A stretch of 64,000 nt of DNA from Acidicapsa acidisoli (GTDB lineage Bacteria > Acidobacteriota > Terriglobia > Terriglobales > Acidobacteriaceae): positions 682,001 to 746,000 of the forward strand of contig NZ_JAGSYI010000004.1 in assembly GCF_025685625.1 (NCBI RefSeq), read 5' to 3'. Positions within the stretch are counted from its first letter, which is position 1. Each line of letters starts with the position of its first letter. The notes below the pieces were generated by a model that did no database searches, had not been told where the DNA came from, and was given only the letters and a program-made list of their open reading frames with translations. Positions 1 to 64,000 of the stretch are shown one piece after another. Position numbers and translations under genes: made by a program.

Positions 1-2836
1 TCATACTGTTACGTTCCGTCATGCGAAAGGTCTTCTCTATGGTTGAGTCGTCTTGCCAGAGCGGCGGACCGGTTGCAATGTTCTTCGCAGCATTTCCCCA
101 GGTTCCGTTCGCCGGCACTGAAAAGGCGGCCGGATTCAGCCACCTGTCAATGCCACGCCCCGGCAGGTAAATCGGAACTCCGGGAACGCGGCTTGGACGC
201 TCGTTGACATTGTTGCCATCGGACAACGCGCTGGCACTGCGGCTGAGCGTCACGTTGATGGGGAGTCCGGCCCGCGCTGCAAGCAGCGTATTGACAGACC
301 ATCCGCCAGCCAGAAGATCGGCAGTGCGCCCTGTTGAAAAATACCGCCGACCGTGCCCAAAGGGAAGATCGTAAACGGCGCTCACATTCCCGGTGTTGCG
401 CACGTCGTCATCGCTGCTTCCCCATTCGCAGCTGAAGCAGTTCACATTCTGCGCGGAATCACCCTCACCGGCCCCCACGGAACCGTCGTCGATCGCATGG
501 GAAAGCATGTAGTTGCCAGCAAAGAACAATCCGTTGTGGAAGCGGCGATTTACATTGACCTGCACTGCGTGAAAGATGGACTTCCCTTCGTTGTACTTCG
601 TATCGATTTCGCTGGGATACTGCGGCAACGGCCGCAGTCCAGTCGCTGGATCGATCAGGTTTGTATACGAACGGCGAAATAAATGCGTGCCCTTCACACC
701 GAGGTAAGTCACGGTCAGAACTGTGTTGCCAGGCAGCGCCTGCTGAACCGAACCGGTCCACTCCTCCGTATACGAGTCCGGATGGTTGCGAGCCATCGAA
801 CGAGGCGTCAACGCCAAGCCGGTCGATGGTGTCAGTGCTGGCGGTACGGGATAAGAGTATTGAACCGTCGTCCCATTCGACTGCTTACCGCTTGTCAGCG
901 TCACGGATGGTTCGGTGTTCACAACAGGGCTGTCTTCGTCGCCGAGCTGGTCCTCCCCGTGGAATTCGCCGAAGCCGGCGCGAAAAACGGTCTTGCCGTT
1001 AAGCGCCCGGGGGGAATAGGCGATTCCAACCCGCGGGTCGAATCCGAGATAGTTATTGAAGTAGAATTCCGTTCCGATGCCGCAATAACCACCGCAGCTG
1101 GCAATATCAAAAGGATCTTCGTTGTTATGCTGTTCGTGGAACGGCGAGAAGTAGTTATATCGCATGCCGTAATTGACTGTGAGATCAGGCGTGGCTTTCC
1201 ACTCGTCCTGTATGTAGCCGGCAACCTGCTCTTTGCGCAGGCCCTTGTCGGGAAGCGCGGCGGTTGTCTGAAACGTATTCAGCTGGTTTGCGAGGAACGC
1301 CGCTTCACTCAGAAAGCTCGCGGTGCCGTCGATCGAGTTGGCCTCGTTGTACTGTGGTAAACGGATGTCGGCGCCGGCTTTGACGGTATGCTTTCCGATG
1401 GTCCAGGTGACTGTGTCGTTGACGGAGAAGCTCTCCGCAATTTGTGCCTTGTTATAGTTCTCCAGGACCTCGGTAAATCCACTGATGGCAAAGTTGAATG
1501 GCTCGCCAGTCACCTGCGACTGCAGATATGTGTTGCGATTGAAGCCGAATTCGGCCTCGTTCAACAGATGCGGATTAAAGATGTGGGACTCTTCGAGAAC
1601 AAAATTCTGCACCCTTGAGCCGATCGTGCTTGGCTGCCCAAGAGCGTTCAGAGCGCTAGTGGAGGTTCCGTCGTCGATGTTGTACCGGGCGAAGCTGGTG
1701 TCCTTTTCCGTGAGCTGGTGATCGATACGAACGATGCCCGAGTTTTCATTGTCCGGGCTTGGCACCAGGCCCGTGAACGTATACGCGTTTGGGTCCGTCG
1801 CGGATGGCGCCTGGCCTTGCGGGAATGCATTCACGATTGGCGCCAGTGCCGGCTGCGCTGCAATAACCTCCGCGCGAAATGCCGGGCTGGGAACGAAGCC
1901 GATCTGCGGAACTCCGCCCAGCTGCTGGCGGAAACCCTCGTAGTTCACAAAGAAAAAGGTGCGATCACGGCGGATCGGACCGCCCAGGTTTGCGCCGAAC
2001 TGATTGAGGTGAAATTGCGGGTGTACCTTAGCTTTGATCGGCGACAGCGCGTCGAAGTAGCTATTCCGAAGATAGTCGAAGACGCTTCCGTGAAGACTGT
2101 TTGTCCCGGTCTTTGAAATCAAACTGACCTGCCCACCGGCCGAGCCGCCCGTGTCCGCTGTATAGGCACCCGAGTCAACTTTGAATTCCGCCACTGCTTC
2201 TGTCGAGTATTGCAGACGGAGGCCGGATTTCAGAGCCATTCGATAGATGCCGCTCGCATCCACGCCGTCCAGCCGGAAGTTTCCGTCGTCGATTCCCTGC
2301 CCAGAAAAGCGGATAGAAGACTGTTGTCCGGTTCCATTGTCAATCGCACCAGGGGCGAGAAGTTCGAGCGTTGCGATGTTTCGGCCATTCAACGGCAATT
2401 CCTGCACCTGAACCGTCTGGATCGTCCCGCCAAAAGTCGCGTCGTTCTTGTCGAGTTGCGCCCCTCCCATCTCTCCCTCAACGGAGACTGTCTGATTGAC
2501 AGAGCCCACGCTCATGCGACCGTTGACAGTGCGTACATCCCCGGCGTGGAGATCAATACCCGAGACGCGGAGATCTTCAAACGAAGCTTTTGAGAACAAG
2601 AGATCGAATCGTCCGACCGGCAAGGAAGAAGCGACAAATTCTCCATGAGTGTCGGTCATAACCGTCCGTACGGCGTTCGTTCCTTCCTGAGTTACCGTGA
2701 CCTGCACGCCAGGAATCGTAGCGCCGGTTGAGTCCGTGATGCTTCCATTCAATTCAGTGCGGTCAATCTGCGCATGGGCAGCAGCACATGTGCAGGCAGC
2801 AAGAATGACGAGGCATAACGTTCGAATCAGTCTCAT
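1..2836 (-). CDS. Oar-like TonB-dependent receptor, C-terminus cut by window edge
   Basis: An outer-membrane receptor for TonB-driven uptake; the substrate is unknown. The minus-strand frame is open from the ATG at 2836 to the left edge (about 945 residues) with no internal stop. It begins with a signal peptide (MRLIRTLCLVILAACTCAAA, probable cleavage after AHA). A carboxypeptidase-regulatory-like Ig fold follows at about 25-110 (LNGSITDSTGATIPGVQVTV), then a plug region with the ELPLNGRN motif at about 140, then a long beta-barrel with typical Oar blocks such as GGPIRRDRTFFFVNYEG and LLAGGWSVNT. The last visible residues (EKTFRMTERNSM) correspond to the penultimate strand, so probably fewer than 80 residues are missing. 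It diverges from a two-component system 160 bp away, which may control it. Confidence 0.9.
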   Translation of the reverse strand, partial: MRLIRTLCLVILAACTCAAAHAQIDRTELNGSITDSTGATIPGVQVTVTQEGTNAVRTVMTDTHGEFVASSLPVGRFDLLFSKASFEDLRVSGIDLHAGDVRTVNGRMSVGSVNQTVSVEGEMGGAQLDKNDATFGGTIQTVQVQELPLNGRNIATLELLAPGAIDNGTGQQSSIRFSGQGIDDGNFRLDGVDASGIYRMALKSGLRLQYSTEAVAEFKVDSGAYTADTGGSAGGQVSLISKTGTNSLHGSVFDYLRNSYFDALSPIKAKVHPQFHLNQFGANLGGPIRRDRTFFFVNYEGFRQQLGGVPQIGFVPSPAFRAEVIAAQPALAPIVNAFPQGQAPSATDPNAYTFTGLVPSPDNENSGIVRIDHQLTEKDTSFARYNIDDGTSTSALNALGQPSTIGSRVQNFVLEESHIFNPHLLNEAEFGFNRNTYLQSQVTGEPFNFAISGFTEVLENYNKAQIAESFSVNDTVTWTIGKHTVKAGADIRLPQYNEANSIDGTASFLSEAAFLANQLNTFQTTAALPDKGLRKEQVAGYIQDEWKATPDLTVNYGMRYNYFSPFHEQHNNEDPFDIASCGGYCGIGTEFYFNNYLGFDPRVGIAYSPRALNGKTVFRAGFGEFHGEDQLGDEDSPVVNTEPSVTLTSGKQSNGTTVQYSYPVPPALTPSTGLALTPRSMARNHPDSYTEEWTGSVQQALPGNTVLTVTYLGVKGTHLFRRSYTNLIDPATGLRPLPQYPSEIDTKYNEGKSIFHAVQVNVNRRFHNGLFFAGNYMLSHAIDDGSVGAGEGDSAQNVNCFSCEWGSSDDDVRNTGNVSAVYDLPFGHGRRYFSTGRTADLLAGGWSVNTLLAARAGLPINVTLSRSASALSDGNNVNERPSRVPGVPIYLPGRGIDRWLNPAAFSVPANGTWGNAAKNIATGPPLWQDDSTIEKTFRMTERNSM

Positions 2837-2995
2837 AGGCCATTTGCGGAGTGCGTCCTTTCACGCGATTCATCTTCTCCGTTCTGTGCCTATCAGAGCG
2901 CAGTAACCTTAGGCTCAGCTTAGACAGACGCACTAACGCCAAAGTTTTCACACTCCTCTAACCAGTTATTGCCAATTCGGCTCGATACTCAAATC

Positions 2996-3676
2996 ATGCA
3001 GGTCTGCATCGTCGAGGACGACGCGAGGCTGGCCGAGCTTCTGCAACAGGCGTTGCAGGAGGAGGGTTCGACGGCTATCCACCTCGCAAGTGGTCAAAAT
3101 GCCGCGAGCTATATCGCTTCCTATCCATTCGACATCGTGGTACTTGACCTGATGTTGCCCGAAATCAGTGGCGTTACAGTCTTGAAGCAAATGCGGCAAC
3201 AACGGTGTCAGACACCGGTTCTTGTATTGTCGGCAAGCGACACCGTTCCGGAAATGATTCGCGCTCTGGACGCTGGCGCAGACGACTATATGACCAAGCC
3301 TTTTCATCTGGAACTTTTTCTCGCTCGCGTACGCTCGGTGTCACGCCGCGGAGCTATTCCTCGCGGCACTTCGTTGTCCGTCGGACCCATCCAGTTGCAG
3401 GTGAGTCAGCACAAAGCTTTGCTGCAGGGTGAGCCGTTGGCTCTGACACGCCGCGAGTATATGCTGCTGGAGACGCTGATGCGGCGTCCTGGCCATGTGG
3501 TAACGCGCAACCAACTCGCAGATGCCGTCTGGGGACTTGCCGCGGATGTCAGTAAGAGCAATCTCGACTATCATATGCACAGCTTACGCACCAAACTTGG
3601 CCCGAAGTGCGACGGCCTCATTCGCACAATACGTGGTACAGGCTACATCCTGAATTTCGAAGCGGAATACGCATGA
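2996..3676 (+). CDS. OmpR/PhoB-family response regulator
   Basis: A DNA-binding response regulator of 226 residues. The receiver domain (about 1-115) starts MQVCIVEDDARL, with the acidic pair at the N-terminus, phospho-acceptor Asp51 in VVLDLMLPE and the conserved Lys in DDYMTKPF. The C-terminal winged helix (about 130-222) ends IRTIRGTGYILNF, as in the CopR/QseB subgroup. I chose the ATG at 2996 because the receiver fold begins right there; an in-frame TTG at 2969 would add nine residues with no fold role. The stop overlaps the kinase start (ATGA), so the pair is translationally coupled. It probably controls the divergent TonB receptor, but that is inferred only from position. Confidence 0.93.
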   Translation: MQVCIVEDDARLAELLQQALQEEGSTAIHLASGQNAASYIASYPFDIVVLDLMLPEISGVTVLKQMRQQRCQTPVLVLSASDTVPEMIRALDAGADDYMTKPFHLELFLARVRSVSRRGAIPRGTSLSVGPIQLQVSQHKALLQGEPLALTRREYMLLETLMRRPGHVVTRNQLADAVWGLAADVSKSNLDYHMHSLRTKLGPKCDGLIRTIRGTGYILNFEAEYA

Positions 3677-5115
3677 GATGGTCTTCTCTGCGCATTCGCG
3701 TAGGCATCTGGTATGCGATCTTCACTCTGAGTTGTCTCTCCCTGTTCGGACTATTTCTTTCCCTGTATCTCGGCCATGCCCTTGAAAGTTCAAGAGCTCC
3801 AACGATGGTTCGCCGTTCCGCTCGTCTTGTCGCATTCGTGAATCAACAATACCTTCAGAATCCTCGACTTCCACTTGATTCAGTCCTGCTCAACTTTCTC
3901 AGCGCCAGCCCTCAGAATGATGAAATCATAGTGCGCGATCAAACCGGGAACCAGTTGCTGTTTGCAGGCGGCGGAGAGTCTGAACTTCAGAGCGAACCTG
4001 TCTGTCTACAGACTTGCTTTCGCGAGTTTGTTCTCTCGGGCCACCACTATCGCATTTACACATCACAAGTAGTTCTCGCCGGATTGCCAGTGCAACTCAC
4101 ATTGGCGGGTACCATCGATGAGCATTACACCATCTTGCGAACGGTGCGCACCTCCTACTTACTCTTTGTTCCTTTCCTCCTGTTTGCCTCGCTGACCGGT
4201 GGATATTTGCTGAGTGGCCGTGCCCTGTTGCCCGTCGGCCGCATGACCGCAATTGCGAGCCGTCTTAGCATTTCAGATCTACATGGCCGCGTTCCCGTTC
4301 CGCACACAGGCGATGAACTGCAGGCACTCGCTGAAGCGTGGAATAACATGCTCGAACGCCTGCAGGTTTCCGTCGAGCGCAACTCCCAGTTCACCTCCGA
4401 CGCATCCCACGACCTCCGCACCTCCATCGCAGTCATACTGGCCAGCGCCCAGCTCGCATTACGCAAGCCGCGCACGCCCGATGAGTATGCAAAGACCCTC
4501 CGCACGCTCATCTCGGAATGCGATCACACCCTGCGACTGCTGGAAGATCTTCTGGCTTCAGCACGCTCCGGCTTCGAGCACCATGAAATCAAACACGAAC
4601 CACTCGAATTGTCGAGAATAGTCCGCGAAGCATGCGAGCCCTTTGCAGATCAGGCCGAAGGCAAGGAGCAGGCGCTTACCCTCGATCTTGCCGCGGAAGC
4701 CTGGATTCTGGGAGATTGTGCTCTCCTGCGACGCCTCGTCGGTGTGCTTGTAGAGAATGCAATCAAATACACGCCTCGAGGTGGTACGGTGAACGTAACG
4801 CTGAGAGCTACCCGATCCACGGTCACGCTTGAAACCCGCGATAGCGGACCGGGCATCGCGCCGCTGGACCTGCCGCATATCTTTGAACGTAACTTCCGCG
4901 CACAGGCCTCCCGGCGAACAGAACCAGGCACCGGGCTGGGGCTGAATATCGCACACTGGATTGCCGAGTCACATCGGGCATCTCTCAGCGTGCAATCGGC
5001 GAGAACAATGGGCAGCGTATTTACGGTCACGTTTCCTGCGCATGACTCCATCGCAACCGTCTGGTTGGAACGGCAATCAACCACTTCAAAAGCTGCCGTA
5101 GTCGATTTCCCTTAG
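3673..5115 (+). CDS. Two-component sensor histidine kinase
   Basis: A membrane sensor kinase of 480 residues, partner of the regulator it overlaps by 4 bp (ATGA). TM1 lies at about 10-32, a periplasmic sensor loop at about 33-158, TM2 at about 160-182, and a HAMP segment follows. The HisKA box is SDASHDLRTSIAV, with the phospho-accepting His near residue 246. In the ATPase domain, the N-box NAIKYT is near 362, G1 is DSGPGIA and G2 is GTGLGLNIAHW, all intact, so it should be active. The organisation matches the CusS/QseC type. An in-frame GTG at 3607 lies inside the regulator gene and is unlikely to be the start. The periplasmic loop has a Cys pair (EPVCLQTCF), which might be a ligand or redox site (inference). 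Confidence 0.93.
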   Translation: MRWSSLRIRVGIWYAIFTLSCLSLFGLFLSLYLGHALESSRAPTMVRRSARLVAFVNQQYLQNPRLPLDSVLLNFLSASPQNDEIIVRDQTGNQLLFAGGGESELQSEPVCLQTCFREFVLSGHHYRIYTSQVVLAGLPVQLTLAGTIDEHYTILRTVRTSYLLFVPFLLFASLTGGYLLSGRALLPVGRMTAIASRLSISDLHGRVPVPHTGDELQALAEAWNNMLERLQVSVERNSQFTSDASHDLRTSIAVILASAQLALRKPRTPDEYAKTLRTLISECDHTLRLLEDLLASARSGFEHHEIKHEPLELSRIVREACEPFADQAEGKEQALTLDLAAEAWILGDCALLRRLVGVLVENAIKYTPRGGTVNVTLRATRSTVTLETRDSGPGIAPLDLPHIFERNFRAQASRRTEPGTGLGLNIAHWIAESHRASLSVQSARTMGSVFTVTFPAHDSIATVWLERQSTTSKAAVVDFP

Positions 5116-5236
5116 AGGATAGCCAAACGTTCGGCCAATGTTCGCAAATCGAAGACAAGGACTACCAAGCCGTCACAATGTATTCGTCGAACAGTTTATC
5201 CTCCTCGTCATGTTGCTGCATGCACATTCGTCGAAA

Positions 5237-6259
5237 TCACTTCGCGTGAATCGTGAAGGAGTCCTTGACCTCCCACGCTGGCGTCTCCGCACCCGCATCG
5301 GCCAAACGGTACATCTTCGCATCGAGTTGATCACCGTTCAGAACAAACTCGACATAGTGATAATTTGGAAATCCCTTGTCCTGGTACAAATCGTCCGGCG
5401 CACGTTCCACCTCGACAGGGGATGCTGCTCCACCACCAGCCACCAGAAAGGTGACGCCTTTCTGTTCGAAGCGTTCGTAGTTATGAATGTGGCCCGCGCT
5501 AACTATGATCTTCGCTTTAATCTGCGGCGCCATCTCCTCCAAATAATCTCGCAATGCAATTTCGTTTGGCCTCGGATTATGGCTGACATTGATCCTCGTC
5601 TGGAAGTCAGCAACCGGCGGGTGATGGAGGCTGAGAAAGACGAAGCGCGTTGTCTTCGGCAAGTTCGTCAACTGTCCATTAAGCCAGTTCCATTGATCGG
5701 TGCCCTTCAGGAGCGAGGTGTCGCTGTCCAGCGCAATTGTGTAGATGGAGCTGCCAAGTTCCACGGAGTACCAGCGCCGGTTTCGCATCTCCGGAAATGC
5801 GTTCCACCAGTGTTCGAGGGCCTGCCGTGGATCACCATGGAACTCATGATTACCGAGAGCCGGGTAGACGTGCAGGTGCACATCACGCCAAATCTGCGTC
5901 TCTGCCTTGTATACGGCGTAATCGTTCTCGACATCCCCGCTATAGGGAACGTCCCCATTCATCAGGATCGCGTCCGGACGCTCTTCGGCGATCTTTTGCA
6001 CCAAAAGACGGCGCACTTTCGGATTCGTCACCTTCGTATTGGCAGGATCAGTGAATCGCTGATCCCCATACGCAATTACCTTTGTATGCTTGCCCGCTTT
6101 CACTTGCGACACGCGGAAGGTCGGGCCTGGCTCGCTGATCAGGGATGAGGTGGAAAGGTCCTCAGGACGAGGACTTTTCGATTTTGTCTCACTCTCCTGA
6201 GCATGGAGTACAGCGCAGGCAAGCAGTAAGACAGGAACAATCTGGCGACGAAACTGCAT
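5237..6259 (-). CDS. Secreted calcineurin-like metallophosphoesterase
   Basis: A predicted exported phosphatase of the calcineurin-like/purple acid phosphatase superfamily, 340 residues. The start is the ATG at 6259, placed seven bases after a strong GGAGGG ribosome site; a longer in-frame start at 6295 would bury the signal peptide. The signal peptide is about 1-20 (QIVPVLLLACAVLHAQE). Metal-binding motifs are in order: AYGDQRF at the N-terminus, LMNGDVPYSGD, LGNHEFHGD, SLHHPP and SAGHIHNYERF. It probably hydrolyses phosphate esters in the periplasm. The next gene downstream on the same strand is another phosphoesterase, which suggests a shared role in phosphate scavenging (inference). Confidence 0.9.
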   Translation of the reverse strand: MQFRRQIVPVLLLACAVLHAQESETKSKSPRPEDLSTSSLISEPGPTFRVSQVKAGKHTKVIAYGDQRFTDPANTKVTNPKVRRLLVQKIAEERPDAILMNGDVPYSGDVENDYAVYKAETQIWRDVHLHVYPALGNHEFHGDPRQALEHWWNAFPEMRNRRWYSVELGSSIYTIALDSDTSLLKGTDQWNWLNGQLTNLPKTTRFVFLSLHHPPVADFQTRINVSHNPRPNEIALRDYLEEMAPQIKAKIIVSAGHIHNYERFEQKGVTFLVAGGGAASPVEVERAPDDLYQDKGFPNYHYVEFVLNGDQLDAKMYRLADAGAETPAWEVKDSFTIHAK

Positions 6260-6356
6260 AAGACAACCCTCCATGGGATGAAACTCGTATTCCAACTTCC
6301 CGATTCTCTTTAAAGGTACGTTCTGATTGCGAGAGGTCTTCCACGATACGAAATCC

Positions 6357-9101
6357 TTATTGCATCATTCCAGGATGAAAGGCAACCGAGTGCTGCTTCC
6401 AGGATGGATAGGGTGTTCCCATGGCATCGTGCCAGAGAATCTCGTTCAGTTTTTCTGTCGGGACATCGTCCGGCTCCTGCCAGTTCATCTTGCCGGATGC
6501 GATTGCATCGGATTTACTCTGTCCATCCAGCGCGTTGACTCCCGGATTCAACTCATAGATGGATTGGGTTGGTTCGATTGCCTGATAGGGGGTCAGATTC
6601 GGAGTCTGCTGGAAACTATGGCGCATATCATTCGCGATTAGATCGAAGAGCGACATGGGAGGCACACCTAGAATTAACTCAATTGTCTTGACCATACTGA
6701 CCTGTGAGTAGAACGTAGAATCAATCGCGCTGCGCTGCGTGTAGGGGCTTACGGCAAGCGCCACTGTGCGATGACCATCCACATGATCCAGGCCATCCTG
6801 CGCATCGTCTTCTACTATCAGGATGAGGGTTGATTTCCAGAACCTGCTGTGCGAGATTCCTTCCACAACCTGGCCGACCGCGAGATCGTTGTCTGCAAGG
6901 CATGCCTTGGGAGTCGAAAACCCTGGCGTCGTCCCCTCCGTATGATCGGAAGGCAGCTGGATCATAACCAGGTTAGGCATGCTACCGGCGCTTTCCCACT
7001 CCTTCAAATGGCGGAGAAAGATTCGTGCTCTAACAACATCTGGAATCTTCAGCCCATAGGCCGGAAAGTCAGGAACAAGGTATTGATTGAGACGTGCAAT
7101 CGGAGCCCTGGTGGAAAAGGCGCCCATAAATTCACTGCCCTGCTTATATTCATCGAGCAGTTTGGCTCGAAGCGATCCAGTCTTGCCACCCATCTCACCC
7201 TCATACTCTCCAAAATCTGCGAAAGTCTTGTCGTGAGTGACAAGTTGGTCCCACAGGAAACCCGAACCGGCAAAGGCTAAGGGATCATCTCCGTTCTTTG
7301 GATAGCTGCGTCCGTTATATCCAGGCCAATAGGCATAGTCTGTTTCAGCAGCTTGCGTCAACCACTGGTGCCCGTCCGCGCTGTTGCCACCGTTCGCGTA
7401 AAAGTTGTCGAGCAGCACGAAATCGCGCGCGAGCTTGCGTTGATTCGGAATGATATCGTCTGCGTACATATTCAAACTCGGATCGCCATCACCCTTTCCC
7501 AGGGAGCCGAAATACTGATCGTAGCTGCGATTCTCCTTGATGATGTAAACCACGTGATCGATGGTGGACGGTTCGCCAACTCTCGCCGGAACAGGACGCG
7601 GAGCGGCATTTGGATTCGACTTCCCCTGCGCACCTCCTTCGGCGAACGAAACGCTCTGCAGGCTCATATGATTGTTCTCTGCAACCGCAATGGAGTACCG
7701 TCCGAGTTCATCCGCATCCGGAACCGCAATGATGTGGACTGTTCCTCGATCGGCGTGAACATACCGGCGATGGATATTGAGTTCCGGCTTCATGCCATCC
7801 CTCTTCTCGCGCGCCAGGAGATTTGCACTGTTCCATCCAGCGCCAACTCCGAGCAATGTTGAGACAGCAATGGTCTTTCCATCAGGACTTACGGCAACAT
7901 CCTCCGGATACCATCCAGTGGGGATGAATCCGGCCACGCGGGAATGAATTGCCTTAAGATCAATCACCCCGACGGCATTAATTCCGGCGCATGCTACATA
8001 CAAGGTTGAGTTATCTGGCGATAGAGCGACGGACTCGGGTGACACACCGGCGACTCTCTTCGCGAAGGGCTGCATGGCGATCGTTTCCAGCAAGCGATTC
8101 GACTCCGTATCGACGACGGAGATTGAATCCGAGTTGCTGTTCGCCACATAAAGTCGGCGATGCGATTCATCCCATACGAGGCCGGATGGATGCAGGCCCA
8201 CTGCGATCGTTGCTGTTACTTGACCGGAGATGAGATCGATGCGTGAAACCGTTCCGTTTGACGCGACCCCCCTCTCATCCATCAGAACCTGGTCTGCATT
8301 CACTTCCGGACCGGTCGCAGCGCTTCGCTCTCCAGCACGGGGAACACGTCCTCCCCAATTACTGACAGATGCTACGGAACTGTCCGCAGCGACAACCGCT
8401 CCAAATGGAGCGATGCCCGTCTTGATCCGGCCCTTGACCTCTTTCGTGTCCAGATCAATGACCGCAGCCTCGTCATCGAATGTCAGCGCTACCACGGCCA
8501 GACGCTCGCCTCGCGAGTTTTTGGAGCGTCCCACGCTGACCCCGCCGACCTGGTGCGATCCGAGACCATCTGCAACTACAGAGCTTTCTTTCTCGCTCAG
8601 CGAGACCAGCTGTCCTGCGGACTCCTGCCCCTTTGCGCTTCCCGATATCCCATCCAAGAGTGGCGTTCGGCTCGTTGGGTCGAATATGAGCCCCTGCATG
8701 CCTGCGCTCGTTGCGGTATTCAGGACCCGCATCATCTGGTTCGTCTTTAGATTGATTTGATAAACATGAGTGCCCGTCTGTGAGAGGACAGCAGCATAGA
8801 TGGACTCACCGTTTTCTCCGAAGGCAATGCCGTTCACCCGGCTCTCAAAAATGCTCTGCAAGCCCGCAGGCGTGATCATCTGCCTGCTGGGAATCACTCC
8901 TGGGTCGACCACCGACTTTACCGGCGGGACTGCTTTAGTGGGCTTGGCTTCTTGCTCACCTACAGGTCCCAGGTTTTGTAACGCTGGAGCAGAAGGCGCC
9001 TGTCCAGACTCTTGTGCTTCAACGGTTCCCTGAATTCCAAGGAAGATACACATACAAATGGTAGCTAGATTAGGGTTGATGCCCATTGATCGCCAGTTCA
9101 T
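6357..9101 (-). CDS. YVTN beta-propeller/phosphoesterase two-domain secreted protein
   Basis: A 914-residue exported protein. The start is the ATG at 9101, eight bases after AAGGAG; the upstream start at 9140 lacks this site and would precede the signal peptide. The N-terminal half is a YVTN-type seven-bladed propeller, with blades marked by phrases such as LYVANSNSDSISVVD and LYVACAGINAVGVID. The second half is a phospholipase-C/AcpA-like phosphoesterase domain with YIIKENRSYDQYFG (Glu-Asn-Arg metal and nucleophile region), NFYANGGNSADGHQW, LPSDHTEGT and LIVEDDAQDGLDHVDGHR. This fusion is common in acidobacteria. It probably cleaves phosphate esters or phospholipids outside the cytoplasm. 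It is co-oriented with the metallophosphoesterase, with a gap of about 100 bp between the end of this gene and the start of the next. Confidence 0.88.
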   Translation of the reverse strand: MNWRSMGINPNLATICMCIFLGIQGTVEAQESGQAPSAPALQNLGPVGEQEAKPTKAVPPVKSVVDPGVIPSRQMITPAGLQSIFESRVNGIAFGENGESIYAAVLSQTGTHVYQINLKTNQMMRVLNTATSAGMQGLIFDPTSRTPLLDGISGSAKGQESAGQLVSLSEKESSVVADGLGSHQVGGVSVGRSKNSRGERLAVVALTFDDEAAVIDLDTKEVKGRIKTGIAPFGAVVAADSSVASVSNWGGRVPRAGERSAATGPEVNADQVLMDERGVASNGTVSRIDLISGQVTATIAVGLHPSGLVWDESHRRLYVANSNSDSISVVDTESNRLLETIAMQPFAKRVAGVSPESVALSPDNSTLYVACAGINAVGVIDLKAIHSRVAGFIPTGWYPEDVAVSPDGKTIAVSTLLGVGAGWNSANLLAREKRDGMKPELNIHRRYVHADRGTVHIIAVPDADELGRYSIAVAENNHMSLQSVSFAEGGAQGKSNPNAAPRPVPARVGEPSTIDHVVYIIKENRSYDQYFGSLGKGDGDPSLNMYADDIIPNQRKLARDFVLLDNFYANGGNSADGHQWLTQAAETDYAYWPGYNGRSYPKNGDDPLAFAGSGFLWDQLVTHDKTFADFGEYEGEMGGKTGSLRAKLLDEYKQGSEFMGAFSTRAPIARLNQYLVPDFPAYGLKIPDVVRARIFLRHLKEWESAGSMPNLVMIQLPSDHTEGTTPGFSTPKACLADNDLAVGQVVEGISHSRFWKSTLILIVEDDAQDGLDHVDGHRTVALAVSPYTQRSAIDSTFYSQVSMVKTIELILGVPPMSLFDLIANDMRHSFQQTPNLTPYQAIEPTQSIYELNPGVNALDGQSKSDAIASGKMNWQEPDDVPTEKLNEILWHDAMGTPYPSWKQHSVAFHPGMMQ

Positions 9102-9216
9102 TGCTTCAACTCCTTGCGTATTAGTCCAAAACAAAATCAAACGAATCCATTGCGTAGAGCGCCCGTCAGAGAAACACCATGATAATCGGCAGCAGCGTTC
9201 CTCCGATTAACACGCC

Positions 9217-9450
9217 CTAGACGAGCCGCCAGTCTCCCCCGTAGCGAAAACCCATATAGATCCCCAGCAGCGTCGTCGCGAACAAGCCTACAGACATGGC
9301 CAGAACAAAGCACTTGAGCGGCAAAACTGCCTTCCCTGGCGGCAAGTCTTTTTTCTGCGCGCCAGGACCTCGGGGCGCAGTTTCATTTGGTACTGGCTTA
9401 CCTTTCTCTTTCGGCACGCTCATGGTTTGTTTCTTATGTATCTGCGCCAT
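9217..9450 (-). CDS. Small membrane protein, unknown function (possibly amber-truncated)
   Basis: A 77-residue protein of unknown function with a hydrophilic Pro/Lys-rich N-terminus and one clear hydrophobic helix (CFVLAMSVGLFATTLLGIYM) near the C-terminus. A second ATG at 9423 (MSVPKEKGK) is an equally good start; neither has a strong ribosome site. It ends at a TAG after WRLV. The same frame then continues for 16 more codons as a second hydrophobic helix (GVLIGGTLLPIIMVFL) to a TGA at 9166. The original product was therefore probably a two-helix hairpin protein, now cut by one base change. It lies upstream of and co-oriented with the phosphoesterase gene. Confidence 0.5.
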   Translation of the reverse strand: MAQIHKKQTMSVPKEKGKPVPNETAPRGPGAQKKDLPPGKAVLPLKCFVLAMSVGLFATTLLGIYMGFRYGGDWRLV

Positions 9451-9604
9451 AGCAACAATCCATGCCGGAGGTACATATCCCGCACTCTTTATTTGCTGAT
9501 TGCAGGTTGAAAGTCTGAATGACTCCGCTAAAAGTAAAAAACAGGATTGCCGGGGAGAAAAAGAGTCCGAGATATCGATGCAAGAGCCGGATTTTCTTCA
9601 TCGA

Positions 9605-9880
9605 TTATTCTCCCAGAATTGGCAAACGCAGGCTCCAGGCGGTCCGCGTCAACCCTACCTTCATAGATTCCGTCGACAGAGAAGTAACAGTGTAGATGTC
9701 TGGACCGTTAGTTTTCGTTAGAAGCTCGACTCCGGTTGTTATGAAATTGATCAGGATCGCCGCGCCGAGAACTATCTTGCCGGCGAGATCGGTTATGGTA
9801 CCGGCCAGTGTAGCGCTATGAATCTGAGCGAACACAGACATGGCAAAGAACAGTATCAACAAGACACACAGCTTTTTCAT
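9605..9880 (-). pseudogene. Remnant of an Oar-like receptor N-terminus
   Basis: A short open frame (about 91 residues) that begins like an Oar-type receptor: signal peptide MKKLCVLLILFFAMSVFAQ, then LAGTITDLAGKIVLGAAILI and YTVTSLSTESMKVGLT. These line up with the usual carboxypeptidase-regulatory-like pattern (G-x-V-x-D-x-x-G-A-x-V-x-G-A-x-V-x-V ... Y-x-x-x-x-L-x-x-G-x-Y-x-V). Several conserved positions are lost (for example an Ile-Asn-Phe-Ile-Thr run replaces the TN-T motif), and no plug or barrel follows. A GGGGGA ribosome-site-like run precedes the ATG at 9880. I read it as a decayed, truncated gene copy. Confidence 0.6.
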
Positions 9881-9917
9881 CACTGGTCTTCCCCCTCGGA
9901 AGCTTCTAGCTCGCTCT

Positions 9918-10434
9918 TCAACGCTGATACATCGCGTTCTTGCTTGGAATCGGGCGCTGCGCTTCATCGTGGATTGCGACGCCGATCTTCAAAGCCTCAG
10001 CTTCATTGCTGGCCTTGGTAAACGGCACTTCCATAACAATGAATGCGCCGTCGAGATCGCCACCCTTCGCATCCGAAATCGGCATGAGCAGATCGAATGT
10101 CTTATCCTTCTCGAGCCGCACTGCAATCGGTGTGTTCTTCGCCAACTTATCAAGATCAGGGGCCGAAGACTTCTTCTCGATTTTTGATGGAGTGATATTG
10201 GCGATAATGACGTTGTCGGTTTCATCTGGAGGAACAGCGTGGAGTCACAGCTTGATGCTTTGACTTCGCCTCCACGAGAATTTTCTGCGTCAGTGGAGCG
10301 CTTACGCGCAAGCAAATGGACGAATCCGGTGCAGGAGCTTTAGTAGCCCTGGTGGTCTGTGCCTGCGGAAATCCTTGCGCGATGACAATGAGCAACGAAG
10401 AAGTGAGAATAGCCCGTATGACGGTCTTAGACAT
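9918..10434 (-). pseudogene. Frameshifted small secreted protein
   Basis: The start at 10434 follows an AGGGGA ribosome site by seven bases and opens a signal peptide (SKTVIRAILTSSLLIVIAQG). The frame reads QKILVEAKSKHQAVTP and then stops. One base further on, the adjacent frame continues smoothly as VPPDETDNVIIANITPSKIE and runs to a stop at 9918, including TFDLLMPISDAKGGDLDGAF and IHDEAQRPIPSKNAMYQR. A one-base insertion near 10235-10240 joins the two halves into a plausible protein of about 170 residues. I do not recognise the family. It could be a sequencing error rather than a true lesion. Confidence 0.55.
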
Positions 10435-11193
10435 GCAGATCCCCTGAGTTATGTTGAATACGTTTGCCGCCGTTATGCAGTCGGATGGATCATTCGCAAT
10501 AATGCGGCTTTGACTTAAGTTTGGATCTCGCGAACAAGCTGCCGCGACGACTGATTCGCCTCCGAGGCTCCTTCCCCTCACGGCACAGACCCCTTGGGTT
10601 GATAGACCATGCTGCTTTGGATTGGATGTCCAGTTACCGTAAGCCTCATTTGAAGCCAGTTGACATCTCTGCTTGCAGAATTGCCGGCATTGTGAAGCCA
10701 TTCAAATAGGCGAACCTGAGAATAATCTTGGGAAATTGCCCATGTAATCCATAATTAATGATATTCCTCCGATTTATTCACATTCGGCCTTGAGGCCGGA
10801 GTTTTTGGGGACACACGTCGAAGGGGTTCACCAGTCTGTGGAGTGCACCGCATGCATGGCGTGCGGTGCACTCCACAGACTGGCCCTGGATGCCCGGCAG
10901 TTCTCTTTAGTGCTAAGGAAGGCAGCAACTTCGCTTCAACGATGGAGGCAACGCACTCTTCGTTCGGAAGAGTTGCCACGGCCTTCGCATTCATCTTCCT
11001 CGGATTAGTTCTCGTAGCGCAGGCATCCGGACACTGGCAAACCGATCTCCAAACTGAAATATATGGATCCGGTTTCCCATGCGAGCGAGGCCGTCCACCC
11101 AAGCATGTAAAAGTGACAGTGCGGTGCCTCCGGCATCTACGCGGTCATTCACAACTCGCAGCACCGTCAAACGCACGAGGTCACCTGCGTTTA
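10435..11193. other. No supported gene; relic region with a hairpin
   Basis: No convincing coding region. A minus-strand open frame at 10991-11227 has protein-like composition (VRLTVLRVVNDRVDAGG) but no start context or family I can name. The segment contains the long perfect hairpin at 10831-10883, listed separately. Confidence 0.5.
10831..10883. repeat. Perfect 22-bp inverted repeat with 9-nt loop
   Basis: The arms at 10831-10852 and 10862-10883 are exact reverse complements over all 22 bp (left arm begins CCAGTCTGTGGAGTGC; right arm ends GCACTCCACAGACTGG). The nine-base spacer is TGCATGGCG. There is no T-run on either side, so it is not a canonical intrinsic terminator. No second copy was seen in the window. 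Confidence 0.85.
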
Positions 11194-11478
11194 GGGGCGT
11201 CGCTCGAATTGCTGAGCGTTGAAGCAATCAAGCAGTGCACTCTGACAGCGATGGGCATTGCCGTGCTGCCGGAGGCGGTGATTGCGAACGAACAGAAGCG
11301 CGGAACGCTGGTGACTGTGGACTGGCCGAGAAAGCCTCTACTGGTTTACATGCAGATGTTCCGTCACCAAGACAAGTGGATGTCACCGGTGATGAGTACG
11401 TTTTGGAATCTGACGCCATCTCTGCTTCAGGGCGACGCAGGAAAGAAAAAGAAAAAGCGCTTCCGGAAAATACCTTAA
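11194..11478 (+). pseudogene. C-terminal fragment of a LysR-family regulator
   Basis: The translated stretch SVEAIKQCTLTAMGIAVLPE, then VIANEQKRGTLVTVDWPRK and MQMFRHQDKWMSPVMSTF, matches the end of the LysR effector-binding domain (usual form: SVEAIKQCV-AGMGIA-LPE ... L-RL--L-WP ... -QM--HKDKW-SPA-). No LysR helix-turn-helix or first half of the effector domain is present upstream, and the C-terminus runs on into a lysine-rich tail (GKKKKKRFRKIP). It is a deletion remnant. Confidence 0.7.
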
Positions 11479-11880
11479 CGGCTATACATCGTCTGCTGCG
11501 TTGATGATGGTTATATCTGAGAATTCCTCCGTTGAAGCGGCGTTTCTGCTGTTGCAACGGGAATCGGTTCAGTTTACAGACAACAGTCTCGTCGAAGGCC
11601 GAAGGAACAAAACACAGTCTTCCGATTGGCGGTCACTCACCATCTGACAGTTCCCCGATTGCTTTCTCGACCCGCAGACGATTCTGGCTCTCGGCTGTCA
11701 CAAACGCGTCGCCAGATGTCAGACGGCAGCAGAATAAGAGTCCGTCTTCGCGCCACACCTAAACTATTCATGTTAAATATCTTATGAGCACGTGTGGTGG
11801 GCCCAAGGAGGGCTTAGATCGGTTGTACTGTGTCTCGGCGGGCTGCTACAATCGCACCCATGATCGCCGGGTGAAAAGCA
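11479..11880. other. Non-coding spacer, nothing recognised
   Basis: Stops are frequent in all frames and no repeat or RNA gene was seen. The last 100 bases probably carry the promoter of the regulator gene at 11881. Confidence 0.4.
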
Positions 11881-13389
11881 ATGCCAAACACAGTTGCTCA
11901 TACAGTTCCAGAGACTGTGGCGCCTAATACGGAACAGTGTGAGCTGCAGGTTCGCCGAATACTGCAATCCACGACCTTCCGGAACGCAACTACCTTACAG
12001 CAATTGCTGCAATTCCTGGCGGCGAAGTCTGCTACTGGTTCCAACGATGCCCTGAAAGAGTACACGATCGGGGTCGAAGCTCTGGGGCGAAAGCAGGACT
12101 TCGATCCTAAGATCGACCCGATTGTTCGGGTTCAAAGCCACCGGCTGAGATTGAAACTGAAAGAGTACTACGACGCCGAGGGCCGCCATGATCCGGTACT
12201 GATCCAGATTCCCAAAGGGCATTACCTGCCCACCTTTGAGACTTTGGCAGCCCCGATGTCCCATCTTGATCGCCGCTCGACCTATGAACCGGAACCAGCC
12301 ATCTCCGTCACAAGCCTCCCCGGCGACCTCAAAGTTGAAAGTGCTCTTCCGGAGACCGTGATCGATCGATGGCGTCTTCATTGGCCGGACCCGGCTTGGA
12401 TTGGAATGGCTTTGGCCGCGATAGCCATTTTTGCCTTTGGTTGCTGGCTTGGAGACAAACATGCCAAAAGCCTTTCTGGCCCAGTCACTGAGTTCTCCAG
12501 CGCCGATTCAGATTCTGCGAAAACGCCTGACCCGGTGCGGGATTTTTGGGCTGGCTTTCTTGGGAATGATTCGGCTCCTGTAATCGCTTATCCGGATGCA
12601 GTCTTCCTTCTGGATGATTCGAACGACCTTTTCCGATTTCGACAGGGAGCGAGCGATAGCCGTGGAGTTCTTGTCGACCCGCACCTGGCCCGACAATTCG
12701 CGTCAAACCCCTCATTGGTTGCGCAGGCCGGCCAACTCTATTACGAAAATGGATATACCGGTACAGGGGAACTTGAATCTATCGCGATGTTGGCCGGGCT
12801 GCTCGGCCGGATGGGAATCAAACCCATCATTAAGTCCTCTCGAGACATTACTCCCGATGATCTTAAGCAGCATAACGTGATTCTTCTCGGGTCTCCGTTC
12901 CAGAACATCGCCGTAGCTCAGTTGCTTACAACAGGAGATTTCACCTTCAAGAACCCTGATTCGCGCCACGAACAGTGGAGAGCACAGATCGTGAACGCGC
13001 ATCCTCGTTCCAACGAGCAGCCGGCTTACGGCACCGAACGGGATCGCAGCACCCAGGCCCTGAAAGCCGATTACAGCCTCATCACCATAGCTCCGGGCGT
13101 AGTGCCTGGGCGGTATATCGCGATTTTAGGCGGACTCGACACCACAGGCACCGAAGGCGCCACGGTATTCGCTACCTCCAGGCCGGGCATCGAGGAGTTG
13201 ACCAAAGCCTTGGGCTCAATCGGCGAGAAAGGCACTAGGACTGAGCCTCCGCTTTTTCAGGCTCTGGTGCGCGTTCAACTTGCCAAAGGCTACCAGGTGC
13301 TGAGCGCCGATCTCATGGCAGTACACCAACTTCATTCCGCAGATACAAAAAGGGCAGGCAATACCATTACTGCCGTGTCGGCTCCCTAG
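11881..13389 (+). CDS. Membrane-anchored winged-helix-like regulator (ToxR/CadC-like layout)
   Basis: A 502-residue protein. The N-terminal cytoplasmic domain (about 20-125) contains FRNATTLQQLLQFLAAKS, EYTIGVEALGRKQDFDPKID and VRVQSHRLRLKLKEYY, followed by IPKGHYLPTF. The last two resemble the recognition helix and wing of OmpR-type DNA-binding domains (usual form VDVHI-RLRKKL ... GYRF). A single transmembrane helix sits at about 170-190 (MALAAIAIFAFGCWLG). The C-terminal half (about 195-480) should be periplasmic, with an alternating alpha/beta pattern (GELESIAMLAGLLGRMGIKP, HNVILLGSPFQN). The family is common in acidobacteria beside Oar-like receptors, as here. The likely role is sensing an envelope signal and activating the receptor locus downstream; both DNA binding and target are inferred. 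Confidence 0.7.
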   Translation: MPNTVAHTVPETVAPNTEQCELQVRRILQSTTFRNATTLQQLLQFLAAKSATGSNDALKEYTIGVEALGRKQDFDPKIDPIVRVQSHRLRLKLKEYYDAEGRHDPVLIQIPKGHYLPTFETLAAPMSHLDRRSTYEPEPAISVTSLPGDLKVESALPETVIDRWRLHWPDPAWIGMALAAIAIFAFGCWLGDKHAKSLSGPVTEFSSADSDSAKTPDPVRDFWAGFLGNDSAPVIAYPDAVFLLDDSNDLFRFRQGASDSRGVLVDPHLARQFASNPSLVAQAGQLYYENGYTGTGELESIAMLAGLLGRMGIKPIIKSSRDITPDDLKQHNVILLGSPFQNIAVAQLLTTGDFTFKNPDSRHEQWRAQIVNAHPRSNEQPAYGTERDRSTQALKADYSLITIAPGVVPGRYIAILGGLDTTGTEGATVFATSRPGIEELTKALGSIGEKGTRTEPPLFQALVRVQLAKGYQVLSADLMAVHQLHSADTKRAGNTITAVSAP

Positions 13390-13761
13390 CAAACATCCAA
13401 CGATGTGACAGAGCGGAGCATCGCCCTAACTGCGCCTTGGTCTCTGGTCGATCAGATCCGAGCGCTTAAGGGCAATTTCGAGCAATAAAGAGTACTTTTT
13501 CGGCCTTGACCGGTGTGCCTCCGACCCCAAAAACATGTAACGGGCCGCGTAACGTTGATGAAACGTCCGCACTAGACGCGTGTAACACGCACGTATCAGA
13601 TTTCCGTATCCCTCCGTAACTAGCCTGCGTCACTTGCTTTCTCTAGGGTTGCGAACGTTGGTGAGGAGCCACTTGGCCGTCGTCCTGACAAAAATGGGCG
13701 AACAACCTAAGACCAAAACAGAGCCAATGAAGCGACCGGGAAGCAAGCAGTAGGAGGCCGT
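13390..13761. promoter_or_regulatory. Leader/promoter region of the TonB-receptor locus
   Basis: A 372-bp gap between the membrane regulator and the receptor gene with no open frame. It holds a perfect 6-bp dyad, GCGTGT-A-ACACGC, at 13578-13590, which could be an operator. It ends in an AGGAGG ribosome site four bases before the receptor ATG. Confidence 0.45.
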
Positions 13762-16700
13762 ATGAGATTTGCAATTGCCCAACGTAGAAGAGCCGCCAGA
13801 CATGGGCGGCTAGGCAACTTCACAGTCAAATTGTTCATATTCGTTTGTCTGCTGACTACCATTCATTTCGCCACAGCTCAAGGCGTGAGCGGGCGTATCG
13901 TCGGAACAGTCGTGGACCAGAGTAATGCAGCCGTCTCCAATGCCACCATTACGGTGACCAATCCAGACACGGCAAGCACCTCGAAAGTTCTCACCAACTC
14001 CAGCGGCGAATACAGGGTCGACAATCTGCCTCCCGGAAACTATCAAGTCACGTTGGAGGCCCAGGGCTTCCGTATGGTCGTCTCCAAGGGAAATATCGTC
14101 ACGGTAGACGATGCAACCGTAGTCGACTTCACGGCCCAAGTCGGCTCCACGACTCAGTCTGTCGTCGTCTCAAGCGCCAGCCCGCTTGTCGACACGACGA
14201 GTTCCTCGCTCGGCGAAGTGGAAAGCGAGCAGGAAATATCCAGCCTGCCCCTCAACGGCCGAATATTTTCCCAGTTTGTACAAACTGTTCCCGGATCTGT
14301 CGCTTCGGGCTTCGGAGAGGCGCCGGAAGCAGCAGCCGGCGCGGGCGCTACCGGAGCAATCTCAGCCAGTGTGAATGGGATGCCCTGGGGTGGCACAACC
14401 TATACGCTGGACGGCGTAAACAATATGGAGTTATTGAACGCCTTCATTAACGTGACACCCCCGCTGGACTCTCTCCAGGAGATCAAAATCTCGACCAACA
14501 ACGCCGAGGCGACGGTCGGCACATATGGCGGCGCGCAGGTGAACGCATTCATCAAATCCGGCACCAATTCGTTTCATGGCTCCGCATATGAGTTCTACCG
14601 CGGCGATTCTTTGAACGCATACCAATGGCGGGCCAGCAGCAAAGCTCCATACCGCGCCAATCAATTCGGCGGATCTCTGGGCGGCCCGATCCTCAGGAAC
14701 AAGGCATTCTTTTTCGTGGATTATCAAGGACTGCTACTCCAGAACGGAATCAGTTACATCCTGACAGTGCCAACAGATCTTATGAAACAGGGAACATTTC
14801 TGAAGAGTCAATTCCCTGACCCGATCTACGATCCAACGACTCAAAGCCCATTCCCGACCGTGGCAACACCCCAGGGCGACGCATGGCAGATCCCGGCCTC
14901 GCGCTTCGATCCCGTCTCGGCAAACATGGTTGCAGGCAGTACGATCTGGCCTACGGCAAGCGATCAGAACAGTACCAGCAATAACTTCAAGGCCAACACA
15001 ACCGAGCCCGATGACAACCATCAATTCGATGCGAAGGTCGACTATCAGCTTTCCAACGGAGATCGCCTCTTTGCTCGAGAGTCTTACCAGCGACGCGATC
15101 TGTCCGCTCCATCACCAGGAACAAGATTTATCCAGGTTGGGGACGTCAATGCAATGACTAGGGATCACAATGCTGCCGTCGGATACAACCACACGTTTTC
15201 TCCCAGTCTGGTGAATGAACTGAGATTTGGTTTCAACCGGTTTTTCACCAAGGATTTCGGGAACGACCTCGGGACGAATGAGAATACGGCGCTGGGAATT
15301 CCGAACGGTAACGATGCTGCATTCGGAGCCACCGGCATCGGAAATTTTCAGGTCGGCAACATCGCCAACACCGGGTCACAGGGCTGGACGAACTCTCATC
15401 GGATCAGCAACTCCTTTCAGATCACGGATAACCTCACGAAAGTCCACGGCCGACATACCTTTACCTTTGGGGAAGACTACCGCAGACTGCAGGCCTCGCT
15501 GACAAATTCCGATGACAACAAGAATGGCGACTTCACTTACATCTCCGACTACACAAGCAGTTGCACGATGCAACCTACTTGTTCGAATGCCGTAGGCGGC
15601 AACCAGTTTGCCAGCTTTTTGCTTGGCCTTCCCTCTTATCTGGATCGCGGCTACGTTGCCACCGATCCGGCGACCCGCGCAACGCTGCTTGGCGTTTACG
15701 GGCAAGACCAGTACAGAGTGACAAAGAACCTGACCTTGAACCTTGCCCTTCGCTGGGATCTGATTACGCCGGCGATCGACAAAGAGAATCATCAATCGAA
15801 TTTCGATCTTACCAACGGTGTCCTGGATTTCGCCACATCAGGCAATCGGGGACCGAATGTTGACAATTATTACGGAGGCTATTCACCGAGAGTGGGATTT
15901 GCATACTCCCCCAACAATGGAGACACCACCATTAGTGGTGCCTTCGGAATCACACACTTTCCAGGCAACTTCGGCGCCATGGGCGGATTTCTCGAAAGGA
16001 ACTTCCCCTTCTTCGAGGTCTTCACCAATCCCGCGCCGCTTCGAGACGTTCCCCTCGCGCCTCTGAGCGTCAACGGCCTTCCGACCTATATTCCGACTCC
16101 AACGAACGCCCCGGTGCAGTCGCCGCCGGGAGTAGCGGTCGAACTCATGGCGAGAAACATGCAGCCTGACGTGGCGAACGCATGGAACTTCGGAGTTCAG
16201 CAAAAGCTCTCTGCGTCAACCGCATTCAGTCTCGCCTACATAGGAACCAAGGGCTCGCATCTATTCCGCAGATGGAATCTCAATACTCCCCCTCCGGGAG
16301 ATACTCCTTTCAACTCGCGCCTTCCGTATCAATACTTCAACTCGCTTGGCGAGCAATACGCGACCAGCATCGGCTACGGAGACCCGGACGGTTCCTCCAT
16401 CTACCATGCGCTGCAAGCGGAATTCAAGATGAACAACTTTCACGGGCTACAAGGACGGCTTGCTTACACATGGTCCAAGGAAATCGACGATATGAATCTT
16501 TGGTGGCCGCTGGACGATAAGTTCAATCGCGGAGAAGGCACAAACCAGGCTCCTGATACTCCACAGAATTTCATTGCCAGCTTCCTTTATCAGCTGCCCT
16601 TCGGCAGAGGCCAACAATGGCTCTCCAACGCCTCCCGTCCTGCAGAAATACTGCTCGGCGGTTGGCAGGTGAGCACGATCACCAAACTTCAATCCGGCAA

Positions 16701-17091
16701 CGCGCTCACCTTCAATGCCGCATACGACAATCTGGGCAGCGGCGTTACAAACAGGGCTAATGTCACCTGCCCAACTGTGAGGAAAATCGGCTCCGTATCG
16801 GAATGGTTTGATACCAGATGCTTTACAACTCCAGGCCCACTTCAACTCGGCAACTCCGGAGTAGGCAAAGTGCGCGGACCTGGCTATTACAACTCCGACT
16901 TCTCTTTGTCTAAGTCAGAAAACATCCACGAACAAATGAGTGTCAAAGTCCAGGTGGATGCATTCAATCTTTCCAATACACCTCACTATTCCAACCCGGA
17001 CACCAACCTTTCCGACTCAAACTTCGGTCAGATTGGCGGGACAAACGGTTCTCCGCGTGAAATACAGCTCGGCGTACATTTCACGTTCTAG
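13762..17091 (+). CDS. Oar-like TonB-dependent receptor
   Basis: A complete outer-membrane receptor of 1109 residues, typical length for the acidobacterial Oar-like group. A strong AGGAGG site precedes the ATG. Residues 1-40 form an extended signal sequence (FTVKLFIFVCLLTTIHFATA) ending at AQG. The carboxypeptidase-regulatory-like domain follows at about 42-130 (GRIVGTVVDQSNAAVSNATI; YRVDNLPPGNYQVTLEAQGF). The plug is marked by SSLPLNGRIFSQF and YTLDGVNNM, and a long barrel follows with NQFGGSLGGPILRNKAFFFV and EILLGGWQVSTITK. It ends in an aromatic residue (GVHFTF), as outer-membrane barrels do. Its position between the membrane regulator and glycosidase genes suggests uptake of a glycan or glycan-derived ligand (inference). 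Confidence 0.93.
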   Translation: MRFAIAQRRRAARHGRLGNFTVKLFIFVCLLTTIHFATAQGVSGRIVGTVVDQSNAAVSNATITVTNPDTASTSKVLTNSSGEYRVDNLPPGNYQVTLEAQGFRMVVSKGNIVTVDDATVVDFTAQVGSTTQSVVVSSASPLVDTTSSSLGEVESEQEISSLPLNGRIFSQFVQTVPGSVASGFGEAPEAAAGAGATGAISASVNGMPWGGTTYTLDGVNNMELLNAFINVTPPLDSLQEIKISTNNAEATVGTYGGAQVNAFIKSGTNSFHGSAYEFYRGDSLNAYQWRASSKAPYRANQFGGSLGGPILRNKAFFFVDYQGLLLQNGISYILTVPTDLMKQGTFLKSQFPDPIYDPTTQSPFPTVATPQGDAWQIPASRFDPVSANMVAGSTIWPTASDQNSTSNNFKANTTEPDDNHQFDAKVDYQLSNGDRLFARESYQRRDLSAPSPGTRFIQVGDVNAMTRDHNAAVGYNHTFSPSLVNELRFGFNRFFTKDFGNDLGTNENTALGIPNGNDAAFGATGIGNFQVGNIANTGSQGWTNSHRISNSFQITDNLTKVHGRHTFTFGEDYRRLQASLTNSDDNKNGDFTYISDYTSSCTMQPTCSNAVGGNQFASFLLGLPSYLDRGYVATDPATRATLLGVYGQDQYRVTKNLTLNLALRWDLITPAIDKENHQSNFDLTNGVLDFATSGNRGPNVDNYYGGYSPRVGFAYSPNNGDTTISGAFGITHFPGNFGAMGGFLERNFPFFEVFTNPAPLRDVPLAPLSVNGLPTYIPTPTNAPVQSPPGVAVELMARNMQPDVANAWNFGVQQKLSASTAFSLAYIGTKGSHLFRRWNLNTPPPGDTPFNSRLPYQYFNSLGEQYATSIGYGDPDGSSIYHALQAEFKMNNFHGLQGRLAYTWSKEIDDMNLWWPLDDKFNRGEGTNQAPDTPQNFIASFLYQLPFGRGQQWLSNASRPAEILLGGWQVSTITKLQSGNALTFNAAYDNLGSGVTNRANVTCPTVRKIGSVSEWFDTRCFTTPGPLQLGNSGVGKVRGPGYYNSDFSLSKSENIHEQMSVKVQVDAFNLSNTPHYSNPDTNLSDSNFGQIGGTNGSPREIQLGVHFTF

Positions 17092-17110
17092 CATCACTCT
17101 GCATCTCGTG

Positions 17111-17148
17111 TTGCCGGCGCTCCTCAGTATTTTGAAGAGTGCCGGCAA
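17111..17148 (+). terminator. Stem-loop after the TonB receptor
   Basis: Arms TTGCCGGCGCTC (17111-17122) and GAGTGCCGGCAA (17137-17148) pair over 11 of 12 positions around a 14-base loop, 20 bases after the receptor stop. There is no clear T-run, so it may attenuate or stabilise the transcript rather than terminate fully. Confidence 0.55.
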
Positions 17149-17202
17149 TCTGCGCCGCGGAAGACATTTCTTCGAATGCGTAGAGCGAGGAGTGTATACC
17201 GA

Positions 17203-17550
17203 ATGTCTACGACGGATGAGAGACAGACAGATCGGAATATGAGCCCCCTCATTTCGAGTTACGACGAGATAGGGATAGACGCTCTCGCTGAACTGAATAC
17301 CGAGTCTTGCACAATGAAAGACGTAGCCAGGCTGGCAGGGGTTTCGACAGCGACTGTGTCGCGGGTCACAAATGGCGCGAGCAACGTGTCCTGTAGCGCA
17401 AGAACAAAGGTCCTGGCCGCCATTTCAACATTGAATTATCGCCCAAATGCGCATGCGGCAGAATTAGGCCGTGCGAACGCCGGCATCCGAAGAAACCGCG
17501 ATCTTTCCATGTCCATTCCGACCCGGCGCGAAGGGAGAGCGGATCTCTAA
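17203..17550 (+). CDS. LacI-type helix-turn-helix protein lacking the sugar-binding domain
   Basis: A 115-residue protein. Residues about 33-85 are a full LacI DNA-binding domain: CTMKDVARLAGVSTATVSRV, then KVLAAISTLNYRPNAHAAEL, including the hinge helix. After a short basic tail (ANAGIRRNRDLSMSIPTRRE) it stops; the roughly 270-residue periplasmic-binding-protein-like effector domain is missing. GAGGAG lies 11 bases before the chosen ATG; an in-frame ATG at 17176 would add nine residues. No downstream sequence resembles the lost domain, so this may be a genuine HTH-only regulator rather than a fresh truncation. It heads the glycosidase genes and probably represses or senses through a partner (inference). 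Confidence 0.75.
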   Translation: MSTTDERQTDRNMSPLISSYDEIGIDALAELNTESCTMKDVARLAGVSTATVSRVTNGASNVSCSARTKVLAAISTLNYRPNAHAAELGRANAGIRRNRDLSMSIPTRREGRADL

Positions 17551-17670
17551 TCCAGAACTGGACGCGCAGGATCAGGTGAATCACATGGAAGGGTTGTATT
17601 TATTGGAGGAAAGAGCATCTCCGATGACGAGTTGTAATAGCTGGAAACAAGCATGGAGAGGAATCAAAGA

Positions 17671-19239
17671 ATGTTGGATCGGAGACACTTTCTGACAGGG
17701 GTCGCGGCGACTGCAATTTCGTCTGGGGCACATGGTCTTGCACTCAATACAATTTCACCGAACAAGCGGGGAGAAAATCTTGTTCCTCAGGAGCCAGCCA
17801 ATACTCCGAATTACTGGTGCACCTGGGCTGCACAAAACTACATGTACGGCCATCATCTTCCAGCATTGGACCCTAAGATACTCGAAAGCGATTCCGGTAG
17901 CAATCTAGCTCACAAATTTATGACAGAAGATATTCTCTTCGGAGAGCAAGGCTGGGCCGCAAAGTTCTTCCCGAGGATTCGAAAGGATGTATATTTCCTT
18001 CTCGATGATGGTTGGCAGGCCGGAGGGACAGCAACCTTTGAGCTTGATACTAAGAAGTTTCCATCATTTACCGGATCGTCGGCCGACCGGCTGAGAAAGC
18101 TGAACGATGCAATTCAGAAGGCTGGATGGCGCGGAACAGCATTATGGTGCCGTAACACCCCCGGAGGAGATGCAGATCATCGTCTTGAGAATGTGAGCCA
18201 GTCTGCCGGTATCGGATATTGGAAAGTTGACATCGGAGATCCCACATTCCATCTCGTTCGCCTCCGCGATGAAACGCATATCCCGCTGACATTGGAGCAT
18301 GTAAATGGTGAGTTGCCTATCAATGGCGACTGGCAAAAAGATGGACGATTCGGACCTCAAGCCTGGGATTCAAGACGAATGAGAATCCTGCAAAATACAG
18401 ATGTATATCGGACCTATGATGTGACATCCATTCTGTCGCTGCCCACAACCATCGACCGGTTGGCCGAGATGCTGAAAGGCTCCGAGGGACACCGCGATAT
18501 TCGCGGGCTCCTGAATGTCGAAGATGAGGTGTATCTCGCTGCTGCGATGGGATGCACCATGGGCATATTGCGTCATCCACTTTACGGGATGAGGCCGGGA
18601 CAGGATGTAGATTTATTCTTCAACGGTCCCAGACTGGCCAAGAGACGCATGGATGAAGTTGTTCGCGCACTGCGCTGGCAGCGGATTGCCCCTCCCTTTT
18701 CGCCGGGAATGGGATCAGTCACAGTCAGCAAAGAGATCTTGATCGATAGCTGGACCTTCGAGCGAGGTCAAACGTGGCAGAACGAAATCGTTGGGGCCAC
18801 AGTGCGGCAAGGCGCGCCGGCAAGCATCGCTCGCAACATCAACCTGCCTGACGTACACGCTGAGGGCGAAAGGCCGTTCGTATTTGCAACAAGGTTTCCG
18901 AACGGGGCCGTCGCAGTGGCAGCCCAGGAAAGGACTACGAACGGTCGTGCATGGTATATGCCTACCTGCGACGTGACGCTGACGGTAGCGGATGCGCCCG
19001 GACCCTACGGGATATTCGGCAACTTTCGAAGCCTTACGCTGAGTTTCGACAATACCATGCAAAACAAACAAGTCATAGCACAAGATCTCGCAGGCGAGGA
19101 ATCGGTTAACATCTCGAATGCAGTGCAGCGACAAGGGAATAGTGTATCTATATCGGGAGAGATCATACGAAGAATCGGCCTTCAGAAGGCGACACCCGGC
19201 GATTTATCCTCACCAGGGTTAGTCGTTGCTGTTCGCTGA
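17671..19239 (+). CDS. Tat-exported TIM-barrel glycosidase-like protein (clan GH-D-like)
   Basis: A secreted protein of 522 residues from the ATG at 17671, which has GAGAGGA eight bases upstream; an in-frame ATG at 17653 is the alternative. The N-terminus carries a Tat-type signal (MLDRRHFLTGVAATAISSGA). The middle resembles alpha-galactosidase-type TIM barrels of clan GH-D. YFLLDDGWQAGG corresponds to the strand-2 DDGW motif, and IGYWKVDIGD to the K-x-D strand that carries the catalytic nucleophile Asp. LEHVNGELP and a C-terminal beta region follow. I cannot assign a CAZy family with confidence. It sits at the head of three co-directional enzyme genes behind the LacI-type HTH gene, so it probably acts on an exported oligosaccharide. 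Confidence 0.62.
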   Translation: MLDRRHFLTGVAATAISSGAHGLALNTISPNKRGENLVPQEPANTPNYWCTWAAQNYMYGHHLPALDPKILESDSGSNLAHKFMTEDILFGEQGWAAKFFPRIRKDVYFLLDDGWQAGGTATFELDTKKFPSFTGSSADRLRKLNDAIQKAGWRGTALWCRNTPGGDADHRLENVSQSAGIGYWKVDIGDPTFHLVRLRDETHIPLTLEHVNGELPINGDWQKDGRFGPQAWDSRRMRILQNTDVYRTYDVTSILSLPTTIDRLAEMLKGSEGHRDIRGLLNVEDEVYLAAAMGCTMGILRHPLYGMRPGQDVDLFFNGPRLAKRRMDEVVRALRWQRIAPPFSPGMGSVTVSKEILIDSWTFERGQTWQNEIVGATVRQGAPASIARNINLPDVHAEGERPFVFATRFPNGAVAVAAQERTTNGRAWYMPTCDVTLTVADAPGPYGIFGNFRSLTLSFDNTMQNKQVIAQDLAGEESVNISNAVQRQGNSVSISGEIIRRIGLQKATPGDLSSPGLVVAVR

Positions 19240-19283
19240 GATGCAATCCTGCTGTCAAAGGCATTCAAATAGAAAAGGTATCG

Positions 19284-20780
19284 ATGACCATACACAACAG
19301 TACACATTGGTTCTGCCTTTTGTTATTGATCGCTGTTCTTGGGTGGGCGTCGTTCAGTCCTGCGCAAGATGCGCCGGTCTCCTCAAAGCTGGAGTTCGAG
19401 TCGTCCGACCCCGCTCTCCAGCAGGCCTTTCGATGGGCGAAAGCCCAGGCGCTCGCGTATGCCCATCCTGAATCTGAGTCCATCGGCGCATGGTACGAAG
19501 CTGCACTGCCAGGAAGAGACTCTTTCTGCATGAGAGATGTGTCACACCAGACGACAGGCGCCGCGGCGCTGGGGCTCTATTCCGCAAATCACAACATGCT
19601 CAAGCGCTTCGCAGCCTCCCTTGCACCGGAACGCGACTGGGCTGGATATTGGGAGATCGACCGCCTCGGGCGCCCTTCCGCAGCCGACTACATTAGCGAC
19701 AGTGACTTCTGGTACAACCTGCCCGCGAACTTCGATCTTCTCGATGCAGTCGTGCGTATGTGGAGATGGACAGGCGATGACTCTTACTGGAAGGACCTAG
19801 AATTCGAACGGTTCTTTCAGGCGACGGCGAACTCTTACATCTCGACATGGCAGTTGCAACCTGGCCGCGTTCTATCAAGGCCGCGCATCATGAACCGTCG
19901 TTTACAAAATGGCGAGTTCGTGAACTCAAGGGGAATTCCCAGTTATACCGAGGGGCGGAAAGATTTCAATGTCGGTTCCGATCTACTGGCGGCGGAATAC
20001 CGCGCTCTTCAGTCGTTGCAGCAGATAGCCGTGGAGCGTCATCAACCGGATGATGCGAAGAGGCTTCAGGTTACAGCCGACGCTGTCGAGCAATTGATTG
20101 AACAAAGGGCATGGTCTGGGAGGGAAGGCCACTTTCATGGCTTCTTCTCGGAAGATGGTAGCTCGTTTGGCTCCGGCGACGCAATGCTGCTCTACTTCAA
20201 CGCGGTGCGTCGCCCGGAGCATCTTCGAGGAGCACTGGACTTCATCGCGTCACCGGAGTATTGGCAGCCTGTCAATATAGAGGAGGAGAGCTATCTTCCA
20301 CTTGCTCTCTATCGCTACGGAAGAAGCGCAGATGCATATCGCATATTGCTTGACCTGAGCAATCCTGACAAAAAGCGGCGCGAGTATCCCGAGGTTTCCT
20401 ACGCGGTTATAGCTGCGATTGTCAGCGGGATGATGGGGCTTGAGCCCTCCGAGGAAATAGGGAACGATACAATTCAAACTCTTTCACAACTCCACGATGG
20501 ACCCGACTTCGCCGAGCTAAGGGGTGTTGCGATCAAACATAATATTGTAGATCTGAGGCATGTTGGTACATCCAGCAGTACCCTCACCAATCGATCTGGT
20601 CCGCCGCTTCAGTGGAAAGCCAGTTTTCCGGGAATCGCAGCGAGTCTCAAGGTGAACGGCAAATGGATGCGAGCACAGCACTTTTCTTCCCTGGCAGGAA
20701 TGACCATCAGCTGGGTTACCATAACTGTTCCTCCTGGAAGTACTTCAGTGGTTGTACGCGACGTAATCGGAAAGCAGTAA
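19284..20780 (+). CDS. Secreted six-hairpin (alpha/alpha)6-barrel glycosidase-like protein
   Basis: A 498-residue exported protein with signal peptide (FCLLLLIAVLGWASFSPAQ). The rest is helical with Trp and acidic motifs typical of (alpha/alpha)6-toroid glycosidases: IGAWYEAALPGRDSFCMRDV, DSDFWYNLPANFDLLDAVVR, GIPSYTEGRKDFNVGSDLLA and EEESYLPLALYRYG. The Asp in RDSFCMRDVSHQ and the Glu in SYTEGRKDF are candidate catalytic residues by analogy only. A C-terminal beta-sandwich (about 400-498) is similar to those following such barrels. An AAAAGG ribosome site lies seven bases from the ATG. It is 44 bp after the TIM-barrel gene and 83 bp before the GH63 gene, consistent with one transcript. Confidence 0.6.
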   Translation: MTIHNSTHWFCLLLLIAVLGWASFSPAQDAPVSSKLEFESSDPALQQAFRWAKAQALAYAHPESESIGAWYEAALPGRDSFCMRDVSHQTTGAAALGLYSANHNMLKRFAASLAPERDWAGYWEIDRLGRPSAADYISDSDFWYNLPANFDLLDAVVRMWRWTGDDSYWKDLEFERFFQATANSYISTWQLQPGRVLSRPRIMNRRLQNGEFVNSRGIPSYTEGRKDFNVGSDLLAAEYRALQSLQQIAVERHQPDDAKRLQVTADAVEQLIEQRAWSGREGHFHGFFSEDGSSFGSGDAMLLYFNAVRRPEHLRGALDFIASPEYWQPVNIEEESYLPLALYRYGRSADAYRILLDLSNPDKKRREYPEVSYAVIAAIVSGMMGLEPSEEIGNDTIQTLSQLHDGPDFAELRGVAIKHNIVDLRHVGTSSSTLTNRSGPPLQWKASFPGIAASLKVNGKWMRAQHFSSLAGMTISWVTITVPPGSTSVVVRDVIGKQ

Positions 20781-20863
20781 GTCGGCCATAGCCTGAATGA
20801 CGGATCCGCCTATACATCTTTTGAAGGCTCTAGAATGAATCTCTGAATCCGAAGGGGTGGAGA

Positions 20864-22693
20864 ATGTCAGACAGGAATCTGTGCTGGAGGCCGTTGAATT
20901 GTAGTTCGCAAAAATTTTCATCTCATCTGTATGCCGGCCATCTTGCAAAAATTGGGCGGTTGGCTTGGATGCAGTTAGCGATCTTATGTCTTGGCTTGAT
21001 GGCTCACGCCGCAGAGGGTCCTTATGCCTATACAGGCGCAATTGAACTGGACCTGCGACAAACTCCCTTCAGCAGGTTTGGCTCATATCTCAGCATCTCA
21101 GACTTAAGCCGCTATCCTGAGCCCCTTCGGCGACAAGGGCTCTTTCTTCGAACCCTTCACGGAGGCGGAGCAAACGCTTTCGAACTGCAACTTGTGCACA
21201 ATGGAAGTACAGTTCCATTTCATACAACTGCTACGCCAACTAGGCTGAAGTTAGCTTCAGATGCCGGGTATGTCGAGATTTGCTTCCAAGGCCCGCGCCG
21301 GCTCCGAGTAAGGGGCAAACGCGTTGGGCTTCGTCTTTCCGCGCGCGAGGACGCCTGGGCTGTCCCCTATCCAGCCTCAAGGTGGGAAGTTAATACAAGT
21401 GAGATGAAATATACTTTGTGGCCTCTCGCCGGATTGTTGGACAAGGATGTGAAAAGAGGCGAAGGCGGGCACAGCAATCTGACGATGACGTTCGGTGCTG
21501 CTCTCAGCTCGGACATCTTCGAAGCAGAAATCGACGCCTACACCAGTGTGTGGCAATCGCATAAGGCGAAAGGAACCTTTGACGAGGCTGAGGAAGTTGA
21601 GCGCGAGGAATACAACGCCTGGCTGAAGAAAATGCCGGATGTCGACGCTACGTTTGGTCACGGCGCTGAAGTGGCAGCTTACGTTAATTGGGAAAGCGTC
21701 GTGGAACCCAGTGGAAATCTGAAGCGGCCAACCATGCTCATGTCCAAGAACTGGATGTCTTCAGTCTGGTCCTGGGATCAAACATTCAATAGCATGGCCA
21801 TGACCTTGAAGGATCCCGAGTTAGGCTGGGACCAGTTCATGCTTCCAATCGATGTGCAGGATAAAAATGGCGCATTTCCCGATAAATGGGATGCGGATAC
21901 GATGGCATGGGAGTTCTCAAAGCCTCCGGTCCATGGATGGGCGCTCGCGTGGATGCTCCGGCACCATCGCTTTGAAGACCGGACGCATCTACAACAAGTG
22001 TACGAACCACTTGTGAAGTGGACCAACTGGTACTTTGATTATCGAGACTCCAATAGAAATGGCCTGCCCGAATACCGGCATGGAAACGAGTCAGGGTGGG
22101 ATAACTCCACAGCGATGCGAAACGACGGTCCCTTCGAAACACCTGACCTCAGCGCATATCTCGTATTGCAGATGGAGACGCTTTCGATGGTTGCGGAGCG
22201 GTTAGGCAAGCCTGCGGACGCGCGAGAATGGAAAGCCAGATCAGAGCATCTGCTCCAGGCCATGCTGGCACGTTTCTGGAGAAATGACAGATTCGTCGCG
22301 TTCCGCGCCAACGATGGAAGTGAGATTGATTCCAACAGCCTGCTTCTATCGATGCCTATCATCCTCGGCCATCGCCTGCCCGCAAACGTGAGAAATCAGA
22401 TGCTAAAAAGCCTGGCCAGCAGAAGCGCTTATCGGACACAGTTCGGTCTCGCATCCGAGCCGCCATTGAGTTCCTACTACACACCGGACGGATACTGGCG
22501 AGGCCCCATCTGGGCGCCCAGCACGATGATCATTTCGGAAGGACTGGATGATGCCGGAGAACACGAATTCGCCAGATCCCTTCGGGAAGAATTCTGTCGA
22601 ATGGCACAGGAAAACGGCATGGCCGAGAACTTCAATGCCCTCACCGGAGAAGCATTGCGCGATCCTGCATACACTTGGACCTCAAGTGTCTAG
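20864..22693 (+). CDS. GH63-type glucosidase/mannosylglycerate-hydrolase-like protein, C-terminally truncated
   Basis: A secreted GH63-clan enzyme of 609 residues. A hydrophobic export signal sits at about 36-50 (MQLAILCLGLMAHAAEG), so a start at that inner Met is possible. An N-terminal beta domain is at about 55-230 and the (alpha/alpha)6 catalytic barrel at about 250-609. Family motifs are WSWDQTFNSMAMT (catalytic acid region), RHGNESGWDNSTAMRND, YYTPDGYWRGPIWAPSTMI and ENGMAENFNALTGEA (second catalytic Glu region). The protein stops at YTWTSSV. GH63 proteins normally continue as a final hydrophobic helix (-VFLLLA-), and the bases after the TAG would read LIFA in frame before IS5 sequence begins at about 22705. 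The last helix therefore seems lost by a stop plus insertion. Confidence 0.78.
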   Translation: MSDRNLCWRPLNCSSQKFSSHLYAGHLAKIGRLAWMQLAILCLGLMAHAAEGPYAYTGAIELDLRQTPFSRFGSYLSISDLSRYPEPLRRQGLFLRTLHGGGANAFELQLVHNGSTVPFHTTATPTRLKLASDAGYVEICFQGPRRLRVRGKRVGLRLSAREDAWAVPYPASRWEVNTSEMKYTLWPLAGLLDKDVKRGEGGHSNLTMTFGAALSSDIFEAEIDAYTSVWQSHKAKGTFDEAEEVEREEYNAWLKKMPDVDATFGHGAEVAAYVNWESVVEPSGNLKRPTMLMSKNWMSSVWSWDQTFNSMAMTLKDPELGWDQFMLPIDVQDKNGAFPDKWDADTMAWEFSKPPVHGWALAWMLRHHRFEDRTHLQQVYEPLVKWTNWYFDYRDSNRNGLPEYRHGNESGWDNSTAMRNDGPFETPDLSAYLVLQMETLSMVAERLGKPADAREWKARSEHLLQAMLARFWRNDRFVAFRANDGSEIDSNSLLLSMPIILGHRLPANVRNQMLKSLASRSAYRTQFGLASEPPLSSYYTPDGYWRGPIWAPSTMIISEGLDDAGEHEFARSLREEFCRMAQENGMAENFNALTGEALRDPAYTWTSSV

Positions 22694-22694
22694 C

Positions 22695-23618
22695 TCATTT
22701 TTGCGAACCAGCTTTATTCCAATTCTCAACGTCCCCATCTTGCGAAGTGACTGCACTTACAACTTCTCGTGCAATCTGTTTCGACCTTTCAGCATGAAAA
22801 TGGAAGAGTGGCAAGCATTCGCATTCACGGATTTGGCGGATCAAATGTCTGAGCATCATGAGCAGGCAGGCTAGTTGGACGAAACCGAGGAAATTCTCGA
22901 GATGGTATTTCCATCGGGTGACGAGGCGGCGGAAGTTATGTATCCAGGCAAAGAGCCGTTCGACCTTCCAGCGTCTGCGATAGCGGCGCAATTGGCGGCC
23001 ATCCTGGGCACTGTGTCTTCTCCTTCGCCGGTTGGGAGCGATCATTTCAACGTCGTATTCGGTGGCGGGTTTTTCATTGAGCCGGTCCGAGTCGTAGACT
23101 TTGTCGCCGGTGAGCCTTGCGGGGAGTTGGTCGAGGAAGCTGGCGGCCAGAACGTCTTCCATAAGCTGGCACTCGGCTGGCGAAGCGCTGTCGACAGATA
23201 CGGCGAGAGGAAGACTGTTGCCCGCGGCGAGGGCGATGATCTTAGTGCCCTTGCCGCTGCGGGTGGGACCGACGGCAAAGCCCCCTTTTTGGCACTCGCG
23301 AAGGTGGCATCCACGAAGACCTCTTCCAGGTTGAGCTTGCCTTGCGCGGGCAGATGTGCCGCCAGCAGCTTCAACGCTTGTTCCAGTTTGCCGCTGCGTA
23401 TCCACTGCTGGAAGCGGCGGTGGCAGGTCTGGAACGGCGGATACTTCTCTGGGAGTTCGCGCCATTGTGCTCCGGGTGCCCAGCACCCACAACACACCGT
23501 TCAACACCGCCCGTGTGTCATGCCACGACCGGCCACGATCGTCCGCTCGTCGCGCCCGACGCAACACCAGCTCGAGAATCAACCATTGTTCACCGGTTAA
23601 CTCCCAGCGTCCGGCCAT
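22695..23618 (-). pseudogene. IS5-family (IS427-like) transposase, frameshifted
   Basis: A DDE transposase of the IS5 family. The open frame starts MAGRWELTGEQWLILELVLR and ends with the DDE helix region RWKVERLFAWIHNFRRLVTR. The middle third is out of frame: between about 23475 and 23285 the correct protein (GAQWRELPEKYPPFQTCHRR, FVDATFASAKKGA) lies in the neighbouring frame. The upstream switch needs one extra C removed in CACCCGGAGC. The downstream switch falls on an A5G5 run coding KKG, the place where IS427-group elements often use programmed -1 frameshifting. The first lesion probably inactivates this copy. Confidence 0.8.
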
Positions 23619-23695
23619 CGGCTCGTTCGCGAGATCACTCAGAGCAATAACAGAATGAACCAGTTTCGCCTGTCAAAGGTTTATGAGACTGGTTC
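22705..23695. mobile_element. IS5-family insertion element (about 990 bp)
   Basis: Imperfect terminal repeats begin GAACCAGCTTTATT on the left (22705) and GAACCAGTCTCATA on the right when reversed (ending at 23695), matching at 11 of 14 positions. They enclose the transposase frame. No clear target duplication was found, so the ends are estimates. The element lies 12 bases past the stop of the truncated GH63 gene. Confidence 0.65.
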
Positions 23696-23861
23696 TAGTC
23701 CGTCGCACCGAAATCTACCCGCCGCTTTTGGCGAGGAGACGCAGATAGTAGCTGATTTCACCAAGTGAAGATTGTTGCTTGAACCTCGCAATGTACTGCT
23801 GTCTGCAACGTTGCGTGGAGTTGCAACGCCGCTCTCCGGCTGTTGAGATATTATCTGTGGC

Positions 23862-24332
23862 ATGATGACTGTAGATGCGAATCTCGGATTGCAGACAAGA
23901 GGGCAGGAATGCTTCAAAGAGTTCCTCGGTTCGTGGAGTCTTGTCTCCTTCGAGCATGTCCTGTCAACCGGTGAGGTGTTGAAACCCTTCGGCGATGCTC
24001 CCCTAGGCTCAATCCTGTATCAGGCAGACGGCCACATGTCGGCCCAGGTGTCGGCCCTGAATCGCCCAGAGCTCTCCAGCGATGATCCCCTTGAGGCGAG
24101 TGTCGACGAGGTATCCGATGCCTGGCGATCATACCTTGGTTACTGGGGATCTTACAGAGTCTTTGCTGAAAGGCGCGTCGTCGTGCACCGCGTGGAGGGC
24201 AGTTCGTTTCCGAACTGGGTGGGAACGGAACAAATCCGACATTTCCATTTCGATGAGAGCAATCGATTGATCCTCGAAACGCACTCGCTTGTCGGGCATT
24301 TCAAACTGACCTGGCAGAAAAGAGCCGATTGA
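23862..24332 (+). CDS. Lipocalin-like domain protein
   Basis: A cytoplasmic-looking protein of 156 residues with the hallmarks of the small bacterial lipocalin-like family (PF13924 type). These are an N-terminal FLGSWSLVSFEHVLSTGEVL, then GSILYQADGHMSAQVS, a central helix with SYLGYWGSYRVF, and a closing strand LVGHFKLTWQKRA. The ligand is unknown. The ribosome site is weak and two adjacent ATG codons are present. It is isolated: upstream is the IS element, downstream a 540-bp gap, and its codon use looks like the surrounding genes. Confidence 0.8.
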   Translation: MMTVDANLGLQTRGQECFKEFLGSWSLVSFEHVLSTGEVLKPFGDAPLGSILYQADGHMSAQVSALNRPELSSDDPLEASVDEVSDAWRSYLGYWGSYRVFAERRVVVHRVEGSSFPNWVGTEQIRHFHFDESNRLILETHSLVGHFKLTWQKRAD

Positions 24333-24872
24333 AATCCGGTCCTCCCCGGTTGCGCCTTGGGTGTGGGTTGAAAACGCCTCCGTGCCTCCAAAGCTTTTCT
24401 CGTAGAGATTTCTCGGTCCGCATACGGGCTGGCTGCTCACGACCCTCACGTCAATGAAGGTGCGTTTAAATCTCGCTAGAAATTCGTTCCGCCGGCTGAA
24501 CGAATGTGTTGGCGTGAGTGCACCATTCGAGAGCCGGTTCTCCGTGAAGCCATTTGAGCAGATGAGTTGATGCCCAAGAAATATCGAACGGGAGCTGCAA
24601 CAAAAAAGCAACTCCCGTCTCGATGGCACTTATGATCTGTGGACTTCACTTTGAGGTTGGTGGCGCCTCTCCAGAGATTCCCCTGTTTGAGGTTGCGAGA
24701 TCGATCGTCACGCACGCTCGATCCGAAGAGGGTGCCCTTCTGTCGAGCAACGATCCAGGCAGACGAGCCGCTGATCCAGGAGATGAAGAAGCTAGTCCAA
24801 GACCCGCGGTAGGTGGGCTCGGCGACGGCGAACGACAACCTTTTCGCGAGACGCATCTATTTCATGCCGTGG
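24333..24872. other. Spacer with no supported gene
   Basis: Open frames here are short and compositionally poor. Around 24740-24810 one plus frame reads ADEPLIQEMKKLVQDPR, faintly like the start of IS3-type transposase OrfB, then hits a stop. I do not call it. Confidence 0.45.
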
Positions 24873-25600
24873 CTAATCGTCCTCAAGGCGGCGCGTCAAA
24901 CGGATTGCGGTCCCGCTGAAGACCCGACCGGGATCGGTGTCAATCCAGTCAAACCTGCTCCCCTCCGGAGTGATCAAAAAATTGTAGTGAGCGCCGTCCG
25001 TGGCGACTACTGACCCTATGCAGTCAGAGTTCACTGTATAGGGTCCAATCTTCGTGGCTGGGGAGATCACGCCGTTCACGCTTACCGTGTAGGGGTTAAC
25101 GAAGGTCCCATTTCCATCGTAGGCGATCCGCCCGACCGCGGTGATGGGTCCAACACCCACGATAGTGCCCGTCGCGCGTGACATATAGTTTCCGTGCAGT
25201 GTTTTGTTCCCCAGCGGGCATAATGCACCGGTTTCTTCCTCGTCTTCAAGACGGCTCGTCAAACGGATTGCGGTCCCGCTGACGACCCAGCCGGGAACGA
25301 TAGCAATCCAGTCAAACCTGCCCCCATCCGGAGTGATCACAAAATTGTAGTGAGCGCCGTCCGTGGCGATTACGGAACCTGTGCAGTCGGAGTTTACCGT
25401 ATAGGCACCGATCTCTATGGTTGCGGAGATCACGCCGTTCACGCTTACCGTGTGGGGGTTAACGACGTTCCCCTTTCCATCGAAGACGCTCCGCCCGACC
25501 ACGGTGATGGACCCGACATTCACGATAGTGCCCGTTGCGCGTGACATGTAGTTCCCGTGTAGTGTTTCGTTCCCCAGCGAGCATAATGCGTCCTCATCGG
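24873..25600. repeat. Intragenic tandem duplication, period 363 bp
   Basis: The two halves of the secreted-protein gene align base for base with a shift of 363 bp (for example GACATATAGTTTCCGTG near 25180 and GACATGTAGTTCCCGTG near 25543). The period is exactly 121 codons, so the frame is kept. Confidence 0.75.
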
Positions 25601-25673
25601 CCGCCTTCAGAGCTTGGGGCGCCACCGCAAAGGTGACTGCAGAGAGCGCAAAAATTACCAGACGTCTAGTCAT
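24873..25673 (-). CDS. Secreted protein made of two tandem homologous units
   Basis: A 266-residue exported protein of unknown function. The ATG at 25673 follows a GAGGAGGG site, and residues 1-24 are a signal peptide (LVIFALSAVTFAVAPQALKA). The mature part is two copies of one unit of about 120 residues. Each begins ALC-LGN-TLHGNYMSRATG, continues VNGVIS and YTVNSDC-GSV, and ends SGTAIRLT-RLED. Each unit has a Cys pair (one in ALC, one in NSDC) that could form a disulphide. Unit two lacks some residues at its end. This unit is seen singly in other bacterial secreted proteins, where it may be a small beta-barrel (inference). Neighbours give no functional hint. Confidence 0.75.
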   Translation of the reverse strand: MTRRLVIFALSAVTFAVAPQALKAADEDALCSLGNETLHGNYMSRATGTIVNVGSITVVGRSVFDGKGNVVNPHTVSVNGVISATIEIGAYTVNSDCTGSVIATDGAHYNFVITPDGGRFDWIAIVPGWVVSGTAIRLTSRLEDEEETGALCPLGNKTLHGNYMSRATGTIVGVGPITAVGRIAYDGNGTFVNPYTVSVNGVISPATKIGPYTVNSDCIGSVVATDGAHYNFLITPEGSRFDWIDTDPGRVFSGTAIRLTRRLEDD

Positions 25674-25928
25674 GATTGAAATCCCTCCTCGTGCGCAGAT
25701 TTCTCCTTTGAAATAACTGTGCTTTGCTTGTTCCAACCCAGAGTTCTGATCGGGTCGCAGGAGGTACTTTTGCCGATCGTGATCCACGCATCAAGAATCC
25801 TTGTGGTGGTTTTTGGGTTACTGTGCAAGCTGCAGGCTTCTAACGCCTTACTGACGCCGGTTACCATCTGTTGTTCTTTGGTGGCTAAGGCGTGACGGAC
25901 TTGCTGTCCGTTCTAGGCCTGATTCTGT

Positions 25929-28383
25929 ATGCAAGACTGGCCCGGCCCGAGCCGCAACATCAGATTCCGTATGTTCGAGGTCGACCTCCGGCAAGGTGAG
26001 CTGCGCCGGTCAGGCTTGCGGCAGAGGCTCGGACCGCAACCCTTCGAACTACTGCGGAAGCTGCTGGAGCGGCCCGGCAAGCTAATCACCCGAGACGAGT
26101 TGCGACAGCGACTGTGGCACGAGAATACGTTTGTTGATTTCGAGCTAGGCCTGAAGAAGTGCGTGAATCGTGTTCGCGAGGTACTGGGCGATTCCGCGGA
26201 TCATCCTCGCTATTATTGAGACGCTGCCGCGGCGTGGTTACCGGTTTATCGCGCCACTCGAGCCGATTGATGGGGCGGGTCCGCTCAAAGGTACGCCTCG
26301 AACCAGAGACGAAGCAACGTTCGAAGTGCAGGATGGCCGAAGAGCCGAGATCCGCGCAGAGGCGGAAGCGATGCTGGCGCAGCCGGCCGGCGGTGCTCTG
26401 CTCGATCCGCCGGCTACGGACCTACCCGGTGAATCGAGCGTTACGCGTCTGCGCGATATCGGGGAAGCACGGGTGGCGATACAGAATGCCTGGAAAGAGC
26501 CGCCGGCGGTCTCCGTGGCGTCGCTCAAGCGCCGGTCAATCGTTTGGCCCGCGATCGCCGGTGTGCTGCTTCTCTCTATCGCCGTGCTGCTCGTTCGTGA
26601 ATGGGTTTCGAGCTCGGAACACGTCATCGCGACTCCTGTCCGAACGACGCTGGAATTGACTCCCGCCGAGCATTTGACCAACGATCGCATGGGCCGTCCC
26701 CACCACGCCGCAATGGCCTTCTCTCCCGATGGCGAGGTGCTGGTCTTCGCCGGCACGGTCGGGACGACAAGATAGCTCTACAAACGGCCGCTCGATCAGG
26801 CCGAAGCGGTACCGATTCCCGGAACGGAGGGTGGCGATGGCCGTTCTTTTCTCCCGATGGGAAATGGCTTGGCTTCTACTCCGATAACAGCTTGAAAAAA
26901 GTCTCTACCAGCGGTGGTCCAGCCGTACCAATCTGTAAACTCGAAAACCCCTTAATGGGGAGCGACGTGGGGCGCAGACGACTCAATCGTCTTTGCGGAA
27001 TACGGCCTAAAACAGGTTTCCGCACAATGGGGTGAGCCGAAGATCCTTTTGGAGACCAACAAAATGGACTGGGGGTACGCTTCGCCGGAGTTCTTACCCG
27101 ATGGCAGGACTCTGCTTTTTACAAACGTGCAAGATTGGAATTGGGATGATGCCGAAATTCTGGCCCTTCCAAACGGTGGCTCACCGCGGTTCCTGCTGAA
27201 GGGCGGCGCGAACCCCGTTTACGCCTCAGCCGGCTACCTCCTCTATATGCTGAGTGGCGCTCTGCTGGCCGCACCGTTCGATGCGCGCCATCTGGAACTG
27301 ACAGGGCCCGGGGTGCCAATCCTGGACGGAGTCATGCAGGCGGTTGGCACACCAAATAGTGACTATGAATCAGGCATTGGTCAATTTGCCGTTTCCCGCC
27401 TGGGCACTCTGGTCTATGCAGACGGCGGGATTTACCCGCCGTACACCGGATCGATGGTTCGCCTGGATCGGAGTGGTGCGGCCGTCGATCTCCACTTCAA
27501 CGACGTCGCCTTTGGCTTGAGGCTTTCTCCCGACGACCGGCGGCTGGTGGCTACAAAACGGGCCACTAACAGTCGCACCGTGAATGTTGAGCTATATGAT
27601 CTCGAACGAGGAACCTCCACGCCGCTGACGTCGGATGGCGCCTCCGGTTGGCCGATATGGTCGGTCGATGGACAACCGGTCCTGTTTACGGTAGGGTCCA
27701 GGATCGACTCCGTTGCGGCGGACGGAGGTGGCGCGCGAGAGATCGTCTTCAACAAGGGAAGTGATGGAGCCACACCTGCAAGTTGGTCGCGTGACGGCAG
27801 GTGGCTGGCCATTCTCCTGAGTATGGCGAGAACCCAAATCCTGGTCCGCCCCATGGCGGAGAAAGGAGAGCCGCGGATTTTCCTGGAGTCTGGATCTAAC
27901 ACATCTGGAAGCTTCCGGATATTCGACCCTGAATTCTCCCCTGATAGTAAGTGGATCACGTACACCTCCAGCGAAACCGGCGCCCTCGAAGTCTACGTCC
28001 AGGCCTTCCCTGGCCCTGGAGAAAAACACCGTATTTCCCCGAACGGGTGCATGAATCCCGCTTGGGCGCCGAGCGGCCGCGAATTATTCTATCTGGAGCC
28101 GGCCATGCCGGGAGACTTGCGTCGCGGATCAAAAATGATGGCGGTGGATATCGACGATCGCGCCTCTTTTCGCGCCAGCGCTCCGCATGAGTTGTTCGCC
28201 GTTAGAGATGGATTGCCCAGATGGTCCCTAGAAACGATTCCAGTACGCAGCTACGACGTCTATCCCGATGGCCGGCACTTCATAGCATCGCTTCTTGAAC
28301 ACCAAACCGACCCGCAGGTCGCACAATTGAACGTTGTGCTGAACTGGTTTGACGAACTGAAGCGCCGCGTTCCGACTCGATAG
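25929..28383 (+). pseudogene. Winged-helix / TM / PD40 beta-propeller regulator with multiple lesions
   Basis: A broken gene for a one-component membrane regulator. Part 1 (25929-26215) is an OmpR-like winged helix: FRMFEVDLRQGELRRSG, GLKKCVNRVREVLGDSADHP. A one-base insertion (TATTATTGAG) then shifts the frame; the wing ETLPRRGYRFIAP continues in the next frame. A TM helix (IAGVLLLSIAVLLVREWV) and the first propeller blade follow. A TAG at 26773 stands where Gln or a similar residue is expected before LYKRPLDQAEA. Two more shifts near 26832 and 26958 precede the last open frame (27049-28383), which holds the remaining PD40 blades (FSPDSKWITYTSSETG). Full-length homologues in acidobacteria carry this order in one frame. 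Four or more lesions make it a dead gene. Confidence 0.85.
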
Positions 28384-28791
28384 TTAAAACCAGCCCATCA
28401 ATTTTTGCCTGCGGTTGGCTGCCCCTGCGCACCTCTCCGTCAAGATACAGGGTTACATCGTGTGCCGGGCCGCCCGCAGCCTTCCATCTCAACCATCCGC
28501 ACCGGAAGGGTCCTGTGAAACGCAACAGCTGTGTACGCGAAAACAACCTCTTCCGAACCGCCTCACCTGTCGCGCAGGCCTGCAAGATGGAATACCGACT
28601 TGCATGGATCGATGCCAGCCTTATCAATCTCCATGGACCGCCTCCTCGTTCACCTCTTATAACCCCCGGGTTAAGGCGGCGGACTATACCATTAGTTGGA
28701 TCCCATAGACCGATCAAGTTGCGCAAAATCGCCGATTCACTCATCCGCTGTGTGACCTGAAGTCGACTTGAGGAGGCCTGTACAGCCTGAT
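28384..28791. other. Convergent intergenic gap, no gene
   Basis: Lies between the broken PD40 gene and the converging exporter gene. A small perfect dyad, TAACCC-CC-GGGTTA, at 28660-28673 is the only structure noted. No T-run follows it. Confidence 0.4.
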
Positions 28792-30267
28792 TTAGCGCCG
28801 CTCTTCAAGCAAATGAGCCACCCGTTCCGTGCTTACTCGCGCCCAGGCTGTGTTCGACGCAAAGCCGATAGCCAATACCACCGCACCGCACGCTGTCATC
28901 ACCCACCAGATTGCATGCGTCGCTGTGGAGAAGTCCATACCATGCACATGGCTTGCTGCCACCACCGTTCCCGATATTGCCACCCCCAGAGCTGCGCCCA
29001 CCTGCCGGCTGGTCGATGCAATGGCCGCTGCGACGCCCGCTTGCGACAGCGGCATTCCGGCTACTGCGCTGTTCGTGATGGCAGGATTCACCATGCCCAG
29101 CCCTACGCCGAAGAGCGCGTATACCGCCAGCAGCCAGCCCACCGGTGTTTGTTGATTCAGACTGGTCAGCATCGCCGTGCTGACCAGAAATCCCATGCCG
29201 GCAGCCAGCAGGGAAGGCTGTGGGCCGTAGCGTCCAACCAGCCGTCCTGACAATGGCGCACATACAATCATTGTTACCGCCAGCGGCAGTGTGAACAGCC
29301 CTGTATGAAAAGCGGAAAATCCACGCACCTGCTGCAGATACAGCGCGTTTAGAAAAAGAAAACCGGCAAAGCAGGAGAAGGCGCTCGGCCCCAATACTGT
29401 GGCACTGGAGAAGGGCACGCTGCGGAAGAAGCGCAGATCCAGCATCGGCTGGTTTCGCCGCTGCTCATACAGCACGAACGTCAAAAGAGCCAGGAACGCG
29501 GTTACAAAGAGACCCAGGATCAACTTTGAGTCCCAGCCGGCGTGCGGTCCTTCAATAACACCCCACGTCAGCGTTGCCAGCCCGATCAGCACCAGTGCCT
29601 GTCCCACCGGATCTAAGGCCCGCGGACGCGCCGCCTTCGACTCCGGCACAAACCGAGCTGCCAGGAGCGCCGCTATAATCCCAATCGGCACATTGATCCA
29701 GAAGATCGATCGCCATCCAATCGTCTCCGTCAGTGCCCCGCCGATCAGTGGCCCAATTCCCAGCGAGACGCCTGCCACCGCGCCCCAGATGCCCACCGCC
29801 CGCGCGCGCGCTTTCGGATCCGGAAATGCATTCGCAATAATCGACAGCGCCACGGGGTTCAGCATCGATGCTCCCAAGCCCTGCAGCGCTCGGAACCCGA
29901 TTAGCTGTTCAATCGTTCCCGACTGACTACACAGCAGCGAGCCGAGCGTGAACACACCCAGCCCGATTTGAAATACCCTCCGGCGCCCGAAGCGATCCGA
30001 CATCGAACCCGCCAGCATCAGGAAGCTCGCTACCACAAGCGTATAGGCGTCGAGAATCCACTGCAGCCCAGCCAGATGAGCATGCAAGTCTTTCTGGATC
30101 GAGGGCAGCGCGACGTTGACAATCGTCACGTCCATGCCCACGATCAACAGGCTCGTGCAGCAGATCGCCAGGATCAGGTTCCGATGCGTAGTATGCTTTG
30201 CGGGAGCAACAGCGGCAGTGCTCCCGGTGCCTGCAGTAGGAAAAGATCGGTTCTCAGTCTTCGGCAA
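28792..30267 (-). CDS. MFS multidrug exporter, DHA2 (EmrB/QacA-like) family
   Basis: An inner-membrane proton-driven drug exporter of 491 residues with 14 predicted helices. Signature motifs are motif D1 LLIVGMDVTIVNVALPSIQ in TM1, motif A (SMSDRFGRRRVF) in the TM2-3 loop, motif C-like GIWGAVAGVSLGIGPLIGG in TM5, and the TM7-8 linker LDLRFFRS. The start is a TTG with GGAG six bases upstream; no ATG is better placed. Just before the start lies a 15-bp perfect dyad that may be a repressor site. No adjacent membrane-fusion protein or TetR/MarR gene is present. Substrates cannot be predicted. Confidence 0.9.
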   Translation of the reverse strand: MPKTENRSFPTAGTGSTAAVAPAKHTTHRNLILAICCTSLLIVGMDVTIVNVALPSIQKDLHAHLAGLQWILDAYTLVVASFLMLAGSMSDRFGRRRVFQIGLGVFTLGSLLCSQSGTIEQLIGFRALQGLGASMLNPVALSIIANAFPDPKARARAVGIWGAVAGVSLGIGPLIGGALTETIGWRSIFWINVPIGIIAALLAARFVPESKAARPRALDPVGQALVLIGLATLTWGVIEGPHAGWDSKLILGLFVTAFLALLTFVLYEQRRNQPMLDLRFFRSVPFSSATVLGPSAFSCFAGFLFLNALYLQQVRGFSAFHTGLFTLPLAVTMIVCAPLSGRLVGRYGPQPSLLAAGMGFLVSTAMLTSLNQQTPVGWLLAVYALFGVGLGMVNPAITNSAVAGMPLSQAGVAAAIASTSRQVGAALGVAISGTVVAASHVHGMDFSTATHAIWWVMTACGAVVLAIGFASNTAWARVSTERVAHLLEERR

Positions 30268-30292
30268 GATATCTCCACTAACAAGAGATGCA

Positions 30293-30307
30293 CTCCGCGT
30301 CGCGGAG
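30293..30307. promoter_or_regulatory. Candidate operator dyad upstream of the MFS exporter
   Basis: CTCCGCG-T-CGCGGAG is a perfect 7-bp dyad around a single base, centred 33 bp upstream of the exporter's TTG start. Its symmetry and location fit a repressor site, but the regulator is not in the neighbourhood. Confidence 0.4.
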
Positions 30308-30557
30308 ATGAAAAAAGCTCCGCATGGTCCTTCCCCCTTTTGAAATCCTGTCGGCTATACCGCGCATCCCCCAAGCTCCACTCGTACTTTCAATCCAATG
30401 CATAATATGAACTCGTCGGCACTCGATGAGTGCCTTGGACTGATAGTGTTAACCACGGATATTGCCGTGACGGGGCGGGGCCGTTGCGGGCTTACAGAGA
30501 CTGATCCGTTGGCGATGCCCCCGGTTACGCCGGGCCAAGAATTGTCGTCTAAAAACT

Positions 30558-30950
30558 ATGCCGAACCAAACCGTAACACGCACCGTCGAATCGAATTCTG
30601 AGCCGATCGAGATCTACAACGTTCTGGCCCAAGTCAGCAACATTCCTAAGTGGGCGCCAGTCTTTGCCGACGCCATTGAACAAATCGATGACGCGCATTA
30701 CAGCGTCACAAAAAACGGCGAAATCTTCAACTTGGAAGTCTTCTTGCATCCGTCTGCTGGCACCGTGGATTACATCCGAGAGATGCCCAACAACAAGCGC
30801 GGCGGTGCTTACATCCGCGTAATACCACGTCCGCTCGGCGGAAGCGCCATCAGCATAACCGTGCCCATAGGTCCCAATACGAATGAATCCGACGTCGCAA
30901 GGACTCTTGAGCAGGAACTCGCAGACTTAATCCGACTTGCGCGAGCTTGA
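30558..30950 (+). CDS. SRPBCC/polyketide-cyclase-like small protein
   Basis: A 130-residue protein with the helix-grip SRPBCC pattern. It opens with TRTVESNSEPIEIYNVLAQV, then the usual IPKWAPVF motif (proline and Trp after the first helix), a run of antiparallel strands, and a long closing helix SDVARTLEQELADLIRLARA. Members of this fold bind hydrophobic ligands; no substrate can be named. It is short for the family but complete. The start has only a weak ribosome site. It stands alone, divergent from the exporter gene. Confidence 0.72.
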   Translation: MPNQTVTRTVESNSEPIEIYNVLAQVSNIPKWAPVFADAIEQIDDAHYSVTKNGEIFNLEVFLHPSAGTVDYIREMPNNKRGGAYIRVIPRPLGGSAISITVPIGPNTNESDVARTLEQELADLIRLARA

Positions 30951-31397
30951 TGGCGCAGGCAGCAGTGACGCGAAGGGCACATTGAGGCGGATCACCAGCT
31001 GCAATGACTGCGGCGGCGCATTGTAGGTAGGTGGCGCTAGCATGCTCTCGTCAAAACGAGCACAGAACTGCAGCGCCATCTTCTGCATATCATTGAAGCG
31101 GTGAAAACGTCCGCGCATTCGACTCAGGATAAGTCACGTCTTCGTCTAGAGTTCGAAGCTCGCCTTATACTTCCGGGTGCACGCCTCTTCTGAATCTGCC
31201 TCGATAATCCCGCCTAAATAACCTACATCTGATAATCGAAACTTATGTAAAGTAAAATTCACTATTGCTGATGTCCAGAACCCTCGCATGAGGGCGGAGA
31301 GCAAATTTCTATCTTGGTTAGAATTCAGGTATTGTTCGCTCATCCTGAGGCCTGTTTGAGCTAGGACGAGCGAACAAGGTGATGGAATAGTCGTGGA
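30951..31397. other. Intergenic gap between SRPBCC gene and glnII
   Basis: Two short minus-strand open frames (30927-31118 and 31146-31343) have no recognisable family, no ribosome site and no conserved composition. The gap contains the terminator-like hairpin listed at 31332-31377. Confidence 0.45.
31332..31377 (-). terminator. Hairpin downstream of glnII
   Basis: Arms TTGTTCGCTCATCC (31332-31345) and GGACGAGCGAACAA (31364-31377) pair at 13 of 14 positions across an 18-base loop, starting 21 bp after the glnII stop on the minus strand. No strong T-run follows. Confidence 0.55.
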
Positions 31398-32414
31398 TCA
31401 AGGCTTCGGGACACTATTAATCGTCTTCAGAATGCGCGAAACAATCTGATAAGGATCTCCCTCTGAGTTAGGTCGGCGATCTTCCAAGTAACCCTTATAG
31501 CCGTTCTTGATGAAATTGATAGGCATCCGGATCGAAGCGCCACGATCAGAAAGACCATAGCTGAACTTGTCGATCGCTTGTGTTTCGTGATGGCCTGTCA
31601 GGCGCAGGTGGTTATCCGGTCCGTATACGGCGATGTGCTCGGCAACGTTTTCGGAGAATGAACCCATCAGGGATTCGAAGTACTCTTTGCCTCCGACCTC
31701 GCGAAGGTACTTGGTCGAGAAGTTAGTGTGCATGCCAGACCCGTTCCAGTCACCCTTGATGGGCTTGCAGTGCAATTCGACATCCACTTCGTATTTTTCG
31801 CAAAGACGCATCATCAAATAGCGAGCGGTCCAGAGATCATCTGCGGCTTTCGCCGAGCCTTTGGCAAAGATCTGAAATTCCCATTGCCCCTTCGCGACTT
31901 CCGCGTTGATGCCTTCATGATTAATGCCCGCTGCAAGACAGAGTTCTAGATGCTCTTCAACGATTTGACGGGCCAAGCTTCCCATATATTTGTAGCCAAC
32001 ACCGCAGTAGTAGGGAAACTGGGGAATGCTGGGGTGGCCGTCTTTCGGAAATCCGAGAGGGCGACCATCTTTGAAAAGAAAGTACTCCTGTTCAAAGCCA
32101 ACCCAGAGATCAGGGTCATTCTCAATCGTCGCGCGTGCGTTAGTAGAGTGCGGAGTGCCATCGGCGTGAAGAACTTCGCTCAAGACGATATACGCGTTCT
32201 TACGGCTCGCGTCAGGATACAGAGCCACCGGCTTCAATACGCAGTCTGAACTCTTGCCCTCGGCCTGCATCGTCGAACTGCCGTCAAAGCCCCAATTGGG
32301 CAGGTCAGCAAGGGTAGGTGGAGTCTCAAATTCCTTGAGAAGCGTTTTCCCGCGCAGACCCGGAACGGGCGTCTTGCCGTCAAGCCAGACGTACTCCAGT
32401 TTGTACTTTGACAT
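31398..32414 (-). CDS. glnII: Glutamine synthetase, type II (GSII)
   Basis: ATP-dependent condensation of ammonium with glutamate in the cytoplasm. At 338 residues it is the length of GSII, not the roughly 470-residue GlnA. The start is the ATG at 32414 after AGAGGAG; the fold begins at once with YKLEYVWLDGKTPVPGLRGK. Diagnostic motifs are LPNWGFDGSSTMQAEGKSSD, the metal-binding WVGFEQEYFLF, INAEVAKGQWEFQI and HCKPIKGDWNGSGMHTNFST. The C-terminal SIRMPINFIKNGYKGYLEDR contains the catalytic Arg region and YLEDRRP. Upstream on the same strand are a Ser/Thr kinase, a PP2C phosphatase, an amino-acid permease and a porin, which together suggest uptake-linked nitrogen assimilation. GSII is not regulated by adenylylation, so control by the neighbouring kinase and phosphatase is an attractive but unproven idea. 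Confidence 0.95.
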   Translation of the reverse strand: MSKYKLEYVWLDGKTPVPGLRGKTLLKEFETPPTLADLPNWGFDGSSTMQAEGKSSDCVLKPVALYPDASRKNAYIVLSEVLHADGTPHSTNARATIENDPDLWVGFEQEYFLFKDGRPLGFPKDGHPSIPQFPYYCGVGYKYMGSLARQIVEEHLELCLAAGINHEGINAEVAKGQWEFQIFAKGSAKAADDLWTARYLMMRLCEKYEVDVELHCKPIKGDWNGSGMHTNFSTKYLREVGGKEYFESLMGSFSENVAEHIAVYGPDNHLRLTGHHETQAIDKFSYGLSDRGASIRMPINFIKNGYKGYLEDRRPNSEGDPYQIVSRILKTINSVPKP

Positions 32415-32514
32415 AAATCTCCTCTGTGATTGTGAAGGGAATCTACACCCTCTAAGCCTAGGATTCGAGACATAAAGAACCCATGAAGATTTAGGAAGAC
32501 ATCCCACCGACTGC

Positions 32515-33489
32515 TCAGCGGTGATGAGCCAGAAGATACATCAGCAAGAGAAGCGCAACGGGAATCATCGCCAATCCGCCGTAGTAGACCATCTTTCGAG
32601 AGAGGTGAGATTTCCGCTTGCTCCAATCTGTCACTTCCGCGCGGTCTGCGACTCCGACTTGATCCAGGTGTTGCAGGTCCCGTCCAAACTCGTGCGCATT
32701 CGGGTACCGATTGGTAGGTTCGCGTTCCAGAGCGCGATATATAACCTCCTGCAGTTCAAGGCTGATGGACGGGTCTGCGATCCGCGGCGGGATAGGGTGG
32801 TTTATCAGGCGGTCATTCATAACAGCCAATGGCGATGGGCCGGAAAAGGGAGTTTTGGCGGTCAGCATCTCGTAGAGGATCACCCCCATTGCATAGATGT
32901 CTGACCGGCGATCGCCACGCTTGCCCTTGACCTGCTCTGGAGAAATGTAATCCGGAGTTCCGAGAGCAGCCGTGAAATTAGCATAAGTCAGGCGCTTCGC
33001 CGAAGAATCGCCTGCAATTCCAAAATCGATAAGCTTGATGTTGTCATCCTCGTCCACCATGATGTTCTCCGGCTTCAAGTCGCGGTGGACGATGCCGTTG
33101 GCATGAATGTACTCCAACGCCTCCAGAATGCCGACTGCAATGCGGATGGCGCGATCATGCGGCAGTCTCGATTCCGAGAGAATTTTGCGCAGTGGGCGGC
33201 CGTCGCACCACTCCATGACCATGTAAATGCGCGATCGCTTCTCACCGCCGAATACGCGCATAACCTTCGGATGATTAAGCTTTTCTCCAATGTCCGCTTC
33301 ACGCTTAAATCGATCGAATAGAAGAACGTCGGCTTCCATGTCTGGATGTGGAATCTTTAGCGCAACTACGCGGTTATCGCGCACATCAAGGGCGCGAAAT
33401 ATGGATGCCATTCCACTACGGGCCACCGGTGACTCGATGCGGTAGGAATCAATCTGCGAACCGATTTCAATCGTGTCGTGTAAACCCAT
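32515..33489 (-). CDS. Hanks-type Ser/Thr protein kinase with C-terminal membrane anchor
   Basis: A 324-residue kinase. The catalytic domain (about 12-270) has a degenerate Gly loop (VARSGMASIFRA), Lys in VVALKIPH, the catalytic loop IVHRDLKPENIM, DFG in IDFGIAG and the activation-segment end GTPDYISPEQVKG, followed by DIYAMGVILYEML. Apart from the loop, all key residues are present, so it should be active. A single helix at about 300-320 (MIPVALLLLMYLLAHH) anchors it, leaving almost no extracellular part, so it senses no external ligand by PASTA or similar domains. A PP2C phosphatase gene lies 142 bp upstream and glnII 100 bp downstream on the same strand. Together they form a reversible phosphorylation pair. 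Confidence 0.93.
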   Translation of the reverse strand: MGLHDTIEIGSQIDSYRIESPVARSGMASIFRALDVRDNRVVALKIPHPDMEADVLLFDRFKREADIGEKLNHPKVMRVFGGEKRSRIYMVMEWCDGRPLRKILSESRLPHDRAIRIAVGILEALEYIHANGIVHRDLKPENIMVDEDDNIKLIDFGIAGDSSAKRLTYANFTAALGTPDYISPEQVKGKRGDRRSDIYAMGVILYEMLTAKTPFSGPSPLAVMNDRLINHPIPPRIADPSISLELQEVIYRALEREPTNRYPNAHEFGRDLQHLDQVGVADRAEVTDWSKRKSHLSRKMVYYGGLAMIPVALLLLMYLLAHHR

Positions 33490-33631
33490 TCGATCTCATG
33501 CCCCAAGCTCTCTTCAATGTATCGGAAAAAATGGTTTTAGCCGCGCCCCACTTGCCAAGCGCCCGATGTCAATCCTGCCTGCCATCTCTCATCAGCTTTC
33601 CTTGGAATATCTTCAGGAAACTCCGATCTCG

Positions 33632-34468
33632 TCAGGATGGAAGGAAATAGGGACGACCACGATACATTCCCACTTTCTCTACCGAACAAACGCGGATAAC
33701 CATGGCGGTAGTATTGTCGGAGCCGTCACTTTCCACAGCGGTCGCCACCAGTTCGCGAGCAATCTCGTCCATATCCTTTGTTTGACAAACGATGCTCGCG
33801 ATCGCCCCTTCCTCCATTCTCCCATGAAGACCATCCGAACAAAGTACGAGAGTGTCTCCGGCCATCACCGAAAGAGCCGTTGTGTCAACCGGGATGAATA
33901 GTTCCGGTCCAAGCGAACGAATGAGAATGTGCCGCGACTCCGACACAGCCATTTCCTTCGCGGTAATCAAACCCAGCTTTCTCTGCTCGTTAACCCAGGT
34001 ATGATCCTGAGTGACAAAGTGGACCATGCCATCGCGGATTAGATAACATCGAGAATCGCCGACGTGGGAAACGACAGCTTGATCATAGCGAAGAGCACAA
34101 AGCACAAGCGTTGTAGCAATCTTTTTGCCGCGGCGATCCGGAGTCAGCGTCACATCATGGACAGCAGAATTTGCGTGTTGTACAAGTCTGGGCAACAGAC
34201 TCACCAGGAGAGTTCCTTCCTGTGCTTTGGCGAATCCTTCGGTGACTGTGGCAATCGCCGTAGCCGACGCTACTTCCCCAAACTCATAACCACCTAAGCC
34301 GTCGGCCACAGCAAACAAATAGCCATGAGATCGCAATTGTTGGCGCGAAACGGGGACGAAGGAGCCCATCGCGTCTTCATTGTTCGTTCTTACTTTGCCG
34401 GGATCGGTTGCTTGGCCAAAGATAACATCCAACATGGGCTCTGACACCTGAAACAAATTCCGATTCAC
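33632..34468 (-). CDS. PP2C-family Ser/Thr protein phosphatase
   Basis: A metal-dependent phosphatase of 278 residues that probably reverses the action of the adjacent kinase. The metal-coordinating motifs are all present: VRTNNEDAMG, FAVADGLGGYEFGE, SHVGDSRCYL, LVLCSDGLHG and the closing SDNTTAMVIRV. There is no signal peptide or TM helix, so it is cytoplasmic. The start at 34468 gives a 12-residue leader before the fold; an inner Met (MLDVIFGQ) is also possible. Kinase/PP2C adjacency resembles PrkC/PrpC pairs. The gene is flanked by an APC-type permease upstream and the kinase downstream, all on the minus strand. Confidence 0.93.
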   Translation of the reverse strand: MNRNLFQVSEPMLDVIFGQATDPGKVRTNNEDAMGSFVPVSRQQLRSHGYLFAVADGLGGYEFGEVASATAIATVTEGFAKAQEGTLLVSLLPRLVQHANSAVHDVTLTPDRRGKKIATTLVLCALRYDQAVVSHVGDSRCYLIRDGMVHFVTQDHTWVNEQRKLGLITAKEMAVSESRHILIRSLGPELFIPVDTTALSVMAGDTLVLCSDGLHGRMEEGAIASIVCQTKDMDEIARELVATAVESDGSDNTTAMVIRVCSVEKVGMYRGRPYFLPS

Positions 34469-34601
34469 AATCAGTGAGGCGCTGAACAGCCTGAGAATGT
34501 CGCTCTTAAAGAATCACAGGGTGATCCCTCTCAACTCCGCCCCGAACAAAGAGAATGAGAGGTCCACCCGATGATTGCTTTGGATCAGCCTTAAAAAGGG
34601 G

Positions 34602-36380
34602 TCACCTTGATTCGAGAAGCACAGTTTTTCCTTTGACCTTGGAAGAGCGAATGAAATAAATCGCTCCGTAAATGCCCCAGATCGCGGAGATTCCCAATGC
34701 CAGCAGCGGTTCCTTTGAAGTTCCGTAACCCATGAATGGACCAATCAGATAAAACGCCATGCAGACCAGATTTGCAATTAGACCGAAACCCGGAATAAGC
34801 AGGTGTCTGACTACGCTGTAGTCGGGGCGCTTGTTGAAGGCTACGATGCAAAGGAAACAACTGAGCGCATACAGAATAAATGTGCCGAAGTTGGAGGTGA
34901 GTGTAATGGTGAGCAGAGAATTGGGAAGCGCCGCCAACGTATCGTGGTTGGAGTAACCAAAGCTGGAGAAGATGCCATGAGGCAATGCGGCAATGGTCGC
35001 GTCCGTCGGTGCGCTGCCGTCGGCAAAGACCAACGAGACCGCCAAAACTCCGAGCACCGCGGAAATGACGGCCAGAGTCCAGATCGCACTGCGAGGCGTC
35101 AGAGACTCAGCATGGAGAATCCCAAAATGTTCCGGCGCCTCATTATCCTTGCCCATCGCATAGGTCACTCGCGCGCCAGTGTTCATGCACGACAGTGTTG
35201 TACCGATTAATGCCAGGAAGACGGTGATTGCCTCGCCCAGCATAAAATACTTGCCGTGTCCCTGGCCGAGAAGCGCGTCGCCGACCATGATCATCATGTC
35301 GCCTATCGGAGCTGCCGAGCCAGCAGCGCTCTGCATCGTGTAACCGGAATTGAGGAAGTAGTTAGCCGCGAAATACTCTATCAGGTAACACATCAGTCCT
35401 TGAATCAAAAGCGAAGCAATGACCGCGATGGGAATGTGCTTCGTCGGGTTCAGAGCCTCCCCTCCCATCGAAGTCACCGATTCGAATCCCACCAGGATCA
35501 GAATGGCCACCGTAGCCTGTATGAATACCCAACTGAAACTGTGCGGAGACACTACAGAAGCTGCAGTTCCGTGTGTAAGAAAATTACCGGTGCTGTCTTT
35601 TTCAGGATAAGTGACCACATAAGGTAGGGGTTTACCTGCAGTATCAAGCAGCGGTTGAGGCGTTCCGCTGCCATCTCGGATCGTTGTGCCGTCTTTCGGG
35701 TTGGTGGCAAACTGGTAGGTGTAAGTGGACAGTGTTTGCGCGTCATACTGGAAGCCGGTGCTGCCAGATGGATGATTGACGCGGTAGCCAAGAGCCAACA
35801 CGCTGAATACCAAAAGCGCTGAGATCTGAACAACATTGATAGCCAGATTGACCGCTGTTGATGCGCCAGCACCTTTCTGAGCGATCCACGCGACGAAAAA
35901 CGAGAAGATGACTGCTACAAGAGCCATAAAGACTGGCCCAGGATTGGAACCGCTAATGAAGTTTGGATACAAGAATCCGACCACGTATCCAACGAATATT
36001 CCGGTAGTGGCAACCATCACTCCGGGATATACCCAGTAATAGAGGTGTGAGCCCCAGCCTACGATGAACTTGGCAACGCGGGCATACTTGAATGCCTTGT
36101 CTTTCGACAGCAACGCTTGTTCGGCGTAATAGTAGCTTGAACCTGTGCCCGGATAAAGCTTCGAAATCTCCGCGTAAGCAACGGCCGTCGCAAGGCAAAG
36201 CAGGAGGGCCAGAAAGATACCCCACCACATGGCCGGCGCAGTTGTTGGTGTGCCGGTTGTTGCCTGGATAAAGAAGGTTAGCCAAAGGAAAGCGCCAGGA
36301 GCGATAAGCGCCATTGCGTTGCTGGTAAGCCCTGTAAGGCCCAGCGTGGCCTTCATCTCGGGTGCTTTTTGTTCTGCCAT
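34602..36380 (-). CDS. APC-superfamily amino-acid permease
   Basis: An inner-membrane transporter of 592 residues. The start chosen is MAEQKAPEMK (ATG 36380), seven bases after AGGAG. The first half has the APC fold start (LTGLTSNAMALIAPGAFLWL) and the LYPGTGSSYYYAEQAL loop after TM2. The TM6-type helix is ILILVGFESVTSMGGEALNP. About 12-13 helices are predicted. A long extracytoplasmic loop of about 90 residues (around 215-300; Thr/Pro-rich) is unusual for the superfamily. The substrate is probably an amino acid or amine, given glnII in the same gene group, but the sequence alone does not fix it. Confidence 0.87.
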   Translation of the reverse strand: MAEQKAPEMKATLGLTGLTSNAMALIAPGAFLWLTFFIQATTGTPTTAPAMWWGIFLALLLCLATAVAYAEISKLYPGTGSSYYYAEQALLSKDKAFKYARVAKFIVGWGSHLYYWVYPGVMVATTGIFVGYVVGFLYPNFISGSNPGPVFMALVAVIFSFFVAWIAQKGAGASTAVNLAINVVQISALLVFSVLALGYRVNHPSGSTGFQYDAQTLSTYTYQFATNPKDGTTIRDGSGTPQPLLDTAGKPLPYVVTYPEKDSTGNFLTHGTAASVVSPHSFSWVFIQATVAILILVGFESVTSMGGEALNPTKHIPIAVIASLLIQGLMCYLIEYFAANYFLNSGYTMQSAAGSAAPIGDMMIMVGDALLGQGHGKYFMLGEAITVFLALIGTTLSCMNTGARVTYAMGKDNEAPEHFGILHAESLTPRSAIWTLAVISAVLGVLAVSLVFADGSAPTDATIAALPHGIFSSFGYSNHDTLAALPNSLLTITLTSNFGTFILYALSCFLCIVAFNKRPDYSVVRHLLIPGFGLIANLVCMAFYLIGPFMGYGTSKEPLLALGISAIWGIYGAIYFIRSSKVKGKTVLLESR

Positions 36381-36525
36381 GAGCATTCTCCTGAAATTCG
36401 AAGTTTGAAGGGCTGGTCCCGGCGAATTGCTATCCGGGAAACTCGTCGGATCCGCCCGCTTCTTTCGAAATCAAACCGGGCCGATAAGAAATACCTGTTG
36501 TTGGAAGTGAGCGGATGAGCAGGCG

Positions 36526-37779
36526 TTAACGCTTGGGCCCGAAGAAGGCCACAAAGCCAGCTGTAACAGTCGTCTGGCCCTTTACGCCTCCACTGGCGGA
36601 GTCGTTCGGAAGAACCGTGACGATATCATTACCCTTATGGAAGAAAGGTTCCGATGACCAGTCATGTCGGACTTCCAGTCGTGCCAGAAGACCCTCCACC
36701 CACTTGTATTCGTAGGTTCCAGTAACTTCCTGCACATCCTGGCTGACGCCTGTTGCAAATCCATTCGGGTCTGTGAAGTATTCGTAACGTGCGGCAAAAG
36801 CAACTTTCGCGGTGACCTGATCCTTAGCGCCAAAAGCAACACCCTGCCAATGCTTCAAGATGGTGTCGCCAACACCGGCAACGATCGAATCCTGGTTCAG
36901 TCCGTAGTCATAATTGACGAGGAAGTTGAACTTCCCCGCCAGCGTAGTCAAAAAGGTAGTGTCGATCAAATTACGGTAGCCATTCTGAGTGTTGGCATTT
37001 TCGGGCCCCGTATAGAAGTTCACGTTCCAGGAATATTTGGGCTTGACGTAAGCGCTGGTTATACCCACAGTCACCCCTCCGTTGTTCTTGGTGACGTTGT
37101 TCCAGCCATTCACTAATTGGAGACCCGCCGTCCAAGTCTTGGTCACCGGAAGAGAGGAACGAAGCCCAAAGTGGAAATATGGAATGGCCAAAGTGAAGAG
37201 GAGACCGCGAGAATAATTCCAGTCATCCTTTGACTCGATGACTTCAGCACCTGCTGAGGTCACAAACTTGCCGAAGTCCATTTCCAAGCCTTTGGCCTTG
37301 ATTGGCTTGAAGCTGAGAAACGCCTGTTCGAGATAGTTGCCCTCTCCACCTGAGTTGGGCCCAGGAGCGTTGATCAGAGTATTGGTACGTCCGTAAAGAA
37401 AGTCGATATGGGCGCCAACGGGATCTGGATCATGATTTATAGAGAGTTTAGCTGCGCTCAGACTAAATTGGTCCGTCTTGTCATTAAAGTCATACAGATC
37501 GTTCACTTGCCCGTTGGCGGCGTCGCTTGGACGGTTTGCATTGTAACTGTAGTAGCCATCAATTAACCCGGTGATGTCCATTGGCCCCACGCTCCAGGTT
37601 GGAGCTGCTGGCGCGGCATCGGCCGGAGCGGCTGGTGCTTGTGTTGTAGGCGGAGCAGTCGCAGGTGCGGATGCCGGGGCTGAAGCAGCCGGAGTTGTCG
37701 TTTGTGCCGATGCCATGAATGCCATGCTCATAACGACTCCAATTCCCCACTGCAACACGCGAGTCAAATTCAAATTCAT
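36526..37779 (-). CDS. Outer-membrane porin, BBP2/OmpL-like
   Basis: A predicted beta-barrel porin of 417 residues. GGGAGG lies nine bases before the ATG. The signal peptide ends at ASA-Q (about residue 25). An Ala/Pro/Thr linker follows (about 26-60), then ITGLIDGYYSYNANRPSD, the typical first strand of the putative beta-barrel porin-2 family. The barrel continues with alternating strands (AKLSINHDPDPVGAHIDFLY) and ends in VAFFGPKR. The terminal residue is Arg rather than Phe, which is seen in this family. As first gene of the minus-strand group with the APC permease, it may let amino acids or other small nitrogen compounds cross the outer membrane (inference). Confidence 0.85.
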   Translation of the reverse strand: MNLNLTRVLQWGIGVVMSMAFMASAQTTTPAASAPASAPATAPPTTQAPAAPADAAPAAPTWSVGPMDITGLIDGYYSYNANRPSDAANGQVNDLYDFNDKTDQFSLSAAKLSINHDPDPVGAHIDFLYGRTNTLINAPGPNSGGEGNYLEQAFLSFKPIKAKGLEMDFGKFVTSAGAEVIESKDDWNYSRGLLFTLAIPYFHFGLRSSLPVTKTWTAGLQLVNGWNNVTKNNGGVTVGITSAYVKPKYSWNVNFYTGPENANTQNGYRNLIDTTFLTTLAGKFNFLVNYDYGLNQDSIVAGVGDTILKHWQGVAFGAKDQVTAKVAFAARYEYFTDPNGFATGVSQDVQEVTGTYEYKWVEGLLARLEVRHDWSSEPFFHKGNDIVTVLPNDSASGGVKGQTTVTAGFVAFFGPKR

Positions 37780-38357
37780 AAAAGTGATTCCTCCCGAAAG
37801 GTCATGAAGTGCGGATTGCGAGGTGCGCGTTCAACGAAAAGGTGAGACAGAGCTGAACATCGTAGATATGTCAACTGCACTTGTTGAACTGTCCGGTCTT
37901 CGCGGTCAAACTGAAGCGCAGAAACGCCCGCAGGGGCTGAGCGAAGAGTTTGCGCGCCCCGATAGATCGAACCGTTTGCTGCGGATTGAACTTAGGGTTG
38001 CAAACAGCACATAAAGAAACCGTGAAGATCCTGAAAAGAGACTCTGATCTTGTTTGCTGTCGACATCCGGCTTAGGGAGGAGGAAATTCGTGAATTTCGA
38101 GGCGTAAAAGACTTTGCCAAGCCGAAATTGTGAATTTTCTATGAACTAATAAATAAGAAATGCATATAATTACTGTTAAAATTCCGTTGTGTTTTCATCA
38201 CAATAAAATTTAGTACATTGCCTGACGATTCTTGGTGGCACTTCTGTAATTCAAAGAATTTGGCTATGGACAGACTTGCTAAGCAGCTCGCGAATCGCCC
38301 GGTCGCTCGCCTGTTCGCACCGTTTTTCAAAATCAGAATGGAAAGGTTGAACGCCAG
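37780..38357. promoter_or_regulatory. Divergent regulatory gap, AT-rich core
   Basis: A 578-bp region between the porin gene (minus) and the KdpD-like kinase gene (plus), with no supported gene. Bases 38110-38220 are far richer in A and T than the surroundings, as expected for promoters. No sigma-54 (TGGCA-N-TTGC) match was found despite the nitrogen theme. Confidence 0.5.
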
Positions 38358-39863
38358 TTGTCTGGAACCTACATTCCGCTCATTTCCTCACTCGCAACAA
38401 AGCCCTTATTTGGCTCCAAATCGGGCGTCCTGCTCTTTGGGTTGGAATGCGCTCTTGGGATAATTTCAGTCGTTCTTGCAGCGGCTCTGGCGCACTGGTC
38501 GGAATGGCTGCTTCCTGTAGCGGTCCTCCTCTACCTTTTGATCGTGGTGCCAACAGCTTTACTTTGCGGATTCTGGCAGGCAGTTACCGTTTCGCTCTCT
38601 GCGGTCGTTATTCATGTTCTCTTTACGGCGCGCCAACCTGCGATCAATGCTGTAGCTGACCCGGCAAATTCCGTAACACTTGTTGCATTTGTTCTAACAG
38701 CCCTTGTGGTAAGCCGACTCTCCGCAAGCGTCACTAGACACGCACATGAGGCGGAGTCCTGGGGAGAACAAATGCACGACCTCTATGAGTTCAGCAGGAG
38801 GACATTGCAAATGAACCTCCACATGGAACCGGGTCCCCAATTAGCTGAACTCATTCATGAAATCTTTGCGCTGGAGGCTGTAGTCGTCTTCGACGCCGAT
38901 TTGCATGAGGTCTATCAAGCTGGATACTGGGGAGTTGACGCGCGCGATCTTGCCCAAAATGCTTATTTTTTTGATAAGTCGGATGAAGATCCCGCCACGG
39001 GTATAGGCCGACGCGTTCTTCGGCTGGGGGCGGTTCCTATTGGAAGCGTTGTGTTACGCGGAGACACAAGTCCACTTACGAACGACTCGATTGCCTCGTT
39101 GATCGCAATATCTTTTGATCGATACCGTGCCTATGTAAATGAGAGCAACATCGAAGCGGAGCACCGCACTGAGCAACTTCGGACAGCTGTGCTCGATAGC
39201 TTGGCGCACGCATATAAGACCCCACTTACTGCAATCCGTGCGGCCAGCACTGGTCTCGGTGAAATGAGCCACCTTACAGAAGCCCAATCGGAGCTTGTCG
39301 CGTTGATCGATGAGCAGACTGGCCTGCTGAATGATTTGACAACCCGTCTACTTGCTACCGCACGTCTGAATGCACAGGAGATCACTATCCATGCCACTTC
39401 AGTCGGCGTCAGTTCATTAATTGAAGAAGTCGTGACTAGTCTCAAAGATCGGCTATCGAGTATGAAGGTTGCAATAAAACTCGAGCGAGATGATTTGAAT
39501 CTTTGCTGTGATCGTCAACTCATGGTCGCGCTGCTTACGCAATACATAGACAACGCCTGTAAGTACTCAACATTTGGCACTACGATCACCATCGGAGTTG
39601 TCCAGTCTAGAAAAGAATTGATTTTCTCGGTGCACAGCTACGGTCCAGTAGTTCCGGTGACTGACCGCGAACGGATCTTCGACCGTTACTATCGTTCCTC
39701 AACATCCTCGAATGGCGCCAGTGGAACCGGAATCGGGCTGTCTGTTTCCAAGCGAATTGCCCGGGTTCACGGCGGTCATGTTTGGGTCACGAGTGATGAG
39801 GAACAAGGGACCATATTTTATGCGGCTATTCCTACCACATTGCACCAGAAAGGATCCGAATGA
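38358..39863 (+). CDS. KdpD-like sensor histidine kinase without the KdpD N-terminal domain
   Basis: A membrane kinase of 501 residues. The first half is a KdpD/DUF4118-type four-helix membrane block (about 25-125: VLLFGLECALGIISVVLAAA; LLPVAVLLYLLIVVPTALL), then a GAF-like region (about 150-260). The HisKA box is LDSLAHAYKTPLTAI, the N-box YIDNACKYS and G2 GTGIGLSVSKRIA. The G1 box reads HSYGPVVP, where DxGxG is usual, so the adenine-binding Asp is absent. The start is a TTG, the only start codon after the upstream stop, with GGAAAGG nearby. The gene overlaps the response-regulator gene by 4 bp. No kdpFABC is present, so potassium control is not implied. Confidence 0.88.
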   Translation: MSGTYIPLISSLATKPLFGSKSGVLLFGLECALGIISVVLAAALAHWSEWLLPVAVLLYLLIVVPTALLCGFWQAVTVSLSAVVIHVLFTARQPAINAVADPANSVTLVAFVLTALVVSRLSASVTRHAHEAESWGEQMHDLYEFSRRTLQMNLHMEPGPQLAELIHEIFALEAVVVFDADLHEVYQAGYWGVDARDLAQNAYFFDKSDEDPATGIGRRVLRLGAVPIGSVVLRGDTSPLTNDSIASLIAISFDRYRAYVNESNIEAEHRTEQLRTAVLDSLAHAYKTPLTAIRAASTGLGEMSHLTEAQSELVALIDEQTGLLNDLTTRLLATARLNAQEITIHATSVGVSSLIEEVVTSLKDRLSSMKVAIKLERDDLNLCCDRQLMVALLTQYIDNACKYSTFGTTITIGVVQSRKELIFSVHSYGPVVPVTDRERIFDRYYRSSTSSNGASGTGIGLSVSKRIARVHGGHVWVTSDEEQGTIFYAAIPTTLHQKGSE

Positions 39864-40651
39864 GCCAAACAGGCCTCCGAATTCTTATTGTAGACGACGA
39901 GCCGGCGATACGCAGAGCGCTACGGCCGCCGCTGCTCGACCTTGGATTTCAGGTAGTTGAAGCCTCCCGAGGGGAAGAGGCAATTCAGCAATTGAGGGCC
40001 GGGACTTTTGATGTGGTTTTGCTTGATATAAACATGCCAGGAATAGGCGGATTGGAGACGCTTCGCCGCATACGATTATTTGCGCCTCGCCTGCCAATCC
40101 TTATGGTGACCGTACGCGACGGAGAAGAAGAAAAAGTCGAAGCGCTGGAGTCGGGAGCTGACGACTATGTCACCAAGCCATTCAGTGCGCGCGAACTAAT
40201 CGCTCGAATCCGAACGGCTGTGCGGCGTATCCAAGCGCCAATCAGGCCCGAAGATGCGCCAATCGAGATTGGCGAGATTCGTCTGCTTCCAATACGTCGT
40301 ATTGTTACCATGCGCGGTCAGGCAATTCACATGACTCGCAAGGAATTTGACATCCTTCACTACCTGATGGCGAACGCAGGAAGAGTTGTGACCTACTCGA
40401 AGCTACTTACAGTGGTATGGGGGGATACATATCGCGAAGAAGTTGAATATCTTAGAACATTCATTCGCCTGCTGCGCAAAAAGCTGTGTGAAGATCCCTC
40501 TAATCCGACATATTTGCATACGGATGCGTACGTCGGGTACCGATTCGTCGACGCACAGGCCTTTGGAGAAATTGCATTGCAACGTTCGCATGAGTTGCAT
40601 CGAGCGGAAGAATCTCCGGAAGCGCTTCCCGATGACCTCTGCTCGAAATGA
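39860..40651 (+). CDS. KdpE-like response regulator
   Basis: An OmpR/KdpE-type regulator of 263 residues, coupled to the kinase by ATGA overlap. The receiver (about 1-120) has the acidic cluster ILIVDDEPAIRR, phospho-acceptor Asp in VVLLDINMPGIGG and Lys in DDYVTKPFSA. The winged helix (about 135-232) contains HMTRKEFDILHYLMANAGRV, VWGDTYREEVEYLRTFIRLL and the wing AYVGYRFVD. A 30-residue tail follows. It converges with the damaged second kinase gene. Targets may include the divergent porin/permease/glnII group or its own operon; only position supports this. Confidence 0.92.
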   Translation: MSQTGLRILIVDDEPAIRRALRPPLLDLGFQVVEASRGEEAIQQLRAGTFDVVLLDINMPGIGGLETLRRIRLFAPRLPILMVTVRDGEEEKVEALESGADDYVTKPFSARELIARIRTAVRRIQAPIRPEDAPIEIGEIRLLPIRRIVTMRGQAIHMTRKEFDILHYLMANAGRVVTYSKLLTVVWGDTYREEVEYLRTFIRLLRKKLCEDPSNPTYLHTDAYVGYRFVDAQAFGEIALQRSHELHRAEESPEALPDDLCSK

Positions 40652-40717
40652 ATTGTGGCCATCCAATACGAAAAATGGATGGCACTATGCGGACATGAAA
40701 GCGACACGGCTTGGGCC

Positions 40718-42343
40718 CTATTTTGCGAGCGCATCGAAGTGAGAGAGGTCGTGCATGGAGTTGACTCCGCCCAGTAGACAGTGGCGAATCCAGCTACAAA
40801 TAGCGCGCCCATCGTCGATAGCCGATCGAGGTTTCCGTGAGAATATGATTTGGATTCCGCGGATCGTCTTCGATTTTTTGCGTAACTGACGAATAAAGGT
40901 ACGAAGATATTCAGGCTCGTTTCCGTACTCCGCTCCCCAGACCCACAGATGAGCGCGATTGGCATCTGCAGCCATCTTTACTGCGGAGAGCCCAATCCCC
41001 GTACCGGCCACCGTTTCTTTCGCCTCGGATGATCTATAAAAGCGTTCAAAGATTAGTTCGCGATCATCTAGATGGACAAGGGAGCCAAAATTATGTGCGG
41101 AGATGAGCAGGTCTGAAGTGCTCTTTCGCACGGCAATTTCGACGGGTGTCCCAGCAGTGGAGTACTTACACGCGTTCTCGATGAACTGAGAAAGAGCTAT
41201 CGTCAGGAGCCCGCGATTGGCGTATACATTAGCCGATTGTGCGTCCATAGTAATCTCGATTGGGTTGCGCTTCGAATCCGAATCACTACCGGATAGTACG
41301 TCCGAAATCAACTCATGAACATTCACTTCCTCCCTCCCTGTGTCAAAATGTTCTGCGTCGAGCTTTGCGGTTTGCAGCAGCCTTGTGCAGAGTTCGTTCA
41401 GGAAAGTCGCTTCTTTATCGATGAGCGATACCATATCGGATTGAGGTGATGCTAACCCTCCCATTTCTATTAAACCTGAACTAGCTGCTTGGATCGCTGT
41501 GAGCGGTGTCTTGAAATCATGAGCCAAAGCATCCAGGACTGCAGCCCTCAACTGCTCGCTTTGTTTCGCTGACTCAGCCCTGTTTTCCTTCTGAGTTACC
41601 TGATAACGCTCCGTCGCAGTTACGGCAAGTGAGGCAGGCGCGTTCAAGACAACAGAACTAAGCTCTCCGTGCACAACAAGGGATCCGACCGAGCGGTTTC
41701 CAATACGAAGAACTCGCCGCATACGTTGAGTTGGCAAATTATCGAATTCCGTGCCTCGCAGGTAACATTTCATCGCTACTTTCTCTTCGCCTCGATTCCA
41801 GTCTCCAGCAGTGGAAATACTACCGGCGCTTGCATCAAATAAAGCCGCACCGCGCACTCCAAATATCCTGTGGATCAAGATAGCGAGCTCCGGACCAAGT
41901 GCCTTGTTCAGGTCGAGTTGTAGAGACCTTTTGCTCAATTCATATAACTGCTCCATGCTTGCTCGCTCTTCTGTCGCTTCCCTTGCGTGCCTAAGCGCCC
42001 TCGCCAATAAGTTACTGATAACCAGTGCCGTTACCTCAAAGGACACAAGTGCAACATATCCGTGTGCACTGGAGACACGAAAACTATAGAGAGGAGATGT
42101 GAAGAAGAAATCCAGGCACGCAGCAGCAGCGCACGAAGTGACCGAAGCTAGCCAGAAGCCGCACAACAACGCCGACGAAATCACAAGGAACAGAAACAAA
42201 AGGCTCATCGTAGGCAGCGATGCGTGGAATAAGATCCCGCAGTAAGTGAGTAGCCCTAGGCCGGCAATCGCTGCTGGGAAGCACCACCATTTGCTGAGAC
42301 GCTGAATCGGCTGGATCCATCTCTTGAGGATCTGATTGTTCAA
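40718..42343 (-). pseudogene. KdpD-like kinase fused by deletion to a response-regulator tail
   Basis: A 541-residue open frame. Residues 1 to about 465 are a KdpD-like kinase paralogous to the one at 38358: a four-helix membrane block, GAF-like region, His box LDALAHDFKTPLTAI, N-box FIENACKYS and G2 GTGIGLSAVKMAAD. G1 is degenerate (AHNFGSLVH). At about 40937-40945 (HLWVWGAEYG) the sequence switches to the winged-helix end of a KdpE-like regulator: EPEYLRTFIRQLRKK, as in VEYLRTFIRLLRKK of the intact regulator. A lost base in the following A-run then shifts the frame; the correct frame reads IEDDPRNPNHILTE and ends GYRRWARYL. The regulator's receiver and most of its effector domain are gone. 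The kinase lacks only its last strands and may or may not be stable. Confidence 0.85.
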
Positions 42344-42533
42344 CGGACTGTTGCTCTCTCAAGTCGATTTGCTGGCAGATTCTATAGAGATTAGTCGCGA
42401 GAGCATCAAGAATACATAAGGATTGCATACAGAGAATATGATAGTCACAAAAGCGGGGAGGCGATTTGATCCACTCCCCGCTCTTCGCTGAATTATACAT
42501 CTAATCAAAATACCCTTGCAGATATCTCAGGCT

Positions 42534-42923
42534 TCATTGAGTCATTGCAGGGCTCGCAAGTCGAAGGTATTTTTCGGAAAGCACACCAGCTTCAGACGCC
42601 TTGTATGCGTAGTACTCATAGAGGTTACGCGCCGAATCGACAGGTCTTGGATACTTGGCGGAAATGCTGGTAGTGAACTGGCTCCGACGCGCCCATTCCT
42701 GCTTCTCGTCCGCAGCCTTCTGAAGGAAGGACTGTTGCTCGTTACCGTAATAGTGCGCGAGAACGTCGTACTGATCCGGAGTATGTGCCTCGTTTACCAG
42801 CTTCTTAAGCTGAGACTGCGTATAGTGCTCGCCCGTCTGCTTGGAAGAGGCCGTTCCTTGCGCATTCCCAAGAGTTGCGAGAGCTAGCGATAGAATGCAC
42901 GCCGTAACACTGGACTGTTTCAT
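42534..42923 (-). CDS. Small secreted helical protein, unknown function
   Basis: A 129-residue exported protein. The signal peptide is at about 1-22 (SSVTACILSLALATLGNAQG). The mature part is charged and helical: YTQSQLKKLVNEAHTPDQYD, LAHYYGNEQQSFLQKAADEK, ARNLYEYYAYKASEAGVLSE. The regular spacing of Tyr, Leu and Ala suggests two long amphipathic helices. Similar short proteins are frequent in acidobacteria, but no function is known to me. It lies alone upstream of (co-oriented with) the fused kinase gene. Confidence 0.7.
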   Translation of the reverse strand: MKQSSVTACILSLALATLGNAQGTASSKQTGEHYTQSQLKKLVNEAHTPDQYDVLAHYYGNEQQSFLQKAADEKQEWARRSQFTTSISAKYPRPVDSARNLYEYYAYKASEAGVLSEKYLRLASPAMTQ

Positions 42924-43830
42924 AGTTTGATTTGCCCCCTATTCCTAATTGTGTGGCCGTAAGCATGAGGGCCGCATAAGGATCGCCATAGGCTTTCGTA
43001 AAACCAGCGCGCTGCACGCGCAATATACCAGCTCTAGCAAGCTTGACAATGACTCTGGATTTTGGACAATCTTGATTTCGCACTGACAAAGGAACCACTG
43101 CATGAGTCGTTTTCAAGCAAAGACCTGAAGCTTGCTTTCAAATTTAAGCTGCATACCTAGCATTTGGCTGTCGTTATTGCGCAGCACTGGAAGTTTGTGT
43201 TTAGCGGGACAACCAAAGTTGTCCGATTCAGCATTCGCCCTTGCGGACATAAAGGCAGACTCGAACCAAAAACATATGTGCAGTGGCTCGAGCCCCTAAT
43301 CCATTTTATCCTGCAGCGCGGGCTGTGAACGATTCTCTTTACTCACAAATAGATCAGTCGATCCCGAAAAGCCAAGAAAATCCTTATAACACCTGATGAA
43401 CTGGAGTGTTGGTTGCACTAAGATTTCCCTGCAGGCGTAGCAAATGGCCTGGAAACTGGGCAAACCGACGCGCCCCATGCGCGAACCGGAGCAGCCACAC
43501 CGGCAGATGTTTCAGATGACCGCCAATATCATCATCGATCGCAGGAAGTCGACAAGACTCTTGGCTTCGATTGCGAATCCCTACACCGTCTCTCTTGCCT
43601 CGTCAGTCATTGGAGTGGCGCGGCGCGACCGACTCTTAGCCAGGCAACACCAGCAGATAGGACCACGGAACAACAACTTCATCACGTTCAAAGACCCTTC
43701 ACGACGACTCTTCCGTCTGTACTTCTCAAAACTCGTCTAAGCCGCCAATGTCCGCTGAAAATGCGCCTTCCGCTTCATACCTCGATTTTATTTATGTAGG
43801 CTGTGGGGCAGAGACTTGTGCTGAGTCTCC
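42924..43830. other. 907-bp gap with no supported gene
   Basis: Short open frames (43444-43740 plus; 43296-43478 minus) show no family and no ribosome site. A compact perfect inverted repeat, GGACAAC-CAAA-GTTGTCC, lies at 43207-43224 and could be a protein-binding site or small hairpin. Nothing else was seen. Confidence 0.45.
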
Positions 43831-44613
43831 CTAAGAGTTTGACTGGGCTCGCACCAGAGACGCAACGAGGAGTTCGAGCTCGGCAGGATTGACGTCGCTC
43901 ACGGCAAGAATGCAGAGGTCTTGTGTGTTGGCGGAGTCAATCGTGAAACCCGCCTGGGTACTGCGCAGCACAGTGACAGGGCCGTTTGCTCGCTGGGTCA
44001 GGAAGATGGAAACCTGGTGCTTGTGAATAGTAAAGAGAAGCAGCGCTGCCGGTTGGCCGTTGAAATAGGTGAGATCTGCACCTATGAGAGTGGTGTCTGG
44101 AGGCAAGGCTGCCGCGTCAGGCAAATTGAAGCTGAAAGGAAGACGGCCCTGAAACCAGGGTTTGACGGTGTGGCGATCCGTGGAGATCACCTGCGGAGTT
44201 GTTCCACTGCCGAGCGTAGCCAGATGCTGGTCGAGAAGCTCGGCGGCGAGCCCATTGGTTCGATGTATCTGGCGCAAACCCAGGATTGACACGACGAGCA
44301 GAATGGCAGCGGCGAGAGCAGCCCAGGCTGTGGGGCGAATAGGGTAGATGCGTCCGATTTTCTTTGTTTGCCGCTGCGATTGGAGCTTCTGCGTGAGGCG
44401 CGCGAGCGATTCAGCCGTCGGCGAAAAGCGATGCCCAGCGTGCGCGGTGGCCGCCTTGAGCTGTGTGGCAGATAGGACTTGAAGCGCACAGGAATGGCAG
44501 TCGTTAAGATGCTGCTTCGCTTCCTGCTGTTCGCCCGCGGGCAGTTCGCCGTCGATGAAGGCGTTGAGTGTGTCTGGGGCGAGATGGTCGACAGGGTCGA
44601 TGCGTGGTGTCAT
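43831..44613 (-). CDS. Zinc-finger anti-sigma factor
   Basis: A single-pass membrane anti-sigma factor of 260 residues. The N-terminal ZAS domain (about 8-60) carries AFIDGELPAGE and the zinc site HLNDCHSC (H-x3-C-x2-C). A TM helix is at about 95-115 (WAALAAAILLVVSILGLRQI). The C-terminal part (about 120-258) is a periplasmic beta domain (DTTLIGADLTYFNGQPAALL). It probably holds the ECF sigma factor encoded two genes upstream. Its ATG overlaps the stop of the chimeric gene before it (ATGA), so translation is coupled along the sigma, chimera, anti-sigma chain. Confidence 0.88.
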   Translation of the reverse strand: MTPRIDPVDHLAPDTLNAFIDGELPAGEQQEAKQHLNDCHSCALQVLSATQLKAATAHAGHRFSPTAESLARLTQKLQSQRQTKKIGRIYPIRPTAWAALAAAILLVVSILGLRQIHRTNGLAAELLDQHLATLGSGTTPQVISTDRHTVKPWFQGRLPFSFNLPDAAALPPDTTLIGADLTYFNGQPAALLLFTIHKHQVSIFLTQRANGPVTVLRSTQAGFTIDSANTQDLCILAVSDVNPAELELLVASLVRAQSNS

Positions 44614-45068
44614 TGGGATTTCCTGTGTTGCAGGATGAGAAGTTGGCAGAGGGTGTCTCGCGCATCCGAGATACGTGAGGTCACAGTGCTGATGGGGATA
44701 TCGAGGATGAGAGCGATGTCTCTGTAGCCAAGTTCTTCTACGTCACATAGAAGAAGAACCTCGCGAAGGGTTGGTTGAAGCTGATTAACCGCAGCGAGAA
44801 GTGCTGGCTGGCTGTCAATGTAGACGAGGTTGTCTCTTTGGGACAGGTTGGTTTTGGCAGTACAGACCGCGCGGGGAGCGAATCGAAGACCTACGCGGGC
44901 GATCGCTGCTTTCAACTCTTTACCGGAAACAACATAGAGCGCGCAAAAGCGGCAGTACTTCACATGGTGCCGAATTTTCTCCTCTTCACCGACGTGCAGC
45001 TCACCGTCGACGAAGCAGTTCAGCGTCCACGGATCAATATGTTTGCTTCGTAGCTTATTTCTAATCAC
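44610..45068 (-). CDS. Chimeric protein: anti-sigma zinc-finger domain fused to sigma region 4
   Basis: A 152-residue open frame that starts at a GTG overlapping the sigma-factor stop (GTGA), six bases after GGGAGGA. Residues 1 to about 65 are a ZAS anti-sigma domain: WTLNCFVDGELHVGEEEKI, then HHVKYCRFCALYVVSGKELK with the H-x3-C-x2-C site. It closely parallels the full anti-sigma downstream. Residues about 80-150 are ECF sigma region 4: LQPTLREVLLLCDVEELGYR, DIALILDIPISTVTSRISDA, parallel to the sigma factor upstream. There is no region 2, linker, TM helix or stop between the two parts. It looks like sigma-anti-sigma-sigma-anti-sigma reduced by one in-frame deletion. It is intact and coupled at both ends, so it is probably expressed. 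Confidence 0.85.
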   Translation of the reverse strand: MIRNKLRSKHIDPWTLNCFVDGELHVGEEEKIRHHVKYCRFCALYVVSGKELKAAIARVGLRFAPRAVCTAKTNLSQRDNLVYIDSQPALLAAVNQLQPTLREVLLLCDVEELGYRDIALILDIPISTVTSRISDARDTLCQLLILQHRKSQ

Positions 45069-45685
45069 AGGGATCCTCCCAGCTGCGGCCGCAAGAGTTC
45101 TCGAAGGGTTTGCCGGGCGCGTGAGACACGGGACATTACCGTGCCGATGGGCACGCCGAGAATCAGGGCGATGTCCTTGTACTTCATCTCCTCGACATCG
45201 CAAAGCAGGAGAACTTCGCGAAGTGATGGCTGAAGCTTCTCGAGAGCGTCTTGCAGGACCTTCTGGTTGTCGAGATGAATGACGTTCTCCTCCGGAGTCG
45301 GGTCGGCTGCAACTATATCGAATGGGGATTCGTGGTCTTCAAGAAAGACCGTGCGGGAAGCAGCAATGCCCGTTCGTGAGGTGAGGAAGGTATTGCGCAG
45401 AATACAAAATATCCAAGCCTTGAAGTTGGTGGAGGGCTGGAAGGAGTCAAAAGCACGGAGAGCTTTGGAGAAAGTCTCTTGAACGATGTCTTCTGCCTCG
45501 GCGGGGTTGCGGGCAAGCCAAAAGGCGTGGTTGTAAAGCGAAACCAGGAGCGGCAAAGCGAGTTCCTCAAAGGTTGCGCTCTGCGTGGTAGTCAACGGCA
45601 TACTGCGGGGTGCCTCGGTCTGTCTGAGCTTGCGTGGTTCTAGCGACATCGCGGATAAAGCAGGTAGACCTTGAGAGCTGAACAT
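45065..45685 (-). CDS. ECF-type RNA polymerase sigma factor
   Basis: A sigma-70 family ECF factor, about 206 residues from the ATG at 45685. The start is uncertain: ATGs at 45649 and 45601 are also in frame, and none has a strong ribosome site. Region 2 contains LPLLVSLYNHAFWLARNPAE, EDIVQETFSKALRAFDSFQ and NFKAWIFCILRNTFL. Region 4 contains LQPSLREVLLLCDVEEMKYK and DIALILGVPIGTVMSRVSRA. The two are joined by the usual acidic linker. It leads a coupled minus-strand chain with the chimera and the anti-sigma factor. It is divergent from the metallophosphoesterase/cytochrome genes 122 bp away, which are plausible targets. Confidence 0.92.
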   Translation of the reverse strand: MFSSQGLPALSAMSLEPRKLRQTEAPRSMPLTTTQSATFEELALPLLVSLYNHAFWLARNPAEAEDIVQETFSKALRAFDSFQPSTNFKAWIFCILRNTFLTSRTGIAASRTVFLEDHESPFDIVAADPTPEENVIHLDNQKVLQDALEKLQPSLREVLLLCDVEEMKYKDIALILGVPIGTVMSRVSRARQTLRELLRPQLGGSL

Positions 45686-45806
45686 CTCTACTGTTAACCA
45701 AATCTCAGACAAATTATTCCATGAATTGTTTTCAGGCCGCTTGGAATAAGGATCGACTTCGCCAGTTTTGTGTAGTGTAGGCAATCACAAAGAAATGGAG
45801 ATCAGT

Positions 45807-46808
45807 ATGAATCGGTTTAAGGAAGACGAAGAAGTACAGGACAGCCAGGCAGTCAGGCAGTCTGCAGGCGATGGCATCGACCGGCGCAATTTTCTTGGAT
45901 GTATGGCGTGGGCAGGCACGGGTCTCCTGTGGTCGATGGTTGGCGGCGTGCCTGCCTCCAGGCTTCTCGCGCAAACAATGAAGGGTGGCCCCTCGGGGGT
46001 TGGGAAGGCAGCGGACTTCACTTTTGTGCAGATCAGCGACAGTCACATAGGCTTTAACAAAGGTGCAAACCCGGATGTGACCGGCACGCTCACCAAGGCG
46101 ATCGATAAGGTCAATCTGGTACCTGCAGGTATGAAGGCGCCCGATTTCATGATCCACACCGGCGACATCACGCAGAACTCCAAGGCAGTGGAGTTCGACA
46201 CAGCCGCACAGGTGATCAAGAGCGCAAAGGTCGGCGAGGTGTTCTACGTTCCCGGCGAGCACGATTTTATCGACGACGGCGAACAGTACAAGGGGCGTTT
46301 CGGCAAAGGAACACAAGGCAATGGCTGGTACAGCTATAACCACAAAGGCGTTCACTTTGTAGGTCTGAATAATTGCGTGCAGGTCGATGCGATGGGCAAC
46401 ATGGGCGGCGATCAATTGGCGTGGCTGAAGTCTGATCTGGCAGGATTGAGCCATTCGACGCCGATCGTAGTATTCGCTCATATTCCGCTGTGGATGGTCT
46501 ATGAAAAGTGGGGCTGGGGCACGAAGGACGGTGAGCAGGCACTCGCCATGCTCAAACCTTTTGGCTCGGTGACCGTCCTCAATGGCCACATTCACCAGGT
46601 TGTCCAGAAAGTGGAAGGCAACGTTGCGTTTCATACCGCCATGGCGACGGCCTTTCCGCAACCAGCCCCAGGAGCCGCGCCGAATCCAGGGCCGATGATG
46701 GTTCCCGCCGGCAAACTCGAAAGCGTGCTCGGAGTGACAAAGGTCCAGCTCGTTCACGGACACGCCCATCTCGCTGTGGTCGATTCAACCTTGGCGGAGA
46801 CGGCTTAA
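45807..46808 (+). CDS. Tat-exported metallophosphoesterase with GEHD motif
   Basis: A calcineurin-like phosphoesterase of 333 residues. The ATG at 45807 follows GGAG by seven bases; an upstream in-frame start at 45768 is unsupported. The Tat signal is DRRNFLGCMAWAGTGLLWSM. Metal motifs are FVQISDSHIGF, MIHTGDITQN, YVPGEHDFIDD, VVFAHIPLW and VLNGHIHQVV. The third motif has Glu where GNHD normally supplies the bridging and general-acid region, a substitution seen in a subgroup of these Tat proteins. The stop overlaps the next start (TAATG), so it is coupled to a cytochrome c gene, which suggests a periplasmic redox-linked role. The substrate is unknown. Confidence 0.88.
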   Translation: MNRFKEDEEVQDSQAVRQSAGDGIDRRNFLGCMAWAGTGLLWSMVGGVPASRLLAQTMKGGPSGVGKAADFTFVQISDSHIGFNKGANPDVTGTLTKAIDKVNLVPAGMKAPDFMIHTGDITQNSKAVEFDTAAQVIKSAKVGEVFYVPGEHDFIDDGEQYKGRFGKGTQGNGWYSYNHKGVHFVGLNNCVQVDAMGNMGGDQLAWLKSDLAGLSHSTPIVVFAHIPLWMVYEKWGWGTKDGEQALAMLKPFGSVTVLNGHIHQVVQKVEGNVAFHTAMATAFPQPAPGAAPNPGPMMVPAGKLESVLGVTKVQLVHGHAHLAVVDSTLAETA

Positions 46809-47575
46809 TGCGTACGTGGACTATAGCCGCGCTAGCTTTGGCCGCAATTGTGGGCCTTGGGTATATACACCCGTTTGGCAATCCACGTGTTGAGCCTGCA
46901 AGGGGGCTCGACACGCTGTTACTGAGCGCCAATATGCCCGCGAATACCAAGGCTGTGCTGGTCGCAAAGTGCGCCGATTGCCACTCGAATGAGACAAGGT
47001 GGCCAGTGTACGCGCGGATTGCCCCGGGATCCTGGCTCATCGAACGGGACATCGTCAAAGCAAGAGAGGAAATGAACCTGTCGCGCTGGGACCAAATTCC
47101 CCCAGAGAAGCAAGAGGTCTTGAAGGCAAAGATCGTTCAAGAAGCCAAGAGCGGGGACATGCCTCCTGTGCAGTATCTGGCGCTGCATTGGACTGCGAAG
47201 CTCTCCTCTCGCGATGTCCAGGCTCTCGCCATGTTGAGCCAACACGCAGTTGGAGGCGAAGCCGCTTTAACGGGCCTCGGCGATCCTATGCGGGGCCAGG
47301 CAGTATTTGAGAAGCGTTGTACCGGTTGCCACGCGATCGAAGTGAATCGAGAAGGACCCAGGCTCGCCGGAGTGTTTGGCCGGCAGGCGGGAAGTGTGGC
47401 TGGGTTTACCTATTCCGCAAAATTGAAGAAGTCGGGCATTACTTGGGATGACGCAACTCTCGATAAGTGGCTCAGCGATCCGGATCTCATGGTCCCCGAT
47501 AACGATATGAGCATCAACGTTCCCAAAGCGGCGGATCGGCAGGATCTAATCGCGTTTCTGAAGCAGAAACAGTAA
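46808..47575 (+). CDS. Di-haem cytochrome c (haem-binding domain plus class I cytochrome c)
   Basis: A periplasmic electron carrier of 255 residues, anchored or exported by an N-terminal helix (WTIAALALAAIVGLGYIHPF). Domain 1 (about 35-150) carries CADCH with downstream RWPVYARIAPGSW and the conserved GDMPPVQYLALHW, typical of the Haem_bd family. Domain 2 (about 160-253) is a class I cytochrome c with CTGCHAIE, GPRLAGVFGRQAGS and the distal Met in NDMSINV. It is coupled to the metallophosphoesterase by start/stop overlap, and the pair probably act together in the periplasm. Confidence 0.92.
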   Translation: MRTWTIAALALAAIVGLGYIHPFGNPRVEPARGLDTLLLSANMPANTKAVLVAKCADCHSNETRWPVYARIAPGSWLIERDIVKAREEMNLSRWDQIPPEKQEVLKAKIVQEAKSGDMPPVQYLALHWTAKLSSRDVQALAMLSQHAVGGEAALTGLGDPMRGQAVFEKRCTGCHAIEVNREGPRLAGVFGRQAGSVAGFTYSAKLKKSGITWDDATLDKWLSDPDLMVPDNDMSINVPKAADRQDLIAFLKQKQ

Positions 47576-47602
47576 TTGACACAAGTTAACGAAGGACCTC
47601 AA

Positions 47603-48154
47603 ATGTCCGATTGGTCCAACGAAGTGATCGACGAAGATTTAATCGAGGTGTACGAAGGGCGAGATTACACGGAGGACGCTGCTAGCTGGCTCCGCGAATC
47701 CCCGTACATTCGGCTAACTACGGGCGGAGGAGATCAATTGGTTGCGATGGATGGCTCTCAACACGCCGAGACAGGGCGTGCTGGAGAAGCTTGCACAGCA
47801 TCTGGATTCGACGTTCGCATGCGCGTAGCGTGCAATCCAATAGCTCCTGAACACGTCCTCGCAAAACTCGCTGACAATTCAAGCGCTTTCGCACGCATAG
47901 GGATAGCTCAGGACAACCGTACGCCAGCGTCGAGTTTGACAAGGCGGAGCCAAGATTCCGACATCGTGGTGCAGGCGCAAGTCTTCAGGAACCGCACCGG
48001 GCTAAACTTTTTCCTTTTTCGCGCAAGATATGAACTAGATGCAGCCACTTTGGCCGCCGCATTTGCTTCTTCTCGTCTCTCTGCTTTTTGCCTGTCGAAT
48101 GAAGCTCCTCAGGTGGCAAAAGAATTCATGGAACAAATCAAACGCTGGGAATAA
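47603..48154 (+). CDS. Probable LRV-repeat-like protein, partly out of frame
   Basis: A 183-residue open frame of uncertain function. I chose the ATG at 47603, seven bases after AAGGA, over a TTG at 47576. The C-terminal half resembles variant leucine-rich (LRV) repeats: VRMRVACNPIAPEHVLAKLA, FARIGIAQDNRTPASSLTR and VVQAQVFRN. The stretch before it (about residues 42-72) reads poorly. One base over, the same DNA reads NWLRWMALNTPRQGVLEKLA, a perfect further LRV unit. Two compensating indels, near 47730 and 47810, would restore one continuous repeat protein. It follows the cytochrome gene by 28 bp and probably shares its transcript. Confidence 0.55.
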   Translation: MSDWSNEVIDEDLIEVYEGRDYTEDAASWLRESPYIRLTTGGGDQLVAMDGSQHAETGRAGEACTASGFDVRMRVACNPIAPEHVLAKLADNSSAFARIGIAQDNRTPASSLTRRSQDSDIVVQAQVFRNRTGLNFFLFRARYELDAATLAAAFASSRLSAFCLSNEAPQVAKEFMEQIKRWE

Positions 48155-48210
48155 ATCTGCCACCATTCAGCTCATAAGTGCAGGGAAGGTAGAACAAATA
48201 TGGAAAACCA

Positions 48211-49311
48211 GTGAACAATACCAAGCGTCCAGTTGATCGGCGTTCTTTTATGAAAACAGGCCTTCTGGCAGGGGGTGCAGCTACGGTAGGCGTCAGTTTG
48301 TTAACAAATGAAACTTTAGCAGGTGCACAGGAACGAGTAGAAAACGGAAGTCTAGATGCTGGTGATGTTGCCATACTCCGATTTCTGGCTGCAGCAGAAC
48401 TCATCGAGTCGGATCTTTGGACACAGTATGCGGAGTTGTGCGGCCTCACTTCGGGAATTCCGCTAGAGGTAGACCCGAATCAACCTTTGAACGGCTACCA
48501 GGCTGCCCTCCAGAACCTGGATGGCGATGCCACCCAATACATCACCAGCAATACCCTCGACGAAATCAGTCATGCTAGCTTTCTCAACGGATACCTGGAG
48601 TCTAAAGGCGCCGAACCGGTCAACTTCGACGAATTCTTCACGCTTCAGGGAAGCCAGGCAACGGGAGCGCAGAACATCGGCCGTCTGACAAACCTCATGC
48701 ACCTTAACGTTGACACCAGTTGGTTCATTCGTTATCGCGGCGCAACAAATCCCGACTTTGGCGCCACTTATCCACAGGCGATCAAAATCACAGACCGCAC
48801 TGCTATCCCCATCACCGACGCTGATTTCAATGACCCGAACCATATTCAGGTGATCGCGAATACAGCTGCTTTTCACTTCGGATACATTGAGCAAGGCGGA
48901 TCGAGTCTTTACGCAGCAATGAATCAAAAAGCAAAGCATCCAGAAGTGGTTCGAATCACCCTTGGCATCGGTGGAGACGAGATAGCACACTTTCTGGAAT
49001 GGGTCGATTTCGCGGGCAATGCGGTACAGGCGCCTGTTGCACCCGTCACGGACGCGGGACTAACCTTTCCCAATTTCTTTAACCCGCTCAATAAGCTGAC
49101 TCAGCCCAGCCAGATCTTCCCCGTCCCTTGCGAATTCATCAAGCCCAACCTGCCCAAGTGCTCTGTCATTCGTCCGCTGACCGATAAGTTTGGAGGCGCT
49201 GTCGCTATGATCGCCAGCTTCACTGTCGATGGGCTCTTCATCGGTCAGAGCAAGAAATTCCTCAACACCCTGCATGAGCTCGCTGCTGCAGCAGATACGG
49301 CCACCCGCTAG
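48211..49311 (+). CDS. Tat-exported ferritin-like domain protein
   Basis: A 366-residue protein starting at GTG (48211). The twin-arginine signal VDRRSFMKTGLLAGGAAT lies directly after it, which rules out the internal ATG. The mature domain is a ferritin-like four-helix bundle: VAILRFLAAAELIESDLWTQ, SNTLDEISHASFLNGYLESK and GIGGDEIAHFLEWVDFAGNA, with Glu and His residues at the positions expected for a di-metal site (E-x-D, D-E-x-x-H, D-E-x-x-H). The family is often annotated as desiccation-related or ferritin-like secreted protein. Its role in metal or oxidative-stress handling is inferred. It is 56 bp after the LRV-like gene, on the same strand. Confidence 0.85.
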   Translation: MNNTKRPVDRRSFMKTGLLAGGAATVGVSLLTNETLAGAQERVENGSLDAGDVAILRFLAAAELIESDLWTQYAELCGLTSGIPLEVDPNQPLNGYQAALQNLDGDATQYITSNTLDEISHASFLNGYLESKGAEPVNFDEFFTLQGSQATGAQNIGRLTNLMHLNVDTSWFIRYRGATNPDFGATYPQAIKITDRTAIPITDADFNDPNHIQVIANTAAFHFGYIEQGGSSLYAAMNQKAKHPEVVRITLGIGGDEIAHFLEWVDFAGNAVQAPVAPVTDAGLTFPNFFNPLNKLTQPSQIFPVPCEFIKPNLPKCSVIRPLTDKFGGAVAMIASFTVDGLFIGQSKKFLNTLHELAAAADTATR

Positions 49312-49353
49312 TTGCCGAAGCCCTAAACTCTGGAGGATGGTTTTTAGGAATTG

Positions 49354-49379
49354 GGGACCTCGCTTGTTTAGGAGGTCCC
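49354..49379. terminator. Hairpin between converging genes
   Basis: GGGACCTC (49354-49361) and GAGGTCCC (49372-49379) form a perfect 8-bp stem with a 10-base loop, 43 bases after the ferritin-like gene and 75 bases before the end of the converging glycoside hydrolase gene. It may serve both. Confidence 0.55.
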
Positions 49380-49454
49380 ATCCTGTCAACCCGGCTGTGC
49401 GGCTGCCTTAAGTCAAGCGATCTTACGCAGGCCATACAGAAGATTACAGATACG

Positions 49455-51494
49455 CTAGAATGCGCTGAAACTCTCCAACAGAATTGGGCTTGTGGAGATT
49501 TCCACCGACCCACCCCACACATTGATCACGTTCCCATACAAGTCGCGATATTGCACCAGGCCTGCAGGCACCGTAAACGACTTCTCTCCAACCGTGTTCC
49601 ACACCGCCAGCGCGGAGTATCCGTTCGGTCGGGTGTAACTGCAGGTGTAGGTGGTGGAGTCAGTAACCGTGGCGTTGCAGGGATGAATCAAGGAAACGCC
49701 TTCGATCCATTTGGCCACCTCTCGATCAGCATCGCCCACGGCATTCAATCCTGCGAAGGGGGTCCAAAGACCGCCCCAACTGGTACTGTCATAGGCATAC
49801 CAGAAAGAGGCCTGAACACCGATCGAATGTTCAAGCAGAAAGTGCCGGCCCAGGAATGCGACCTGGTCGCTCTCGTCGGGGAGCCTAGTATTCAAGCCCC
49901 AGCTGGATTCCGCGTCGACGATCGGCAGTGAACCGATGCCATTTTGATTCATCGCCACTTGCTGCAAGGTCACCACGCCCTGAATCTGCTCAGGCGCTTC
50001 TCCCACCGACGGATAGCCATGGAATGCCACTCCATCAATGTAGTATTTTCCGCCCGCCGCCAGCCAGTTGCTCAACCACTTGCTGCCGCAGCGCGGATCC
50101 CTGGTGGCGCACTCCGTGGGCGTCTCAAAATTGATGGTAGTCGAAGGGCTCAGAATGATGGCGTTCGGATCGGCCTTCTTGATAATCGCTCTGGCATCCT
50201 TTGTCATTGCAACCAGCATCATCGGATCTCCATTCCACCCGTCAGCAATATTCGCCTCATTCCAAAGCTCCCAGTACTTGATCACGCGTGGCCCCACATG
50301 ATTGATGAGCGCGTAGACAAAAGCGTCCCAGCTGGCAAGGCTGACCGGAGCCTCCGTGCATCCGCCCGGCGCAACCCCGGTGCCGCAAACTGCACTCAAC
50401 GAACCCGCGGACGAGGTGCTGTCATAGCCGAATTGCGAATAGGTGAGCGTCGTCGACGTCGGCGTCCCCGTTATCGCAAAGGTGCCGTCGAAGCTGCTGT
50501 CGGCGACTCCAGAAATTTCGACGCTGGTCTGTTGTGCGGGCTGATACATGGAATTGTAGTAAAGATTGTGCGGTTCCGACGTGGTCACTGTGACCACTCC
50601 GCCTGATCTGCTAATCGCTGAAATGCCCAGGTTGGTTGCGATCGCCCATGGCGGAGTGCCCACGAAAGTAAATAGAACCTGCGAATTGTTGCCCCGTGCG
50701 AGATCGATCTCCTGGTCGAGGCTCTTCCAGTTATAGGTCCCGGAAGCCGGATTCAAAGTGCTCCAGTCTGTCTCCTCACCAATGATCCGGAAAGAGCCCG
50801 TCGGCACCAGCGGCCATGGCGTTCCATTCAAGATGCCGCTCGCGTTCATACCGAAAAAAGAGGCATTCGAGTTCACGTTGTGAACCGGTATGTATTCGGA
50901 AAGAATGGTGTAGCTTCCCGACGTGACGGAGCTCGGTGGTCCGCCCGGGTAGACGGCGATTGCCTTGAGCGTCGCGGTGCTGCTGAATGTGCTTCTATTG
51001 CTGAAGGTGATCGGACCGCTATAAACGGGGGATGCGGCGCTGGGCGTGTTCCCGTCTGTCGTGTAGTGAATGACCGCACCCGATGTCCCATCCTTGATGC
51101 TGACCGCGACCGATCTATCGAAGGACCCCGAGGTCACGCTCAAGACCGGAGCCAGGGCAGCATATACGGTGTAGGTGGCTGAGGCCACTGCGCTGGCCGA
51201 ACCGCCGGGATAGACCGCAATCGCCTTCAATGTCGTGGTACTGGCCGCAGTGGCGCTGCCTATGGTGAGAGGTTCCGAATAGACAGCTGACGAAGTCGTG
51301 GGCGTCGACCCGTTGGTGGTGTAGTAGATCTTCGTGCCCGAGGTCCCCTCAGAGATTTTCACGGTCGGAGGAACACGATAGGTACCGGTGCCGGTGCTGA
51401 AGGAAGGGGTAGAGATGGCGGCCGTCGCGATGGCGCTGGATAGAAATGCGCCCGCAACGCACAGAAGTAGGCGGAGAAAGCTTCTGATTTTCAA
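49455..51494 (-). CDS. Secreted TIM-barrel glycoside hydrolase with two CHB_HEX-type beta domains
   Basis: An exported enzyme of about 679 residues from a TTG at 51494, which follows GAGG and opens the signal peptide (IRSFLRLLLCVAGAFLSSAI). A longer TTG start at 51629 would hide it. Two tandem CHB_HEX_C_1-type beta domains (about 30-190) each carry the mark YYTTNGSTPTTSSAVYS / HYTTDGNTPSAASPVYS. The TIM barrel (about 195-610) resembles GH5/GH39-like clan A enzymes: KYWELWNEANIADGW holds the acid/base Glu after Asn, and LPIVDAESSWGL the nucleophile Glu. A Thr/Ser-rich beta insert sits at about 290-370. A C-terminal beta sandwich ends the protein. The family and substrate cannot be fixed from sequence alone. 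Confidence 0.78.
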   Translation of the reverse strand: MKIRSFLRLLLCVAGAFLSSAIATAAISTPSFSTGTGTYRVPPTVKISEGTSGTKIYYTTNGSTPTTSSAVYSEPLTIGSATAASTTTLKAIAVYPGGSASAVASATYTVYAALAPVLSVTSGSFDRSVAVSIKDGTSGAVIHYTTDGNTPSAASPVYSGPITFSNRSTFSSTATLKAIAVYPGGPPSSVTSGSYTILSEYIPVHNVNSNASFFGMNASGILNGTPWPLVPTGSFRIIGEETDWSTLNPASGTYNWKSLDQEIDLARGNNSQVLFTFVGTPPWAIATNLGISAISRSGGVVTVTTSEPHNLYYNSMYQPAQQTSVEISGVADSSFDGTFAITGTPTSTTLTYSQFGYDSTSSAGSLSAVCGTGVAPGGCTEAPVSLASWDAFVYALINHVGPRVIKYWELWNEANIADGWNGDPMMLVAMTKDARAIIKKADPNAIILSPSTTINFETPTECATRDPRCGSKWLSNWLAAGGKYYIDGVAFHGYPSVGEAPEQIQGVVTLQQVAMNQNGIGSLPIVDAESSWGLNTRLPDESDQVAFLGRHFLLEHSIGVQASFWYAYDSTSWGGLWTPFAGLNAVGDADREVAKWIEGVSLIHPCNATVTDSTTYTCSYTRPNGYSALAVWNTVGEKSFTVPAGLVQYRDLYGNVINVWGGSVEISTSPILLESFSAF

Positions 51495-51742
51495 GAGAAA
51501 ACCTCGTTCAATTGGGCTGTCTTTCGACAGAACACAGTGGGAGCTAGGGCCGTGCGCGCGACCAAGAATCTGCGTAGCCTGATCGAGCCAGAGAGGGCTT
51601 CGGACGGCGGGTAGGGCTATTGAAGGCAAGAAGGCGGATTGCTAAAGAGTCTCGTCGACCCCAAAATTTAGAAGTGATTAGCAACAAAGTTAAGACAAAT
51701 AGTTAACAAGGTCAACGGCTTTATGCTGAAAATATCGCAAAT

Positions 51743-51985
51743 TTGCAGCCAAGGCGGCGGAGACTTGCTGGCAGCGATTTCATTTCTGTATTCTTCTACA
51801 TCGTCCCGCCCAGCTACTTTAAGGCGATCGGAATGCGCCTCAAGGAAGGCCGCTACATCAGCCGGGACAACATCGTCAATAATCGGAGCGTAGTCGTCAT
51901 CAATAAAACCGTTGAGCGCAGACTGTGGCCGGGACAGAGCGCCATAAGCCGCATTGCCATCGCCAACGGGGCCGAGTCAGTCTGA
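51743..51985 (+). pseudogene. Fragment of an ADOP/MacB-type permease periplasmic domain
   Basis: About 60 residues (PPSYFKAIGMRLKEGRYISR, VVVINKTVERRLWPGQSAIS) match the second periplasmic core block of ADOP permeases (usual form: YF--LGIPLL-GR-F--D ... VAIIN---ARR-WPGEDPIGKR). Compare ALMDGREFRS and VAIVNQAFADRYFPHGNAIG in the intact copy at 61039-63474. No membrane segments or other parts are present. Confidence 0.65.
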
Positions 51986-51988
51986 GCG

Positions 51989-54636
51989 TTAAGAGCCGAC
52001 AGGCGGATGTCCGACTATGTTAGGGCTGTATGCGTGCAGCGCCTCGAGTTTTTGCTGCGGTGCGAATTTATCCCATGCTGTCACGAGTATTTCTTCCTCG
52101 ACTGCGGACTCTGTTTCAAAGTACATCGTAACAATCTGCTGTGGTTGAATTGCGAAGCGAAGATCCGCGTCGGATGGAAGGTTCGTAACTACGTTTCCAA
52201 CCAGATCCGTGATAGCGGCGCTCTTGTGAGGAAGTGATAGCTTGACACGAGCTTCACCCGCGATCCCGAAAGCTTCTGCGAACCGTAAGATCATGTGATT
52301 GCCCTGCCGTCGCAGAGACTCGACGATGACGTTGCCTGATGTTTCTAGATAAGATTGGCTCTTGAAGCCAGCGCACCCATCGAGCATTGCCGGCGCGAGG
52401 TTGTATTCCCACGCTGTATGTGGAACTCGCGCTCCTTCCCATGAAGTTTCGTGAGGCAGCAGCGCATATTCCAGCACATGCCTGCCTTTGCCGGTGAGCC
52501 ATGGATTGTCGTATCCCTCATATTTGTCTTCTGCGTTTAAGAGATAGATGGAGGCCTCACGGCCATTCAATTCGCGTCCTGTTAATCCCCGATCGAGCAG
52601 GGCCACGCCGCCTCTGTCGGTGGTTGCGTAGGCGGACCAGCGTACCGCGGGCACGATGCCTCCGGCCCAGCCGTGCAGGTTGGGATTGGGTTTTGACCAA
52701 GCGGCATGGGAGAAACCGAAAGGCACGCCACGCATGACTTCATCAACATCGTTCGCAAGGGGGAAATGGGCATACACCATCGTGTAGTCCGGAATATCAT
52801 TCAGCTCTGTCTCGAAATCGATGCGCGGATAGGCTTCGTAGAGCCTAATGACTCGTCGCAAAATACCGCCGCCGTAGAACTTCCCTGTGACCACAATGGT
52901 CGTTGACAGCGTCCCTTTGTGTACTTCGATCGTTGACGGTTCATCGCTCGAAGTTGCTATCTTGTTCTGCTCTGGAATTGGAGGAAGAACGTCTGCCGGA
53001 TCGTTTGCTTTCTTCTTGGGTCTTTCCGCGACGATGGTATTTGCTTGTGATCCCAGGAATTCGCGGCCGCTCTTTCGGCTTATGAGGCTGGCGATTGCGC
53101 CGGTCTTCACATCGAGGGTCATAGTGTAGAGCGAGGTTTCAATTTTGTTGGCGAGGCCGAGTGTTTTCGGTTTCTGCGGCGCGCCTTGGACCAGCTTCAA
53201 TGAATGAATGCTCGTAGATGCCATCGGAACGCTGCACAGGATACGTCCATCTGGCAGAAGTTCGCATAGCGCGCCCTCGATGACTTTGTCAGGAGCGAGC
53301 TTGAGGATGATTGGATCATTGCGGTGCCAATTCAATGGATGGAAGACAGTTGCTTGTTCTCCTGCAACTGTGAGGGATTTGAGAGCGCTCGATTGAACCT
53401 GCGCAGTGGAGCGCTTCACCCAGTTGAACCTGTCCTGCACCTCCCAGGATTTGTCACTAACGAAGACCATGCCTCCTGCTGATTCCCAGAGAGTGTTGCG
53501 ATCCATGTTTAAGAACATCAGTACCCATAACTCGTAGAGGCTCTGCGATGGATAGCTATAATGACCACTCAGACTTGCGATGGTAGCCAGTGCTTCTGCC
53601 GCTTGCAAGCCTTGTTCGCAGCTACGGTATAAGGTCTTTATTTTAGGGGTGTCCATCCAGAATGCGTCAAAGTCATACGCAGTACCGCCTTGATGAGTAG
53701 GGATCTCTATCACTCCGGATTGAATGCGGGGAAGTATGGTATCGACATACTTGCTGAGGGTTGTGAAGCGAATCTTGCGGCGTATCCCGGCCTGTTGCCA
53801 CTGCAGGAGTAATGCAGTGGGATAGGACTTGACCGGGGGAGCGAGCGAATAATCACCGCCACCGCCAAGAATCAGGATTGATGCACCTTCCGGTGTGATT
53901 CTTTCCTTCGCGGCGAATTGGCTTTCGAGCCCGTCAAGTTCCATGTCAGTTAATACTTCCTTGCTCTCATAGATGCTACTGGCCTCGGAGTAATGGCCCG
54001 GGCAAAGCGTAAGTATGCGCGACCCATCGGGAGAGATGGTCCAGTAGATTGTCTTACCTGTCGGATTCTTGCGAGTGTAGATGAAAGCCTCCATGCCCAG
54101 GCCTTTCACGATTTGCGCCATCTGATCATGTACACCGCAGGTATCGATACACCAGGCATATCGGGGCCTCAGACCGAAAATATCTTCGTACCACCGCAGG
54201 CCTTCGGAGCCAATGCGAACGAGCGCCTCGCCGCCTGAAAGATTAATGGTGGATTCGAGGAAGAAGCCGTTGACCAGTTCAACGCGTTTTCCGTGACGCG
54301 CTGCTTTAGTTCGGGGATGCGCTCGGGGCGAAAATTCATGATGCCGATGATGTTGTTTATTTCAGACAGAGCAAACTGATACTCACCATCGTCACGAACC
54401 CGATCCAGATGCGAGAGGTAGCTGTTAACGCAGTAGACCCGCTCTTCGGAGAAGTCCGCGAGCCAGCCGCAACTGGCGGGGTGAAAATTTGAGACGATAT
54501 AGACGTCGCGGCCATGAGCGTTTTCACTCTTGCTTTCGGCCAACTGCGCTAGAGCGCATCGACCAAAAGCCAGTGTTGCCGCGCCGGCAATGAACTCTCT
54601 TCGGTTCCACCTGGGATGCTTTGATTTCTTCATCAT
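51989..54636 (-). pseudogene. GH38 alpha-mannosidase-like enzyme with a single frameshift
   Basis: An exported GH38-type alpha-mannosidase split in two frames. The first part starts at 54636 with a Tat signal (NRREFIAGAATLAFGRCALA) and the strand-1 region VYIVSNFHPASCGW, running to RIPELKQRVTE. In GGAAAACGCG (about 54290) one A seems missing. The next frame then continues VELVNGFFLESTINLSGGEA and FGLRPRYAWCIDTCGVHDQM, the place where GH38 has its catalytic Asp. The large second frame (51989-54121 as an uninterrupted reading) holds the remaining catalytic domain and the C-terminal beta domains (FHPLNWHRNDPIILKLAPDK; LYEAYPRIDFETELNDI). About 880 residues would be restored by one base. A sequencing error is a serious alternative. 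Confidence 0.8.
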
Positions 54637-54680
54637 CGCCTCGCTAAGATCGCCGCTTCGAGCCTCATGATAAACCGGAA

Positions 54681-54935
54681 TTATCGTGGCCTGATTGCCA
54701 GCGACATTTTGAGTCGATCGTTGATAGCATCTCTGAACTTCTGCCTGCATCCGCCCAGTAGTGCGCTGCCGCTGGCCTCGATTCCTTCCAGGCACGAAGG
54801 ATACTCAGAGAAGAATTGAGCCACCTCGCTCCGCCTCAACTTCTGCCGCAATACCGTTCGTCCCGCCTTATCAGCTCCGTGCACCTGAAAGACCTGCCTC
54901 GCAATATCCAGTCCAATCGTCGTTGCCATCATCAT
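54681..54935 (-). mobile_element. IS110-family transposase, N-terminal fragment
   Basis: A strong ribosome site (GGAGGATG) precedes ATG 54935. The frame reads ATTIGLDIARQVFQVHGADK and VLRQKLRRSEVAQFFSEYPS, then CLEGIEASGSA: the DEDD-type N-terminal catalytic block of IS110 transposases, including the first Asp (GLDIA) and the EA motif. It breaks off after about 62 residues and runs into unrelated sequence to a stop at 54681. The other 250 or more residues are absent. Confidence 0.8.
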
Positions 54936-55224
54936 GGTTCATCCTCCTCGTAGCGAGTCCAACAACTCTTCTCCACGAGGCGGGTTCATCCCATTAGGTC
55001 GCCTATGTACGCACTAAGATTGCGTGTTAAGTCCCGCATTTTCAAGGCAAACGGAAAAGAGCTTAAGAAATCCCATTCTCTTTCCGCCGTATCACTCATA
55101 ACTTGACAATATTGAATAGCTTAGAGAAAGCTCAACAAAGCGTGTCACCCAGATCGCTACCCGAATATAAAACAATTGACGGATTCTGAGTTATAAGACG
55201 GTATTAGTATCCAGTAACTGGTAT

Positions 55225-55440
55225 ATGAGGAATCCCGTTACATTGTATTTGCGTGTCAGGTCTGCAGATAGCAAGTGGATCTATGCGCAACCAATCAAGT
55301 CAACCAACCACCGGCTCAAACCCTCCACGGGATCGTCGACGGCACACCAAGCGTTACCCAGAGAGGACCAGTGTCCTCCGTTATCGAACCGACGACGGCA
55401 AGCGAAAGGGCCTCGCCCGTCCACTATGGCATTATGATTG
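55225..55440 (+). pseudogene. N-terminal remnant of a tyrosine recombinase (integrase)
   Basis: Three frames in succession give parts of one protein: VTLYLRVRSADSKWIYAQPI then STNHRLKP (frame 1), HGIVDGTPSVTQRG (frame 2), and VLRYRTDDGKRKG (frame 3). Together they match the short N-terminal arm-type region of phage-like integrases (YIR---DGKR-Y-K-V---N--LKP ... VDG-PE-HPEG-YYLRY--DGKR-W). No core-binding or catalytic domain follows. Confidence 0.5.
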
Positions 55441-55870
55441 ACCATGCCCTGAGAATCCGTATCCCATAAGTAGTTGAAGATCGTAGTCCCAGCAGTTCCC
55501 TTGCGGCCATCGTAGCTATGATGCTGTATGCCTCGGCTTTTCCGGGTTTCCTTCAGAGTCGCAGCAAGACTGGCTAGTATCAGACGCTCAATCAGCTGAT
55601 GATGCGCGGAATTCGGCTGATGCTTGGGGCGTGGAAGAACGATCCGCCAGACTTCGGCTCAATCGCATACTGGGCAAACAAATCTGACGACATCGCAGGC
55701 AAAGAGCCGATCATATGGATCGACCTTTACGCATATCCAAGCCGGGGTGTGGGACCGTATGCAGCTTGCATATAATGTGCACCTTGTAACCGTGACCTGT
55801 AGAAGATTCGGGATTCTCACTAGCCTCTATGGGCAGAGCAAATCCATCCTCGTCTACAACTCTTACCGCT
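55441..55870. other. Relic region after the integrase remnant
   Basis: No supported gene. One plus frame around 55600-55740 reads LMLGAWKNDPPDFGSIAYWA then EPIIWIDLYAYPSRG, which is protein-like but unrecognised and ends quickly. Probably more debris of the same mobile-element graveyard. Confidence 0.4.
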
Positions 55871-56914
55871 CTAGAGTTGAGACGAAGGCGGTGGCGGAAT
55901 TTGCGGCGGAGAGACTGGCAGTACGTTGCGCTGTTTAACAGGCACGTCTGGAGCGCCGGTCGTCTCCTCATCGCCGATCTCGAAAATCGGTGTGCCTTTG
56001 GGAAGCTTCAAGCGACCGTCGACCAGATAAGCGACCACGACTCCTCCAGTGACCTCAGGGGCCAGAACAACCATAGGCAGAAGATACTTCTTGCTCTTGA
56101 CAAGCGACTCGGCCACGCCATCGACCGGGTGACTGCGGGGAATGCTACCCGGTATCTGCGGAATCACAAAGGCGCTCATGTTCAGGCTTGGGTTTTTCTT
56201 TCCGTAATTGACGAGATCACGGGCGACCTGTTTGGGAGTCATCACACCTGCGTCGGCGAGAAAGTTTCGGTGGATGGCGTGAGGCAGGTAGATATCGAGT
56301 ACTACACCGGAGAAGTCAGCGCAGTTATGAAAGAGGAGGTTGAAGTGGCCGACGTTGCGGCGATCGTTAAAGGTAGCAATGAATATCTGATCCTGTTCCG
56401 GCGAGCTATCCACTTGAAAGCCGTGAATGGTTCGGTCGAAGGAAGCGCCAATAAGCTGCGTCCATTCACCTTTCGGAGTTCCACCCTCCGGATTGTCCGG
56501 CGCGAGATCAAGCAGATGTTGTCTGCGGTAAGCGTCCCGCAGAGTTTCAGCCTTCTCTCGATCCACCGTGAGGGGAATGTCGTTCGGCGAATCAACTGCG
56601 TAGAGATAGCCAATCAGGGGCATGGCGAGCCAGTCATAGCCATCGATTTTGTGATAGCGGCTAATGACGGTTCCGTACTCGCCATCGTGGCACGATCGAA
56701 GCACAGTAGGGGAATCGGCGCAGATGTGATTGAAATAGATCGCAGCATGCCCGGTGGGATTCATAGCACCAAATTTCCCGTACGGCTCTTCCATCAGTAG
56801 CGCAACCGAGGCATGAGCGGAGATTGCTGGCGCTGTCAGAAGGCAGAGAAACAAGGCTGTCATCCGCAGTGGCGTTTTCTTATGAAGATTGCCGATTTTC
56901 GCTCGATTTCTCAT
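55871..56914 (-). CDS. Secreted protein with permuted papain-like (His ... Asn-Cys) signature
   Basis: A 347-residue exported protein. A hydrophobic signal lies at about 18-36 (MTALFLCLLTAPAISAHAS), so the start could be that inner Met (56863); neither start has a good ribosome site. The body has a His block, MNPTGHAAIYFNHICAD, and about 140 residues later a Cys block, GHFNLLFHNCADFSGVVLDI. That order (His before Asn-Cys) fits permuted NlpC/P60-like or DUF4105-like folds, where Cys is the nucleophile. The C-terminus is Pro-rich (PVSPPQIPPPP). A lipid- or peptidoglycan-directed amidase or acyltransferase activity is possible but unproven. The neighbours are relics on one side and the GH54 gene on the other. 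Confidence 0.7.
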   Translation of the reverse strand: MRNRAKIGNLHKKTPLRMTALFLCLLTAPAISAHASVALLMEEPYGKFGAMNPTGHAAIYFNHICADSPTVLRSCHDGEYGTVISRYHKIDGYDWLAMPLIGYLYAVDSPNDIPLTVDREKAETLRDAYRRQHLLDLAPDNPEGGTPKGEWTQLIGASFDRTIHGFQVDSSPEQDQIFIATFNDRRNVGHFNLLFHNCADFSGVVLDIYLPHAIHRNFLADAGVMTPKQVARDLVNYGKKNPSLNMSAFVIPQIPGSIPRSHPVDGVAESLVKSKKYLLPMVVLAPEVTGGVVVAYLVDGRLKLPKGTPIFEIGDEETTGAPDVPVKQRNVLPVSPPQIPPPPSSQL

Positions 56915-57150
56915 ACATCTATCTACATCTAAGATATCTTAAGGTGTTCAAGACGACTCTTCATTCTCTCGCCAAACGCGCAGCTGGTCGTCAACCGCGA
57001 TTATGATCTAAATCCACAATAGGGCAATTTGAGCAACAAATGCTCAACTTCACTGGGGCTCATCCGGGCGTCTATTTCTCCCGCTATGGATCCTTTCACG
57101 TTTTTCGTTGCCAATAGTTGTAAGTGGTTCCGATTCAGCCGTTATAAACA

Positions 57151-60100
57151 TCAATCTGGTTTCGTAGACGCGCTCGATGATTCGGTCCTGTGATATTGGT
57201 TGGGCGCGCCAGGTGTTGGAACGTCGTTGGAGACTTGCGTTCCACTGGCATGTGCCCGGGCCAATGCAGTAGTGAGGCTGATACCACTGCCGGAAATCTG
57301 CACGCCAGCCGCGTGCGCGTGAGTTAGCGGCGCAGCGATTGTGATTGTGGTGCCGCGGAAGTTCCTGGTTGAGGAGACGACAGCCGTCTCGGAGTTTGCT
57401 CCACTATCAATTGTGATTGTCTGGCCTTTACTAAAGCCGATCGCATCGGCGGCCGGGAGAACCGTGGCTCCCACACCCGTGGCCGTGCGTAGCGTAGTAG
57501 CGCCCGCTGTGCCAACTGTAGCGATGATGGCATTTTCAAGATTCCCATCCGAATCTATCAGTATCTTCTGGCCAGCACTGAAGCCTTCCACGCTGTCGAC
57601 CTTGATGTTCGTTGCACCCGCAGGCGAAGCAGTCGACAGAGCGGCAGCAGCCTGCGCCAGAAAGTCGTTACAGTTGCTCTCGGTATCAGCGCCGTCGGGG
57701 AAGCGGCCTGCGCTCGCATTGATGGTATTAGGGCTCGCGACGATTGACCATAACTGTAACATTGCGTTTGGTGCGGGCGCGTAGCAACCGCTCTGGCTTG
57801 CTCCTGAGGCGGCTTGATAGCCTTCGGCGGCCCAGGGGTCGACAAGGCTGCCATAGTTAAGGCTGTCGGCAACCATCCCCGAGGCGTCCCTTAGCACCAT
57901 GCTGCCCTCTTCGATGGTGATAATTCGACCGAATATAGGGGAGTTGGTAGTCAATTCCGGTCCTCCGAACCATTGATTGGGTGTCGGCGTCCCTTGGTAT
58001 CCCGCTGCCTTGACGGCCTCGTCGCGTACAACAGCATGGATTGTATGGTTGTTGGTCAGTGGGCTGTCGAGCGTAATACCAGTGCCAAGCGCCTGGACTG
58101 GCTCGTTGCTTGAATGGGCAAAGGCTGTCGCCGGCTGGAAGCTGATCCCTGTTCCGCGATCACTGAACGGCAGGTTGGCCGCATGATTGAACTTGAGCGG
58201 AGCGGCCAGATCCAGACCCGTGCCCGGGGACACAACCCACTCACTGGCCACATGAGATTTAGCCAGGGCTGGCGTAAATTCGAGAGTCATACTTTCCGGC
58301 TCTGCGCCGCCTACGGCGGTGACCGTAACAGATTCATGGCTTGCCGGCGTTCCAACCGTGATTTTGTCACCCACCGCAAAACCCTCTGCCCGGCGGACAT
58401 TGATCCGGGTTACGCCGGCGCTTGCAGGAGTTGAGAGATTTGTCTGACGCACCGCTGTTCCAACATGAGCCACAGTGACGGTCTCGATTCCATGTCCGAC
58501 ACTGTCGATATCCAGCCTGATCTTGTCACCGACAGAGATATTGGAGACGGATGTTACTTTGATGTTCCTCGCTCCGACCTGCGCATCCGTCGCTAGATAT
58601 GCTTGTGTGCCCGGTTTGCCTACTGCGGTTACCGTGGCTATCTCGTACTGCTCCACAGTATTTGCGACGAAGGGATAAGTCGCACCATACCCGAGAGCTA
58701 TCTTCTGGCCAACAACGAAACCGGACACGCTCTCGACAGGCACGTTGGTCGAGCCCGCACGAATCGTGATCACCGGTCCTTCGGGGAGGGGTTGCCACAG
58801 CGTTGTATGGTTGCTGGCTGCCGTCCCAAGGCTTGTGATCTTGCGGGTTTCCGCGTTCATGCCGTCGCCGATGCGGATCGTATCGTCAACCGACATTCCC
58901 TCCGTGTTCCTTACATGGAGGATGCTGTCGCCTGCGCTCGCGGGGACCGCCAACCCGGAGTCGGAGAGACCTAGCAGGTAGAAGCCGCCGGCCGCAAGGC
59001 TCGTTCCAGCCGGGATCGTTATGGTCGAGAAGATAGCTTGATGGGCGGGATGCTCGGTCAACGTCCAGTTGGAGATATCGATGCTTCGGGAACCCGCATT
59101 GTAGATCTCGATAAACGAGTTTGTCGGGTTGGCAGGAGCACCTGAACGAACGCGATATTCGTTGATCTTGATCGGCTCTGCATTCCTCACCTTTTCTGCC
59201 GCTGTTTCGACTTGCTTCTTGCCTATTGCGTTCGCCCACGATGCATTGCCGACGACATCGCCATTGAAGGCCGCTGGCCCAGAAGTGACTTTGAAAGTTG
59301 CGGTCACGCTTTCACCCGGCGCAATCGGTTGTACGAACGTCTTTGACGCTTCAGAGGTGCCGGAGACGACTACACTCCACTGTGCGGTGGGCACGGCCAT
59401 ACTTAATTTAACTCCCTCCACCGGCGTCCCCGTGGTATTCGTGAACGTCACGGTGGTGTCCTGCGAGGACCCCGGAGTAAACGTCTGCAGCCCTGGCGGC
59501 GTTGCCGTTTCTGCCCCAGGCGTCACAGTGAGCGGGGCCACGTCGTACCTGGCAGCCACGATGTTTGCCTGCACTAGCTGGTCGGTAGCATTCGAGGGAA
59601 ATGTGCCTGCGGCTGTCAGCGCCCCTTCATAGAATGTTCCTTGCGAACCGTCACTGTTGTCGCCGCCGTTGCCCAGCAGAATAGCTCCCTGCTTACGCAT
59701 CGGGTCATAGGTAGGATTAACACGCGGTCCATCAAACATGACCGATAGAGCTCCTTTTCGCGCATCGCCGCCCATGGAGGTCCAGTGGTGCGGTTCTCCC
59801 TTGGCGATTGCGGTCACGAATCGCCAAGGGATGCTCGGTAGATCTGTACAGCCTTTCGAACCATCATCTTTGACGCAGCCGACAAGATTGTTCTCCTGGT
59901 CCGTCATGATCCACGGACCTTGGCCGTTTCCGCTATACCAGGGAGTCGCGTTGCCAAAGTAGAGGGTTTCCATGGTGCCGTTATCATCGTCGCGGCTGTC
60001 GATTTCCGCATTGCCGTAGTCGAAGCAGCAACCGGAATTGAAGTGCTTGCCATTCACGACCCAGTATTGTCCCTCCGCCTGGTCGTCGACTGCGGTGCCT

Positions 60101-60645
60101 CTCGCATCGTCATGGCGCAGGCCCATGCCTGGCTCGATGAACACACCGTAAACTTTGTGTCCCATGATCGTAATCGGCGCCATGTCTGCGAGCGGAATAT
60201 TGTTGAACCCGCCCAGGGCCGGTCCGCTGAATCCGCCACGGGGCGCCTGCGTGAGATCGTTGTGTTTGGGAGATTGGTCATAGATCTTGCTGATCCAGCA
60301 GTACGTGTTGGCGCAGAAGCCGTCCTGTGCGGCTGCGTCGGCGTATCCTCCGGCATCGGGAACGGGCGAGAGAACAGGCCGCACAACACCGATGTCCAGG
60401 GTCTTGCCGTCCGACTGGCGCAGAACCTGGTAGAGGGGACCGTTATAGGAGGCATATAACGCGCGTGTAGTGCTATGGGCGGCTACGCAGGAATCACCGG
60501 CAGCGGCATAGATGTCGCACGGACCTTGTGGTCCAGCTGGAGGAACACTGGTCCCCTTCCGAGTCTGTTGCGCCATCGTCGAGGTGGCACCAACCAGAGC
60601 GAGCGCGACCGAAAGCATAAGTGCAAGATCTATTCTCGTTTTCAT
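57151..60645 (-). CDS. Secreted GH54 alpha-L-arabinofuranosidase with lamin-tail and repeat domains
   Basis: A 1164-residue exported enzyme, from the ATG at 60645 after AGGATAAAG; a longer in-frame start at 60756 would bury the signal peptide (LALMLSVALALVGATSTMAQ). The catalytic domain (about 35-370) is a clear GH54 match: GPCDIYAAAGDSCVAAHSTT, CCFDYGNAEIDSRDDDNG, the nucleophile Glu in GTMETLYFGNATPW, and the acid/base Asp in LLGNGGDNSDGSQGTFYEG. A NEW3-like beta domain (about 375-490) and a lamin-tail domain (about 500-600; INEYRVRSGAP, FIEIYNAGSRSIDISNWTL) come next. About six copies of a 30-residue unit follow (V--V-GF--GQKI-ID---N-E-A-V--VG), with GTGI-L--PL---H linkers. The fungal arabinose-binding module of GH54 is absent. 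It should remove arabinose from plant polysaccharides. Confidence 0.9.
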   Translation of the reverse strand: MKTRIDLALMLSVALALVGATSTMAQQTRKGTSVPPAGPQGPCDIYAAAGDSCVAAHSTTRALYASYNGPLYQVLRQSDGKTLDIGVVRPVLSPVPDAGGYADAAAQDGFCANTYCWISKIYDQSPKHNDLTQAPRGGFSGPALGGFNNIPLADMAPITIMGHKVYGVFIEPGMGLRHDDARGTAVDDQAEGQYWVVNGKHFNSGCCFDYGNAEIDSRDDDNGTMETLYFGNATPWYSGNGQGPWIMTDQENNLVGCVKDDGSKGCTDLPSIPWRFVTAIAKGEPHHWTSMGGDARKGALSVMFDGPRVNPTYDPMRKQGAILLGNGGDNSDGSQGTFYEGALTAAGTFPSNATDQLVQANIVAARYDVAPLTVTPGAETATPPGLQTFTPGSSQDTTVTFTNTTGTPVEGVKLSMAVPTAQWSVVVSGTSEASKTFVQPIAPGESVTATFKVTSGPAAFNGDVVGNASWANAIGKKQVETAAEKVRNAEPIKINEYRVRSGAPANPTNSFIEIYNAGSRSIDISNWTLTEHPAHQAIFSTITIPAGTSLAAGGFYLLGLSDSGLAVPASAGDSILHVRNTEGMSVDDTIRIGDGMNAETRKITSLGTAASNHTTLWQPLPEGPVITIRAGSTNVPVESVSGFVVGQKIALGYGATYPFVANTVEQYEIATVTAVGKPGTQAYLATDAQVGARNIKVTSVSNISVGDKIRLDIDSVGHGIETVTVAHVGTAVRQTNLSTPASAGVTRINVRRAEGFAVGDKITVGTPASHESVTVTAVGGAEPESMTLEFTPALAKSHVASEWVVSPGTGLDLAAPLKFNHAANLPFSDRGTGISFQPATAFAHSSNEPVQALGTGITLDSPLTNNHTIHAVVRDEAVKAAGYQGTPTPNQWFGGPELTTNSPIFGRIITIEEGSMVLRDASGMVADSLNYGSLVDPWAAEGYQAASGASQSGCYAPAPNAMLQLWSIVASPNTINASAGRFPDGADTESNCNDFLAQAAAALSTASPAGATNIKVDSVEGFSAGQKILIDSDGNLENAIIATVGTAGATTLRTATGVGATVLPAADAIGFSKGQTITIDSGANSETAVVSSTRNFRGTTITIAAPLTHAHAAGVQISGSGISLTTALARAHASGTQVSNDVPTPGAPNQYHRTESSSASTKPD

Positions 60646-61038
60646 CTTTATCCTGCCTATCCGCCAAATTGCCTTCGGCATTCCGAAGAGACAGAATCTC
60701 GCCCCGGTTTTGGCAGCTAATTCCTTCAAACTTTCCGTCCGGAATACGTATACCACCTAACCCTAGACTTGCTCCATATTGTCCATTGTTTCGTGTGATG
60801 CATTTAACCGATATCCGCGTCCCATCGGCAACAATAACTCGGAATTGCAATGAAATTCCCTCGCCCAGCAGAGATTGTCTCAGACGGCTCCGATAGCCTG
60901 CGGCATTTTCGAGGATATATCTGAAATTCAGCGCATAATGCAAGCTCGATGAGTGATTTGCCCTGTTGGCGCTATGCGAAGTCGCATTCCGAGTATTCGG
61001 GTGAACGTATGAGCTCTCGTGATCGAGGCTCACACGTT
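60646..61038. other. Intergenic gap, no gene
   Basis: Lies between the ADOP permease gene and the GH54 gene, both on the minus strand. Open frames here are compositionally poor extensions of shadows. The promoter of the GH54 gene probably lies near 60700-60800. Confidence 0.4.
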
Positions 61039-63474
61039 TCACTCGTAACGCAATGCTTCCAACGGATCAATCTTCGCCGCCCGCCGCACAGGCGCCCAGC
61101 ATGCCAGAAGTCCCACTCCCACGCACAACACTGCCACCGCGATCAACGTCGCGGGATCGCTGGGCTGCACTTCAAATAGGAACGACTTCAGCACCCGCGA
61201 CAAAACAATGGCCAGAACAACGCCGGCGATCACGCCACTCACGATCAATCGAAATCCTTCTCCGAAGATCAATTTGCGAATGTCCGTCTGCTGTGCCCCC
61301 ATCGCGCTTCGAATCGCAAGCTCCTTGCGTCGCGAGGCCACAGACAGTGAAAGCACGCCGTAGATTCCCACCAGCGTCAGCAGGCTTCCTACAGATGAAA
61401 ATCCTGTTAGCAGGTGCATAGCAAAGGTCCGTGAGGAGAGGGATTCGTCGCGAATCTGTTCCAGAGTCTTCACATTTTCGATTGCCGCTGTTGGATCTAC
61501 GGAGCGTAGCTCGCGTTCTACTGCAGCTACCATCGTTCGCGGATCTGCTGCAGTCCGAATCACAAGATGTTTGGAAAACGCAGTCGCTTGCCACAGCGGC
61601 AGATAGATCTCCGACGACGCCTCCTGCGTCAAATCATCGCTCCGCCCGTTCGCGATCTCCCCGACAATTTCGATGCCCGGCTTATCGCGCCCGTCGAACC
61701 AGAACTTTCGTCCAATGGCATTGCCATGCGGAAAATAGCGGTCCGCAAACGCCTGGTTTACGATCGCCACACCGGGCGCCTTGTTGTCGTCCGTCGATCG
61801 AAATTCCCTCCCGTCCATCAGCGCTATTCCCATCAACTTGAAGTAATCGGGAGTCACCGCGCGCATCGGCAGCGCAATCTTGTCGCTCTCTTTCACCGCT
61901 GGAGGCTGGCCCTCGATCTCCATCGTCGCAGGCCAGTTATTCCCGGTAAGCGGCACTCCCCAGGCAAACGCCGCGCACTGCACGCCCGGAATCGCAGCAA
62001 CCCGCTCCAGCGCTTGCCGATGGAAGCTGCCCCAGGTCGAATAGCTCTGCACATCCGTCACGCTCATCGTCAGGATCCGTCCCGTGTTGTATCCCGACGG
62101 CACCGCGGCGATCTTCACCATCGTGCGAATGAGCAGCCCCGCACCCACCAGCAGCGCCAGAGTCAGCGCCGTCTGCAGTATTGTGACTCCCTGCAGCAGC
62201 CGCCTCTCTCCGGTTCCCGCTGTCCCTTTCGGGCCCGCACTTTTCAGCACCTCCATCGGATCCAGACGAAACGCCCGCAGTGCGGGAATCACCCCCGCGA
62301 TGAATGCAGCGAGCACAGCCGCTCCAAGCCCCGCCCCCAGGACCGCCCAACCTGCCGTCACTCCATCCAGACGCGGAACGGCATGTCCTGCAATCGCTTT
62401 GAACAGTTTCACCGCGCCAACAGCAAGGCCGCCACCCAATGCTCCCCCGAGCAGGGCCAGCAATAAGCTCTCAGTCAAGACTTTTCTCAGAAGTGCTATG
62501 CGGCCCATGCCCATCGCGATCCGCACCGCGTACTCCTGCTGCCTTTGCAGTCCGCGCACCAGCAGCAGTGCTGCCGCGTTCCCGCAAGCAATCAGCAGCA
62601 CCAGCCCCGACGCGCCAAGCAGCGGCAGCAGAATCCGCTTGCCATCCCGGTTCATCTCCTCCGTTACCGGCTCCAGTTGCGGCGCAAATCCTTCAAATTC
62701 TTTCTCTGCCAGCGCCTCTCTGGCCACCAGCACGGACAGCTCCTCCTGCGCATGCTGTTGAGTTGCTCCATTCCGCAGCCGCGCAACCACGTTCCAATCA
62801 GGCTCCCTCATATACTTTGGATCCGGATAGAGCGGTGCCCAGAAATCCACTGTCGCGTTGACGTCGTAATTAGGTTCCTTCGCTGCTCTCGGCGATGGCA
62901 GAAATCGCACCCCCGGTTGCATCACTCCGATCACGGTCGGCGTCACCTGCCAGCGGCTGATGCGCACAGTCTTCCCGATAATCTGCGGATCGCCGCCGAA
63001 CGTCCTCTGCCAGAACTCATATCCCAGCACAATCTCCTTCACCGGACCTGGTGCGAAATCGGAATTCGCAAAACCCCGCCCCATCGCCGGCTTCAGTCCC
63101 ATCACCCGGAAATAATCCTGCGATACCTCCATCCCCTGCATGGACTGGCTGCCGTCATTACGAATCAGGAAATTGAATGTCCAGTCATACCCAGCGATCC
63201 CCTGGAACGTTGTTGTCTCTTTCTGCCAATCCAGCCACTGTTGCGCCGCCCAGCCACGGGGACTATCCATCTTCTTCCCATCAACGCGCTTCGTTGGGAT
63301 CATCATCAGTTGGTCAGGCTTCTCGTACGGTGGCGGCGTCAGCAGCACACCCTGAATCAAACTGAAAACGGCCGCAGTAGCGCCAATCCCCAGCGCCAGA
63401 GTCAGCGCCGCAATCAAACTGAAGCCCGGCTGCTTCCGCAGCATCCGAATAGCCAACAGGAAATCTCGCAACAT
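61039..63474 (-). CDS. ADOP-family (MacB/FtsX-like) ABC transporter permease
   Basis: An inner-membrane permease of 811 residues with the duplicated MacB/FtsX plan known as the ADOP family, common in acidobacteria. An N-terminal helix (FSLIAALTLALGIGATAAVF) and a periplasmic core domain (about 45-270) are followed by three helices (LLPLLGASGLVLLIACGNAA; LLLALLGGALGGGLAVGAVK; LGAGLGAAVLAAFIAGVIPA). A second helix and core domain (about 430-670; ALMDGREFRS, VAIVNQAFADRYFPHGNAIG) and three final helices complete it, ending VRRAAKIDPLEALRYE. No ATPase gene is adjacent, which is usual for this group. The role in export or envelope signalling is unknown. It starts after GGGGAATGAGGG. Confidence 0.92.
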   Translation of the reverse strand: MLRDFLLAIRMLRKQPGFSLIAALTLALGIGATAAVFSLIQGVLLTPPPYEKPDQLMMIPTKRVDGKKMDSPRGWAAQQWLDWQKETTTFQGIAGYDWTFNFLIRNDGSQSMQGMEVSQDYFRVMGLKPAMGRGFANSDFAPGPVKEIVLGYEFWQRTFGGDPQIIGKTVRISRWQVTPTVIGVMQPGVRFLPSPRAAKEPNYDVNATVDFWAPLYPDPKYMREPDWNVVARLRNGATQQHAQEELSVLVAREALAEKEFEGFAPQLEPVTEEMNRDGKRILLPLLGASGLVLLIACGNAAALLLVRGLQRQQEYAVRIAMGMGRIALLRKVLTESLLLALLGGALGGGLAVGAVKLFKAIAGHAVPRLDGVTAGWAVLGAGLGAAVLAAFIAGVIPALRAFRLDPMEVLKSAGPKGTAGTGERRLLQGVTILQTALTLALLVGAGLLIRTMVKIAAVPSGYNTGRILTMSVTDVQSYSTWGSFHRQALERVAAIPGVQCAAFAWGVPLTGNNWPATMEIEGQPPAVKESDKIALPMRAVTPDYFKLMGIALMDGREFRSTDDNKAPGVAIVNQAFADRYFPHGNAIGRKFWFDGRDKPGIEIVGEIANGRSDDLTQEASSEIYLPLWQATAFSKHLVIRTAADPRTMVAAVERELRSVDPTAAIENVKTLEQIRDESLSSRTFAMHLLTGFSSVGSLLTLVGIYGVLSLSVASRRKELAIRSAMGAQQTDIRKLIFGEGFRLIVSGVIAGVVLAIVLSRVLKSFLFEVQPSDPATLIAVAVLCVGVGLLACWAPVRRAAKIDPLEALRYE

Positions 63475-64000
63475 ACGCCCTCATTCCCCTTTTAGATTCC
63501 CGAAGCTCACTCCGGCATTCGAGAAGACGTAGACTGACTTCACTCGTCATCCATCCGATTGAATGATGGAATTCCAGATAGTCTTGCCAGGATCGGTGCA
63601 ATCGCTTGCTCGTTGGATCACCGCTGCTAAGTTCAGTACCCTGGGTATGCGCATGCACTTAAAGGCCCAATTATAAAAACGGCGAGCGAGGGAAAGAGTC
63701 GTTTGCGAGAAGCAGGCCATTCGCTGATATAGCGCAATTTAGCCAGGATACGGCGCGGACTGCGGTCCTTACGTGACAGACAAGGCAAGCCTTGGAGACC
63801 AGCCAAGGGTGTTCAGAAGCGAACGGGATCGGTCCAAAAATGGACAGCAAAGAAGTAGGGCGTTTCGGCGGCCCAATTCTGTCACCGAGACTATTGGGCG
63901 AATTCCGATCCTGACGTGGAATCGTCCTGACGAACAGAGTCACATAAACAAACTAAACCAGGACCTTACCAGTGACCAAAAGAACTGAGTTGCTCGCGTA
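63475..64000. other. Right-hand edge, no gene recognised
   Basis: Upstream of the permease gene. Short frames on both strands (63671-63943 minus; 63773-63988 plus) have no family or start context. A gene might begin just past the edge. Confidence 0.4.

Follow-up and report, generated by a model that had tools for sequence, protein, structure and literature searches.

Between a complete ECF sigma factor gene and a complete gene for a membrane anti-sigma factor, the window (the whole 64,000-nucleotide stretch of Acidicapsa acidisoli DNA that was analysed) contains an intact frame of 152 codons, with a GTG start and no internal stop. It occupies positions 44610..45068 of the minus strand. Its product joins a zinc anti-sigma (ZAS) domain to sigma region 4 on one chain, as judged from Pfam, homology and an AlphaFold2 model, and is called the chimera below. 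The ZAS half comprises residues 1 to about 70 (44858..45068, minus strand), and the region 4 half residues from about 73 to 152 (44610..44850, minus strand).

Pfam places Sigma70_r4_2 at residues 89-140 of the chimera, above the cut-off (E 1.1e-13). The zf-HC2 match stays below it (E 0.065; 13.8 bits versus 22.2), so that the identity of the ZAS half rests on its homology to the anti-sigma N-terminus and on the conserved columns that it has kept. Sigma70_r2 is absent at E 0.1, hence the chimera is without region 2; a receiver domain is not matched either, and a PhyR_sigma-like match (E 0.028) falls below the cut-off. The ZAS half is 46-48% identical to the neighbouring anti-sigma over 63-69 aa. 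Over 66 aa, the region 4 half and the neighbouring sigma factor share 61% identity, and the two align without a gap as far as the stop codon; inside neither half is there an insertion or deletion relative to the parents. The fusion itself and the paralogy of its halves to the flanking genes, both proposed in a first-pass annotation of the sequence, are thereby borne out.

The chimera shares a GTGA overlap with the sigma gene (45065-45068) and an ATGA overlap with the anti-sigma gene (44610-44613), and upstream of each overlap lies a stretch rich in purines; translational coupling on both sides had been suggested from these same overlaps, and both are present. The highest 19-residue Kyte-Doolittle mean of the chimera is 1.28, compared with 2.34 in the anti-sigma. 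By hydropathy it has no membrane helix, as the annotation had also stated, and the product is probably soluble.

The parental sigma factor (45065..45784, minus strand) possesses both regions 2 and 4 (Pfam Sigma70_r2, E 1.6e-14; Sigma70_r4_2, E 3.9e-17) and was identified in addition by its identity to relatives. In the 45601-45784 region, its longest frame opens at a TTG within the divergent phosphoesterase frame. The true start is probably the ATG at 45649 or 45601, which leaves intergenic space for divergent promoters. The anti-sigma (43831..44613, minus strand), recognised by zf-HC2 (E 6.7e-7), hydropathy and identity to relatives, carries its ZAS at the N-terminus, followed by a single hydrophobic segment at residues 95-113 and by a C-terminal domain.

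On the plus strand, the longest frame of a calcineurin-like phosphoesterase (45768..46808; Pfam Metallophos, E 2.5e-11) is followed by a haem-binding/cytochrome c protein (46808..47575; Haem_bd, E 6.6e-34; Cytochrom_C, E 1.6e-10). The phosphoesterase gene lies divergently beside the sigma gene, an arrangement shared by the three relatives' loci examined closely (L009, L010 and L013).

About 2 kb from the chimera, a sensor kinase frame (40718-42343, minus strand) shares 41% identity with the kinase at 38358-39863. At 'VWG' it passes into a piece of a regulator, in which 17 of 23 residues equal those of the regulator at 39860-40651; the apparent remainder of the regulator tail lies in another frame. 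The Pfam matches of kinase and regulator are DUF4118, HisKA and HATPase_c, and Response_reg and Trans_reg_C, respectively; we take the two to be KdpD-like and KdpE-like. Judged from its sequence, this kinase/regulator pair looks like a collapsed, decaying and frame-shifted one.

Distribution and origin of the chimera

For comparison we collected 48 distinct loci of relatives in which the sigma and the anti-sigma each score more than 90 bits by tblastn, lower-scoring loci being left out; the loci were fetched for their resemblance to the chimera and form a non-random sample. In all 48 operons the sigma and anti-sigma genes adjoin. The distance from the sigma stop to the H-x3-C motif of the ZAS is 73-107 nt in 47 of them and 195 nt in one (L030). 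In the window, 553 nt separate the sigma stop from the motif of the true anti-sigma, because the chimera sits in between. When compared over the aligned stretches with the 22 nearest two-gene operons, the window sigma shows 63-72% identity to their sigma factors and the window anti-sigma 48-67% to their anti-sigmas. Twelve of 14 other genomes of the genus were searched with the window sigma (E 1e-25); only two gave a match, with an identity of 43-44%, which makes the operon's distribution in the genus patchy. That other genera of the family nevertheless have it at 63-72% would point to loss or to horizontal gain.

A protein query for a second fusion of ZAS and region 4 found none in 100 relatives, in 398 genomes of the family, in 62, 3 and 28 members of three genera, or in 396 genomes of the phylum and 397 of the order, and a profile search found none in 399 genomes of the class; the sets overlap, those of the 100 relatives, family, phylum, order and class take in the window's own genome, and the four sets of about 400 genomes were each drawn from a larger group, no more than nine candidates being scored per genome (no more than ten for the class). 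The genome search for the same domain order, which the first-pass annotation had put forward as a check on conservation, thus finds the fusion in this genome only, relatives having separate genes. The evidence for the chimera comes from one genome.

Several matches that appeared to extend into both halves were rejected. In the family set (G317, residues 3-122 and 8-148; G256, 9-148; G299, 3-117) and in the class set (G201 and G267, 1-130; G323, 1-120), they fall in anti-sigma frames of 308-313 aa located beside a sigma gene. The first 150 residues of the anti-sigma frames of these six genomes were inspected, and the matches were counted as weak extensions past the ZAS. A match at 45-145 in the set of 100 relatives (G036) falls in a sigma frame. 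Among 10 plasmid records none reached a query cover of at least 80%, the best (67%) being annotated as a sigma factor; phages gave no match to the chimera and viral contigs no confirmed one. A six-peptide scan of named genomes, which detects close relatives only, returned three loci with region 4 only. No protein with a ZAS followed by region 4 was found in the literature searched, which is not proof of its absence in print. As a separate observation, a region-4 match at G776:C98:18428-18601 lies in a 125-aa frame, possibly a short or broken sigma factor.

The two gene boundaries in the window lie 455 nt apart (45065 to 44610 and 45068 to 44613). This period delimits two copies of a unit made of sigma region 4, the gene boundary and the ZAS, which extend over approximately 44858..45298 and 44403..44843 (minus strand). 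The spacing from stop to ZAS motif is 98 nt in both copies, a value also found in 7 of the 48 relatives' operons, and the DNA distance between the copies is nearly equal for region 4 (0.396) and the ZAS (0.398). A single tandem duplication of about 455 bp, starting just ahead of sigma region 4 and ending just past the anti-sigma ZAS, would leave both parents intact and create a new in-frame ZAS-region 4 gene at its junction. We infer such a one-step origin, with no need for a deletion; it fits because the copies share the 98-nt spacing and their halves have diverged almost equally. A laboratory precedent for a one-step event in a sigma gene may be seen in Staphylococcus aureus, for which a 1210-bp tandem duplication that gave nusG'-'sigH and left both parent genes intact is described (PMC3486894).

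The first-pass annotation had pictured two sigma/anti-sigma pairs collapsed by one deletion. Duplication of the whole pair, followed by a deletion from the first anti-sigma into the second sigma, does yield the identical final map and would fit as well; its deletion, however, is dispensable, one duplication being enough, and we regard this two-event route as unlikely where a single event suffices. Two family genomes possess two copies of the orthologous pair, which means that the sigma/anti-sigma system also duplicates as a whole: in G256 the copies are on two contigs (C3:3177 and C2:1187885) and in G317 they are 0.37 Mb apart (C2:4554695 and C2:4926135), the loci of these duplicated pairs being L038, L043, L060 and L061. 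In the roughly 3-kb loci of the relatives' operons, on the other hand, there is no second pair, with flanks too short to reveal every tandem pair.

Selection, conserved positions and predicted structure

Protein trees of 49 rows each were computed for the ZAS and for region 4. In the first, the sister of the chimera ZAS is the anti-sigma of the window itself (87/85, not starred and not decisive); in the second, the chimera region 4 belongs to a 22-row group that comprises the two window rows and 20 rows of relatives (96/84). The free region-4 tree puts the chimera with sigma factors of relatives and not beside the window's own (86/88, not starred); a tree with the two window rows as sisters has a log-likelihood 0.26 above the free tree and is not rejected (p-AU 0.544). 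For the joined codons, the likelihood of the sister placement is about 4 log units better than that of either of the two alternatives tried. The chimera branches are long, with 1.11 and 1.9 changes per column versus 0.27 and 0.15 for the parents.

A purpose-built codon model of 12 sequences, 10 of them relatives picked from the ortholog group, shows that the chimera is kept by purifying selection. On the fusion branch, omega is 0.214 for region 4 (75 codons; omega=1 rejected with 2dlnL 8.07, p 0.0045), 0.133 for the ZAS (56 codons; 2dlnL 9.40, p 0.0022) and 0.157 for the joined halves (2dlnL 18.0, p 2e-5); with synonymous sites near saturation these values are rough, and the rejection of omega=1 is the result. 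Neutrality of the joined halves is also rejected under two other placements (2dlnL 21.0 and 20.8), and their omega is not significantly greater than the background of 0.125. Differences by codon position, parents' branches included, amount to 23/16/50 of 75 codons and 18/16/36 of 58. Of 300 frames simulated neutrally without indels, 20% are open at a p-distance of 0.17, 8% at 0.24 and 3% at 0.36; on this scale, the 0.40 between the copies is a total of which the fusion branch takes a share. Some of the selection signal may be older than the fusion, should a deletion have acted on a complete second pair.

A pseudogene or an assembly error was considered and rejected, given the undamaged frame, the rejection of omega=1 and no sign of an assembly fault in the assembled sequence. 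The first-pass annotation had itself named an outcome that would speak against its reading: separate genes in close relatives and a fusion confined to this strain under relaxed selection. The genes are indeed separate in relatives and the fusion occurs only here, but selection is not relaxed to neutral.

In the ZAS half, residues H10, H35, C39 and C42 are kept, i.e. the H-x3-C-x2-C motif and the upstream His ligand position; by analogy they would bind zinc. The chimera retains all 8 of the broadly conserved ZAS columns (47 anti-sigma rows), as well as the aspartate D21. When conservation is judged on the 23 rows of the nearest group, it retains 13 of 19 columns and has changed 6.

AlphaFold2 was run on 32 rows with structure alignment A2, a first alignment (A1) having been dropped for its ZAS rows scattered over region 4. 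The model has a mean pLDDT of 79.7 and a pTM of 0.49, and because of the latter it does not fix the relative placement of the domains, in cis or in trans. It predicts that helices 13-62 and helices 87-151 each form a folded domain and that a low-confidence linker connects them. The predicted ZAS helices span residues 13-20, 26-38 and 40-62 and form a three-helix bundle, with pLDDT block means of 89-95 for residues 11-50; the region 4 helices run from 87 to 151. RsiW is described as contacting SigW region 4 through helices 1-3 and region 2 through a fourth helix (PMC5358783). The model of the chimera has no such fourth ZAS helix: helix 3 is followed by the linker and then by region 4.

In the Foldseek search a single match reached an E of 0.001 or better, and sigma factors made up most of the many weaker ones. 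The model aligns with 2h27_A, a region 4 with DNA, over 56 columns at 1.0 Å (E 0.0097). The weaker matches include 3hug, titled RslA with the -35 promoter binding domain. We take RslA to be a ZAS protein, and the entry title then indicates that a ZAS protein can hold an isolated region 4.

Region 4 was compared with 48 rows anchored on GTVMSR: 46 relatives' loci, one paralog from the same genome and the window sigma. Of its 64 columns, 24 are at least 90% conserved, and the chimera retains 21 of these. The three lost ones (G127S, M130T and R135D) are all in the recognition helix and are each invariant in the 48 sigma factors; with respect to the helix consensus GTVMSR..RAR, the chimera has S, T and D at the G, the M and the first R of RAR, while T128, S131, R132 and R137 are unchanged. 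When each real sigma is left out in turn, 47 of 48 have no deviation in this helix and one has a single deviation. Counting all conserved columns of this broad set, 2 of the 48 deviate at three or four columns and the chimera at three; the clustering of its losses in the recognition helix has a p of 0.04. Against the 23 rows of the nearest group, 26 of 34 columns are retained in the chimera and five of its eight changes lie outside the recognition helix, which is therefore not singled out there.

In the alignment with 2h27, the positions of G127, M130 and R135 are those of E. coli sigma-E G168, R171 and R176, in a numbering of our own count, which we presume to be correct. These sigma-E residues are reported to contact the -35 element (PMC6713349). 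What M130T does is difficult to assess, since the relatives' sigma factors have Met and not Arg at the R171 position; R135D is a charge reversal. Region 4 of the chimera is probably devoid of DNA binding, and the first-pass suggestion that it could bind -35 elements is disfavoured by these alterations of otherwise invariant residues.

The same helix may matter for the anti-sigma too. D16 of RsiW and its neighbours are described as contacting K170, H174 and R177 of SigW region 4, and the SigW recognition helix as contacting the anti-sigma too (PMC5358783). The three SigW residues correspond to T130 (changed), S134 and R137 of the chimera, the last two being as in the window sigma. By analogy with SigW, the changes in the recognition helix may also weaken anti-sigma binding.

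Possible roles and known systems

Our tentative reading, which we hold as possible and no more firmly than that, combines the one-step duplication with a soluble, selected buffer of the parental pair that works mainly as a region 4 bait for the membrane anti-sigma. The chimera would act as a stoichiometric buffer. Its region 4, with most of the core retained along with the position equivalent to the SigW anti-sigma contact R177, would occupy the ZAS of the membrane anti-sigma as an anti-anti-sigma bait; its own ZAS, without the RsiW-type helix that holds region 2, would bind region 4 weakly, in cis or in trans. The net effect would be a shifted threshold for sigma release. We infer all these binding steps. 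A bait for the anti-sigma seems somewhat more likely than an extra anti-sigma, and both may act together; the bait is ranked higher because, in nearest-group columns, region 4 retains 26 of 34 and the ZAS 13 of 19, and because the ZAS has lost the region-2 helix. A stricter version, in which the chimera was born in one step, gave up DNA binding and is a double decoy, with region 4 acting on the anti-sigma and the ZAS on the sigma, is rather doubtful.

It is likewise rather improbable that the chimera is simply an extra soluble anti-sigma, its ZAS sequestering the sigma in the cytoplasm and its region 4 tuning the affinity as a cis lid or a dimerisation module. Such a role would suit the eight broad ZAS columns and the H/H/C/C positions kept, the ZAS omega of 0.13 with omega=1 rejected, the predicted three-helix bundle and the solubility suggested by hydropathy; it agrees less well with a ZAS that ends after helix 3, where a low-confidence linker replaces the RsiW-type fourth helix, and with the six altered nearest-group columns. 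A neutral by-product of duplication, open by chance and in slow decay, would account for the occurrence in a single genome, the long branches and the weak zf-HC2 score, and the collapsed kinase/regulator pair means that the neighbourhood does carry decaying rearranged copies. We consider it quite unlikely all the same: omega=1 is rejected for both halves taken singly and, whichever of the three placements is assumed, for the two together, the codon-position differences (which include the parents' branches) speak against it, few simulated neutral frames are open at p-distances of 0.24 and 0.36, and no indel has entered either half.

That the frame was kept only for its overlaps, as a translational spacer coupling anti-sigma to sigma translation, is very unlikely. 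Both overlaps and their upstream purine-rich stretches are kept as such a spacer would have it, yet coupling alone would not preserve interior amino acids, and omega is well below 1. Still less credible is a DNA-binding competitor, in which the chimera region 4 would sit on -35 elements and block the sigma factor: the region 4 fold is kept, together with T128, S131, R132 and R137, but G127S, M130T and the charge reversal R135D fall at positions aligned to -35 contacts.

On the preferred reading, that of a buffer born by one duplication, a single mutation could add a third and antagonistic member to a regulatory operon. A duplication across the boundary of two interacting genes would produce a chimera with half of each interface, whose gene is from the outset part of the shared transcript and coupled in translation. 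Should the binding be demonstrated, the chimera would represent a minimal sigma decoy of natural origin and a clear example, in bacteria, of a new regulatory gene maintained by selection.

The ZAS anti-sigmas (RsiW with SigW, RslA, ChrR and RsrA) resemble the chimera in their H/H/C/C arrangement and three-helix bundle. To our knowledge, none of these four contains a sigma domain; the chimera differs in having region 4 after the ZAS on one chain, and in missing the fourth helix.

Competition of a sigma-like domain for the anti-sigma factor, as we propose for the chimera, is described for PhyR/NepR/EcfG (PMC8999054). PhyR, however, is a response regulator with a phosphorylated receiver, whereas the chimera consists of region 4 and a ZAS without a receiver. 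Sigma and anti-sigma parts on a single chain, another common point, are described in the same source for SCO4117 (ECF52), IutY (ECF243) and some ECF36 members; the ECF52 extensions include a zinc finger, likely a ZAS, and some ECF36 members have an N-terminal anti-sigma extension with DUF2275 (PMC8999054). These are membrane-bound sigma factors with an attached inhibitor. In contrast, the chimera has no region 2, is probably soluble and is encoded alongside a complete sigma and a complete anti-sigma.

Region 4 as a polypeptide of its own is reported for SigO-RsoA of Bacillus subtilis (PMC8103513). SigO and RsoA jointly start transcription, whereas the chimera stands beside a complete sigma and has an altered recognition helix. 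Similar in genetic origin are the S. aureus fusions nusG'-'sigH and rplK'-'sigH, where the front of the downstream gene is described as fused in frame to most of the upstream sigma gene (PMC3486894). In these short-junction tandem duplications, as in the origin proposed here, the parents stay intact and one event is enough; the sigH fusions, though, are laboratory-born and active as sigma factors, while the chimera has diverged from its parents and is without region 2. Sigma mimicry, ZAS inhibitors, single-chain sigma/anti-sigma fusions and split sigma factors were thus known already; what appears to be new is a free-standing ZAS-region 4 protein encoded between its two parents.
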